This document shows, piece after piece, positions 1 to 46,479 of a stretch of 46,479 nt of DNA; position 1 is the first letter of the stretch; the number at the start of each line of letters is the position of its first letter. The DNA lies in contig JAOADT010000014.1 in assembly GCA_026417175.1 (NCBI GenBank), forward strand, positions 11,519-57,997, in the 5' to 3' direction. Below the pieces are notes generated by a model, which had not been told where the DNA came from, did not search any database, and was given only the letters and a program-made list of their open reading frames with translations. Both the position numbers and the translations under genes were made by a program. This DNA is from Deltaproteobacteria bacterium. Its GTDB lineage: Bacteria; Desulfobacterota; Syntrophorhabdia; Syntrophorhabdales; JANXAF01.

Positions 1-719
1 AACCAAGGGTTGCGTATCTTACAGCAGACAACCCAATGGGTAAATCAATAGAGATTCCTGAAATGGAAGCATACCTAAAAAAAATAGGATATGAATTTGT
101 TGGAAGACAGTATGTACCCCTTGTTCCTACTGCTCCACCGACTACACAGCTTATGTGGCTTAAAGAGAATAAAGTGGACCTTACTCTTGGCGTTATGATA
201 AATCCGGGCTCTCAACCGACCATAAAGGAAGCCGTTAGACTTGGTATGGGACCTCATTTACCATATAAGATAACATTTGCTTGCGCGACCCCGAGCCACC
301 TTCAGGTTTTTCTTCCAGCCATGGGCGATATTGGAGAGGGATTTGTGGTGGGAGGAGGGTTCCCCCCATGGGATGACACATCTCCAGGAGTAAAGTTTTT
401 GCACGAGCTTCAAAGTAAATATAGGCCAACAAAAAAAGTCACACATGTCATGTACATGGCGGGAGTTGTTGAGGCAATGGTGCAGGTGGAGGCTGTAAGA
501 TTGGCAATCCAGCAGGTTTCTTTTGACAAACTAAAACCTGCAGACGTCCTAGAGAAGGGTGTATGGAGAATAAAAAACCTTGACACAGGAGGTATCACAT
601 CTACACCTTTGACTTATAATCCAGAAAAGGTCGAAGGGATAGACGCTTCAAGGGTAGACCAGATCCAAAAGGGTAAGATAGTGAAAGTCGGCGTCTATCC
701 ATTACGACATCTGTACTGA
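1..719 (+). CDS. ABC transporter substrate-binding protein, C-terminal part (5' end outside window)
   Basis: This is probably a periplasmic ligand-binding protein of the branched-chain amino acid (LivK / Peripla_BP_6) type. The reading frame is open from base 3, before the first ATG at 36, and its first residues (PRVAYLTADNPMGKS) match the usual strand-turn of these proteins in which a receptor lobe reports a time or place of ligand action. The gene therefore starts upstream of the window, and the ATG at 36 is internal. About 239 residues are visible, roughly the C-terminal 60 percent of a normal 380-400 residue protein. The ligand cannot be read from the sequence. No permease or ATPase gene follows; the next operon is Rnf. 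The family call rests on overall pattern rather than on a catalytic motif. Confidence 0.75.
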   Translation, partial: PRVAYLTADNPMGKSIEIPEMEAYLKKIGYEFVGRQYVPLVPTAPPTTQLMWLKENKVDLTLGVMINPGSQPTIKEAVRLGMGPHLPYKITFACATPSHLQVFLPAMGDIGEGFVVGGGFPPWDDTSPGVKFLHELQSKYRPTKKVTHVMYMAGVVEAMVQVEAVRLAIQQVSFDKLKPADVLEKGVWRIKNLDTGGITSTPLTYNPEKVEGIDASRVDQIQKGKIVKVGVYPLRHLY

Positions 720-727
720 TTTCTTTG

Positions 728-749
728 GCCTGGTCCCCAAGGGCCAGGC
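728..749 (+). terminator. hairpin after the substrate-binding protein gene
   Basis: GCCTGG (728-733) pairs with CCAGGC (744-749), and an inner CCC/GGG pairing closes a small loop with one bulged base. It begins 9 bases after the stop codon, where a terminator would be expected. No T-run follows it, so it may be a weak or factor-assisted terminator or an mRNA-end stabiliser. Confidence 0.45.
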
Positions 750-890
750 TCATCACAACAATATAGTTTGATTGGTTTTATCTGAAGATTCTTAGAAATT
801 CGATAGATTTTGCAAAGATTTAGACGAGACTCCTATTGTGTGTTCTTCATTTGGCTTAGACATACATTACATCTGTTCTTTAGTAAGCGC

Positions 891-922
891 TTGACAATTA
901 ATTTACACTTTGGCAGTATAAA
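891..922 (+). promoter_or_regulatory. candidate sigma-70-type promoter of the rnf operon
   Basis: A perfect TTGACA (891-896) is followed by TATAAA (917-922). The spacer of 20 bases is longer than the preferred 17, so strength is uncertain. The site lies inside the longest open frame of rnfG (which could begin with TTG at 810) but upstream of the GTG at 942. A transcript starting near 929 would therefore support the shorter rnfG start. Confidence 0.45.
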
Positions 923-941
923 TGGGCACCTGGGGGGCTTT

Positions 942-1514
942 GTGCGTGAATTTCTAAAGTTACTAGCAATTCTTCTAGTTTTTTTTGCCGGTTCAGCGAT
1001 TACATTGAGTTACACTTATACCAAAACTAAGCCTATTATTGAAGAGAGAAAACAGAAAAAGAAACTTGAGGCTATTTCCGAAGTACTTCCACCTTTTGAC
1101 AACGATCCGGTAAAGGAAGGGATTGTTATATGGGACGAAAAGCACGGAAACGTTGAATTTTACATTGGTAAAAAGGGAAAAGTTTTTACTGGAGTAGCTT
1201 TTTTAGGTGAGACAACAGGATATGGGGGAAAAGTAACTATGATATTGGGCGTAACACCCGATGGAAAATTGCACGGTATTAAAATCATAGATCACAACGA
1301 GACAATTGGTCTTGGATCAAAAATCACCGAGCCATCCTTTTTGAGGCAATTTAATGGAAGAGGCATTGATTCAGCAAAATGGGACGTAAAAAAGACGGGT
1401 GGTGACTTCGATGAAATAAGTTCTGCAACAATTTCTTCGAGAGCAGTAATAAAAGGGGTGAGAGAGGGGCTAGAACTGTTTGAAAAAAATAAAGGTAGGA
1501 TACTAACAAATTAA
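942..1514 (+). CDS. rnfG: Rnf complex subunit G (membrane-anchored flavoprotein)
   Basis: RnfG carries a covalently bound FMN on the outer face of the Rnf complex. I chose GTG 942 rather than the upstream TTG 810 because a G-rich ribosome site lies just before it, a TTGACA/TATAAA promoter candidate lies upstream, and the protein then begins directly with its membrane helix (residues about 5-25). The FMN-binding domain shows the conserved ETIGLGSKI stretch (about 120-128) and the flavinylation motif D157-E-I-S-S-A-T163, with Thr163 as the expected FMN attachment residue. The usual Gly of the SGAT motif is Ser here. At 190 residues it has normal length. It is the first gene of the operon; rnfE follows after 2 bases. 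The apbE gene at 6306 encodes the matching FMN transferase. Confidence 0.92.
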   Translation: MREFLKLLAILLVFFAGSAITLSYTYTKTKPIIEERKQKKKLEAISEVLPPFDNDPVKEGIVIWDEKHGNVEFYIGKKGKVFTGVAFLGETTGYGGKVTMILGVTPDGKLHGIKIIDHNETIGLGSKITEPSFLRQFNGRGIDSAKWDVKKTGGDFDEISSATISSRAVIKGVREGLELFEKNKGRILTN

Positions 1515-1516
1515 AT

Positions 1517-2131
1517 ATGGCTTTTTTTGAAGAGTTCAGTAGAGAACTGATTAAAGGCATAGGGAAGGAGAATCCAACAATCCGTTTGGTGATAGGTATG
1601 TGCCCGCCACTGGCTATCTCCACAAGTGTTCTCAACGGAATTGGAATGGGTCTAGCAGTAATTTTCGTGCTTTTAGGGTCAAACATAATTATTTCTCTTT
1701 TGAGAAGATACATCCCATCAAAAATTAGACTGCCCATTTTTATAGGAATCATATCCACATTCGTTACTATAACTGATCTATGCATAGAAGCTTATTTTCC
1801 CATTCTTCATAAGTCTTTGGGCATTTTTATCCCCCTAATCGTTGTCAACTGTATAATTCTTGCTAGGGCTGAGTCCTTCGCGTCCAAAAACCCAGTTGTT
1901 TTGAGTATTGCTGATGGTATCGGTATGGGGATAGGATTTTCTTTGGCGCTTATCCTTATATCTGCCGTACGTGAAAGTTTGGGCCAGGGAACGTTTGCTG
2001 GCTATTCGATACTTGGAGAAAAATTCGATCCGGCTCTTGTAATGGTTATGGCGCCAGGTGCGTTTTTCGTTGTTGGAGCGATAATTGCAATCTTTAATTA
2101 CATGGAGATGAAAAAGAGATGGAAAAGTTGA
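1517..2131 (+). CDS. rnfE: Rnf complex subunit E (integral membrane)
   Basis: This is an RnfE/NqrD family membrane protein of 204 residues with about six hydrophobic helices. It pairs with RnfA to form the membrane core through which electrons and ions pass. The family cysteines are present in GMCPPLAIS (about residue 29) and VNCIILARAE (about residue 110); in related structures such cysteines from the two paralogues hold an iron-sulfur cluster inside the membrane. It starts 2 bases after rnfG and overlaps rnfA by 13 bases. The choice of E over its paralogue A rests on the GKENPTIRLVIGMCP N-terminus and the LARAESFA motif. Confidence 0.93.
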   Translation: MAFFEEFSRELIKGIGKENPTIRLVIGMCPPLAISTSVLNGIGMGLAVIFVLLGSNIIISLLRRYIPSKIRLPIFIGIISTFVTITDLCIEAYFPILHKSLGIFIPLIVVNCIILARAESFASKNPVVLSIADGIGMGIGFSLALILISAVRESLGQGTFAGYSILGEKFDPALVMVMAPGAFFVVGAIIAIFNYMEMKKRWKS

Positions 2132-2700
2132 TTTTCATATTTTTCAATGTAGCCCTCATTAACAATTTTGTTCTGAGTAAATTTCTAGGTCTCTGTCCAT
2201 TTCTCGGTGTATCTAAGGATTTCAAGGCTTCCATTAGCATGGGTATTGCGGTTACCTTTGTAATGACAATGGCCTCAATTGTAACCTGGTTTTTTCAAGT
2301 ATATTTGTTGGATCCCCTAAAGCTGGAATTTTTGAGCACAATCGTTTTTATCGTTGTTATTGCTACCTTTGTGCAGTTTGTAGAGATGGTAATAGCAAAA
2401 ACATCTCCCGCTTTACAAGAAGCACTCGGGATCTATCTTCCTCTTATCACAACAAACTGTGCCGTACTTGGGGTCTCCTTATTAAATGTTAAGGAAAATT
2501 ACAATCTTGTTGAGTCCATCGTAAACGGTTTAGGAGGGGGATTAGGTTTCACTTTGGCGATAGTTATTATGGCTGGAATGAGAGAAAGACTTGAGTATTC
2601 AAATGTTCCAGAGCCTCTAAAAGGTTTTCCAATAGCTTTTATCTTGACAGGCATGCTCGCCCTTTCGTTTTTTGGATTTCAAGGATTTTTCTTCAGGTGA
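2119..2700 (+). CDS. rnfA: Rnf complex subunit A (integral membrane)
   Basis: This is the RnfA/NqrE paralogue of RnfE, 193 residues and mostly hydrophobic. Typical motifs are ALINNFVLSKFLGLCPFLGVS near the N-terminus and LITTNCAVLGVSL in the middle. The two cysteines (in GLCPFLG and TNCAVLG) match those thought to share a cluster with RnfE in the membrane. Its start lies inside the 3' end of rnfE, a 13-base overlap typical of coupled translation. rnfB follows 9 bases later. It is of normal length with no missing key residues. Confidence 0.94.
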   Translation: MEKLIFIFFNVALINNFVLSKFLGLCPFLGVSKDFKASISMGIAVTFVMTMASIVTWFFQVYLLDPLKLEFLSTIVFIVVIATFVQFVEMVIAKTSPALQEALGIYLPLITTNCAVLGVSLLNVKENYNLVESIVNGLGGGLGFTLAIVIMAGMRERLEYSNVPEPLKGFPIAFILTGMLALSFFGFQGFFFR

Positions 2701-2709
2701 GGATGCAAA

Positions 2710-3507
2710 ATGCCTGAATCCACCTTAACAAATTCTCTTTTCGTGATGGGGCTTTTGGCGCTTTTGTGTGGTGCAATTTTATATACAGCATCACGATTCT
2801 TTACTGTAGAGGGAACTGAAACCTTGTCACAATTAATCGAGAGATTACCTGGAGCAAATTGTGGTTCCTGTGGATTTGGCGGTTGCGCTGCATATGCTAG
2901 AGCGTTGGTGGAGGGAAAAAGCACCGTTGGGGCTTGTCGAGCTATGGACGAAGTAAAGTCCAGAGAGATTGCGGCCCTGCTTGGTCTTCAAATTGACTTC
3001 ACTGGACGGCCTCATGCGGTCGTCCTGTGTCAGGGTGGAGAAGGCGTTTCTCGGAAGAACGTCCAATACATAGGTATAAAAAGCTGTAAAGTAGCATCAA
3101 TATATTTCGGAGGAGACAAAGTTTGTGAATATGCATGTCTTGGATATGGTGATTGCAGTAGAGTTTGTCCTTTTTCTGCAATCCGAATGGATGATAAAGG
3201 CATACCTCAAGTTGATTTGGAGAAATGTGTCGGATGCGGTATTTGCAAAGATGAATGTCCCAAAAAGGTAATAGGTCTATTAAGCAGAGATTCCCATTTT
3301 ATTGTGGCCTGTGCCTCAAGGCATACAGGAAAACAGGTAGCTAAGATTTGTAAAAAGGGATGTATAGCTTGTAAGAGATGCGAAAAAGCTTGTAAGGAAA
3401 ACGCGATACTCGTAAATGAGAACTTGGCAAAGATAGACCCAGACAGGTGTAAAAATTGTGGTTCATGTTACGAAGTCTGCCCTACACGATCAATTGTTAA
3501 AATTTGA
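2710..3507 (+). CDS. rnfB: Rnf complex subunit B (multi-cluster ferredoxin subunit)
   Basis: RnfB is the likely entry or exit point for ferredoxin electrons. It has an N-terminal membrane helix (about 8-30), then a four-Cys domain (C51, C54, C59, C76, in ANCGSCGFGGC), then an extended ferredoxin region. Cysteine groups at 139/143/149/153, 173/176/179/183, 218/221/224/228 and 247/250/253/257 could hold four more [4Fe-4S] clusters, about five in total. The CLGYGDCSRVCPFSAI segment resembles the long RnfB of clostridial-type complexes more than the short gamma-proteobacterial form. The stop codon TGA shares a base with the ATG of the flavodoxin gene (TGATG), indicating translational coupling. 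Confidence 0.94.
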   Translation: MPESTLTNSLFVMGLLALLCGAILYTASRFFTVEGTETLSQLIERLPGANCGSCGFGGCAAYARALVEGKSTVGACRAMDEVKSREIAALLGLQIDFTGRPHAVVLCQGGEGVSRKNVQYIGIKSCKVASIYFGGDKVCEYACLGYGDCSRVCPFSAIRMDDKGIPQVDLEKCVGCGICKDECPKKVIGLLSRDSHFIVACASRHTGKQVAKICKKGCIACKRCEKACKENAILVNENLAKIDPDRCKNCGSCYEVCPTRSIVKI

Positions 3508-3983
3508 TGAAAACTTTAATAGTTTACTGTTCTAAAACAGGAAATACAAGAAAGGTGATAGAGAGTTTTGCAAAGGGTCTTGGTGGAGAAATAGATATTT
3601 TGAATTTAGATCTGACACCCGAAGGATGGTTGAAAAACTATACAAGCACATTCACACTGGACGTAAGTGATTATAACCTTGTTTGTTTTGGCGGCTGGGT
3701 AATGGGCATGCGAGTTCACCCTTTTTTAATAGCGTACATTAAGAGTTGTTACGGTTTAGAAGAAAAAAAGGTCGTTGTTCTCCTAACTGGTGGAACAACA
3801 TTTTCAAAAAATCACGCCTACGAAGATATTATAGGAGTTTTGAATGAAAGAAAAGTTAATCTCGTAGGATTTTTTTACACACCGACTCTTTTGGGATTAA
3901 CCCTCAATAAAAAAAAGTTAAGACTTGTTGAAGAGTTTGGAAGAAGTTTGATGAAAAATCTCGAAAAGGATGACGAGGTCTAG
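3507..3983 (+). CDS. flavodoxin-like protein inside the rnf operon
   Basis: This 158-residue flavodoxin-fold protein sits between rnfB and rnfC. The N-terminus (MKTLIVYCSKTGNTRKV) contains the FMN-phosphate loop SKTGNT after the first beta-strand, and later segments (NLVCFGGWVMGM, KKVVVLLTGG) fit the flavin-flanking strands. It has no signal peptide, so it should be cytoplasmic, the side where RnfB and RnfC act. ATG 3507 overlaps the rnfB stop by one base, and rnfC starts directly after its stop, so it is made with the complex. A flavodoxin is not a standard Rnf subunit. It could be an electron carrier that docks on RnfB or RnfC, or an unrelated passenger; the operon position favours the first. 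Confidence 0.88.
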   Translation: MKTLIVYCSKTGNTRKVIESFAKGLGGEIDILNLDLTPEGWLKNYTSTFTLDVSDYNLVCFGGWVMGMRVHPFLIAYIKSCYGLEEKKVVVLLTGGTTFSKNHAYEDIIGVLNERKVNLVGFFYTPTLLGLTLNKKKLRLVEEFGRSLMKNLEKDDEV

Positions 3984-5267
3984 GTGGACGGTTTTTTACC
4001 AACCTTTGTAAGGAGAAAATTTAGGCCTGAAAAGTTGAAAGAACCTGATTATAGAGTCGTTCCAGAAAGAATAGGTGATCCACGGATTGCTATAATTCCA
4101 TTGCACGATTATCCTTCTATGCCTTTTAAATGTTTGGTAAGTCTACATGACAAAGTTCAAATTGGACAAAAAATCGGATGGAAAGGGAAAGAACCTTTTG
4201 ATGTTTCCGTTCTTTCTCCCATATCTGGAATAGTAAAAGAAATAGCTAATCACCCTGTTCCTTCGGGCTCTCGTGTAATGTGTGTGGTCATAGAAAAAAA
4301 AGATTCAGATATCGAAATGGTGAGATCAGAGAACCTCGTGCGGATTAAGGATAAAAAAAGGGTTTTACAAGAGGCCGGTATTCCACTTGAGTATAAGGCA
4401 CTCACAGAAAGAGGGGTAGAAGCTATAGTAGTTAATGGTACAGAATTCGAACCAAATCTGACATCAACTTATACTCTTCTGTGGCACAGAACCCACGAGG
4501 TTATTAACGGACTTAAACTCCTCATGAATCTTTTCTCAATAAAACAAGGGATCGTATGTATCGAACGAAAAAATAAGGAGTTACTTGACAGAGTGAAAGA
4601 GCATGCAGAATCTTCAGGAGTAGCAGTTGTGAAGGCAGAAAGGAGTTATCCAGAGTCGGGTAACCTTCATCTTCTAAGATATGTTCTAAAAGGCAAAAAA
4701 AGAGTACTGAAAGAGGGGAAAGTGATTTTTGTTCGGCCACAAGACCTCATCGCAATAAGAGATGCTCTTGAGGAGGGAAAGCCTTACCTTGAAAAATATG
4801 TTACGGTTTCAGGATCTGCTATCGGCAACCCTAAAAACCTAATAGTTAAAATAGGTACTACCTTCAGCGAAGTATTGGAAAAACTTGATGTATCCTTAAG
4901 ACATTTATCCTGTGTTATAATGGGTGGTCCATTAATGGGTATTCCTCAGCCCACGTTACATGTTCCTATAACTCAGTTTACAGATGGTATTTGGGCTCTT
5001 TTTTCGGTAGATTTGACGAAGACTCACCGGTCAAAAGTGTACAGTGAAGGTGTGTGTGTAAGGTGTGCTAAGTGCGTAGATTCTTGTCCAGCTTCAATTG
5101 TCCCAAATGTTATCGTTGATTTCTTGAAAAAAGGGTTAAAAGACAGAGCTTTGGATATTGGTTTGAATCTTTGTATAGAATGTGGTTTATGTTCTTACGT
5201 ATGTCCAGCAAAAATACCACTATCTTTGATAATTAGAACCGAAAAAACGCCGGAAGCAAAAAGATGA
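3984..5267 (+). CDS. rnfC: Rnf complex subunit C, with degenerate FMN/NAD(H) site
   Basis: RnfC is normally the peripheral subunit that binds FMN and NAD(H). The protein (427 residues, GTG start directly after the flavodoxin stop) keeps the RnfC fold signatures: the N-terminal barrel segment with IPLHDYPSMP and VQIGQKIG, VIMGGPLMG (about 311-319), PITQFTDGIWAL, and two [4Fe-4S] motifs (C358/C361/C364/C368 and C397/C400/C403/C407). The nucleotide-binding motifs are not kept. The GGAGFPT loop reads LQEAGIPLE (128-136), the NGAECEP motif reads NGTEFEP (151-157), and the YPxGGEK loop reads YPESGNL (222-228). It may thus be a structural or electron-relay subunit with a non-NADH partner. The C-terminal coding end overlaps rnfD by ATGA. 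Confidence 0.88.
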   Translation: MDGFLPTFVRRKFRPEKLKEPDYRVVPERIGDPRIAIIPLHDYPSMPFKCLVSLHDKVQIGQKIGWKGKEPFDVSVLSPISGIVKEIANHPVPSGSRVMCVVIEKKDSDIEMVRSENLVRIKDKKRVLQEAGIPLEYKALTERGVEAIVVNGTEFEPNLTSTYTLLWHRTHEVINGLKLLMNLFSIKQGIVCIERKNKELLDRVKEHAESSGVAVVKAERSYPESGNLHLLRYVLKGKKRVLKEGKVIFVRPQDLIAIRDALEEGKPYLEKYVTVSGSAIGNPKNLIVKIGTTFSEVLEKLDVSLRHLSCVIMGGPLMGIPQPTLHVPITQFTDGIWALFSVDLTKTHRSKVYSEGVCVRCAKCVDSCPASIVPNVIVDFLKKGLKDRALDIGLNLCIECGLCSYVCPAKIPLSLIIRTEKTPEAKR

Positions 5268-6271
5268 GGGACATCACGGAAGAAAGAAAATTGTTAATGA
5301 CCTTACCTCCCCATTTGAGTACTGGAGAAACAATACACTGTCTTATGTTTGATGTTGTGATTGCTTCAGTTCCCATAATCCTTGCATCTTTCTATTACTT
5401 TGGTCCTCGGGCTTTGTGGGTGATTTTTCTTTCGAGTTTTGCGGCTGTACTTACAGAGGTCATTATTCAGGTGGGACGGATAAAACCACTCACTTTAAAA
5501 AACTTTGTTTATAAAGTGGTGACAGATGAACGAGTCACTGTGTTTGATGGAAGCGCCTTGGTCACAGGTATTCTACTGGGGTTCAATCTACCCCCGGGCG
5601 TGCCTTTTTGGATTCCGATAGTAGGTTCGGTCATAGCTATCACTTTTGGAAAACATTTTTTTGGAGGTCTTGGAAACAATATATTTAATCCGGCCCTTTT
5701 TGCCCGCGCCTTTTTGATGGTTGCGTGGCCACATCATATGACATCATGGGTATTACCTATAGACTGGAGCAAGTTGCTAACCCAGCCCTTTACGCCTTGG
5801 AGCTACGATGCCGTAAGTACAGCTACGCCTTTGAGTGTAGCAAAAATTAAGACGGTAGAATATCCGATCGTTGATCTTTTCCTGGGGAAAGTTGGTGGCT
5901 GTATAGGAGAGACGTCTGCACTGGCTATTCTGATCGGCGCCTTATATCTCCTGTACAAAGGAACTATTACATGGCATATTCCGATCCCTTTTCTTTTTAC
6001 TGTTGGTCTTGTGGCTTGGATTTTAGGGAAAAACCCCTTATTTCATCTTTTTTCCGGAGGCTTATTTCTGGGAGCTTTTTTCATGGCTACAGATATAGTT
6101 ACGAGCCCTGTTACAAGATTGGGACGTATCCTTTTTGGAATTGGATGCGGGCTACTTACGATTCTTATCCGGATTTACGGTTCTTATCCTGAAGGGGTTT
6201 GCTTCTCTATTTTGATAATGAACGCTTGTACTCCGCTTATCGACAGATACACTTTAAGGAGACGGTTATAA
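5264..6271 (+). CDS. rnfD: Rnf complex subunit D (membrane flavoprotein)
   Basis: RnfD is an integral membrane subunit (335 residues, many hydrophobic helices) with a second covalent FMN. The flavinylation motif is D182-A-V-S-T-A-T188-P-L, with Thr188 as the likely attachment site. Other family hallmarks are FDGSALVTGILLGFNLPP, FGKHFFGGLGNNIFNPAL and FFMATDIVTSPVT. The start ATG overlaps the rnfC stop (ATGA). It ends 34 bases before apbE, which encodes the enzyme that would install this flavin. Length and motifs are normal, unlike those of RnfC. Confidence 0.94.
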   Translation: MRDITEERKLLMTLPPHLSTGETIHCLMFDVVIASVPIILASFYYFGPRALWVIFLSSFAAVLTEVIIQVGRIKPLTLKNFVYKVVTDERVTVFDGSALVTGILLGFNLPPGVPFWIPIVGSVIAITFGKHFFGGLGNNIFNPALFARAFLMVAWPHHMTSWVLPIDWSKLLTQPFTPWSYDAVSTATPLSVAKIKTVEYPIVDLFLGKVGGCIGETSALAILIGALYLLYKGTITWHIPIPFLFTVGLVAWILGKNPLFHLFSGGLFLGAFFMATDIVTSPVTRLGRILFGIGCGLLTILIRIYGSYPEGVCFSILIMNACTPLIDRYTLRRRL

Positions 6272-6305
6272 TAAAAAAGTTTGAACTAAAGTGAGGGTTT
6301 AAAAT

Positions 6306-7292
6306 ATGAACAGAAGGCATTTTTTGAAATTGATTGGTTTGGCTAGTCTCGGCTTTGTATCAGTGAGTCCCTTAATCTTTTCTTGGAAGGAACAAAGAAA
6401 GTTAAAATCTGTGAAAAGAACCAGAACGCTTATGGGCACTTTTGTAACAGTTATAGTTCTTGATGATTCTGAAGCGAAAGCGCTTGAAGCAGTAGAGGTA
6501 GCTTTTGAAGAGATGGAAAGGTTAACCAAGATTTTCAGTCGGTTTGATCCTGATTCCCCAATTTTCGTGCTTAATAAAAATGGCTGTTTGAGAGAGATTC
6601 ATCCTGAATTACAGCAACTATTCAAGGAGGCTAGAGAACTGAATCTTCTCACTAATGGGTACTTTGATGTTACTGTGAAGCCTATTTTAGACTTATTGTC
6701 GGCAAAAGGAAATGGTGACTCGAGTATACCATTCACTGATATTCATGAAATTTTGTCAAACATCGGAATGGAAAAGATAATTTTTAGGAAGGAAGAGATA
6801 TTGTTTTCAAAAAAAGGAATGGGAATTACGTTTGATGGCATCGCTAAAGGGTTTATAGCAGAAAAGGCTATAGAAAAACTAAAAAAAATTGGTGTATCAA
6901 GTGCCCTTATAAATGCAGGTGGGGATATTCAGGTCATCGGAGATAAAGGGGGTAGACCGTGGAAAATAGGTGTAAGGGATCCCTTAAAAAGTGAAAGAAT
7001 TATTGAAACGGTTTATTTAAAAGAAGGCTCAATCGCCACTTCTGGTAGTTACGAGAACTATTTTGATGAGGACGGGAAACTTCACCATCTCATAGATCCA
7101 AAAAGTGGAGTTTCACCGAACAGGTTTTTAAGTACCACTGTGATTCATCCATCTTTGACTGTTGCGGATGCTCTTGCCACAGCCCTTTTTGTATGTCCCG
7201 AAACACAGATTAAATCCATTTTGAGTAAATTCCATGGGGCATCCTTAATCGTGGTCACCTCTACCGGAGCGAAAATTAGAATTACCGGATAA
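6306..7292 (+). CDS. apbE: FAD:protein FMN transferase ApbE, Tat-type leader
   Basis: ApbE moves FMN from FAD onto threonine residues of proteins such as RnfG and RnfD outside the cytoplasmic membrane. The N-terminus has a twin-arginine signature (NRRHFLK) followed by a hydrophobic stretch, which suggests Tat-linked export or membrane anchoring. Family motifs visible are LMGTFVTV (about 43-50), ITFDGIAKGFIAEKA, INAGGDIQVIG, TSGSYENYF, HHLIDPKSG and VADALATALFV. At 328 residues it is full length. It closes the rnf operon. Its last 48 bases overlap the 3' end of the MFS gene on the opposite strand. Confidence 0.94.
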   Translation: MNRRHFLKLIGLASLGFVSVSPLIFSWKEQRKLKSVKRTRTLMGTFVTVIVLDDSEAKALEAVEVAFEEMERLTKIFSRFDPDSPIFVLNKNGCLREIHPELQQLFKEARELNLLTNGYFDVTVKPILDLLSAKGNGDSSIPFTDIHEILSNIGMEKIIFRKEEILFSKKGMGITFDGIAKGFIAEKAIEKLKKIGVSSALINAGGDIQVIGDKGGRPWKIGVRDPLKSERIIETVYLKEGSIATSGSYENYFDEDGKLHHLIDPKSGVSPNRFLSTTVIHPSLTVADALATALFVCPETQIKSILSKFHGASLIVVTSTGAKIRITG

Positions 7293-8588
7293 AAAACTTT
7301 CCTTTAACTCGGTCCTTGAAAACCCATAGAATAGAAGGCTAAAACAAACACCTAAAAAGCAAAAAAAGAATGCAGCATGATACGCGTTTGGCGGATAGAG
7401 GCCATCTTTTTCTCGAAATAGGTGAATTAAATCTCCCATAACCTGCATGAAAAAGGCCCCTCCTGCCATTGTGAAAAAGTTCACGCTTGACATTACAGTT
7501 CCTGAAACTTGACTTGGAAAGAGATTTCTTATGTGGCTGTAAACCAGTATACCAAAACTGTTGAAAAGTCCCACCAAGAAAAAGATTAAAAAAAATGAAA
7601 AAGGACTTTTTATGTCAAGAACCCCTGTGAAGAAAAGAATAGATAAGGCATAAAGAGAAACCCCGATTATTACCCCTTTTTTTGGAGATTTTAAGACTCT
7701 ATCAGTGATATATCCTGCCAATGTGGATCCTACAATTACTCCAAAGGAAAGCATCATTATTATGTTTCCCGCGAGAATAGGTGTAAAACCTTTAATATGA
7801 ACGAGATAAGGTCCGAACCAAAGGCCTTGCATGGCAACGAAAGTACCATACCGAAAAAAGGCTAGACTTCCCACTTGCCAGAAAGAAAGATTCTTACATA
7901 TGGCAAGGAAAGTATCCTTAGGTTTAGGATGTATAAATGTACCTCCGGCATTTTCATTTAGTCCACCGAGAGCAATCCAAAGCGCGACGGAGACAATAAA
8001 AGTGATTATGGCCAACACTATGAAAGCAAACCGCCAACCAATCACCAGATCTAGATAGGCTAGAGGCGAAGACGCTAGAATGTTCCCAAGCGTTCCAAAT
8101 GAAAGAAGAAGACCCGAAAAAGTAGCAAATCGGTCGGAAGGAAATGCAATTACAAAAACCTTGAGTGAGCCCATTAAAGCAGCTGACATACCAACACCTA
8201 AAAGCAACCTTCCCAAAAGAAGGGTTTTAAACTGATGGGAAACGGCAAAGACGAAGGCGCCGATGGCCGCGATAGCTGGAAATATGGACATAACGATTCT
8301 TGGTCCGAACCGATCAAGAAGGATGCCCATGGGTATTTGCAGCAGTGCAAATGAGTAAAAAAATGCACTTCCAAGAATTCCCAGTGATTTCGCATCAAGT
8401 TTAAGCTCCAATATAAGACTCGGCGCAATGACAGCAGAAGACACTCTATAGAACTGGGAAAGAGTAAAAGCCACTGACAGTATCCCAAAGATGATAGCAA
8501 GCCTTTTTCTTTTCACATAAGTTTTATACCGCAAAAATGAAAATGAGAAAACAAGAATGAGAATCATTGCTTTTTTTACATTCTTCAT
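7245..8588 (-). CDS. major facilitator superfamily transporter
   Basis: This is a membrane transporter with about 12 helices. It has an MFS motif between helices 2 and 3 (GILLDRFGPR) and a related one in the second half (GYITDRVLKSPKKG). The substrate is not evident. The start is uncertain: ATG 8588 is used here, but ATG 8567 and GTG 8516 are in frame and none has a clear ribosome site. The shortest version would leave more room for promoters between this gene and the divergent gene at 8607. The gene overlaps apbE tail to tail by 48 bases. It could export or import a small anion or sugar acid. Confidence 0.85.
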   Translation of the reverse strand: MKNVKKAMILILVFSFSFLRYKTYVKRKRLAIIFGILSVAFTLSQFYRVSSAVIAPSLILELKLDAKSLGILGSAFFYSFALLQIPMGILLDRFGPRIVMSIFPAIAAIGAFVFAVSHQFKTLLLGRLLLGVGMSAALMGSLKVFVIAFPSDRFATFSGLLLSFGTLGNILASSPLAYLDLVIGWRFAFIVLAIITFIVSVALWIALGGLNENAGGTFIHPKPKDTFLAICKNLSFWQVGSLAFFRYGTFVAMQGLWFGPYLVHIKGFTPILAGNIIMMLSFGVIVGSTLAGYITDRVLKSPKKGVIIGVSLYALSILFFTGVLDIKSPFSFFLIFFLVGLFNSFGILVYSHIRNLFPSQVSGTVMSSVNFFTMAGGAFFMQVMGDLIHLFREKDGLYPPNAYHAAFFFCFLGVCFSLLFYGFSRTELKESFLSGNSNFRSGRGDHD

Positions 8589-8606
8589 AGTAAGATTCAA
8601 CTAGTT

Positions 8607-9371
8607 ATGTATCTGACGGAAGAAGAACAGAAAAGGTACAGAAGACAGATTATAATCCCTTCGATAGGAGAAGAGGGCCAGTTAAAGCTGAAAAAATCAG
8701 TCGTGTTCATTGCTGGAGTGGGTGGCCTTGGCTCAGTCTCAGCCTATTATTTGACAGCAGCCGGAGTGGGAAAAATAATTATGGTAGATAGAGATTCTGT
8801 TGACTTTGGTAATTTAAATAGACAGATTTTACATTGGACAGATGATATAGGAAAAAAAAAGGTTTATTCTGCTAAAGAAAAGCTTCTGAAACTAAACCCC
8901 AATGTTAATATAGAAGTATTGGAAGCAGATATAAGACAGGAGAACATTATATCACTTCTAGGGGATTCCCAAATCATTGTAGACGCACTTGACAATATTG
9001 AGGGACGCAGAATTTTAAACAAAGCATCCGTGGAAAGAGGAATCCCGTACGTTTTCGGTGGGGTCGATGGATTAAGTGGTATGGTGACTGTTTTTGATCC
9101 AAGTGAGACAGCCTGTTTCGAATGTGTTTTTCCTAGAGCCTTTAGAAAGACAGAGGAAATTGGGGTTATTGGACCGACGCCTGGTATAATTGCATCAATA
9201 CAGGCTATGGAAACGATAAAAATAATTTTGGGAATGGAAGGAACTTTAAAAAACCGACTTCTTTTCTTCTCAGGTCTAGATATGAATTTTAGAGAGATAA
9301 AGCTAGAAAAAAATCCAGAATGCGGTGTTTGTGGGAAAAGATGGGAGAAAAAATGGGAAAGGTATACATAG
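8607..9371 (+). CDS. ThiF/MoeB/HesA-family adenylyltransferase
   Basis: This E1-like enzyme would adenylate the C-terminal glycine of a small sulfur-carrier protein (ThiS or MoaD type) or a related substrate. In order it shows an N-terminal YRRQIIIPSIGEEGQ segment, the ATP loop GVGGLG (37-42), D61, NLNRQ (69-73), VDALDN (126-130) and zinc-type pairs C170/C173 and C239/C242. The cysteine that usually precedes the GVLGP motif in MoeB and ThiF is absent: the segment reads RKTEEIGVIGP. That makes it closer to HesA-like members, or an enzyme that works by adenylation only. No ThiS or MoaD gene is seen in the window. It overlaps the next gene by 19 bases. Confidence 0.85.
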   Translation: MYLTEEEQKRYRRQIIIPSIGEEGQLKLKKSVVFIAGVGGLGSVSAYYLTAAGVGKIIMVDRDSVDFGNLNRQILHWTDDIGKKKVYSAKEKLLKLNPNVNIEVLEADIRQENIISLLGDSQIIVDALDNIEGRRILNKASVERGIPYVFGGVDGLSGMVTVFDPSETACFECVFPRAFRKTEEIGVIGPTPGIIASIQAMETIKIILGMEGTLKNRLLFFSGLDMNFREIKLEKNPECGVCGKRWEKKWERYT

Positions 9372-10846
9372 GAGGCGCAGGGCCTGGTGATACAGGTCTT
9401 GTGACTTATAAGTGTTTGGAAATCATAAAAAAAGCGGACGTAATAATCTATGATTTTCTTGCCAATAAAGATCTTCTTTTATACGCGAAGAAGGAGGCAG
9501 AAACTATTTATGTAGGAAAAAAAGGATCTTGTCATGAGATGGAACAGGAAGAGATAAACGAGCTTATCCTTAGAAAGGCAAAGGAACATAGGATAGTGTT
9601 AAGACTAAAAGGCGGGGATCCATTCATCTTCGGAAGAGGAGGCGAAGAAGCTGAATTTTTGAGAAAAAATGGTGTTCCCTATGAGATAATCCCTGGCGTT
9701 ACTTCAGCCATATCAGCCCCTGCTTATGCGGGAATACCCTTAACTTACAGAAACATTTCTTCTGTAGTCGTTTTTGTTACAGGCCACGAAGCTCAGGGTA
9801 AAGAAACATCTTCAATAGACTGGAAAACTTTAGCCACTTTTAAAGGTACTTTAGTTTTCCTAATGGGAATGAAAAATTTATCGAGCATAAAGGAAAATTT
9901 ACTTAGGGAAGGCAAAGACCCCGCGACCCGTGTGTGTGTTATCCAATGGGGCACTATGCCTAAACAAAAGGTCCTTGTTTCTACGCTACAAAATGTTGAG
10001 GAAGATGTAAAAACTGCATCTATGGGACCTCCTGCGGTAATAGTGATAGGGGATGTAATAGAACTCAGGGAGAAACTTTTGTGGTTTGAAAATCTCCCTC
10101 TTTTTGGAAAGAAAATTGTTGTAACAAGACCGTACGAACAGTCTTTTGAGATAGCAGAAATGTTGAAAGAGAAAGGTGCGGACGTTTCTATATTACCGAC
10201 AATAAAAATTGTTCCTATAATACCTAATGAATCTCTCGATCGTGCAATCGAATCTATTGATTCTTATTATGGTGTAATATTCACCAGTCAAAACGGGGCT
10301 AGAATTTTTTTTGAAAGACTCTTTGAAAAGGGATTTGATTCGAGAAACCTTCATGGTGTGAAAGTATTTGCTATAGGACCAAGTACCGCTAAAGAGGTCA
10401 GAAGTTATGGAATAAAAGCTGAGTTTATTCCGGAAAAATTCCTTTCTGAGGGAATAGTCGAAGTTTTGAGTGGCATGGAGTTAAAAGGTAAGAGATTTCT
10501 TCTTCCACGGGCATATAAGGCGAGGGATACTATACCCAGGTTTATAGAGTCTTACGGTGGAAAATGCGAGATTGTGGCCCTATACAAAACTGAAATTCCA
10601 GAAAAAAAAGAGAAGATAGAAGAAGAGCCAGACATGGTAGTTTTTACAAGTTCCTCTACTGTGAAAAACTTTTTACAGATGTATGGTTCCGATATTCTAC
10701 ATAGAACAAATGTTGCATCCATAGGTCCGGTAACAAGTAAAACTCTCACGGATTTGAAGATAAAAGTATCAGTAGAAGCGAAAAGGCACGACATTAAAGG
10801 GCTAGTAGAGGCAATAGAAGAGTTCTTTTGTGAAACTTGTTCATAA
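9353..10846 (+). CDS. cobA-hemD: fused uroporphyrinogen-III C-methyltransferase / uroporphyrinogen-III synthase
   Basis: This two-domain tetrapyrrole enzyme makes uroporphyrinogen III and methylates it to precorrin-2, the branch point to siroheme, cobalamin and haem d1. Residues 1 to about 245 are the SAM-dependent methyltransferase, with VYIGGAGPGDTGLVT, RLKGGDPFIFGRGGEE and PGVTSAISAPAYAGIPLT. Residues about 255-498 are the synthase, with KIVVTRPYEQS, VIFTSQNGARIFFERL and MVVFTSSSTVKNF. I chose ATG 9353 because GGGAG lies just before it; ATG 9341 is an in-frame alternative. It overlaps both the ThiF-like gene and comEC, so the three are probably co-transcribed. Such fusions are common in anaerobes. 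Confidence 0.94.
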   Translation: MGKVYIGGAGPGDTGLVTYKCLEIIKKADVIIYDFLANKDLLLYAKKEAETIYVGKKGSCHEMEQEEINELILRKAKEHRIVLRLKGGDPFIFGRGGEEAEFLRKNGVPYEIIPGVTSAISAPAYAGIPLTYRNISSVVVFVTGHEAQGKETSSIDWKTLATFKGTLVFLMGMKNLSSIKENLLREGKDPATRVCVIQWGTMPKQKVLVSTLQNVEEDVKTASMGPPAVIVIGDVIELREKLLWFENLPLFGKKIVVTRPYEQSFEIAEMLKEKGADVSILPTIKIVPIIPNESLDRAIESIDSYYGVIFTSQNGARIFFERLFEKGFDSRNLHGVKVFAIGPSTAKEVRSYGIKAEFIPEKFLSEGIVEVLSGMELKGKRFLLPRAYKARDTIPRFIESYGGKCEIVALYKTEIPEKKEKIEEEPDMVVFTSSSTVKNFLQMYGSDILHRTNVASIGPVTSKTLTDLKIKVSVEAKRHDIKGLVEAIEEFFCETCS

Positions 10847-13107
10847 CGTCAGTTGTTTTATTCATTCTCGGTATATACGTTCAGGCCTTATACAAATTTA
10901 GTCTAGATCTCGTATTTTTTATTCTTTTTGTTCTAGTTACTATTCTCGGTTTTACGATTGTAATAAGGTACCATTTACTCGCTTCGCTAACTGTTCTTTT
11001 GGTCTTCTTTCTTACAGGAATGCTTAGAATGAGTTTTTCTATGATTGATCATGAGCCTCTTCGAAGAGTGCCCACTGATGACCTATCAGTTTTTTCAGCT
11101 ATTGTTTTAGAAAAGACTGATCTTAATCTCATTCTTAGTATTGAAGATCCCACCGAGCTTAGGGGAATAAAGGCAATATTTAGGGGAGAAAAAGTCGACG
11201 TAGATATAGGAGATGGGATTTTAATACTGGGTAAAATAAAGGTGATGAATCCGTCTCGTAAAAATCCTCATCTTTTATCTTGGAAGTGGATCAAAAATCT
11301 TGATGGAGTTAAGTATGAGATAAAAGGGCAGACGATCGAAAAAAAAGAAAGTTCCAATCCAATGGCGAGGCTCAGAAGAGTTATCAAAAACAAAATAGAA
11401 AAACTTGGCCTCAAAGAGGAAGGAATAATAAAAGCTTTCGCTATAGGTGATAGAAGCTCGCTAGATCATAAAGTAAGGGAAACGTTTCTAAAAACTGGTA
11501 CTTCGCATATACTTGCTATCTCTGGTCTTCATATGGGCATTATTGCTGCCTGTATTTTTCATCTAGCAAGATGGACACTGGGTCACTCATACAGAATGCG
11601 TTTTTCTGGAGACGACAGACGATTTGCTGCCATTATTTCAATCCCGGTTCTTATTTTCTTTACAATGTTTTTTGGATCTTCACCCTCGACAGTGAGGGCT
11701 TCTATAATGATAGGTGTTTACCTAGTGTCTATTTTTTTGGAAAGAGAAAGAGAAATAATCTCCAGCCTTGCTTTAAGTTGCCTATTGATTCTTCTCGTTT
11801 CCCCCCATTCCCTATTTACACCCTCATTTCAACTTTCTTTCACCAGTGTATTGTTTATTTTGCTTGTCAATAAATCGTTCAATTCCTATTTGCAGAAGAT
11901 AAAAAGCCGTTTTCTAAAGTGGATATTTACTACTTTGGTTACCAGTCAGGGAGCAATCATTGGTACGCTACCTGTTGTACTGTTCCATTTTCATGGTATA
12001 AACCCTTTTTCTGCCTTCCATAACATCATAGCGGTTCCAATTCTTTGCGGTGTTGGTGTGCCTATATCTATTGCGGGGGCATTTCTACCTTACGGAGAAA
12101 TTCTTCTTAAAGTTTCAGATTTCCTAATATCTTATACAGTTACTATTTTGGGCTTTCTAAATTACGGATATATTTATCCCTTTTTTAGACCAGTCCTCGT
12201 TGAGATAATTTTTTACTACATGACTATTGTAGCTCTTTTTCACATAAGGGCTAAGGTAGTAAGGTTTCTGATGATCTTTATTTTAGTTCCTGTTATCCTT
12301 ATCTACTCATATTCTGAGTATCAAAAAAGGTTTGGTGATAGGTTATGCGTTAATTTTCTGGATGTTGGAGTAGGGGAAGCCATACTATTGGAGGCACCAG
12401 GTGGAATAAGAGCCGTTATAGATTCAGGAGGAAAACAAGGCGATTTTGATGCAGGCAAATGGATCATCACGCCCATTCTTCTTTCTAAAAAGATTTTTTC
12501 TTTGGATTATCTATTCATAACTCATGCCCACCAAGATCACGCAGGAGGTGCTTTAACTTTAATGGAAAATTTCACCATAAAAAAGCTTGGCACAACACCA
12601 GAGATGCTGAGAAGTCTGGAGGGAATCGAAATAATTCTTCACGCTAGAAGAAAAGGTATTCCTGTAGAATTTTTAACTGAAGGAGATAGGATAATTTTAG
12701 AAGAAAAATTAAGTATTATGGTTCTCAATCCTCCTAGAGACTTTCTTTTTCAGGAATCCAATGATAATTCTTTGGTGCTTAAAGTTTCCTACAAAAATGT
12801 ATCTTTCCTATTCACCGGTGACATTACTGAAAAGGCAGAAAACCGTCTCATTTTCAGCAAATTTTCTTTTATGGCAGATTGTCTTAAGGTACCCCATCAC
12901 GGAAGTTCTTCTTCTAGTTCTCATATGTTTGTTTATCTTACTAACCCCAAAATCGCTATTATTACCGGGGGCATACTTGAAGAGATCCCGTTGAGAGTGA
13001 TTGATGTTTACCGTTCCATGGGAATACCTCTAATAAGCACAAAGGAGTATGGATGCGTTACGGTATGTACAGATGGCACAAAAATGGAAGTACGAAGTTA
13101 CGAGTAA
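10837..13107 (+). CDS. comEC: ComEC/Rec2-family DNA internalisation protein
   Basis: ComEC forms the inner-membrane channel for uptake of single-stranded DNA in natural transformation. The 756-residue protein has N-terminal membrane helices and a small beta domain, the competence domain with ILAISGLHMGIIA (about 225-237) and further helices, and a C-terminal metallo-beta-lactamase domain. That domain shows H563-A-H565-Q-D567-H568 and the KVPHHGSSSSS segment. The start is TTG 10837, the only possible start after an in-frame stop at 10831; it overlaps the preceding gene by 10 bases. The type IV pilus genes at 25663-33595 could supply the rest of a DNA-uptake machine. Confidence 0.93.
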   Translation: MFITSVVLFILGIYVQALYKFSLDLVFFILFVLVTILGFTIVIRYHLLASLTVLLVFFLTGMLRMSFSMIDHEPLRRVPTDDLSVFSAIVLEKTDLNLILSIEDPTELRGIKAIFRGEKVDVDIGDGILILGKIKVMNPSRKNPHLLSWKWIKNLDGVKYEIKGQTIEKKESSNPMARLRRVIKNKIEKLGLKEEGIIKAFAIGDRSSLDHKVRETFLKTGTSHILAISGLHMGIIAACIFHLARWTLGHSYRMRFSGDDRRFAAIISIPVLIFFTMFFGSSPSTVRASIMIGVYLVSIFLEREREIISSLALSCLLILLVSPHSLFTPSFQLSFTSVLFILLVNKSFNSYLQKIKSRFLKWIFTTLVTSQGAIIGTLPVVLFHFHGINPFSAFHNIIAVPILCGVGVPISIAGAFLPYGEILLKVSDFLISYTVTILGFLNYGYIYPFFRPVLVEIIFYYMTIVALFHIRAKVVRFLMIFILVPVILIYSYSEYQKRFGDRLCVNFLDVGVGEAILLEAPGGIRAVIDSGGKQGDFDAGKWIITPILLSKKIFSLDYLFITHAHQDHAGGALTLMENFTIKKLGTTPEMLRSLEGIEIILHARRKGIPVEFLTEGDRIILEEKLSIMVLNPPRDFLFQESNDNSLVLKVSYKNVSFLFTGDITEKAENRLIFSKFSFMADCLKVPHHGSSSSSSHMFVYLTNPKIAIITGGILEEIPLRVIDVYRSMGIPLISTKEYGCVTVCTDGTKMEVRSYE

Positions 13108-13157
13108 GTGTGTCTCATAAACTTTAAAAAAAGGGTGTTTTCTGCTAAACTTAACTA

Positions 13158-15074
13158 ATGAAGAAAAATCGGATGTCACCAGCTAAAAGAAAAGAAAAAA
13201 AAATCTATTTAGAACTAAAAGATAAGGGACCTCAAAAAACGAAAAAAAATTTTACATTTCTGTATTTTATTCTGGCCTTTTTAGGCATACTCATACTTAA
13301 CACGTATCTTTTCACTGGAGAGGTGAAAAACATACCTTACAGTGAATTTAAGAGTTTAATATCAGAAGGAAAAATATCAGAGGTGATTATCAATACAGAA
13401 ACTATCCAAGGTACGTATTTAAAGGAGGACGGAACAAAAGGCAAGTTTATGACGAGTAGAGTGGATGACTCTGAGCTTGTAAAGGACCTGATGAAACACA
13501 ACATTAAGTTTACGGGTCGACACGAGAATAAACTGGTTAAGGCCTTTTTCTCATGGGTTTTGCCCTTCATAATTATAATATTAATCTGGAACTTTTTATT
13601 TAGAAGGATGGGAGGTGCTCCTACTAGCGTATTAAGTTTTGGTAAAAGCAGGGGAAAAATATACGGGGAAGATGAGATCAAGATAACATTTAATGACGTT
13701 GCAGGATGTGACGAGGCAAAGGAGGAATTAAAGGAAATAATAGAATTTCTTAGAAATCCTTCTAAGTTTTTGGAACTTGGTGCTCGGATACCAAAGGGAA
13801 TCCTTCTTGTGGGTCCCCCTGGTACGGGTAAAACTCTTCTTGCTAAGGCAGTGGCAGGTGAGGCCAAAGTGCCTTTTTTCAGTATGAGCGGTTCTGATTT
13901 TGTTGAAATGTTTGTTGGTGTTGGGGCCGCAAGAGTAAGGGATCTTTTTGCTCAGGCCCAAGAAAAGGCTCCATGCATAATATTCATAGATGAACTTGAT
14001 GCATTGGGTAAAGCCAGAGGACTCAATCCCCTTTCTTCACATGATGAAAGAGAGCAGACCTTAAACCAACTGCTTGCAGAAATGGATGGGTTTGATACAA
14101 AAAAGGGTGTCATTATAATGGGTGCCACTAACAGACCAGAGATTCTTGATCCGGCTCTTCTGAGACCCGGCAGGTTTGACAGGCATATTCTCGTGGACAG
14201 ACCCGACATAAAAGGCAGAGAGGAGATACTGAAAGTCCATATAAAAAACGTAAAGGTAGATAAAAGCGTTGACCTTAAGGTAATTGCAGCAAGAACTCCA
14301 GGGTTTGTAGGTGCAGACCTTGCAAATCTTGTAAATGAGGCGGCCCTCCTCGCCGCTAGAAAAGGCAAAAACAGAGTGGGTATGGAGGAATTTGAGGAAG
14401 CTATAGACAGAGTTGTTGCGGGTCTCGAGAAAAAAAGAAGAGTAATGAGCAGAAAAGAAAAGGAAATAGTAGCTTATCATGAAGCTGGACATGCACTGAT
14501 GGCTGAGTTGCTGGAAACCACTGATCCTGTGCATAAAATATCAATCATTCCCAGAGGAATTGCAGCGCTTGGCTATACTTTACAGTTACCTACTGAGGAC
14601 AGATATCTAATGACGAAAAAGGAACTTTTGGATAGACTGTGTGTTCTTCTTGCTGGGAGAGTAGCAGAAGAAATAGTTTTTGGAGAAATCTCGACAGGTG
14701 CTCAAAATGATTTAGCAAGAGCAACTGACATTGCCAAGTCCATGGTGAAAGAGTACGGAATGAGTGAAAAGCTAGGATATGTTACTTTTGAAAGAGAGAG
14801 AAAACCTCTGTTTTTAGATGTGGCACCTAATTTTTCCGGTAAGGATTACAGCGAAGAGACAGCAAGAGAGATAGACAATGAGATAAAGAGACTGATTAAT
14901 GAAGCTTACGAAAAGGTTAAAAAATTGCTCATTCAGAACAAAGATGTGTTGGAAAAAGTTGCAAATACCCTTTTGGAAAAAGAAACACTGGATGGAAATG
15001 AACTCCGTGCCCTAATTCGTGGAGAAGAAGATGACAAAAGTAAATTTGGAGAAGCGCCAAATAGATCTAATTGA
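13158..15074 (+). CDS. ftsH: ATP-dependent zinc metalloprotease FtsH
   Basis: FtsH is a membrane-anchored hexameric AAA+ protease that degrades misfolded and regulatory proteins. The 638-residue protein has two N-terminal membrane helices (about 33-51 and 132-149) flanking a periplasmic segment. The AAA domain has Walker A GPPGTGKT (about 219), Walker [12 protein letters not shown] and the arginine-finger region RPGRFDRH. The M41 protease domain has H441-E-A-G-H445 and the third zinc ligand D518 in AQNDLARAT. The N-terminal tail before the first helix is lysine-rich and slightly longer than usual. It begins 50 bases after comEC. Its end overlaps the next gene by 44 bases. Confidence 0.97.
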
Positions 15075-15924
15075 AGAGTCTGTAAAAGCTTGTGAGAAAT
15101 TTAATTATTTAAAGAGACTGTACAAAGATGGAAAGCTGTCATTTTCTGCAATTGAAGAATTTGTTGATGATAGGGGAAAGAGCTGCCTTTTTAGATTAAA
15201 AGAGATGTGCCATGATCTTTACAGGAATTCAGATGATGCGCTTTACAAGGAGAAACTTTACGATATAACAGTCGGGTACATATTTCATGAAGCTATGAAG
15301 CTAAGAGAAAATGTGTATCAACTAGAGTATTACAGACCAAAAACTTTCATGTTTAAAGACAAGGTTGGTGAAAAAGAAAAAAAAATACTTAAGGAGATGG
15401 ACTCACTCATTATTAAAGCAGAAAAGCGATTAAGAGAAGGGATTTCGGAACTCAGAAAGTTGTTTAAAGAACTCTCACAGCAACTTAAAGATTTAATCTT
15501 ACTTTATAGGGACAACTATCTCTTACCGAGATTTCTCTTGGAGAATCAAAGGCTTTTGATCTCTGCTTACGGGAGGACAGGGTTTAAAGAGATACTTAAA
15601 GAACTGTTCCAGAATGGAAAAAGCAAGCTACTTTATTTCGCAGGCTTAAGTTATCTTTCAAGTGATTACTACGAAGAGGCAAGAGATGCTTTCAAAAAAA
15701 TTCTCAACCTTGAAAACTTAAATAAAGAGGCTATATTTTTTTATAGATATGCATGTGCCTTTGCACTATATTTTAAAGGAAAATCAGGAGAGGCAAATTT
15801 TTGTGCACAAAAGGCACGAAAAATTGCTAAAAATGTAAATATTCCTCATTCTTTCCTTCACAAGCTAGATGGCCTAATATTGGAATTAAAAAAAGAGCAG
15901 AAATTAATGAAAAAAAAATTTTAA
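15031..15924 (+). CDS. TPR-like helical protein of unknown function
   Basis: I do not recognise a named family. The 297-residue protein is charged, soluble and almost entirely helical. A central coiled-coil-like stretch (about 115-160) precedes a segment resembling tetratricopeptide repeats: YFAGLSYLSSDYYEEARDAF (about 208-227), then FFYRYACAFALYFKGKSGEA. No signal peptide or membrane helix is seen. The ATG at 15031 has GGAGAAG just before it and lies inside the 3' end of ftsH, so the two are translationally coupled. An adaptor or scaffold role around FtsH is possible but not shown by the sequence. Confidence 0.75.
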   Translation: MTKVNLEKRQIDLIEESVKACEKFNYLKRLYKDGKLSFSAIEEFVDDRGKSCLFRLKEMCHDLYRNSDDALYKEKLYDITVGYIFHEAMKLRENVYQLEYYRPKTFMFKDKVGEKEKKILKEMDSLIIKAEKRLREGISELRKLFKELSQQLKDLILLYRDNYLLPRFLLENQRLLISAYGRTGFKEILKELFQNGKSKLLYFAGLSYLSSDYYEEARDAFKKILNLENLNKEAIFFYRYACAFALYFKGKSGEANFCAQKARKIAKNVNIPHSFLHKLDGLILELKKEQKLMKKKF

Positions 15925-15937
15925 GGAGGTTATTGTT

Positions 15938-16159
15938 ATGCCAATATTCGAATTTGCATGTCTCAAATGCGGAACAGAGTTTGAGTGCTTAGTGTTTAAA
16001 GATGAAAAACCAGAATGTCCAAACTGTGGTTCTTCTGACGCAGAAAAAAGAATGTCCACATTTGGTATCTCCATAGGTTACAAATTCAGGCCTGCATCAA
16101 CAGGGTCCAAATCTTCCTGTTCTAGTTGTGGCGCTTCAAGCTGTGCGGGCTGCTCCTGA
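15938..16159 (+). CDS. FmdB-family zinc-ribbon protein
   Basis: This 73-residue protein has the FmdB/zinc_ribbon_8 pattern: MPIFEFACLKCG, then CPNCGSSDAEKRMSTF, giving two CxxC pairs that could bind one zinc ion. The C-terminal tail is Ser/Cys-rich (SSCSSCGASSCAGCS) with further CxxC-type pairs. A strong ribosome site (AAGGAGG) sits 9 bases before the ATG. Such proteins were first noted beside formamidase genes and are often called regulatory, but their role is not settled. It lies 13 bases after the TPR-like gene and just before tilS. Confidence 0.85.
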   Translation: MPIFEFACLKCGTEFECLVFKDEKPECPNCGSSDAEKRMSTFGISIGYKFRPASTGSKSSCSSCGASSCAGCS

Positions 16160-16174
16160 AACTAATTTTATGTG

Positions 16175-17557
16175 ATGAATCTTCCCGAAAAAGTAAAAAA
16201 ATTAGTTATACGGGAAGGTCTCATCAAAAAAAACGATAAAGTTCTACTTGCTATATCGGGTGGTATTGACTCTGTAACGCTCTTCCATATATTAAAAGAA
16301 TTTCACAAAGAGATTCCTTTTGAACTAGGTTTAGCCCATGTTAATCATGGATTAAGGGGAGATGAGTCTGATCGGGATGAACTGTTTGTTAAAAGCATTT
16401 CAGATACCAGTGGAATTCCACTTTTCATTAAGAGAGTCAATGTACGCGAATATATGAGGGCAAAGGGTACCTCGCTCCAGCACGCAGCAAGGGATTTAAG
16501 GTATCAGTCCCTTTTTTCAATTGCTGAAACGCATAATTATAACAAAATCGCGGTAGCACATACGTTGGATGATCAGATAGAGACTTTCTTTTTAAGGATC
16601 CTTAAGGGCACTGGTATACATGGTATTTCATCCATTCCTATAAAGAGGGGGCCTGTAATCCGTCCCTTGCTTTTGACTTCTCGCGAAGAAATAGAAATTT
16701 ACTGTAGGGACAAGAAAATAGATTACGTGGAAGATTCGTCTAACAGGGTTACCACATACCAAAGAAATTACTTAAGGCACTTTGTTATTCCTCACTTTTA
16801 TAAAATAAATCCAAAGTTCCAGGAGAAAGTAATCAATCTTCTTTCCGATTTTACTAACATAAACAAGATGTTCAATGAAAGAGCTAATAAATTTCTTAAC
16901 GACTATTGCGTAATGGATGATAATTCATGCGTATTTAACGTAGAAGATCTTAGAAGTATCGAGAATGAAATTCGTTTTAGGATTTTTGCTAACATTGCTA
17001 GCAAGCTTATAAAAAATTTCATAATTCAAAGAAATCACATACGACTCATAGAAAGACTCATTTTTTCCCAAAAACCCTCTATTTCAGTAAGACTTCCGTC
17101 CGGTATAATTGTAAAAAGGGTTTACGACAAGATCGTATTTGAAAAAGCGAACGAAGGACCTGTTTTACAAAAAACTTTTGAGTTGAAAGAAGGGATTAAT
17201 GAGATACCTGAGCTTAATTTGAGAGTTCAAATCAAAAAGTTTATTAGAACTCCAGAATTTACACCATATACGCAAAATACCAGGTTGGCTTACGTTGATG
17301 GACGTAAAGTAACAAAACTTACATTGAGGACCTTTCGCGACGGTGATAGATTCGTCCCACTGGGGCTTGGGAGTCCTATAAAGTTGAAAGATTTTTTCAT
17401 CAAAAAAAAGATCCCAAAAGATTTGAGAAGACGCATACCATTGATTGTATCGGGGAATGATATAGTGTGGGTTTTAGGAATGAGAATCGATGATCGTTTC
17501 AAAGTGACGGACGAGACAGATCTCATACTATCACTAGAGGCCTCGCCTTCGGATTGA
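16175..17557 (+). CDS. tilS: tRNA(Ile)-lysidine synthase
   Basis: TilS converts C34 of the tRNA(Ile) CAU anticodon to lysidine, so that it reads AUA. The PP-loop SGGIDS near residue 29 binds ATP. LAHVNHGLRGDESDRDE, the AVAHTLDDQIETFFLRILKGTG segment and RNYLRHFVIPHF are typical of TilS. The C-terminal substrate domain is complete, with TLRTFRDGDRF and LKDFFIKKKIPKDLRRRIPLI. ATG 16175 or the GTG at 16172 could start it; there is no clear ribosome site. It lies close to ftsH, a neighbourhood also seen in other bacteria. It ends the block; the next 620 bases carry no gene. Confidence 0.95.
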   Translation: MNLPEKVKKLVIREGLIKKNDKVLLAISGGIDSVTLFHILKEFHKEIPFELGLAHVNHGLRGDESDRDELFVKSISDTSGIPLFIKRVNVREYMRAKGTSLQHAARDLRYQSLFSIAETHNYNKIAVAHTLDDQIETFFLRILKGTGIHGISSIPIKRGPVIRPLLLTSREEIEIYCRDKKIDYVEDSSNRVTTYQRNYLRHFVIPHFYKINPKFQEKVINLLSDFTNINKMFNERANKFLNDYCVMDDNSCVFNVEDLRSIENEIRFRIFANIASKLIKNFIIQRNHIRLIERLIFSQKPSISVRLPSGIIVKRVYDKIVFEKANEGPVLQKTFELKEGINEIPELNLRVQIKKFIRTPEFTPYTQNTRLAYVDGRKVTKLTLRTFRDGDRFVPLGLGSPIKLKDFFIKKKIPKDLRRRIPLIVSGNDIVWVLGMRIDDRFKVTDETDLILSLEASPSD

Positions 17558-17565
17558 CAAGTGAG

Positions 17566-17582
17566 AAATCTCATCGAGATTT
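17566..17582 (+). terminator. possible weak terminator of tilS
   Basis: A perfect 7-base stem (AAATCTC / GAGATTT) with a 3-base loop starts 9 bases after the tilS stop. It is AT-rich and lacks a clean T-run, so it is only a candidate. Confidence 0.3.
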
Positions 17583-18117
17583 TCCATCAATTTGTCTTTA
17601 TGGGGGTTTTAGAATATCACCGATTAAGATCTGCATAAATGAGCCTAAAAAAGGCGAGCTTATTTTGGCTTAGATTTACAAGAATGGATGTATTCTAGTT
17701 GCGATTTTTAAAGATTATTGTAAGCCTGGAATAAAACTAAGTAGAAAATGTATTCTAAAATAGTTAAAGTAAGCTGAGTTTGAAAAATTTGATTTCAAAA
17801 AGGTATAAAAAATCCTCTGTAGAAGGTATTTTTAGGTAGTTTAATATTAAAGAATGCCTAAAAGAGGTTAGTTTTCTATTCAATTTTTTCTCAGAGTTGA
17901 TTTAAAAGACTTTTTATACGAAAACGGGCAGGATTAAAATTTTTCTAATTAATTCTCCACGAAAAATAGATAGAACTTATCACTTGGGTTCAATACGGCT
18001 AAGTAATGTTATTTCAGCAAATAAAACGGCAAGCCTAATTTGTGAGGTTCTGCACTATCAGATTTATGTTTCTAACAAACTTTTGTAAGGTCTTGGCGAT
18101 TCATATAAATATTCTTC

Positions 18118-18145
18118 TTGACAAAGAGATGCGGGATATCGTAAT
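18118..18145 (+). promoter_or_regulatory. sigma-70-type promoter of the aspartate aminotransferase gene
   Basis: A perfect -35 TTGACA (18118-18123) is followed after 16 bases by CGTAAT (18140-18145), which matches four of six -10 positions. Transcription would start near 18152, leaving a short leader with the AAGGAG ribosome site (18166-18171) before the ATG at 18178. Confidence 0.5.
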
Positions 18146-18177
18146 TAGGTTCAAATTTTTACAAAAAGGAGAAAGGT

Positions 18178-19368
18178 ATGCTTTCAACTCGAGCAAAATC
18201 CTTAAAACCTTCGCCTACACTTGCGATATCGGCAATGGAAAAGACTTTAAAAGCAAAGGGTATAGATGTAGCGGGTTTTGGAGCGGGGGAGCCTGATTTT
18301 CCTACACCTGACCATATAAAAGAAGCAGCAATAAAGGCTATAAATGATAACTTTACTAGATACACACCTGCAACAGGTACGGATGAATTGAAAGATGCAG
18401 TTATGGATAAGTTTAAAAGAGACAATGGGCTAAGCTATACAAGAGAGGAAGTTATAATAACGTGTGGGGGAAAGCACGCCCTATTTAACCTTTTTCAGGC
18501 CATATTGGATGACGGAGATGAAGTCATAATACCTGTCCCTTACTGGGTTTCTTATCCTGCCATGGTAGAACTTTGTGGAGGGAAGCCAGTATTTCTTGAA
18601 ACATACGAAGAAGACGAATTTGAAATAGATGTTAAGAGATTGAAAAGCCTTGTAAATCCTAGAACCAAGGCCATCGTACTGAATTACCCTTCAAATCCAG
18701 CAGGATCTGTATATAGCACAAAGACTTTGGAAGAAGTGGGAAAAATCGCTGTTGAAAAGAATCTATTGATTATTTCAGACGAAATTTACGAAAAAATTGC
18801 TTATGAAGGCTACAATCATATTAGCATCGCGAGCATTGATGAAAAAGTCAAGGAGAGAACTATCATTTGTCACGGCGTTTCTAAAACCTACTCAATGACC
18901 GGTTGGAGAATAGGGTTTGCTGCAGGAAATAAAGATATCATAAAAGCAATGGGAAACATTCAGAGCCAGAGCACTTCGAACCCAACGTCGATTTCTCAGG
19001 TGGCAGCGCTTGCTGCTCTCACGGGTCCACAAGAACCGGTTAAGCAAATGGTTGCCGAATTCTTAAAAAGAAGAGACTATATCGTTCGGGAACTAAACGC
19101 AATTCCAGATATAAAATGTTTTAATCCTAAAGGTGCTTTTTATGTATTTCCTAATTTTAGTTCTGCACTTGGAAAGAAACATGGGGATAAAATGATAAAT
19201 TCGTCCACATCCCTTACAGAAGTACTTCTGGAATCTTATCATGTCGCTGTAGTTCCAGGTGTGGAGTTTGGGAAAGAAGGTTATTTACGACTTTCTTTCG
19301 CAACCTCTATGGATGTAATTGAAAAAGGCTTGAAGAGGATTAAAGAGGCTATATCATCTCTGAAGTAA
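18178..19368 (+). CDS. class I aspartate aminotransferase (AspC/AspB type)
   Basis: This PLP enzyme transfers the amino group between aspartate or glutamate and 2-oxoacids. It has the fold type I pattern: the N-terminal FGAGEPDFPTPDHI, the PLP-phosphate region TCGGKHALF, the YPSNPAG motif, SDEIYEKI, and the Schiff-base lysine K236 in VSKTYSMTGWRIG. The C-terminal arginine region is in GYLRLSFATS. At 396 residues it is full length. It has its own promoter and an AAGGAG site, and sits alone between tilS and motA. Specificity for aspartate rather than another amino acid is inferred from overall resemblance. Confidence 0.92.
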   Translation: MLSTRAKSLKPSPTLAISAMEKTLKAKGIDVAGFGAGEPDFPTPDHIKEAAIKAINDNFTRYTPATGTDELKDAVMDKFKRDNGLSYTREEVIITCGGKHALFNLFQAILDDGDEVIIPVPYWVSYPAMVELCGGKPVFLETYEEDEFEIDVKRLKSLVNPRTKAIVLNYPSNPAGSVYSTKTLEEVGKIAVEKNLLIISDEIYEKIAYEGYNHISIASIDEKVKERTIICHGVSKTYSMTGWRIGFAAGNKDIIKAMGNIQSQSTSNPTSISQVAALAALTGPQEPVKQMVAEFLKRRDYIVRELNAIPDIKCFNPKGAFYVFPNFSSALGKKHGDKMINSSTSLTEVLLESYHVAVVPGVEFGKEGYLRLSFATSMDVIEKGLKRIKEAISSLK

Positions 19369-19382
19369 TACTCAAAATACGC

Positions 19383-19409
19383 TCAAGAATTTCTTTTTTC
19401 TGACGATAA
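19383..19409 (+). promoter_or_regulatory. sigma-28 (FliA)-type promoter of motAB
   Basis: TCAA (19383-19386), an exact 15-base spacer, then GACGATAA (19402-19409) match the flagellar sigma-28 consensus TAAA-N15-GCCGATAA at 3 of 4 and 7 of 8 positions. It lies 36 bases before the motA ATG, downstream of the aspartate aminotransferase stop. Two other sites of the same type occur at 22766 and 45129. Confidence 0.6.
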
Positions 19410-19445
19410 TAACTTCAGAGCCACAATGCGCTGGGAGGTAAACAC

Positions 19446-20321
19446 ATGCTCGTGATGGTAGGGATAGTTGTAGTCCTAGGAGCAGTCTTAGGTGGTTTTG
19501 CTGAAGCGGGTGGCCCATTTCCCGTTCTAATACAGATAGGCGAATTTATGATCATAGGCGGGGCTGCTCTTGGCACTCTTATAATATCCGCTCCCCCTAA
19601 TCTCCTTAAGAAAATCATAAATAGGGTTATAGGACTTCTAAAAGGAAACAAAATAAATAAAACGGTGTACCTAGAGCTTCTGAAGCTTCTTTATGAGTTA
19701 TTTCAAGTTATAAGAAAAGACGGGCTTATTGCCTTAGAGTCACACATTGAGAGACCCAAGGAGAGCCAGATATTTCAAAAATATCCGAAGTTTCTCAATA
19801 ACCACCACCTTATGAATTTTTTAACGGACACATTAAGATTAATAATAATGGGTGGGGTTTCCCCACATGAGATTGAGATGCTAATGGATCAAGATATTGA
19901 GCTCCACCATACAGAAGGTGCAAAGCCCGGAATTATTCTTTCGAAAATTGGTGACGCTATGCCAGGACTAGGAATAGTAGCGGCAGTTTTAGGAATTATA
20001 ATTACAATGCAGGCAATAGGAGGACCGGCAGAGCAAGTGGGTAAAAAGGTTGCAGCCGCACTGGTCGGGACCTTCCTTGGGGTTTTCATGTGCTATGGTT
20101 TCTTACAACCAATAGCTACGAATATAGAACTGACTAATGAAGATGAGACGAGACTTTTTGAAGTTATAAAGAATGGGATAATTTGCACTGCGAAAGGATT
20201 TAATCCTATAGTGGCGATTGAGTTCGCGAGAAGATCTATCTCCAGCGATTTCAGACCGAGTTTCGAAGAAATGGAAGCATACGTCAAGGGACAGCAAGGG
20301 GGCCAGAAAAGTGAAGGATAG
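19446..20321 (+). CDS. motA: flagellar motor stator protein MotA
   Basis: MotA forms the ion channel and rotor-contacting part of the flagellar stator. The N-terminus (MVGIVVVLGAVLGGFAEAGG) and the IIGGAALGTLIIS helix are typical. The cytoplasmic loop carries charged residues, and the later helices contain AMPGLGIVAAVLGI with the conserved proline, then GPAEQVGKKVAAALVGTFLGV. It has 291 residues and a GGGAGGT ribosome site 6 bases before the ATG. It overlaps motB by 11 bases. Other flagellar structural genes are not in the window. Confidence 0.95.
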   Translation: MLVMVGIVVVLGAVLGGFAEAGGPFPVLIQIGEFMIIGGAALGTLIISAPPNLLKKIINRVIGLLKGNKINKTVYLELLKLLYELFQVIRKDGLIALESHIERPKESQIFQKYPKFLNNHHLMNFLTDTLRLIIMGGVSPHEIEMLMDQDIELHHTEGAKPGIILSKIGDAMPGLGIVAAVLGIIITMQAIGGPAEQVGKKVAAALVGTFLGVFMCYGFLQPIATNIELTNEDETRLFEVIKNGIICTAKGFNPIVAIEFARRSISSDFRPSFEEMEAYVKGQQGGQKSEG

Positions 20322-21132
20322 CGATAAGGTACCCCCCATCATAGTAGTGAAGAAGAAAAAAGGGCATGGTGGACACCATGGAGGAGCTTGGAAAGTAGCA
20401 TATGCGGACTTTGTAACTGCTATGATGGCTTTGTTCATAGTACTATGGATTATGAGCCAAAGCCAGTCAATAAGGGAAGCCGTTGCAGCATATTTTAAGG
20501 AACCTGGTGTCTTCACTTCTGGAAAACAGGGTGGAATTATGCCTGGTGAGCCTTTGATTTTTCCAAAGAATCCCCCGATTTCTGGAGATCCGCATGAAAG
20601 AGAAATTACAAAGCTGAGGGAAGAGGGTAAGAAATTGGGGGAGATGATAGCTTCATATCCTGCATTTGAGAAATTCAGAGATAGAATTGAGATAAATGTG
20701 GCGGAAGATGGGATGCGGATAGAGTTAATAGAAAACTCAGAGGGGCTTTTTTTTGACATAGGAAGCGCTAAGGTTAAAAAAGAGACAGAAGAGCTTTTGA
20801 GAATGATCGCAGGTGAATTGGGTAAGCTCGAAAATGAGATTGTCATTGAGGGACATACGGACGCTAGACCATACATAACCCCAGGTTATTCGAACTGGGA
20901 ACTGAGTGTAGATAGAGCAAATGCCGCAAGGAAGATCCTCGAAGAAAATGGACTTAGAAAAAATCAAGTAATAATGGTGAAAGGTCTCGCCGACAGAGCT
21001 TTAAAGAACCCTGAAAAACCTTTAGATTTTTCTAACAGAAGAGTGGCAATTGTAGTAACTATCCCAAAGGGGAAAAACCATTTGAAAAGAGAAGAAGCTG
21101 GTATTGGAGTAAAGCTACAAAAAATTAATTAA
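20311..21132 (+). CDS. motB: flagellar motor stator protein MotB
   Basis: MotB anchors the stator to peptidoglycan and supplies the ion-carrying aspartate. I chose GTG 20311 because an AAGGGGG site precedes it; the open frame extends further upstream but inside motA. The basic N-terminus (KKKKGHGGHHGG) is followed by one membrane helix with D33 in YADFVTAMMALFIVLWIM. The C-terminal OmpA-like domain has IEGHTDARPY and NWELSVDRANAARKIL, ending with DFSNRRVAIVV. At 273 residues it is full length. It overlaps motA by 11 bases and is 13 bases from the HD-GYP-like gene. Confidence 0.95.
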   Translation: MKDSDKVPPIIVVKKKKGHGGHHGGAWKVAYADFVTAMMALFIVLWIMSQSQSIREAVAAYFKEPGVFTSGKQGGIMPGEPLIFPKNPPISGDPHEREITKLREEGKKLGEMIASYPAFEKFRDRIEINVAEDGMRIELIENSEGLFFDIGSAKVKKETEELLRMIAGELGKLENEIVIEGHTDARPYITPGYSNWELSVDRANAARKILEENGLRKNQVIMVKGLADRALKNPEKPLDFSNRRVAIVVTIPKGKNHLKREEAGIGVKLQKIN

Positions 21133-21145
21133 TATAGGTGAACTT

Positions 21146-22306
21146 TTGAGTTATAGAATTGCTGTTTTTACGGAAGAAACTGACATCAGAAACAGGATAA
21201 GCAAAGAAGGTCTATCCGAATTTCAGTTTTTCGTATCGGACAAACTCAGTGAGTTTGTTTCCATCATACGGACTTTTAAGCCCGATGCGATATTAATTGA
21301 CGATTCATTCATGAGTTCATCGCCTGAAAGCTTGCTCGGAACTACAATCGTTGAAAGGCTACAATTGGTATTAGTAATAATTTTGATCTATTCCGAAGTA
21401 GAAAGGTTATTAGAGAGTAAATGGGTGAAATATGCCCGGGATGTGATACGAAGAGACGAACTGTTTTTACCTCTCTTAGAGAAAAGGCTTATAAACCACA
21501 TCGAAACTCAGAGACTGAGGCTTAAAGTTTTAGAATTGGAGACAGTTCTAGAGCACAAAAGAGAGGTAATTAAAGATTTCGAGGAACTTTTACTTGATAT
21601 TCTAGATTTGCGTGTACCGGGAATAAAAGAAAGAGCCTTACTTTCAAGGGAAATTGCTGAATACTTGTCCCAAAAGATAGGTCTTTCCGAAGAAGAAAAA
21701 GAAGAATTAGTACTGGCAGCCCTTTTACGTGAAATTGGAAAAATAGGACTTCCTGAAGAGGCTCTAAATGTTAAAGAGGATGACATAATGTCTGAAAAAA
21801 TTAGGTTACACAGGTCCCACGCTCTTATTGGAAAAAAAATTCTCTCGTGTCTGAAAGTATGTCCCAATGTTGCGACTCTTGTGGGGGAGCAGTACGAAAG
21901 GTTCGACGGAGAAGGTTTCCCCCAAGGATTGAGAGGAAACCAAATGTCTGTTAAGGCCTTGATATTACAGGCAATAACATTCTATGAAGAACAACTAACA
22001 AGAGGTTTTGACAGGGAAGCTATTCTTGATTCTATTCACTCTGCATCGAGACGGATTCTTGAGCCCACCATTGCCAGCTATATTGCGGAATATGTTTTAG
22101 ACAAAGAGATAAAACTCAACGGCACAATCCTAAAAGTGCCAATACATGAGCTTAAACCAGGAATGGTAATTGCAGAAGATCTTTACTCTGTCAATGGGAC
22201 AAAAATTCTTTCCAAGGGTTCAAAAATAACAGAACACATACTCATGATAATTGACGAAAGAAAAAACGTTGACCCTATTATAGGGTCTGTCTACGTTTAT
22301 AAATAG
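21146..22306 (+). CDS. degenerate HD-GYP protein with receiver-like N-terminus
   Basis: The C-terminal half has the HD-GYP fold, which normally hydrolyses c-di-GMP using a two- or three-iron site. Here the HD of the HDxGK motif reads R195-E196 ([11 protein letters not shown]), the HHE segment reads Q249-Y250-E251, and GYP reads GFP (257-259). The metal ligands are therefore mostly gone and the protein is probably inactive, perhaps a binding or regulatory protein. Residues 1 to about 115 look like a reduced receiver domain ([11 protein letters not shown], with D52/D53). The tail ([14 protein letters not shown]) is typical of HD-GYP regulators. The start is TTG 21146, supported by AGGTG five bases upstream. 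It follows motB by 13 bases and overlaps the NUDIX gene tail to tail by 29. Confidence 0.82.
22271..22287 (-). terminator. hairpin terminator of the NUDIX gene, inside the convergent overlap
   Basis: GACCCTA-TTA-TAGGGTC is a perfect 7-base inverted repeat. Its loop (22278-22280) is the TAA stop codon of the minus-strand NUDIX gene. Read on the minus strand the stem is followed after four bases by TTTTTT, as in an intrinsic terminator. On the plus strand the same bases code for residues near the end of the HD-GYP-like protein. Confidence 0.6.
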
Positions 22307-22718
22307 AAGGATGAATGCCAGCATCTACATAGTCAAAATAGTCATCAATAATTTTTCTATGGTCGAAAGCGATTATGCTAGGTAAGGTACATCTATAGAA
22401 CACGTTTGCATTTTTTGCATCATCTTTACCCCTTAAATTACCAGAGCCTGTGGCAATGAATACTACAGATACAATATGAAATCTCTCATCTCTCCTGGGG
22501 TCAGAATATGCATGAAAAAGCTCCAGGAGGTCGATATCTAACGATGTTTCTTCCTTCGCTTCTCTTATAGCAGCTTCTTCTAAAGTTTCTCCCACTTCCA
22601 CAAAACCTCCCGGTAGGGCCCATCCGTACGGAGGGTTTTTCCTTTCTATGAGAACAATTCCACCTTGGTATTCAATTATAATATCGACAGCTAAAAGAGG
22701 TGTTTTTATGTTTCGCAT
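22278..22718 (-). CDS. NUDIX hydrolase
   Basis: This is a nucleoside-diphosphate-X hydrolase. The NUDIX box is complete: [25 protein letters not shown], fitting Gx5Ex7REUxEExGU. It is preceded by [17 protein letters not shown], and [19 protein letters not shown] follows. ADP-ribose-type or nucleotide-sugar substrates are typical for such members, but the substrate is not readable. I chose ATG 22718 (146 residues, normal size). ATG 22739 and ATG 22796 are in frame, but the last would leave only 5 bases to the divergent PilZ gene. The 3' end overlaps the HD-GYP-like gene. Confidence 0.9.
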
Positions 22719-22765
22719 AGAGCTTATGTATGTTAACATCCTATTGCTCTTGTTGCAAATTAACT

Positions 22766-22792
22766 TAAAAAAGTATCTTGTTAGACCGATAA
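22766..22792 (+). promoter_or_regulatory. sigma-28 (FliA)-type promoter of the PilZ gene
   Basis: TAAA (22766-22769), an exact 15-base spacer, then ACCGATAA (22785-22792) match TAAA-N15-GCCGATAA at 4 of 4 and 7 of 8 positions. Transcription would start near 22799, only about three bases before the ATG at 22802. No ribosome site is visible, so the mRNA may be leaderless. Confidence 0.65.
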
Positions 22793-22801
22793 TCATAGAA
22801 A

Positions 22802-23470
22802 ATGATTGGTCCCGGAAAATCCGTTAAGATTGTATATGACTTAGACATAGTAAAAGAGGAGATAATTTTAAGGAATTCCTTTGTTTATGATGTGAAAGGG
22901 GACAAAATCATAGTTTCGCAAACTGATCCAGCATTTACCGAAGATGACATAGGCAGATTTGTAATCGTGACTTACGTAGAAAGAGAAAAGAAGAAATTTT
23001 TAAGATTTGGCCTCGATGCAGAAGTTGTGGAAATAAGGAAGGATGTAAAATTTGAAAACGGGATTACAAAGGAGGCTGTTGTGATAAGGCAATTGAATAA
23101 ACCATCCCCGTACAATTTGAGAAGATATGCCAGAATTCAAGTTCCTTCCTCGATAAATATCAAGTTTTACGTGAATGATGAAAATGTTCCTCTCCTTGAC
23201 CTGTCTATAGGTGGCGCTTGTTTTTCTTATCATAAGGTACCATTATTCTCAGAAGGAGATAAACTCAAATCTACGATTATTACGGAAACAAGATCCTTCG
23301 ATTTAGAAACGAAGATTGTTAGATTAGATAGATTAAGCTTTCCAGGAAAAGACATATATCGAGTATCTTCTGAATTTTTTAATACCCCTGCGCATGTAAA
23401 AAGGGCTTTGACAACCATTCTTTTCGAAATAGAAAAGGTACTGAGGTGGACTCAAGGAGAAAGAGATTGA
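22802..23470 (+). CDS. PilZ-domain protein, YcgR-like
   Basis: This is a likely c-di-GMP receptor that tunes flagellar motor output. The N-terminal half (about 1-100) resembles the YcgR-type beta domain. The PilZ domain shows the binding residues R107-R108-Y-A-R111 (RxxxR) and D133-L-S135-I-G137-G138 (DxSxxG). It has 222 residues and no membrane helix. It is placed next to motAB and an HD-GYP relative, and its upstream sigma-28-like site fits a flagellar brake. The start is ATG 22802, which has no ribosome site. YcgR itself is longer in enteric bacteria, but the two-domain layout agrees. Confidence 0.9.
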
Positions 23471-23833
23471 ATCTGTGGTTCTCTTTGAAAGGCTAATGAC
23501 TAAAAAGATTTTATTCTTTGACTTTTTTGTCAATTCCACCAGAATACGTAACTGAATTCGTGACTCAATAATATGAAAAATAGCTCTTTAGATTAAAGCT
23601 TTTTTGGATTAATTTTAGATTTGAACTCTGCAGGTGTAATGTAATATCATACCATTTGAATTTAATCTGGTTATGAATTTTTGGTTTTGCCCAAAGTGCG
23701 GATGATGAGAAATAGTCTTTATTTCTCTAATTTGACACATGAATCGGGTTTTTTAAACCAAGGAAAAAAAAGGTATAGCTGGAACTTTTCTAAAGTTTTT
23801 AAAAAAGATTAAATTAAAATCAAGGGGTATCAG
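23471..23833 (+). other. gene-free stretch between the PilZ and phosphatase genes
   Basis: No gene or RNA gene is seen in these 363 AT-rich bases. Small inverted repeats occur: TTGAC-T6-GTCAA at 23518-23533, which could end the PilZ transcript, and GGTTT-TTT-AAACC at 23747-23759. TTGAAC (23621-23626) and TAATAT (23642-23647) form a poor promoter-like pair. An AAGGGG ribosome site stands before the next ATG. Confidence 0.45.
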
Positions 23834-24466
23834 ATGAAAATTTTCGTAATCAGACACGGAGAAACAGAATGGAACAGAGAAGAGATTTTTAGGGGAAAAA
23901 GAGATATTCCTCTCAATGAAAATGGAAGGGATCAAGCTAAAAAGACCGCAATTTTTCTTGCCCCATTTAGAATAAATCGAATTTATTCAAGTCCTCTTGT
24001 TCGAGCTAAAGAAACCGCCTCAATAATAGGAGAAAGTCACAGTGTGCCTGTAGAGATTGCGGAAGAGTTTTCGGACATGAATTTTGGTACTTGGGAGGGT
24101 CTCTCTTTACGAGAAGTGCAAGACCTGTACCCAGAAGAATTTAATAAGTGGAAAAATAACCCGCAGGGATGGAAGGTGGAGGGTGCAGAAACCTTGAAGG
24201 ACGTAAGAAGGCGGGTTTTCAAAGGACTGAAAAAACTGATAAAGAATGCTCAAGACAATGATAAAATTGCCCTAGTTACACATAGGGTGATATGCAAAAT
24301 TATTGCAATGATTTTTCTTGGAATTCCTAATAGTGGTTTTTGGCGTGTAAAATTCGATCCTGCATCTGTTAGTATATTCGAAAAAAACGATGTGGGTTTT
24401 ACTACAACTTTAATAAATGGGACATTTCATCTGAAAGATGCTTCTTTTTCCTATAAGGATTTCTGA
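23834..24466 (+). CDS. histidine phosphatase family protein (CobC / phosphoglycerate mutase-like)
   Basis: This is a phosphatase or mutase using a phospho-histidine. The N-terminal RHGET motif gives the catalytic His8 and its arginine; LVRAKETASII, FSDMNFGTWEGLS and VTHRVICKIIAMI supply the remaining pocket, including the second histidine. At 210 residues it fits alpha-ribazole phosphatase or a cofactor-dependent phosphoglycerate-mutase-like phosphatase. Without cobalamin neighbours the substrate is open. The start is ATG 23834 with AAGGGG upstream. Its last 16 bases overlap the convergent PP-loop gene. Confidence 0.88.
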   Translation: MKIFVIRHGETEWNREEIFRGKRDIPLNENGRDQAKKTAIFLAPFRINRIYSSPLVRAKETASIIGESHSVPVEIAEEFSDMNFGTWEGLSLREVQDLYPEEFNKWKNNPQGWKVEGAETLKDVRRRVFKGLKKLIKNAQDNDKIALVTHRVICKIIAMIFLGIPNSGFWRVKFDPASVSIFEKNDVGFTTTLINGTFHLKDASFSYKDF

Positions 24467-25503
24467 AATGGTTTGGGTGCTATAAGAAGCCTTTCGATGA
24501 AGTCGTAGTTCACATTATGAATTATGCATTCCTTTAGAACTTCCTTGCTGGGCTCTCCATTTTTCTCTGTTACTATGTAGGCCTTTATTCTTATTTCTCT
24601 TTTTAGCTTCCCGTCAGAGTACCTAGCACATATAGATGCCGCAATATCGATCTCATGTTCAGTCACAGATCCAACAATTAGAACTGTTGGTCCTGGAAAA
24701 TCTACCGCTTTCAATAAAATATCCCCAGTTACACCTATACTTTCCAGCATTTCGTTTTCTTTTTTGTTTCTTCCAACAATTACCTTACATTCAGGGTTAA
24801 GTCTAAAGTGTCTTCCAATTTTAAGAAGATATATGTCTCTCTTTTTTACTTCTGGGTTAGTTTTCAAAAGTTCTCTAAGTCTCAGAGAATAAATAGGGTC
24901 CGTCAAAAGGCAACCTCCAGCAGGTGTTGGATATTCATAAAGACCAAACCTCTGAGCAAGTGCCATTTGAGGTTTTCTGGAGCGGCCTTCGAATCCATAT
25001 AAAAGATCCCGCTTAACTAATCCCTCTTTTTCTGGAATGGTAGGTTCGAGACAGAGTGCTGTAAGCGGTCGAAGAACATATCCGGATAGACCAGCCTCTC
25101 TGTCTATAGTTTTGAAAAATTGTCTTCTTTGACTAAAAGGCCTCTGGTTTAAAACTTCTCCGGTAATCACAAAGTGGGCACCCCTTTCATTCATATACTT
25201 TTTTGCTTCTTTTAACATCAAGATTCTGCAATCGACGCACGGATTCATATTTTTCCCATATCCATACCTTGGATTCCTCAATGTCTCTAAAAACTTATCT
25301 TCGATATCAAAGAATCTTACCTCAAACCCAAACTTTCTCGATACCTTTAAGGCCCATTCGCTATTTTTGTCGCAGCCAAAGTTTGTAACAAAGTAAACCG
25401 CTTCAACTTCTATTCCCTGTTGTTTTATCACCAATATGGAAAGGGTACTATCGAGCCCTCCTGAATAAAGGGCTATGGCTTTAGTAGATTTTTTTTCGAG
25501 CAT
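24451..25503 (-). CDS. PP-loop ATPase, MnmA/ThiI-like tRNA thiolation protein
   Basis: This protein probably adenylates a tRNA uridine before sulfur transfer. The N-terminal PP-loop ALYSGGLDSTLS binds ATP. GKNMNPCVDCRILML resembles the MnmA NPCxxC motif and contains a likely catalytic cysteine pair. GGCLLTDPIYSLRLREL adds a third cysteine. The C-terminal third (about 240-350) looks like a separate small domain of the NFACT-R/DUF814 kind, found in some such proteins. Start is ATG 25503 (TTG 25509 is possible). It is not standard MnmA, which lacks this tail. Specificity (2-thio- or 4-thiouridine) is not readable. Confidence 0.8.
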   Translation of the reverse strand: MLEKKSTKAIALYSGGLDSTLSILVIKQQGIEVEAVYFVTNFGCDKNSEWALKVSRKFGFEVRFFDIEDKFLETLRNPRYGYGKNMNPCVDCRILMLKEAKKYMNERGAHFVITGEVLNQRPFSQRRQFFKTIDREAGLSGYVLRPLTALCLEPTIPEKEGLVKRDLLYGFEGRSRKPQMALAQRFGLYEYPTPAGGCLLTDPIYSLRLRELLKTNPEVKKRDIYLLKIGRHFRLNPECKVIVGRNKKENEMLESIGVTGDILLKAVDFPGPTVLIVGSVTEHEIDIAASICARYSDGKLKREIRIKAYIVTEKNGEPSKEVLKECIIHNVNYDFIERLLIAPKPFQKSL

Positions 25504-25515
25504 CTTCAAATATTC

Positions 25516-25524
25516 ATTATATCA
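25516..25524 (-). promoter_or_regulatory. extended -10 promoter of the PP-loop gene
   Basis: Read on the minus strand this is TGATATAAT, a perfect TATAAT with the extended TGN element. A matching -35 is weak (TAGGTA at 25544-25539). The -10 ends about 12 bases before the ATG at 25503, so the transcript would have a very short leader or none. Confidence 0.55.
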
Positions 25525-25593
25525 TAGCCAACTTAAGTTACCTAAAATTTTGTCGATAACAATTTAAAGGATGAGTAAATGTGACAATGGTCA

Positions 25594-25621
25594 TTTACAT
25601 CAGTTTAATTTGTGCTAGAAT
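25594..25621 (+). promoter_or_regulatory. sigma-70-type promoter of pilA
   Basis: TTTACA (25594-25599), a 16-base spacer and TAGAAT (25616-25621) each match five of six consensus bases. The -10 is preceded by TGC, an extended -10 element. The start would be near 25628, giving a 35-base leader with a strong GGAGG ribosome site. I see no sigma-54 type promoter here, although pilA is often sigma-54 dependent in other bacteria. Confidence 0.6.
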
Positions 25622-25662
25622 AGATACACATAATAAAAAACCTATTTTAAGGAGGTGTATTT

Positions 25663-26106
25663 ATGATGTTAAAGTGTAAAAGGGGTTCAAAAGGTTTCAC
25701 ACTCATTGAGCTACTCATCGTTATCGCGATCATCGGTATCCTTGCTGCAATAGCTATACCCACTTACTCCGACTACACTAAAAAGACAAAAGTGTCCGGG
25801 GTTGTCCACGCGATGGGTGGCCTAAAAAATGCGGTTGTAGCCTATCTCAATGAGAAGGGAACTGATAACGCATCTGCAGCAGATGTGAATGCGATTAAAA
25901 ACATTTATGGCTTTGACTTCCCTTTACAGTACGCCAATGCTGTTAGTGTTAACGTACAAAACGACTCGGTGACAATAACCGCAACAGTTTCAAACATTCC
26001 GGGGGTGAATGGAACATTGGTTCTTTCCACAACAAACTGGCAGGATGCAAGTGCATGGACTTGGAACCAGAGCACTGTTCCAGAGAAGTTTAGACCCAAG
26101 CAATAG
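25663..26106 (+). CDS. pilA: type IV major pilin (PilA)
   Basis: This is the structural subunit of the type IV pilus. The leader [11 protein letters not shown] is short and basic, with cleavage expected between Gly11 and Phe12. The mature protein begins [20 protein letters not shown] with Glu5, the hallmark of assembly. The mature chain of about 136 residues contains no cysteine, so it lacks the usual disulfide-bounded D-region of many class IVa pilins. A GGAGG site lies 7 bases before ATG 25663, as expected for a highly made protein. pilD follows 29 bases later. Confidence 0.94.
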
Positions 26107-26135
26107 AGTTAGGGGGAGATGTTGGCAGATGATGT

Positions 26136-26912
26136 ATGTTTTGGCCTAAATTCATTTTTTTCCTTGTTGGCCTTGCCGTAGGTAGTTTTCTAAACGTAGT
26201 CATTTACAGATTACCCCGGGGGAGATCGATTATATCCCCCGGGTCTTTCTGTCCCAAGTGTGAAACTCCAATTAAGTTCTACAATAACATTCCGGTGCTG
26301 AGTTATCTATTTCTTAAAGGGCGATGTAAAAACTGCAACTCAAACATCTCATTAAGATATCCAATCATTGAACTCCTTACGGGAATCCTCTTTTATTTTC
26401 TCTTTGATCAAAAAGGATTAGGCTTAGAGTTTGTTGTATCTGTTTTTTTTGTGTCACTACTCATTACAATTTCATTTATAGACCTTGACTTTCAGATTAT
26501 TCCTGATGTCCTAAGTATTGGAGGTTTATTTGTTGGACTCTTCTTATCCTTTTTTCGAAATCCCCATTTCTACTTTAAAGATTCCATATACGGGGCCCTA
26601 GTAGGAGGAGGTATTCTTTTTATAATAGCCTATGGTTACGAACTTCTCACAAAAAGAGAAGGAATGGGTTTTGGAGACGTAAAACTACTGGCGATGATAG
26701 GATCTTTTACAGGTGTGAGAGGAGCATTGTTTTCTCTTATTTCCGGTTCATTGTTTGGAACTATTTTGGGGTTATTTCTGATTTATGTTAAAGGAAAGGA
26801 CTTAAGATACGCAATCCCGTTTGGTCCATTTCTCTCTATGGGGGCTTTATGTTTCATTTTTTTTGGCGATAATTTTATATGGTGGATCTCAAAAACTATC
26901 TTTAGTCGGTAG
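26136..26912 (+). CDS. pilD: prepilin leader peptidase / N-methyltransferase (PilD)
   Basis: PilD cleaves prepilin leaders and methylates the new N-terminal phenylalanine. The N-terminal part has GSFLNVVIYRLPRG and two Cys pairs (CPKCE and CKNC), the zinc-binding methyltransferase region. The peptidase part has aspartates in FIDLDFQIIPD and GMGFGDVKLLA (the GxGD motif). The 258 residues form about eight membrane helices. ATG 26136 is the only start possible after an in-frame stop at 26130. It sits right after pilA, its main substrate, and upstream of the minor pilins. Confidence 0.94.
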   Translation: MFWPKFIFFLVGLAVGSFLNVVIYRLPRGRSIISPGSFCPKCETPIKFYNNIPVLSYLFLKGRCKNCNSNISLRYPIIELLTGILFYFLFDQKGLGLEFVVSVFFVSLLITISFIDLDFQIIPDVLSIGGLFVGLFLSFFRNPHFYFKDSIYGALVGGGILFIIAYGYELLTKREGMGFGDVKLLAMIGSFTGVRGALFSLISGSLFGTILGLFLIYVKGKDLRYAIPFGPFLSMGALCFIFFGDNFIWWISKTIFSR

Positions 26913-26922
26913 GGGGTTCGTT

Positions 26923-27204
26923 ATGCGTTTTTTTCTTTACGTTTTATTAGCTTTTTGTCCAATTAATCAGGTTTTTGCACTGGAAAACCTTTATCTAAGC
27001 GGATATGTAAGATCTTTTGAACGATCTCAAGGAATAATCAGCGTATACGTAACCACCCCTAACTGCGAAGGTCTAAGGCAGTTTTTGTATCCGCAAGATG
27101 CAAAGGATGATCTTGAACCTTCCTTAATCGGGAAAAGGATAGACTTTTTTATAAATAGTTCCACATGTGAAAGAGGAAAAGTTTATCAGATGATATTTAG
27201 ATAA
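26923..27204 (+). CDS. small secreted protein between pilD and pilY1
   Basis: I do not recognise a family. The frame opens earlier (26821, inside pilD), but ATG 26923 has AGGGGG six bases upstream and gives a clean signal peptide: MRFFLYVLLAFCPINQVFA, cleaved before LENLYL. The mature part is about 74 residues, rich in beta-strand-like segments (YLSGYVRSFE, GIISVYVTT, GKRIDFFI), with two cysteines (C48 and C82) that could form a disulfide. It lies 10 bases after pilD and 6 before pilY1, so it belongs to the pilus operon, perhaps as a periplasmic or tip-associated assembly factor. That role is inferred from position only. Confidence 0.75.
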   Translation: MRFFLYVLLAFCPINQVFALENLYLSGYVRSFERSQGIISVYVTTPNCEGLRQFLYPQDAKDDLEPSLIGKRIDFFINSSTCERGKVYQMIFR

Positions 27205-27210
27205 AGCAGC

Positions 27211-30200
27211 ATGAAAGTGTATTTATTTTTTCTTTGTACTGTCTTTCTTGTTACGTTTTCACCCAGTATTCTGAATTCTCAGGTAATGAACGATTACTGT
27301 CAGTACCCCACCTCTATTTCAACACCTGTGGAACCGAACGTATTGCTTGTAATTGATGTAAGCGGGAGTATGAGCTGGAAAGCGTACTCCTATGGAGATT
27401 CTGATTCAAATGGAGATAATGTGCTAGATAGGTATAACCCAAATGTGACTTATGAAGGTTATTTTGATCCAAGAAAGTATTATACACAAGATAACTCTGG
27501 GATTTATGTGGAAACCACACCATCAGGGGTACCGTGTACCACTACGTGTACGAAATGGGTTTGCAGAACAAACACCATTGGGTGTTATATGGTTGATCCA
27601 AGAGGAACAAGAGGATGTTCAAGCACAAGATGGCCTTGCTGTACTGAAGTTCAACAGTCTGGTGATTGTAACATTTACTCCGGAAACTACCTAAACTATG
27701 CCCTTATGTCAAGAATGGATGTTTTAAGATGGGCTCTTACTGGAGGATCTCCGGACAGTTGTAACAACACAGTTAGATCATGTAACCCGGAAGTTTACCC
27801 GGATCCTCAACTAAGCTGCGATAGTTACGGATGCGTACTGAAAAGTACTGATGGTTCAACCAAGGTAAAAGTTCCTTGGGAGAGGATTACAGGCCCAAAA
27901 GGAGGTCTTCTATTTCAGCTTAAAAGTCTCTCTCCAAGACCCTTAATTGGAGCAATTTTTTACAGCGGGACAGGCGTAAGACGTACTGTCTACATAGGAG
28001 ACTTTACCGCTTCAGCAAATTATGATGCAGTGAATCCTTACAAAAATGTGATTACAGCTGTAAACTATGAACCACCGTCAGGAGCGACACCAAGTGGTCC
28101 TGCATTGTGGGACGCTTATAACTACCTCCGTCAAGCTGCTCCTAGATACGGTGGGCCAAATCCACAGTCTGGCGAAGGGGACAAATGGAAAAACCCAATG
28201 TATAGATGTTATGACAGAAACAACGATGGAAACTGTCAGGGAAACGAATTTGAACTTGTTCCCTGCGCAAAAAATTTCGTGATACTTATGTCTGACGGAC
28301 AGTGGAACTACGGATGCTATCCAGTAAAGTCGTCTTGTAAGATAGATGACGATGTTGAGTCAGAGTCGCCTGATCCAGTAATTCCTGCGTACTATATGCA
28401 TAAGCTTGGTTTTGTAAACCAGCCAACAGGAATCTCCACGTACGTAGAGTCGGTCTATACAGTCGGTCTCTGGCTTGGAGGAACAGGAGAACTATCATTG
28501 AAGAACGTCTCTATATATGGTTCCTTTGATAGAAGTAATAACTGGCCGGGAGGAACGAATGGTTTTCCCACGGGGACTTGTGGTCCTGTGGACGACTGTT
28601 GCAGTTACGCTAATTGCGGAAAAGGTTCTTCGTGTACCCAACTTCCCCCATCATCTCCTGACTGGGATAAAAACGGTGACGGCATTCCAGATACGTTTTA
28701 TGAGGCAGATGACGCAATCCAAATAAAAGTAAAACTCGCAGAAATCATCCTCGATATTTTAAAACACGTTTCTACCGGAACGGCAGTTTCGGTTCTTGCC
28801 TCAAGTGAGGGAAGCGGGGCAAACCTACTTCAGGCGATGTATTATCCTAAAAAGTCATTTGGAGATGAAGAAATAAGCTGGATGGGGAAAATTCACAATC
28901 TATGGTACTATGTGGATCCGTATCTTGAGCTGACAAGCATCAGAGAAGACACAAACTCCGATAGAAAACTAGATCTTAGATTTGATTATGTGGTCCAGTT
29001 TTACTATGATTCAATGGCAAATGAAGCTATGGTAAACAAGTACGCTGACACGGACGGAGATGGAACACCTAATAGCTTTGTCATGAGGGATAGAATTGAC
29101 AACGTAAAAAGCCTATGGGAAGCTGGCCAAAAGCTCTGGCAAAGAGACATCGGGTCTTCTCCGAGAAGAATCTATACTCACACTGGAGGTTCTATTATCG
29201 AATTCTCTGTATCCAATCTGTCTTCTTTTATGCCATACTTAAATGTAACAAACGCAACAGAAGCTGAAAAGGTCGTAAGATTCATTTTAGGAGAAGACAT
29301 ACAGGGAGCGAGATCTAGGACAGTAACAATAGGTGGAGTACGAAACGTTTGGAGACTGGGTGATATAGTTAATTCAACGCCAAAGATCCAGTCATTCAAT
29401 CCTATAAATAGTTACCATCTGGACCCTCCTCTGGGTTACGCGGATTCCACTTATAAAGAGTTTATAAGCACAGAGAGTTACCGCCAAAAAGGTGTTGTTT
29501 ACGTAGGAGCAAATGATGGGATGCTTCATGCATTCTATTTGGGGAACCTAAAACAAGACTGGACTGGAAGATCTGTATATGAAAAAGGATATCTTGAGGG
29601 CTCTGATCTAGGAAAAGAACTTTGGGCTTTTATTCCAAAGAATGCTCTTCCATATCTTAAGTACCTTTTGGATCCCGATTACTGTCATATATACTATGTT
29701 GATGCCTCCCCTCATCTTGTGGATGCCAGCATAAACGGAAATGCCGATGACTTGAGAACAAAAGACAGCTGGAGAACAATCTTAATAGGGGGTATGGGAC
29801 TCGGTGGTGCGACAAGAAACTACGGAAGTACTTGTACAAGATGCATCAAGTCTCCTATTTCTAATGTGGGATTTTCATCATACTTTGCTATAGACGTCAC
29901 AGATCCTGAAAACCCTCAAATTCTCTGGGAATTTTCGGACCCAGAGTTAGGTCTTACTACCTCAGGACCAGCTATTGTTCGGCAAGGTGAAAGTACGAAA
30001 AATGGAAAGTGGTTTGTAGTATTTATTTCTGGACCTACCGGTCCGATAGACACCAACTATCACCAGTTTCTTGGAAAATCTGATCAAAACCTAAAAATAT
30101 TTATTCTAGACTTAAAAACAGGAAGTCTGCTTAGAAAAATCGATACTGGAATCTCAAATGCGTTTGGCAGTTCCCTTTCCAACGCAACTATCGATACTGA

Positions 30201-31023
30201 TAGAAGTAATAATAATTCACTAGGCTTTTACAAAGATGATGCTATCTATTTCGGTTTTACTCAATGTGAAGGTGAAAACTGCACGAAAGGTGGGGTATTG
30301 AGGCTTCTTACAAATGAAAGTGCTAACCCATCAGATTGGAACCTGTCCGTGGTTATTAACAATGTTGGTCCCGTGACAGCTTCAGTTGCAAAGTTACAAG
30401 ATAGAACCAACGGAACTCTGTGGCTTTTCTTTGGTACAGGAAGATATTTTTACAAAGCTGGCGCTGAGATTGACGATCCTGGAAACCCATCTGATCAGTC
30501 TACAAGAAGAAGAATTTTTGGAATAAAGGAACCTTGCTATCTTGGGTCAATAAACGATATAAACCAAACCTGTTCTTTAACAGTTAATATGGGATCTTTA
30601 AAAAATCAAACCGTCGATCCTGCGCTAGATATAAGTTCCTATCAGGGATGGTACATCAATCTCGACCCCCCTGATTCTTATTACTTACAGGAGAGAGTTA
30701 TTACCGATCCTCTCGCTACTTCATTTGGAGCCGTTTTCTTCACAACTTTTAGACCTTCCTCCGATATATGCAGCGTTGGTGGAGGCACTCACGTATGGGC
30801 AATAAAATATGATACTGGAGGACAAATAACTGGCCTGAAAGGAAAGGCGCTTCTTCAGGTATCAACAGGCGAGATAAGAGAAATGAACCTTTCCACGTTT
30901 TTCACTCAAAAGGAGGGTAGAAGAAGTGTTGCCATAACAGGAATGCCCCCAAAAGGACAGGGTCTTTCGATCCTCATACCTCCGCCACCGCAAAGGAGAG
31001 TTCTTCACATAAAAGAACGATGA
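27211..31023 (+). CDS. pilY1: PilY1-type pilus tip adhesin / assembly protein
   Basis: PilY1 is a large exported protein that primes pilus assembly with the minor pilins and can sit at the pilus tip. The 1270-residue protein has a signal peptide (about 1-23), then a von Willebrand A-like region with the MIDAS motif D49-V-S-G-S53 and VILMSDGQWN (about 355). The middle is Cys-rich. The C-terminal beta-propeller starts near residue 760 (VYVGANDGMLHAFYL) and includes DVTDPENPQILWEF. An Asp/Asn-rich loop (IDTDRSNNNSLGFYKDDAIYFG) resembles the calcium site that controls PilY1. Its stop overlaps fimT by ATGA. Confidence 0.93.
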   Translation: MKVYLFFLCTVFLVTFSPSILNSQVMNDYCQYPTSISTPVEPNVLLVIDVSGSMSWKAYSYGDSDSNGDNVLDRYNPNVTYEGYFDPRKYYTQDNSGIYVETTPSGVPCTTTCTKWVCRTNTIGCYMVDPRGTRGCSSTRWPCCTEVQQSGDCNIYSGNYLNYALMSRMDVLRWALTGGSPDSCNNTVRSCNPEVYPDPQLSCDSYGCVLKSTDGSTKVKVPWERITGPKGGLLFQLKSLSPRPLIGAIFYSGTGVRRTVYIGDFTASANYDAVNPYKNVITAVNYEPPSGATPSGPALWDAYNYLRQAAPRYGGPNPQSGEGDKWKNPMYRCYDRNNDGNCQGNEFELVPCAKNFVILMSDGQWNYGCYPVKSSCKIDDDVESESPDPVIPAYYMHKLGFVNQPTGISTYVESVYTVGLWLGGTGELSLKNVSIYGSFDRSNNWPGGTNGFPTGTCGPVDDCCSYANCGKGSSCTQLPPSSPDWDKNGDGIPDTFYEADDAIQIKVKLAEIILDILKHVSTGTAVSVLASSEGSGANLLQAMYYPKKSFGDEEISWMGKIHNLWYYVDPYLELTSIREDTNSDRKLDLRFDYVVQFYYDSMANEAMVNKYADTDGDGTPNSFVMRDRIDNVKSLWEAGQKLWQRDIGSSPRRIYTHTGGSIIEFSVSNLSSFMPYLNVTNATEAEKVVRFILGEDIQGARSRTVTIGGVRNVWRLGDIVNSTPKIQSFNPINSYHLDPPLGYADSTYKEFISTESYRQKGVVYVGANDGMLHAFYLGNLKQDWTGRSVYEKGYLEGSDLGKELWAFIPKNALPYLKYLLDPDYCHIYYVDASPHLVDASINGNADDLRTKDSWRTILIGGMGLGGATRNYGSTCTRCIKSPISNVGFSSYFAIDVTDPENPQILWEFSDPELGLTTSGPAIVRQGESTKNGKWFVVFISGPTGPIDTNYHQFLGKSDQNLKIFILDLKTGSLLRKIDTGISNAFGSSLSNATIDTDRSNNNSLGFYKDDAIYFGFTQCEGENCTKGGVLRLLTNESANPSDWNLSVVINNVGPVTASVAKLQDRTNGTLWLFFGTGRYFYKAGAEIDDPGNPSDQSTRRRIFGIKEPCYLGSINDINQTCSLTVNMGSLKNQTVDPALDISSYQGWYINLDPPDSYYLQERVITDPLATSFGAVFFTTFRPSSDICSVGGGTHVWAIKYDTGGQITGLKGKALLQVSTGEIREMNLSTFFTQKEGRRSVAITGMPPKGQGLSILIPPPPQRRVLHIKER

Positions 31024-31523
31024 AATCTTCTGGATTTACTTTACTTGAAATTCTTGTGGTAGTAGCAATTATTGGAATATTGGCTTCGTTGTCTGTTTTC
31101 AGTTTTAGAGACCTTATTCTCAGATACAGGGTGGAGAATCAAATACAGACTCTTTATTCCGACCTAATGAACCTCCGATTAGCTGCTATGCATAGGAATA
31201 GAACCTGTTTTTTAGTCCTTTCCCAAAACTCGTATAAAGGTTATGAGGACTCTTACCCATCTCCTTTTGGCAATGATACATTGGATGGACAGGATAATCT
31301 TATCCTCCCGGAAAAAAGAGTTGAATTTCCGTTTTCTGAAAGTTCGACACAAGATGTTATTTTTGATTCAAGGGGATTTTCGAAGACTAACAAGACAATA
31401 TGTGTATTTTCTACAGTTAAGCCACAGTATGATTGCCTCAAGGTATCAAAGACTAAGCTTACTCTCGGTAAACTCAAAAATATAAGTGGCGAGTGTAAAA
31501 GTGAAAACTGTGAAGACAGATAA
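31020..31523 (+). CDS. fimT: minor pilin of FimT/GspH type
   Basis: This is a pseudopilin with a short leader (MKSSG) cleaved before FTLLEILVVVAIIGILASLS, which retains Glu5. The 167-residue protein has the GspH/FimT layout: YRVENQIQTLYSDLMNLRLAAMHRN in the helix, then a beta-rich globular part with DVIFDSRGFS, typical of this group. Its ATG overlaps the pilY1 stop (ATGA). It would join the minor-pilin priming complex with PilV, PilW and PilX. Confidence 0.9.
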   Translation: MKSSGFTLLEILVVVAIIGILASLSVFSFRDLILRYRVENQIQTLYSDLMNLRLAAMHRNRTCFLVLSQNSYKGYEDSYPSPFGNDTLDGQDNLILPEKRVEFPFSESSTQDVIFDSRGFSKTNKTICVFSTVKPQYDCLKVSKTKLTLGKLKNISGECKSENCEDR

Positions 31524-31884
31524 AAAAGGATTCACTTTGGTAGAGGTACTCGTTGCTTTTGTTATTCTTACGGTTGGGATGCTTGCTATATTTGAAGGTC
31601 TTGTGCTTTACATGCATATGAATCTCAATAACCTATGCAGAGATGAAGCTGTAAGACTAGCGGAAGAAAGGATGAACTATTATCGAAGCTTTGGGATCTC
31701 ATCGGCGTCAGGAAGTGAGCAAGTGTCAAGAAAAGTAAAGAACATAACCAGGAATTTTCTGATTAAGTGGAAAGCAGAAGATATTTCAGACACGAGCTAT
31801 ACCATAAAAATAGATGTCACATGGAACATAGCCGGAAAGGAATACAACCATTCAATTATATCTATAGTATCAAAAGGGGATTAA
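31501..31884 (+). CDS. pilV: minor pilin PilV-like
   Basis: This prepilin-like protein has an N-terminal KTDKKG leader end followed by FTLVEVLVAFVILTVGMLAI, the PilV signature with Glu5. Three in-frame GTG codons (31486, 31501, 31510) could start it and there is no ATG. I use 31501, with GAGTG upstream; all give a leader ending at the same Gly-Phe. It has about 127 residues, on the short side for PilV. It overlaps fimT by 23 bases and shares a base with the ATG of pilW. Confidence 0.85.
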   Translation: MKTVKTDKKGFTLVEVLVAFVILTVGMLAIFEGLVLYMHMNLNNLCRDEAVRLAEERMNYYRSFGISSASGSEQVSRKVKNITRNFLIKWKAEDISDTSYTIKIDVTWNIAGKEYNHSIISIVSKGD

Positions 31885-32969
31885 TGGTAACGGGTCGCAA
31901 AGGGTTCACCCTTTTGGAAGTTATTCTGGTAATCGCTATCCTTTCGATAATCATCATGATGGGCTCAGAGACTTTTACTTACATTTTAAAAGGGACGAGA
32001 AAAGAGACTGGTACTATAACCAGTCAAATCGAAACTACACTTGCTCTTAATATAATCCGGTACGATGTGGAGCATGCTGGATATGGGCTCTGTAAAAAAT
32101 TTATGGGCAATATAAATTACCAAGAAGCAAGCGAATCAGAAGCTCACCAGTACAATGATGCTCCGTCAGGGATACCGAAGCCAATTCTCTCAGGAAATAA
32201 TGTAGGTCTAAATGGATCAGATAGGCTTATTGTGAAGTCTGTAATCGCAGGCGTGAACGAAACCTGTACAAAGTGGACTTATGTAAAGTTTGGTGAACCT
32301 CCGAAAATCTGGGATAATGAGAAAATAAGATTAAAAAACAACGAAAGAGTGGTAGTAATAAAACCTGGGAGTACAAAGGATCGTATGGATGAACTTGTTA
32401 TGGATTCAGACGGTTCTTTTTTTACACTTTTTAATAGTTCGGGTTTATCAGCCGGTTTTTCTCCAAAAATGGAAAATGAAAAATACATCATATATGGCGT
32501 CGATCCAGACACTAATCTAAGGATGCCTTTTAACAGAGCGGACTATTTCATTAGAAGACCAACATCTGGTATGCCTAAAAAGTGTGCTCCAAACACGGCT
32601 ATTCTTTATAAAGCCAACGTGAACCACGCAACTGGCAGTCTAAATTACATGCCATTAATGGATTGCGTTGCGGATTTCCAGATAATCTTTGGGATAGATG
32701 TTAACGGAGACAAAATCGTGGATGATTATATAGATGACATATCGTCGTATAATGCTCAGACCATAAGAAACAGAATAAAGGAGATTCGTCTGTACATCCT
32801 TACGCATGAGGGGAAAAGAGATCGTGATTTTAAGTTCAAAGAGAGTAAGATCTACGTTGGAGAATTTGAAAAAGGTAGAGAATTTAACTTTCAACAAGTT
32901 ATAGGTTCTGGTTGGGATAATTACAAATGGAAGATTTACTCAATAGTTGTACACCCGAGAAACCTTTAA
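31884..32969 (+). CDS. pilW: minor pilin PilW-like
   Basis: The leader MVTGRKG is followed by FTLLEVILVIAILSIIIMM, with Glu5, matching PilW-type minor pilins. At 361 residues it is the largest minor pilin, as PilW usually is. The globular part has three to four cysteines (for example MPLMDCVADFQIIFGIDVNGD, a PilW-typical region near the C-terminus). The chosen ATG overlaps the pilV stop (TAATG) and has AAGGGGA upstream. The frame continues upstream inside pilV, but that part is not expected to be translated. Confidence 0.88.
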   Translation: MVTGRKGFTLLEVILVIAILSIIIMMGSETFTYILKGTRKETGTITSQIETTLALNIIRYDVEHAGYGLCKKFMGNINYQEASESEAHQYNDAPSGIPKPILSGNNVGLNGSDRLIVKSVIAGVNETCTKWTYVKFGEPPKIWDNEKIRLKNNERVVVIKPGSTKDRMDELVMDSDGSFFTLFNSSGLSAGFSPKMENEKYIIYGVDPDTNLRMPFNRADYFIRRPTSGMPKKCAPNTAILYKANVNHATGSLNYMPLMDCVADFQIIFGIDVNGDKIVDDYIDDISSYNAQTIRNRIKEIRLYILTHEGKRDRDFKFKESKIYVGEFEKGREFNFQQVIGSGWDNYKWKIYSIVVHPRNL

Positions 32970-33595
32970 TGACTATGAGTAATAAGAGAGGAATAGCTTT
33001 GGTTTCTATTTTAGGTATGATTGTTATCGGCTCTATTCTACTTGGACTTTTTCTTTATTTTTTGTACAGGGCCACTGATATATCAATTCTCGAAAAAAAG
33101 TACAGAACCGAGAAAGACGCAGCCCTTGGTGCAGTGGAGTTCTTATCAAAAGAACTATTGCCTACTTCAATACAAATAGCTGCATCATCCACACAGGTTT
33201 TGGATAAAATACTTAGCAGATATACTTTCACCGAAAATGCTAAAATGAACTTTTTGACGACAGACGAGTGTTATGCGAATAAGTTACTCAAAGCCACAAA
33301 CCAGTGGGGAGGTGCTTGTAGCAACTCTTCGGACCCCAAGACATTTCCAGATCTAAAGTTCACCTTGAAAGGCGAATCTAGTGTGCCCTTTGTTGTATAC
33401 GTGAAAATCGTCGATACCGTCCAGGGAAATACAAACACTCAAGCAACTTCTCTGGAGGGCGCGGGGGTGGCTGAGTCACTCTCAGGTCTTATTAACCCTC
33501 AACATTTTCCATATATTTACAGGATTGAAGTTCAAGCCGAAAGAGAAGTAAACCCCCAGGAAAGGGTAAGTTTGGAAGTATTATACGCATACTGA
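32969..33595 (+). CDS. pilX: minor pilin PilX-like
   Basis: The N-terminus MTMSNKRGIALVSILGMIVIGSILL fits the PilX_N pattern, a leader ending in Arg-Gly followed by IALVS. There is no Glu at mature position 5, which also occurs in PilX/GspK-type tip subunits. The 208-residue protein ends with IEVQAEREVNPQERVSLEVLYAY. The start ATG overlaps the pilW stop (TAATG). It is the last gene of the pilus operon; a 116-base gap with a promoter candidate follows. Confidence 0.8.
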   Translation: MTMSNKRGIALVSILGMIVIGSILLGLFLYFLYRATDISILEKKYRTEKDAALGAVEFLSKELLPTSIQIAASSTQVLDKILSRYTFTENAKMNFLTTDECYANKLLKATNQWGGACSNSSDPKTFPDLKFTLKGESSVPFVVYVKIVDTVQGNTNTQATSLEGAGVAESLSGLINPQHFPYIYRIEVQAEREVNPQERVSLEVLYAY

Positions 33596-33643
33596 TCTAA
33601 GGTTTTAGCTTTACTTGTCGAACTCGGTTTTATCCACAACGAA

Positions 33644-33649
33644 TATAAT
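33644..33649 (+). promoter_or_regulatory. candidate -10 box of the serine operon
   Basis: A perfect TATAAT lies 62 bases before the ATG at 33712. No good -35 is found at the right distance and there is no extended -10 element, so this is a weak candidate. The gene has a strong GGAGG ribosome site. Confidence 0.35.
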
Positions 33650-33711
33650 ATTGTTTTTTTTTCTATTTTCTGGTAAATACACGTACATTTAAAAGGTAAG
33701 GAGGGAGCTAT

Positions 33712-34851
33712 ATGATTAAGAGATATTTGCTTGCACCTGGGCCCACGGAGATACCACCGGAAGTTTTATTGAAGATGGCAGAGCCTATTGTACATCATAG
33801 AAATCCTCTTTTTGAGGCGGTGCTTCAAGAAGTGAGGGAAAATCTAAAATATCTTTTTGGAACTAAAAATGAAGTTTTGATTTTTGCATCTTCAGGTACT
33901 GGAGCTATGGAAAGCGCAGTAACCAATGTTCTCTCACCTGGTGACAAAGCAATTTGTGTCAGAAGCGGAAAGTTCGGAGAGCGATGGGCAAACATTTGTA
34001 AGGCTTATGGAGTTGAAACCGTAAATATTGACATTCCATGGGGTGAAGACTTAGATCCGGAAGATATTGAAAAGGCTTTAAAAAAACATCCTGACGCCAA
34101 AGCTGTATACACGCAAGCCACGGAAACGTCCACCGGGGTTAAATTCCCCATAAAAGAGATATCTGATATAGTTAAAAATTATCCCAACACATTAATGGTA
34201 GTAGACGGGATTACCGGTGTCGGTGTCTTTGAGCTTCCTCAAGATGCCTGGAATATAGATGTACTTGTCGCAGGGTCGCAAAAAGCTCTAATGTTACCGC
34301 CAGGCCTTTCCTTTTGCGGAGTAAGCGATAAAGCATGGGAGTTTAATAAAAAATCAAGGCTTCCAAAATTTTACTTTAACTGGCAAAAAGAGTTGGAAAA
34401 TCTCAAGAAGAATCAGACTAACTTTACCCCTGCAATTTCTTTAATAGTTGGACTCAGAGAATCTTTAAGGATGATAAAGCAGGAAGGGTTGGAAAACATA
34501 TATAAACGAATAGATATCCTAGCTCGCGCTACAAGGGAAGGGGCAAAAGCATTGGGGCTAAAGATATTTCCGAAGACACCTAGTCCCGCAGTCACAGCAA
34601 TATGCGCTCCTGACGGTATAGACGGTCAGGAAATATATAAGATTATGTGGAGAAAATACGGTGTCACGGGTGCAGGTGGTCAGGACCAACTTAAAGGTAA
34701 AATATTTAGGATAGCAACACTCGGGTATGCCGATAAGTATGATGTAATAACAGCTCTCTCTGCGCTAGAATTTACCTTAAAAGATCTGGGCTACAAATTT
34801 GAGATGGGGAAGGGAGTTTCAGCTGCTATAAATGTACTTAAAGACCTATAA
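33712..34851 (+). CDS. class V aminotransferase, serine-pyruvate / alanine-glyoxylate type
   Basis: This is a PLP aminotransferase of fold type I, class V. It shows LLAPGPTEIPPEVL, FASSGTGAMESAVTNVL (PLP phosphate), VDGITGVGVFE (PLP aspartate) and K191 in GSQKALMLPPG. At 379 residues it is typical of alanine:glyoxylate or serine:glyoxylate enzymes. Placed directly before serA (15 bases apart) and followed by a HAD phosphatase, it may serve as the phosphohydroxypyruvate aminotransferase in place of SerC. The promoter candidate and an AAGGAGGGAGC site lie upstream. Confidence 0.9.
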   Translation: MIKRYLLAPGPTEIPPEVLLKMAEPIVHHRNPLFEAVLQEVRENLKYLFGTKNEVLIFASSGTGAMESAVTNVLSPGDKAICVRSGKFGERWANICKAYGVETVNIDIPWGEDLDPEDIEKALKKHPDAKAVYTQATETSTGVKFPIKEISDIVKNYPNTLMVVDGITGVGVFELPQDAWNIDVLVAGSQKALMLPPGLSFCGVSDKAWEFNKKSRLPKFYFNWQKELENLKKNQTNFTPAISLIVGLRESLRMIKQEGLENIYKRIDILARATREGAKALGLKIFPKTPSPAVTAICAPDGIDGQEIYKIMWRKYGVTGAGGQDQLKGKIFRIATLGYADKYDVITALSALEFTLKDLGYKFEMGKGVSAAINVLKDL

Positions 34852-34866
34852 AGGAGGAGAGAATAA

Positions 34867-36456
34867 ATGATAAAGGTACTTATAGCAGATGATCTTTCAG
34901 AAAAGGCCATCGAAATCTTGAAGGAAAATGGAATAGACTTTGACGTGAAAACTGGACTTAAGCCTGAGGAATTGAAGGCAACTATTAGGGATTATGATGC
35001 GTTAATCGTCAGAAGTGCAACAAAAGTAACTAAAGATGTAATAGAGGGCGCAAATAGATTAAAAATTATAGGAAGAGCAGGTATAGGGGTTGATAACGTA
35101 GATGTTAACGCAGCAACGGAAAAAGGGATCATAGTTATGAATACCCCCCAGGGTAATGCACTCGCTGCAGCCGAGCACACTATAGCTCTAATTTTTGCTG
35201 CAGCAAGAAAAATTGCTCAGGCTGACAGGTCCATGAAGCAGGGCAAATGGGAAAAAAAGAAACTCGTGGGAGTAGAAATATATGGAAAAACACTTGGCAT
35301 AATAGGAATTGGAAACATAGGATCTTTAGTTGCGGAAAAGGCTCTTGCTCTAGGAATGAGAGTAATAGCCCATGATCCTTATGTGTCTACAGATTACGCA
35401 GAGGCAAAAAAAATAGAATTAGTAGATTTGGACACTTTACTTAAGGAAAGCGATATTATAACTATACACGTGCCTTTAACAAAAGAAACTAAAAACATGT
35501 TGAACAAAGACTCATTCAGCAAGATGAAGGATGAAGTGATCCTAATTAATGTGGCTAGGGGATCAATCGTTAACGAGAAAGACTTATTAGAAGCATTAAA
35601 TAGTGGAAAAGTAGCTTACGCTGCCCTTGATGTTTTTGAGGTTGAACCACCTCCACCGGATCATCCTCTTGTTCTTTCGGAGAAAACGGTCTGTACTCCT
35701 CACCTTGGAGCTTCCACTGTGGAGGCACAAGACAAGGTTGCAGTGGATATAGCAAATCAGATAGTGGAGTATTTCAAGTACGGTGTTATAAAAAATAGTG
35801 TGAATGTCCCGTCTATAAGCATGGAAACGGCAAAACAGATTGCACCTTATCTAAAATTGTCTGAAAATCTTTCTTATTTCTTAGGAACGATCACGGAATT
35901 TCCGATAAAAGAAGTCACGATCCAATATTTTGGAGAAGTATCGAAGCTAGAAACTAAGGTATTGACTCAAGGAATTTTAAAAAACATTTTGTCGCCCCAA
36001 ATGGAAGGTGTGAATTATGTAAATGCTCCGATAATTGCTAAGGCACGAGGCATAAAAGTGATTGAATCGAAAATAGAGGAACATCAAGATTATATGTCTT
36101 TGGTAGTCATAAGTGTGAAGGAAAATGGGAAAGAAAATTCCGTACAGGGTACACTATTGGGGAAAAAGGAACCGAGACTCATTAAAGTAAACAACATTTA
36201 TCTTGAGGCTGATCTCAAGGGAGGAACGTTCTTATTCGTTTACAATTACGACAGACCGGGAGTAATAGCAAGCATAAGCAATGTTTTTTTCAAGCGTGGA
36301 ATAAATATCGGAGGAATGCATTTCGGAAGGGAATCTGAAGGAGGTCTTGCTATCTCGCTTTTGGGTCTTGATAAAGAAATAGATGATTCTGTGATAAAGG
36401 AAATAGAGTCATTGCCAAATATCTTAAAGGTTAAAAGAATAGAGCTTCCTCGATGA
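34867..36456 (+). CDS. serA: D-3-phosphoglycerate dehydrogenase
   Basis: SerA oxidises 3-phosphoglycerate to 3-phosphohydroxypyruvate, the first step of serine synthesis. The 529-residue protein is the long form. It has the substrate domain (LIVRSATKVT, IGRAGIGVDNVD), the NAD loop GIIGIGNIGSLVAEKAL, the catalytic set R (NVARGSIVNE), E (FEVEPP) and H (TPHLGAST), then an intervening ASB-type domain, and a C-terminal ACT domain (FVYNYDRPGVIASISNVF) for feedback by serine. An AAAGGAGG site lies before the ATG. It is flanked by an aminotransferase and a phosphatase, completing the pathway. Confidence 0.96.
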   Translation: MIKVLIADDLSEKAIEILKENGIDFDVKTGLKPEELKATIRDYDALIVRSATKVTKDVIEGANRLKIIGRAGIGVDNVDVNAATEKGIIVMNTPQGNALAAAEHTIALIFAAARKIAQADRSMKQGKWEKKKLVGVEIYGKTLGIIGIGNIGSLVAEKALALGMRVIAHDPYVSTDYAEAKKIELVDLDTLLKESDIITIHVPLTKETKNMLNKDSFSKMKDEVILINVARGSIVNEKDLLEALNSGKVAYAALDVFEVEPPPPDHPLVLSEKTVCTPHLGASTVEAQDKVAVDIANQIVEYFKYGVIKNSVNVPSISMETAKQIAPYLKLSENLSYFLGTITEFPIKEVTIQYFGEVSKLETKVLTQGILKNILSPQMEGVNYVNAPIIAKARGIKVIESKIEEHQDYMSLVVISVKENGKENSVQGTLLGKKEPRLIKVNNIYLEADLKGGTFLFVYNYDRPGVIASISNVFFKRGINIGGMHFGRESEGGLAISLLGLDKEIDDSVIKEIESLPNILKVKRIELPR

Positions 36457-36471
36457 TCTTAAAATAAGAGA

Positions 36472-37122
36472 GTGGCACAGCACAGACTGAAAGCAGTTAT
36501 TTTTGACTTCGACGGTACGCTCGCTCCTTTGAATCTTGACTTCTCTTTTCTTCGAGAAGAAGTGTCAAAGATTGCCTTAAAATATGTCTCAGAGAGTATC
36601 TTAGGTTCACTAAATCATTATCACATTTTAGAGATGATATATGAATTGGAAGGATATCTGGGAGAAAAGGGCAAAATCTTCAGAAAAGAAGCTTTTTCAA
36701 AGTTAAGAGAATTAGAGGTAGAAGCGGCTTCAAAAAAATCTCTATTTTTTTACACCAGAGGTGTTCTAAAGAAACTTAAAGAGACAAATATAATAGAAGG
36801 TATAATTACTCGTACATGTATCGAAGCCGTAGTAACCGTTTTTCCTGATTATAAAAGCTACATACAAGCTGTAGTAACAAGAGATGACGTGACAAGAGTA
36901 AAACCCCATCCCGAGCATGTAATGAAAATACTTAACATTCTGAACATCGTAGCAGAAGAGGCAATTGTCGTAGGAGATCATCCAACAGACATAATAGCCG
37001 GTAACCTAGTAGGCATGAAGACACTTGGGGTTTTAACTGGAAGGACTAAGAGGGAGGATTTTTTGAAAGTTGGAGCAACTTACGTATTCCAAGATATAAG
37101 GGGACTCATAAACTTAATCTAG
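36472..37122 (+). CDS. HAD-superfamily phosphatase, possible phosphoserine phosphatase
   Basis: This haloacid-dehalogenase hydrolase has motif I DFDGTLAP (D12 and D14 region), motif II threonine in EGIITRTC, motif III lysine in TRVKPHPEH and motif IV VVGDHPTDIIAG. The helical cap (about 20-90) is like that of phosphoglycolate-type phosphatases. At 216 residues and 15 bases after serA, it could dephosphorylate phosphoserine, but it is not a standard SerB. The start is GTG 36472. Its end overlaps the small minus-strand gene by 9 bases. A phosphoglycolate phosphatase is the main alternative. Confidence 0.85.
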   Translation: MAQHRLKAVIFDFDGTLAPLNLDFSFLREEVSKIALKYVSESILGSLNHYHILEMIYELEGYLGEKGKIFRKEAFSKLRELEVEAASKKSLFFYTRGVLKKLKETNIIEGIITRTCIEAVVTVFPDYKSYIQAVVTRDDVTRVKPHPEHVMKILNILNIVAEEAIVVGDHPTDIIAGNLVGMKTLGVLTGRTKREDFLKVGATYVFQDIRGLINLI

Positions 37123-37365
37123 GTCATTACTTTTCCGTCTAGTGTAAATTATCCTATACTTTTCCTTGTCCAACTCATAACAAGCCATACACTCCTCATT
37201 GTCACACTCAGATATATCAGATTGTTCCACATCCCAAAGTGGTTCTGTGTGAACTTCGAAGCCTATCTCTTTGTACAATTCAATTATTTCTGAGAGCTTT
37301 GGTTCGCAGGCGACCATTCTCCTTTCCCATCCTTTTTCGATTAGTTCTTTTTCCCTTTTTGTCAT
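37114..37365 (-). CDS. small Cys-containing conserved protein coupled to uxs
   Basis: This is an 83-residue soluble protein of unknown function. The N-terminal half ([20 protein letters not shown]) and [11 protein letters not shown] form an alpha-beta pattern. Cysteines C20, C54, C59 and C62, the last three in [14 protein letters not shown], could bind a metal ion. Its ATG overlaps the stop codon of uxs (ATGA), so it is translated from the same mRNA. It overlaps the HAD gene end by 9 bases. Similar short proteins occur in several anaerobes as far as I recall, but I cannot name the family. Confidence 0.7.
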
Positions 37366-38387
37366 CCCTTTGTGTATTGCCTTTCTATTATCTTCTCGAA
37401 ATAATCGATAGTTTTCCTTAACCCCTCTTCAAGGGAAAAAACAGGCTCCCACTCCAAGTATTTTCTTGCAAGACTAATGTCAGGACACCTTCTTCTGGGA
37501 TCATCTGGTGGTGCTTTTTTGTGCACTATTTTCGACTTGGAATTAGTGATGTCCAAGATCTTCTTTGCCAAAGAGAGAATATCTATCTCGGTGGGGTTTC
37601 CTAAATTCAAAGGTCCAGGAAATCCGGAAAGTCTCGACTTTGTGTAATCATTTGTAAATTCTCCAACTTCCATTTCGAAATCCATCATCCTGATTAGCCC
37701 TTCTATGAGGTCGTCTATATAACAGAAAGATCTTGTTTGCTTGCCATCGCCATATATTTCTATATCTTCTCCCTTAAGTGCTTTGACTATAAAGTTGCTT
37801 ATTACCCTTCCATCGTTTAAACTCATCTTTGGACCATACGTGTTAAATATTCTGACTACCTTAATATCCACCTTATTTTGTCGCATGTAATCAAAAAAAA
37901 GTGTTTCCGCAACCCTTTTCCCTTCGTCATAGCAGCTTCTTATCCCAATCGGATTTACATTTCCCCAATAGTCCTCCTTTTGGGGATGAATTTCAGGATC
38001 CCCATATACCTCGCTTGTTGAAGCTTGCATAACTCTGGCCTTAACCCTCTTCGCTATACCGAGAACATGTAATGCTCCCAATACATTGACTTTTATGGTT
38101 TTAACAGGGTTATATTGGTAATGAACAGGACTTGCCGGACAAGCCAAATTAAATATCCAATCCACTTCTAATAAAATGGGCTGTGTTATATCATGTCTTA
38201 TAAGTTCAAAACGAGGATTGTTAAGAAGGTGAATGATATTTTCTTTCCTTCCTGTAAAAAAATTGTCAAGGCATAAAACCTCGTGGCCGTCATTTAACAG
38301 TCTTTCACACAGATGGGAACCGATAAAACCTGCACCGCCCGTCACAAGAATCCGCTTAGGTTTATGGTAAGTCCGATATTTATACAC
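37362..38387 (-). CDS. uxs: UDP-glucuronate decarboxylase (UDP-xylose synthase)
   Basis: This is an extended SDR enzyme that turns UDP-glucuronate into UDP-xylose. It shows the NAD loop [24 protein letters not shown], the serine region [12 protein letters not shown], the catalytic YDEGK (Tyr-x3-Lys) and [21 protein letters not shown], all characteristic of the UXS group. A longer loop before PGPLNLGNP ([13 protein letters not shown]) is a minor oddity. The start is GTG 38387, supported by GGGGAG six bases upstream. It overlaps ugd, whose product makes its substrate, by 8 bases. Confidence 0.93.
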
Positions 38388-39708
38388 TTTCTCTCCCCAC
38401 AGATACGTAACGAAAGCCTAATTTTTTCATAGTTCTTGGATTGTATTGATTTCTTCCATCGAAAATGACTGGACTCCTCATCAATTGTTTCATTCTTTCG
38501 AAATCTGGTTCTCTAAACGAAAGCCATTCCGTGACTAAAATTAAAGCATCTGCATCTTTTAACACTTCATATTGATTTGCACCAAATGAGACGTTATCAT
38601 TGCCTCTAAAAAATTCGCTTGCATTTTTCATAGCCCGAGGATCATAGCAGGAACACAAAGCCCCCTCACTAGTAAGAGACTGAATTATAAACAGAGAAGG
38701 AGCTTCTCTTATGTCGTCTGTGTTTGGTTTAAAGGCCAAACCCCATACTGCAAACTTTTTCCTTTTAATTTCTCCTTTATAGAAGTCTTTGATCTTTTCA
38801 ACGAAAATTTTCTTCTGGAGTTCGTTCACTTCTAACACGTCCTCCAAAATTGTTGGTCTGTAGCCTACCTGATTCGCTGTATTAATAAGCGCTCTTATAT
38901 CTTTTGGGAAACACGAGCCTCCAAAGCCCACACCTGGGAACAAAAACTTTGGTCCGATTCTTGAGTCACTCCCTATACCCCTCATTACCATCATCACATC
39001 TGCTCCCAATCTTTCACAGATGTTCGCTATTTGGTTCATAAATGATATCCTCGTGGCAAGCATGCAGTTTGCTGCATATTTTGTCATTTCACTAGATTTT
39101 ATGTCCATCGTGATTATGGGAGCTCCTGTTCTAACAAAAGGTGCGTATAATTCCTTTAAAATTTCTTCCACTCTCGTATTTTCAACACCTATTACTATTC
39201 TTTCTGGTTTCATACAATCTTCTACAGCAGATCCCTCTTTCAAAAATTCTGGATTGGATGCAATATCAAATTGCACATCCACATCTCTTTTTTTTAACTC
39301 TGAATTGATTATATCCCTCACCATAAAACATGTTCCGACAGGCACCGTGGATTTGACCACTATTATTCTGTACTTTTCTAAATACCTACCTATATCTACC
39401 GCTACTTTTTCAATGTATCTTAGATCAGCTGAACCGTCTTTATCTTGAGGCGTATTTACTGCAATAAAGATAATTAATCCGTGATCTATGGCTTCCTTTA
39501 TGTCTGTCGTAAAATGAAGCCTGTTTTCTAAGAGGTTATTTTTTATCAGTTCTTCAAGATGGGGCTCATAAATAGTGGGTGTCCCCTTTTTTAATTTCTC
39601 TATTTTTTCAGCGTCTATGTCCACGATAACAACATCATTACCGGTCTCAGCAAAACATGTTCCTGTGACTAGACCAACATAGCCAGCACCAATTACAGAG
39701 AGTCTCAT
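38380..39708 (-). CDS. ugd: UDP-glucose 6-dehydrogenase
   Basis: Ugd oxidises UDP-glucose to UDP-glucuronate in two NAD-dependent steps. It shows the NAD loop [26 protein letters not shown]-type motif, [33 protein letters not shown] and the catalytic cysteine in [10 protein letters not shown]. The C-terminal [17 protein letters not shown] is typical. At 442 residues it is full length. A GGAGG site precedes ATG 39708. It is the first gene of the minus-strand ugd-uxs-small protein operon and diverges from the glycosyltransferase gene at 39795. Confidence 0.95.
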
Positions 39709-39794
39709 AGTTGTCCTCCGCGGAAAGTTTCAGATTTAATTTTGACTCAGAGAGCGTTTGATTTCAAGGTTTTTTTGGTGTAGATTAGAAAAAA

Positions 39795-40562
39795 ATGGGA
39801 CTCTCGGTATATATGATCGTCTTTAATAATTTAGCGACTATAGAAAGAGCCATAAAAAGTGTTATGGATCTAAAAGACGAGCTGGTGATAGTAGATTCTC
39901 ACAGTACTGACGGTACTACTGAAGTAGTCCTAAAATATGCCGATAAGCTATACCAGCTTGATACGACTGATTTAAGAAAGAAATACCAATTTGCCCAAGA
40001 TTCCTGTAATCAGGACTGGGTTCTTTTTGTAGATGCCGATGAGTGGTTAACCAATGAATTAAAAAGGGAAATAAAAGAAGTTGTATCAAACCCTAAAACA
40101 GAATACGATGGTTATGTAATCCATAGAAGGAATTTATATCTGGGAAGGGAAATAAAGTTTGGAGGATGGTATCCCGATAAAGAGATACGGTTATACAGAA
40201 AGGAAAAAGGCAGGTGGGAAGGCGGGATTCATGCAAAGGTTGTAGTTCAGGGGAAAGTAGGAGAGCTTAAACACAAATATATGCACACACCATATCTTAA
40301 CACGGCCCATCAGATACAGACCATCAACCGTTACTCGGAAGCTTATGCCTGGGATCTGTTTAAATCTCAAAAACGCTTTAATCTGTTTCAAATGCTGACC
40401 CGGCCTTTTTTCAGATTTTTCAGGGACTATTTTTTTAAAAGGGGCTTTATGGATGGAATCCCAGGACTAATAATTGCAGTATCCACAATGTACTACGTCT
40501 TCATGAAGCAGGGGAAACTGTGGGAAATAGAAAACGTGATTTCCAAGGAAGAGAGAGGTTGA
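39795..40562 (+). CDS. family 2 glycosyltransferase, WaaE/KdtX-like
   Basis: This is a cytoplasmic GT-A glycosyltransferase that adds a sugar during LPS-core or capsule synthesis. It has an N-terminal SVYMIVFNN, VIVDSHSTDGT (32-41) and the metal-binding D80-A-D82-E. It then has GGWYPDKEIRLYRKEKGRWEGGIHAKV, a segment typical of the WaaE/KdtX group of LPS inner-core glucosyltransferases. The 255-residue protein has a basic, weakly hydrophobic C-terminus. It starts divergently from ugd with an 86-base gap and is followed by an SDR gene one base later. Confidence 0.9.
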   Translation: MGLSVYMIVFNNLATIERAIKSVMDLKDELVIVDSHSTDGTTEVVLKYADKLYQLDTTDLRKKYQFAQDSCNQDWVLFVDADEWLTNELKREIKEVVSNPKTEYDGYVIHRRNLYLGREIKFGGWYPDKEIRLYRKEKGRWEGGIHAKVVVQGKVGELKHKYMHTPYLNTAHQIQTINRYSEAYAWDLFKSQKRFNLFQMLTRPFFRFFRDYFFKRGFMDGIPGLIIAVSTMYYVFMKQGKLWEIENVISKEERG

Positions 40563-40563
40563 T

Positions 40564-41556
40564 ATGACGAGATTTGAGACTTATAAGGATAAAGAAGTAC
40601 TAATAACGGGTGGCCTTGGATTTATAGGGAGTAACCTTGCAATAGAACTGGTAAAATACGGAGCTAAGGTTACAATTGTCGATAATATGCTTCCGAGACA
40701 GGGCGGAAACCTTTTTAATATAAAGGACATAGAGGATAAAGTTAAAGTAAATTTTTCAGATGTAAGAAACCAGCTCTCGATGAATCATCTGGTAAAAGGT
40801 AAGGACTTCGTTTTTCATTTGGCAGGACAGGTTAACCATGTAGACAGCATGAGGAATCCAATACAGGATTTGGAAATAAACTGTTTAGGTACCCTCGTTT
40901 TACTTGAAGCATTAAGACACAATAACAGGAATGCCAAAGTGATATTTGCTGGTACAAGGGGAGAGTACGGTAAATCAGTAAAACTTCCTGTAGACGAGAA
41001 CCATCCTACGAATCCAAAAGGAATTTATGCAGTCACAAATTTAACTGCAGAAAAGATGGTTCTCGTCTATCATGACATTTTTGGGATTAAGGGAGTATGT
41101 TTAAGAATAACAAATACGTATGGTCCGAGACACCAAATGCAGCATGATGAATACGGGGTTTTCAATTGGTTTATAAGAAAGGCTTTAGATGGTGAAGCGA
41201 TACCTGTATTTGGGGATGGAAAAATATTGAGAGACTTTCTTTACGTGGAGGACCTTGTTGAGTGTATGTTGATGACAGCACTCACGGAAGAAGCTTACGG
41301 TATGGTATTCAACGTTGGAACTGGAATCCCTATCAGTTTCATAGATCTTGCCAAAAAAATTGTTGAAATAGCAGGATCAGGAAGGGTTGAATTCCGAGAA
41401 TTTACAAAAGAAAGAAAAGAGGTGGAGCCCGGCGATTATTACGCTGACATCTCTAGGATAAAAAAGATAGTGAAATGGGAGCCAAAGACCAGTCTAGAAG
41501 AAGGAATAAAAAAGACCATCGAATTTTATAGGAAATATAAAGATCAATATTGGTGA
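40564..41556 (+). CDS. NAD-dependent epimerase/dehydratase (extended SDR), altered active site
   Basis: This is an extended SDR of the nucleotide-sugar epimerase/dehydratase type, with ITGGLGFIGSNLAIEL, FHLAGQVNHVDSMRNP, TNTYGPRHQMQ and VFGDGKILRDFLYVEDLV. The usual Ser/Thr, Tyr-x3-Lys triad is altered: the region after FAGTRGEYG reads Y-A-V-T-N, with Asn where Lys should be. That may mean a different mechanism or a re-placed active site, as in some relatives with GTR-EYG. It has 330 residues. It is followed 4 bases later by a DegT aminotransferase, so the pair may make an amino or deoxy sugar. Product unknown. Confidence 0.88.
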   Translation: MTRFETYKDKEVLITGGLGFIGSNLAIELVKYGAKVTIVDNMLPRQGGNLFNIKDIEDKVKVNFSDVRNQLSMNHLVKGKDFVFHLAGQVNHVDSMRNPIQDLEINCLGTLVLLEALRHNNRNAKVIFAGTRGEYGKSVKLPVDENHPTNPKGIYAVTNLTAEKMVLVYHDIFGIKGVCLRITNTYGPRHQMQHDEYGVFNWFIRKALDGEAIPVFGDGKILRDFLYVEDLVECMLMTALTEEAYGMVFNVGTGIPISFIDLAKKIVEIAGSGRVEFREFTKERKEVEPGDYYADISRIKKIVKWEPKTSLEEGIKKTIEFYRKYKDQYW

Positions 41557-41560
41557 TGAG

Positions 41561-42670
41561 ATGCAAGTTAAATCTTTTAATTTAGAGAGGGATACTGTCG
41601 ACTTAAAAGAGGAACTAAGAAAGGCATTTGAAGAAGTACTATATAGTGGCGAATATATCCTTGGTGAGCAGGTTAAACTTTTTGAAGAAGAGTTTGCTCA
41701 CTATGTGGGCGTTAAACACGGGGTAGGGGTTGGTTCAGGAACCGATGCTTTACGAATAGCAGCATTATCGTTAGGTCTAGAAAAAGGAGACAAATTTGTT
41801 ACAACTCCCAATACGTATGTAGCAACAGTAATGTCCCTTTCGATCATGGGGTTTATTCCGGTATTTTGCGATATCGAACTTGAAAGTTACACAATGGACC
41901 CTAACCAGTTAGAAGAAATTCTTAGAAAAGACAGTAAAATAAAGCTTTGTATTCCAGTCCATCTCTACGGACATCCCGCAAAGATGGACGAGATTAAAGA
42001 AGTTTGTACCAAACATGAAGTACTCATTTTGGAAGATGCTTGCCAAGCTCATGGTGCTCTTTACAAGGGTAGGAAGGTTGGAAGCATTGGTGATGCGTCA
42101 GCTTTTAGTTTTTACCCAACGAAGAACTTGGGATGCTACGGAGACGGAGGGATTATCCTTACGTCTTCCAAAAAGGTGTATGATATGGCTTTAATGCTCA
42201 GAAATTACGGCCAAAGAGAGAAACATTTACACGAAATTGAAGGATTCAATTCCAGACTTGACGAACTACAGGCGGCTTTTTTAAGAAAAAAACTTTCCTA
42301 TCTTGATATTCACAACGAAAAAAGACGACATATCGCATGGTTGTATAAGAAAGAACTTTCCGATTTACCACTTTTACTCCCTCAGGAAGCGGAGTGGGCA
42401 CATCACGTATATCACCTTTTTGTGGTGAGGACCGAAAGGAGAGACGAACTGTTAAGTTATCTTAGGGACCAAGGAATATATACCCTCATTCACTATCCTC
42501 TGCCTATACATTTACAACCTGCATATAAATCCCTCGGATACGCTCCTGGTGATTTTCCAAAAGCTGAAAAAGTCTCGTCCGAGATTCTTTCTTTGCCCAT
42601 GTATCCTTCTTTAAAAGAGGATGAGGTACTCAAAGTCTGTTACGCAATAAGAAAATTCTTCTTGCAATGA
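41561..42670 (+). CDS. DegT/DnrJ/EryC1-family sugar aminotransferase
   Basis: This PLP enzyme aminates a nucleotide-linked keto sugar. It has SGEYILGEQVKLFEEEFA, VGSGTDALRIA, TPNTYVATVMS, LILEDACQAHGA and the Schiff-base lysine in FSFYPTKNLGCYGDGG. FNSRLDELQAAFL and HLFVVRTERRDEL are also typical. At 369 residues it is full length, resembling enzymes that make dTDP-3-amino-deoxy sugars. It follows the SDR by 4 bases and overlaps the first GT4 gene (ATGA). The keto sugar substrate probably comes from a dehydratase encoded here or elsewhere. Confidence 0.93.
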   Translation: MQVKSFNLERDTVDLKEELRKAFEEVLYSGEYILGEQVKLFEEEFAHYVGVKHGVGVGSGTDALRIAALSLGLEKGDKFVTTPNTYVATVMSLSIMGFIPVFCDIELESYTMDPNQLEEILRKDSKIKLCIPVHLYGHPAKMDEIKEVCTKHEVLILEDACQAHGALYKGRKVGSIGDASAFSFYPTKNLGCYGDGGIILTSSKKVYDMALMLRNYGQREKHLHEIEGFNSRLDELQAAFLRKKLSYLDIHNEKRRHIAWLYKKELSDLPLLLPQEAEWAHHVYHLFVVRTERRDELLSYLRDQGIYTLIHYPLPIHLQPAYKSLGYAPGDFPKAEKVSSEILSLPMYPSLKEDEVLKVCYAIRKFFLQ

Positions 42671-43812
42671 GAGTTCTGCATTTAATTAGTGACTGGAAAT
42701 GGACAGGACCAGCTGAGCCAGTGGTTTCTCTATGTGAGGCTCTTTTGAAGGAGGAGATTGATGTAAGAATAGCTTATAGGAAAACTCCGATAGATTTTCC
42801 TGAGAGAACCATTGAAAAGGAAGTAAAAAGAAGAGGAATACCTTTTTATGAAGGATTCAGGTTGAATAGGTACTTTTCTTTAAAAGATTGGCTTCAAGAC
42901 ATAGTTAAGATTGGTGCGTATTGCGAGAGGGAAAGGATAGATATATGCCATACCCATCTATCCCATGACCATTATTTAGCCTTTCTCTCCACGCATTTTC
43001 GCAGGAGGGGACCTCTTATAGTTAGAACCGATCACAAAAGGGATGGTCTTAAAAAAGATGTCTTTTTAACATTTGTAGTTAAAAGAACTGACGGAATAGT
43101 AACTTACAGTGAAAAAATCAAAAGGAAGGATGCAGAGAATTTCGGGCTAGATGAAAATAAAATTTGTGTTATTCCACCAGGTGTCAAAATAGTTACAGAG
43201 CCTGTAACGGATGTCAGAGACCAGTTTGGTTTGCGTGCCGACGAAAGAGTGATAGGCATTGTAGGCAGATTAAAAGCAGACAGGGGTTATGATCTCATAT
43301 TGAGAGCTTACAAGACCGTAAAAGAAAAGTATCCTAACTGGAAGCTTCTAATTATGGGAAGAAGTTCACAGATTGAAAAAAGTATATTGAGACCAGTAAA
43401 GGAGCTTGGGATCAGTGACGGTGTAATTTTAGCTGGTTATAGAACCCATGATTATTATTCAGTGATAAACTGCTTCGACATTTTCGTTATGATGAGAGCT
43501 GGTTCGGATGGGACTGCAAGAGCCCTCAGAGAAGTTATGTCCATGGGAAAACCTGCAATTGTTTCAGATAATGGAATGTTACCGGAGCTTGTGAAAGATG
43601 GAGAGACAGGATTTGTGGTAGAAGAAAATCATGAAATTCTGGCAGAAAGGATGATTTTTCTAATTCAGAATGAGGAATTGAGGAGGAAGATGGGTACGAA
43701 CGCTCAAGAGTATGCGATAAAGAATTGGAGCTATGAAAATCAGGCACGCGTTCTGATACAGTTTTATCAAAAGCTTCTAAATGAGAAGATTAAAAATAGC
43801 TATAGTCCTTAA
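42667..43812 (+). CDS. family 4 glycosyltransferase (first of two)
   Basis: This is a GT-B glycosyltransferase with MRVLHLISDWKWTGPAEPV, the N-terminal acceptor domain, then ICVIPPGVK, IGIVGRLKADRGYDLILRA, the donor-binding stretch VILAGYRTHDYYSVINCFDIFVMM and GTARALREVMSMGKPAIVSD. The first Glu of the EX7E motif is replaced by a Ser/Asp-rich segment, but the second is kept (REVM). It has 381 residues with no membrane helix. It overlaps the preceding aminotransferase gene by 4 bases and the next GT4 gene by 32. Donor and acceptor sugars are unknown. Confidence 0.9.
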   Translation: MRVLHLISDWKWTGPAEPVVSLCEALLKEEIDVRIAYRKTPIDFPERTIEKEVKRRGIPFYEGFRLNRYFSLKDWLQDIVKIGAYCERERIDICHTHLSHDHYLAFLSTHFRRRGPLIVRTDHKRDGLKKDVFLTFVVKRTDGIVTYSEKIKRKDAENFGLDENKICVIPPGVKIVTEPVTDVRDQFGLRADERVIGIVGRLKADRGYDLILRAYKTVKEKYPNWKLLIMGRSSQIEKSILRPVKELGISDGVILAGYRTHDYYSVINCFDIFVMMRAGSDGTARALREVMSMGKPAIVSDNGMLPELVKDGETGFVVEENHEILAERMIFLIQNEELRRKMGTNAQEYAIKNWSYENQARVLIQFYQKLLNEKIKNSYSP

Positions 43813-44956
43813 TAGATTTTTACCTTCTTCAGGTGGCCAAAATTATTTTTCTTTCTTAGCTAACGCACTCGCCAAGAAGGGACATGATGTTTATGTATTT
43901 GCTACCGAGGTAGAAGATAGAAAACCTGAAAACTACAAAGTAGTCTTGGTTCCGGTTATAAAAAGACCAAAATCCTTGAGGATCTTAAGTTTTATTTTAC
44001 TTACACGTTGGTTACTCCGGAGGTACAGTTTTGATATAATCCACCAGGTGGATGAAGGTCTAACTATGAACGTATTCAACCCTCATGGCGGTGTTGAAAA
44101 AGCCTACCTAAAACAGGAGTTCGCTTCCATAGACAGCAAACTTTACTATTTGGTGAGAATTTTAAAAAGATACTTAAGCTTATCTCATTATCTGATTATT
44201 TTTTTACAAAAAAAACAGTTTGAGAGCCAAAATGTGAAAAAAATTATAGCAATTTCGAAAATGATAAAGGAGGATATACTGAGACACTATGACGTTTCCG
44301 AGGATAAGGTGGCATACATTTTTAACACTTGCGATCTTGAGAGATTTTGTCCCGAAAATAGACATCGCTTTTTAGAAGATGTGAGATTTAAACTTAAAAT
44401 TCCAATAGATGCTTTAGTTTTAATGTTTGCGGGACACAATTTCCGGCTCAAGGGGCTAAAAATATTACTTTTTGCATTAAAAAAACTGATAGAAGAAAAT
44501 CCAATCAGGGAAATTCACCTCATTGTGGTCGGTCGGGGTCGGATTTCACAATATGAAAAATTGGCCAAAAAATTAAAAGTAAATGAAAAGGTACACTTCG
44601 TTGGAACAGTACGTGACATAGAGAAATATTACGCTGCTAGTGACATATACGTACATCCCACGTTCTACGATTCTTGTTCTTTGACAGTTCTTGAGGCACT
44701 CGCCAGTGGTCTTCCAGTTGTGACTACGAGATTCAACGGAGCAAAAGATATTATTTCATCTACTGAAGGTGGCATCGTTATAAATGATCCTTCTGATGTA
44801 ATAGAGTTGAAAAACGCCATCTCTTATTTTTTTGAAGAAAACAGAAGAATCCGCGCAAGAGAGATAGCTAGGTCATGGGTCGAAAAATTCAGTCCGGAGT
44901 GGCATATACAAGAAATCCTCAAGGTTTATTATGAGATTATAGAAAAAAGGCAGTAA
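43781..44956 (+). CDS. family 4 glycosyltransferase, WaaG-like
   Basis: This GT-B enzyme resembles WaaG (RfaG) LPS glucosyltransferase I. It has IVLNRFLPSSGGQNYFSFLANALAKKGHDVYVF, FNPHGGVEKAYLKQE, KKIIAISKMIKEDIL, VAYIFNTCDLERF, then FAGHNFRLKGLKILLFAL and HPTFYDSCSLTVLEALASGLPVVTT with the EX7E region. ATG 43781 starts inside the previous gene (32-base overlap). It has 391 residues. It is the last gene of the sugar operon. With the WaaE-like gene it points to LPS inner-core synthesis. Confidence 0.9.
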   Translation: MRRLKIAIVLNRFLPSSGGQNYFSFLANALAKKGHDVYVFATEVEDRKPENYKVVLVPVIKRPKSLRILSFILLTRWLLRRYSFDIIHQVDEGLTMNVFNPHGGVEKAYLKQEFASIDSKLYYLVRILKRYLSLSHYLIIFLQKKQFESQNVKKIIAISKMIKEDILRHYDVSEDKVAYIFNTCDLERFCPENRHRFLEDVRFKLKIPIDALVLMFAGHNFRLKGLKILLFALKKLIEENPIREIHLIVVGRGRISQYEKLAKKLKVNEKVHFVGTVRDIEKYYAASDIYVHPTFYDSCSLTVLEALASGLPVVTTRFNGAKDIISSTEGGIVINDPSDVIELKNAISYFFEENRRIRAREIARSWVEKFSPEWHIQEILKVYYEIIEKRQ

Positions 44957-45128
44957 AGTTATAGCATCTTTGGAATCTTAATATAAAGTCTCTCAATCTG
45001 TCAAATTTCGTATAGGTACAAAATAAAGCTCGGAATCTCGATGTTATTTTAACTTTGTCAAAAATCTATTATGGAGGTTTTTTTGATGTGGCTTTAGTGT
45101 CAGTATGTAAGTTTTTTCACAAGAAATA

Positions 45129-45155
45129 TTAAGTTTTTGTTTCTCTGTTCGATAA
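45129..45155 (+). promoter_or_regulatory. sigma-28 (FliA)-type promoter of the chemoreceptor gene
   Basis: TTAAGTTT (45129-45136), an exact 11-base spacer, then TTCGATAA (45148-45155) match the long sigma-28 consensus TAAAGTTT-N11-GCCGATAA at 7 of 8 and 6 of 8 positions. Transcription would start near 45162, giving a leader of about 157 bases. Confidence 0.6.
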
Positions 45156-45238
45156 TTAGATTGAAAGAAAAATCGCCTGCTGATTTTAATCATGGAATTT
45201 TCTAGTTTTGGAAAGATTAATTGGTCAAATGTTCTAAG

Positions 45239-45268
45239 AAGTTTTTACAAATTTATTTGTCAAAACTT
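45239..45268 (+). repeat. inverted repeat with T-run in the chemoreceptor leader
   Basis: AAGTTTT-T-ACAAAT (45239-45252) pairs with ATTTGT-C-AAAACTT (45255-45268), leaving a two-base TT loop and one mismatch. TTTTATTTT follows directly, so on the plus strand it looks like an AT-rich intrinsic terminator or attenuator in the leader of the chemoreceptor transcript. Confidence 0.5.
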
Positions 45269-45318
45269 TTTTATTTTAAATTCAAAAGAAATGATACCAT
45301 TGAAGGAGGAGGTTTTTT

Positions 45319-46479
45319 ATGAAGCTCGATAACACCAAAATTTCAAAGAAACTGGCTATTGGATTCGGTTGTACGGTGATTCTTATTGGATTGCTGTGTA
45401 TTTTTAGTATATTGAGTTCGCTGGTGACGAGAAATACAGTGGACTACGTAAAAACAAAAGGCCTGCCCAAACTAGGTCTAGCATCAAGGATCACTACCGA
45501 CATTCTAGAACTTACCAAAATTTTCGGGACTATGCCTTTTTTGCCTGGTGACGTATATATTTCTGAAAAAGCCCGAGTAGAAGGTCTGGTGAAAAACTAT
45601 AGAGATGCAATTTCAGCCCTTGATAAACTTGTTGAAAATAAGGATGAGAGGGAACTTATCGAAAAATTTAAGCAGATCGTTAACGAAACCGCAGAAAAGA
45701 ATAATAAATTAATGAAATTGGTGGAAGAGGAAAAGAGGGGAGAGGCAATGGGTATATACGTGGAAGAGATAATGGGAACAACAAAGAAATTGATCGAAAC
45801 AGTATTGGCCATTTTGGAAGATCAAGAAAAAAGAATCACAGCCCGCGCTGATGGGCTTTATTCTATGGCTACTAAAAACTTGGTATTTTCCATTGTATTT
45901 GGCTTCGCTTCACTACTGATAGGTATCTTCTTCGGTTTAAGAATATCTAGAGGAATAACTAAACCAATACAAGATGCGGTACATTACATGAAACTCATGG
46001 CTGATGGTAACTTTTCTCTTTCAGTTCCCAAAAAATACCTTGAAAGGAAAGATGAAATTGGCGACATGGCGCGTGCGTTAGATGCTATCAACGTAAATTT
46101 AAAAAAGACAGTGGAAAACGTAGTTGAAACGATCCAGTCTCTTACCTCAGCTGCAACTCAACTTTCATCCATAGCGGAAGAAATGTCTAAAGCAGCAGAG
46201 AGTTCATCCTCCAGAGCAAGTTCCGTAGCTACTGCAGCAGAGGAGATGTCCCAAAGCGTGGTAGACATCGCTAGAAACACATCTAGAATTGCAGAAACAG
46301 CAGAAAAAGAGAGAAGCATAGCCCATGAAGGCAATAGATTAGTGGAAAGTTCAGTAAATGAGGTGAAAGCCATCGCAAAAACGGTAGCCGATTCAGCACA
46401 ATTTGTAAAGTCTCTGGGAGAGCGGTCAGTGCAGATAGGAGAGATAGTAGACACCATAAGTGACATAGCTGACCAGACC
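45319..46479 (+). CDS. methyl-accepting chemotaxis protein (3' end outside window)
   Basis: This is a membrane chemoreceptor. The 387 visible residues run to the window edge without a stop. TM1 is about 12-34 (LAIGFGCTVILIGLLCIFSI); a periplasmic four-helix sensor follows (about 36-185). TM2 is about 188-208, then a HAMP domain (ITKPIQDAVHYMKLMADGNF). The signalling coiled coil starts at about 275, with methylation-type helices rich in Ala/Glu (SSIAEEMSKAAESSSSRASS), and the visible end is DTISDIADQT, before the kinase-contact hairpin. The GGAGGAGG site and the sigma-28-like promoter support the start. The ligand is unknown. Confidence 0.94.
   Translation, partial: MKLDNTKISKKLAIGFGCTVILIGLLCIFSILSSLVTRNTVDYVKTKGLPKLGLASRITTDILELTKIFGTMPFLPGDVYISEKARVEGLVKNYRDAISALDKLVENKDERELIEKFKQIVNETAEKNNKLMKLVEEEKRGEAMGIYVEEIMGTTKKLIETVLAILEDQEKRITARADGLYSMATKNLVFSIVFGFASLLIGIFFGLRISRGITKPIQDAVHYMKLMADGNFSLSVPKKYLERKDEIGDMARALDAINVNLKKTVENVVETIQSLTSAATQLSSIAEEMSKAAESSSSRASSVATAAEEMSQSVVDIARNTSRIAETAEKERSIAHEGNRLVESSVNEVKAIAKTVADSAQFVKSLGERSVQIGEIVDTISDIADQT

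What the first reader, a model, noticed from the sequence alone, without database searches (positions are those of the whole stretch)
3984..5267. RnfC has lost the FMN/NAD(H)-binding motifs but kept both iron-sulfur motifs
All three nucleotide-site motifs are changed: GGAGFPT is now QEAGIPL, NGAECEP is NGTEFEP, and YPxGGEK is YPESGNL. The two 4-Cys motifs and the GGPLMG region remain. Lost NAD(H) binding in an otherwise intact Rnf implies a different cytoplasmic electron partner, plausibly the flavodoxin encoded just before it.
Basis: partly seen in the sequence, partly recalled or inferred. Interest (0 to 1): 0.75.

Follow-up and report, generated by a model that had tools for sequence, protein, structure and literature searches.

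The report
Flavodoxin-linked Rnf that lost NADH site
This bacterium's Rnf ion pump has lost the pocket that normally binds FMN and NAD(H), in a small family of pumps that all carry a dedicated flavodoxin gene instead, so the pump probably trades electrons between ferredoxin and flavodoxin rather than NAD+.

Summary
RnfC (window 3984-5267) keeps all eight cluster cysteines, but its FMN/NADH pocket is gone. The Gly-rich loop (VGxGGATF) is deleted by 8 residues rather than rewritten; YPxGxEK, NVxT and the DxR after motif 2 are lost; NGxExEP is mostly kept. The change is not peculiar to this genome. A whole-GTDB scan for the adjacent flavodoxin found 11 loci in 10 other genomes, all rnfB-fld, and rnfC follows wherever the contig reaches (10 loci). 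All 11 RnfC, the window's included, share the deletion and form one clade (100/99). In 395 genomes of the phylum the flavodoxin and this RnfC occur in the same 9 genomes, with wide score gaps below.

The other electron-transfer sites are kept: RnfB cysteines, RnfA/E cysteines, the flavinylated Thr of RnfG and, tellingly, of RnfD. Cytochrome-linked Rnf, which lost the RnfC pocket separately, also lost the RnfD Thr. So electrons here should still return to the cytoplasm and leave at RnfC's clusters. Best reading: an NAD-independent, ion-pumping ferredoxin:flavodoxin oxidoreductase (about 0.6). The partner and the site where it docks are inferred, not shown. I found no description of it in the papers searched.

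The parts
942..1514 (+). rnfG (start corrected to GTG 942; covalent-FMN Thr codon at 1428, motif SSATISS)
   Evidence: TIGR01947 above cut-off; motif and position
1517..2131 (+). rnfE
   Evidence: TIGR01948 above cut-off; both cysteines kept
2119..2700 (+). rnfA
   Evidence: TIGR01943 above cut-off; both cysteines kept
2710..3507 (+). rnfB, 265 aa polyferredoxin subunit, cysteines intact
   Evidence: TIGR01944 above cut-off; cysteine comparison
3507..3983 (+). flavodoxin; its ATG overlaps the rnfB stop by one base (TGATG) and its stop abuts the rnfC start, suggesting translational coupling
   Evidence: Flavodoxin_5 over cut-off; junctions read; flavodoxin fold; FMN-phosphate loop SKTGNT kept
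3984..5267 (+). rnfC without FMN/NADH pocket
4368..4397 (+). site of the 8-residue deletion of the Gly-rich FMN/NADH loop (QEAGI|PLEYK)
4434..4454 (+). NGTEFEP, mostly retained motif (Cys to Phe)
4647..4667 (+). YPESGNL, degenerate YPxGxEK
4731..4745 (+). VRPQD in place of xNVxT (fourth lost site)
5028..5042 (+). clade-specific RSKVY segment (invariant Ser350, Tyr353) just before the first cluster motif; candidate partner surface
5055..5090 (+). first 4-Cys motif
5172..5207 (+). second 4-Cys motif
5264..6271 (+). rnfD; covalent-FMN Thr188 codon at 5825 kept; clade-specific Cys26 codon at 5339
   Evidence: TIGR01946 above cut-off
6306..7292 (+). apbE, FAD:protein FMN transferase that would flavinylate RnfG and RnfD
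   Evidence: PF02424

Best explanation
This is a distinct, NAD-independent class of Rnf, operon rnfGEAB-fld-CD(-apbE). Reduced ferredoxin feeds RnfB. Electrons cross the membrane through the RnfA/E cluster to FMN on RnfG and come back through the flavins of RnfD to the two [4Fe-4S] clusters of RnfC, moving Na+ or H+ as in ordinary Rnf. There the usual last step is missing: RnfC has no FMN to pair electrons into a hydride for NAD+. Instead the clusters exchange single electrons with the FMN of the co-encoded flavodoxin, which thus replaces the lost FMN in trans. The complex would be an ion-pumping ferredoxin:flavodoxin oxidoreductase, or run in reverse. Shown by sequence: pocket loss in RnfC, retention of the other redox-site residues, strict one-to-one linkage with the flavodoxin, purifying selection. 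Inferred: cofactor content, docking of flavodoxin at RnfC rather than RnfB, direction, coupling ion.
For: Pocket: 8-residue loop deletion in 11/11 and only 4-7 of 17 pocket residues kept, against 16-17/17 in canonical RnfC; all 8 cysteines kept. Domain constraint: in this clade the NuoF-like flavin domain is the least conserved (29.5% mean identity, against 54.8% in canonical RnfC) while the cluster domain is well conserved (55.7% against 48.3%). Linkage: all 11 close flavodoxin homologues found in GTDB follow rnfB, and rnfC follows wherever the contig reaches; in 395 phylum genomes the flavodoxin (255-272 bits, next 45.8) and this RnfC (552-637 bits, next 313) occur in exactly the same nine genomes. 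One clade, support 100/99. Route intact: RnfD covalent-FMN Thr kept 11/11, RnfG motif kept in 9 of 10 (L080 has Ser), RnfA/E and RnfB cysteines kept. Published route: riboflavin of RnfD to the two RnfC clusters to FMN to NAD+ (PMC9588780). No cytochrome gene at these loci. Flavodoxin dN/dS 0.05-0.07.
Against: No biochemical data exist. RnfC clusters are also kept in the cytochrome-linked class, where the RnfD Thr is lost, so kept clusters alone do not prove exit through RnfC. The flavodoxin is basic in 10 of 11 members (pI 8.4-9.5), whereas classical flavodoxins are acidic (PMC5861303). The AlphaFold2 model of RnfC is poor in the cluster domain (pLDDT about 30-50), so no docking surface could be judged, and no complex was modelled.
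Confidence: 0.6

Rival explanations
1. The flavodoxin is the electron donor (or alternative donor) at the RnfB side, replacing ferredoxin, and electrons leave the complex elsewhere, for example at RnfG or from RnfD to a quinone as in Nqr.
For: Flavodoxins can generally stand in for ferredoxin (PMC5861303); the gene also abuts rnfB. NqrA shows that an RnfC homologue can lose its FMN while the complex keeps working (PMC11889175; PMC4014512). The genome has c-type cytochrome maturation genes and a cytochrome c3-like protein elsewhere.
Against: RnfB is unchanged in its cysteines, whereas RnfC is the altered subunit. RnfC keeps its eight cysteines, unlike NqrA, and RnfD keeps its FMN threonine, unlike the cytochrome-linked class. 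No cytochrome gene lies at any of these loci.
Confidence: 0.15
2. The basic flavodoxin is a membrane-surface shuttle that passes electrons from RnfC to menaquinone, so the complex works overall as a ferredoxin:quinone reductase.
For: Pfam places the flavodoxin nearest Flavodoxin_5 and Flavodoxin_3, broad families that, from my own knowledge, include the quinone-linked HemG; it is basic in 10 of 11 members; fold neighbours include the quinone reductase WrbA.
Against: Fold matches are broad (flavodoxins, flavodiiron proteins and WrbA at similar scores). HemG membership was not tested and no quinone site was identified.
Confidence: 0.12
3. RnfC still binds FMN and NAD(H) through rebuilt contacts.
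For: NGxExEP is largely kept, the overall fold is still RnfC-like (Foldseek top hit 9eri_C), and Complex1_51K is still recognised (58.5 bits).
Against: Four separate pocket segments are changed together in all 11 members, and the flavin domain has become the least conserved part of the protein.
Confidence: 0.06
4. RnfC has become a structural subunit only, and this Rnf delivers electrons to a periplasmic cytochrome encoded elsewhere, like the Methanosarcina acetivorans complex.
For: M. acetivorans Rnf does not react with NAD(P) and is proposed to hand electrons to a multihaem cytochrome (PMC4023990). Cytochrome-linked Rnf in this phylum lost the same RnfC pocket independently.
Against: That class in this phylum also lost the RnfD FMN threonine, kept here 11/11. 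No cytochrome sits at these loci, and this does not explain the invariant flavodoxin.
Confidence: 0.05

Closest known systems
Ferredoxin:NAD+ oxidoreductase Rnf of Acetobacterium woodii, Clostridium tetanomorphum and Azotobacter vinelandii (PDB 9eri, 7zc6, 8ahx)
   Same: Six homologous subunits with kept cluster and flavin-attachment residues; RnfC fold and both 4-Cys motifs
   Different: RnfC pocket for FMN and NAD(H) deleted; extra flavodoxin gene between rnfB and rnfC; gene order GEAB-fld-CD; RnfC N-terminal DGFLPTFxRR arm; RnfD Cys26
Methanosarcina acetivorans Rnf with cytochrome c (PMC4023990)
   Same: An Rnf reported not to react with NAD(P)
   Different: Its partner is a multihaem cytochrome c and methanophenazine; here no cytochrome gene but a cytoplasmic flavodoxin
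Cytochrome-c-linked Rnf of the same phylum (e.g. L036, L135, L137-L140, L142-L144)
   Same: RnfC pocket residues lost, eight cysteines kept
   Different: Separate clade, no 8-residue deletion, RnfD FMN threonine lost (0/11), cytochrome gene in front of rnfC
NqrA of Na+-NQR
   Same: RnfC homologue without FMN (PMC11889175)
   Different: NqrA also lost both clusters; here all eight cysteines stay

Membership tests
Rnf complex (RnfABCDGE) | All six subunits encoded together | tested here: met
   rnfG, E, A, B, C and D all above NCBIfam subfamily cut-offs
Rnf complex (RnfABCDGE) | Covalent-FMN threonines in RnfG and RnfD, RnfA/E cysteines, RnfB polyferredoxin cysteines | tested here: met
Rnf complex (RnfABCDGE) | Ferredoxin oxidation coupled to ion transport | not testable with these tools
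   needs purified complex or vesicles
Ferredoxin:NAD+ oxidoreductase (NAD-dependent Rnf) | FMN/NADH pocket in RnfC (Gly-rich loop, NGxECEP...DxR, YPxGxEK, NVxT) | tested here: not met
   6 of 17 pocket residues kept, loop deleted
Ferredoxin:NAD+ oxidoreductase (NAD-dependent Rnf) | Two [4Fe-4S] motifs in RnfC | tested here: met
   8/8 cysteines
Cytochrome-linked NAD-independent Rnf | Multihaem cytochrome gene in the operon | tested here: not met
   no ORF with two or more CxxCH at any flavodoxin-type locus
Cytochrome-linked NAD-independent Rnf | RnfC in the cytochrome-linked clade | tested here: not met
   separate clades, 100/99 and 99/96
Flavodoxin | Flavodoxin fold with FMN-phosphate loop (S/T)xTGxT | tested here: met
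   SKTGNT near-invariant; AlphaFold2 pLDDT 88, Foldseek hits to flavodoxins
Flavodoxin | Acidic protein | tested here: not met
   pI 8.4 here, basic in 10 of 11

The most novel reading that the evidence does not exclude
The flavodoxin is a dedicated, possibly stably bound seventh Rnf subunit whose FMN has taken over the role of RnfC's own FMN, giving an ion pump that works between two one-electron carriers, ferredoxin and flavodoxin, with no pyridine nucleotide: a third terminal partner for Rnf besides NAD+ and cytochrome c.
Probability: 0.5. Interest if true: 0.82.

Novelty: new variant of a known kind. Interest (0 to 1): 0.7.

Why it matters
Rnf is usually annotated as ferredoxin:NAD+ reductase, and energy budgets of uncultured anaerobes are built on that. 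Here the annotation would be wrong in a definable set of genomes, recognisable by the gene order and the 8-residue deletion. The comparison with cytochrome-linked Rnf suggests a simple rule, based on the RnfD threonine, for reading from sequence whether electrons return to the cytoplasm. If confirmed, it is a new redox couple for a primary ion pump and shows how a bound flavin can be exchanged for a separate flavoprotein.

Tried and rejected
Lone decay of one gene: rejected by 11 conserved members and dN/dS 0.15-0.25. A shared origin with the cytochrome-linked degenerate RnfC: not supported by the tree. A second, NAD-competent RnfC in the same genome: none; the only other NuoF-like genes are at a CODH/ACS cluster and an Hdr-like cluster. 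Distant flavodoxin hits L081-L116: none lies in an rnf operon. Literature searches for flavodoxin-linked or NADH-site-less RnfC found no description, but only open-licence papers are held. The AlphaFold2 model of the RnfC cluster domain was too weak for a surface analysis.

Full report
Observation. The operon at window 942-7292 reads rnfG, rnfE, rnfA, rnfB, flavodoxin, rnfC, rnfD, apbE. The flavodoxin start codon overlaps the rnfB stop (TGATG), its stop abuts the rnfC GTG, and rnfC overlaps rnfD, so the genes look translationally coupled. RnfC aligns over its length with the three RnfC of known structure. Against them and canonical relatives, the Gly-rich loop is deleted by 8 residues, YPxGxEK is YPESGNL, NVxT is RPQD and the DxR after the second motif is gone, while NGxExEP is mostly kept. 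That these segments line the FMN/NADH site rests on the homology of RnfC to NuoF (PMC9588780) and on my knowledge of the NuoF structures; I could not score contacts from coordinates. All eight cluster cysteines are present.

Is it shared? A scan of 395 genomes of the phylum found eight further RnfC that match this one from residue 1. Each has the flavodoxin between rnfB and rnfC. A scan of one genome per species across GTDB with the flavodoxin alignment gave 11 loci at 43-62% identity: ten loci from nine assemblies titled Proteobacteria, Deltaproteobacteria, Syntrophaceae, Thermodesulfobacteriota or uncultured bacterium, and one from the Nitrospirota species Candidatus Magnetomicrobium cryptolimnococcus. 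All 11 follow rnfB, and rnfC follows wherever the contig reaches; the weaker hits (36% identity or less, or short stretches) never lie in an rnf operon. Profile scans gave clean gaps: flavodoxin 255-272 bits then 45.8, RnfC 552-637 bits then 313, in the same nine genomes. The nearest relatives of the window's own genome (same family and order) have no RnfC at all.

Evolution. With the motif columns left out, the 11 flavodoxin-linked RnfC form one group with 100/99 support. RnfC linked to cytochrome c also lost the pocket but forms another group (99/96). In the flavodoxin group the NuoF-like domain is the least conserved domain (29.5% mean identity, against 54.8% in canonical RnfC) while the cluster domain stays constrained (55.7% against 48.3%); dN/dS is 0.15-0.25 for rnfC and 0.05-0.07 for the flavodoxin.

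Mechanism. In the structures, electrons go from RnfB through RnfA/E and RnfG, return through RnfD flavins to the two RnfC clusters, then to FMN and NAD+ (PMC9588780; PMC11889175). In the flavodoxin group every station up to the RnfC clusters keeps its residues: RnfB and RnfA/E cysteines, the RnfG flavinylation motif (one member, L080, has Ser for Thr) and the RnfD xATPL threonine, 11/11. The cytochrome-linked class has lost that RnfD threonine in 11/11, as have four other degenerate Rnf (L038, L131, L136, L141), which fits electrons leaving outside the cytoplasm there. So in the flavodoxin class the return branch appears to be in use, and the missing final FMN is most simply supplied by the flavodoxin. 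Clade-specific conserved features lie where a new partner could matter: RnfC Ser350/Tyr353 before the first cluster motif, the RnfC N-terminal DGFLPTFxRR arm, and RnfD Cys26, 11/11 against none in the canonical and cytochrome classes, close to the N-terminal arm that in C. tetanomorphum is buried in RnfC.

Energetics (inference). Classical flavodoxins have SQ/HQ potentials below about -400 mV and Q/SQ couples at least 200 mV higher (PMC5861303), so the Q/SQ step could accept electrons from ferredoxin with a drop comparable to or larger than that to NAD+. This flavodoxin is basic, which may shift its potentials; they are unknown.

Limits. No experiment, no complex model, a weak model of the cluster domain. 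The genome also has a CODH/ACS cluster with NuoEF-like genes, an Hdr-like cluster with NuoEF-like genes and nuoM/nuoN-like genes (apart from the NuoF-like genes, annotated by eye from the sequence), so NAD(H) is probably handled elsewhere.

Noticed in passing
L036, L037, L134, L135, L137-L140, L142-L144: Cytochrome-c-linked Rnf in the same phylum lost both the RnfC FMN/NADH pocket and the RnfD flavinylation threonine, while keeping the RnfG motif and all RnfC cysteines; probably a second NAD-independent class.
   Followed up: partly
L131, L136, L141, L038: Further RnfC without the pocket and RnfD without the threonine, with no multihaem cytochrome gene within the stretch read; partner unknown.
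   Followed up: partly
window 5339-5341: RnfD Cys26 (HCLMFDV), invariant in the flavodoxin class and absent from canonical and cytochrome-linked RnfD.
   Followed up: partly
L041 3647-5629: RnfC fused to an N-terminal MetV-like region, next to a MetF-like gene (identified by eye); flavin motifs intact.
   Followed up: no
L132, L133: Stand-alone RnfC-like genes without other rnf genes in the stretch, motif YPAGDEQ, on a very long branch.
   Followed up: no
L149 and L150: Window's genome: CODH/ACS cluster with NuoEF-like genes, and an Hdr-like cluster with NuoEF-like genes (identified by eye).
   Followed up: partly
L034 5502-12237 to window 719: Branched-chain amino-acid-type ABC transporter genes and an acyl-CoA-ligase-like gene lie directly upstream of rnfG (identified by eye; the last one by Pfam Peripla_BP_6).
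   Followed up: no
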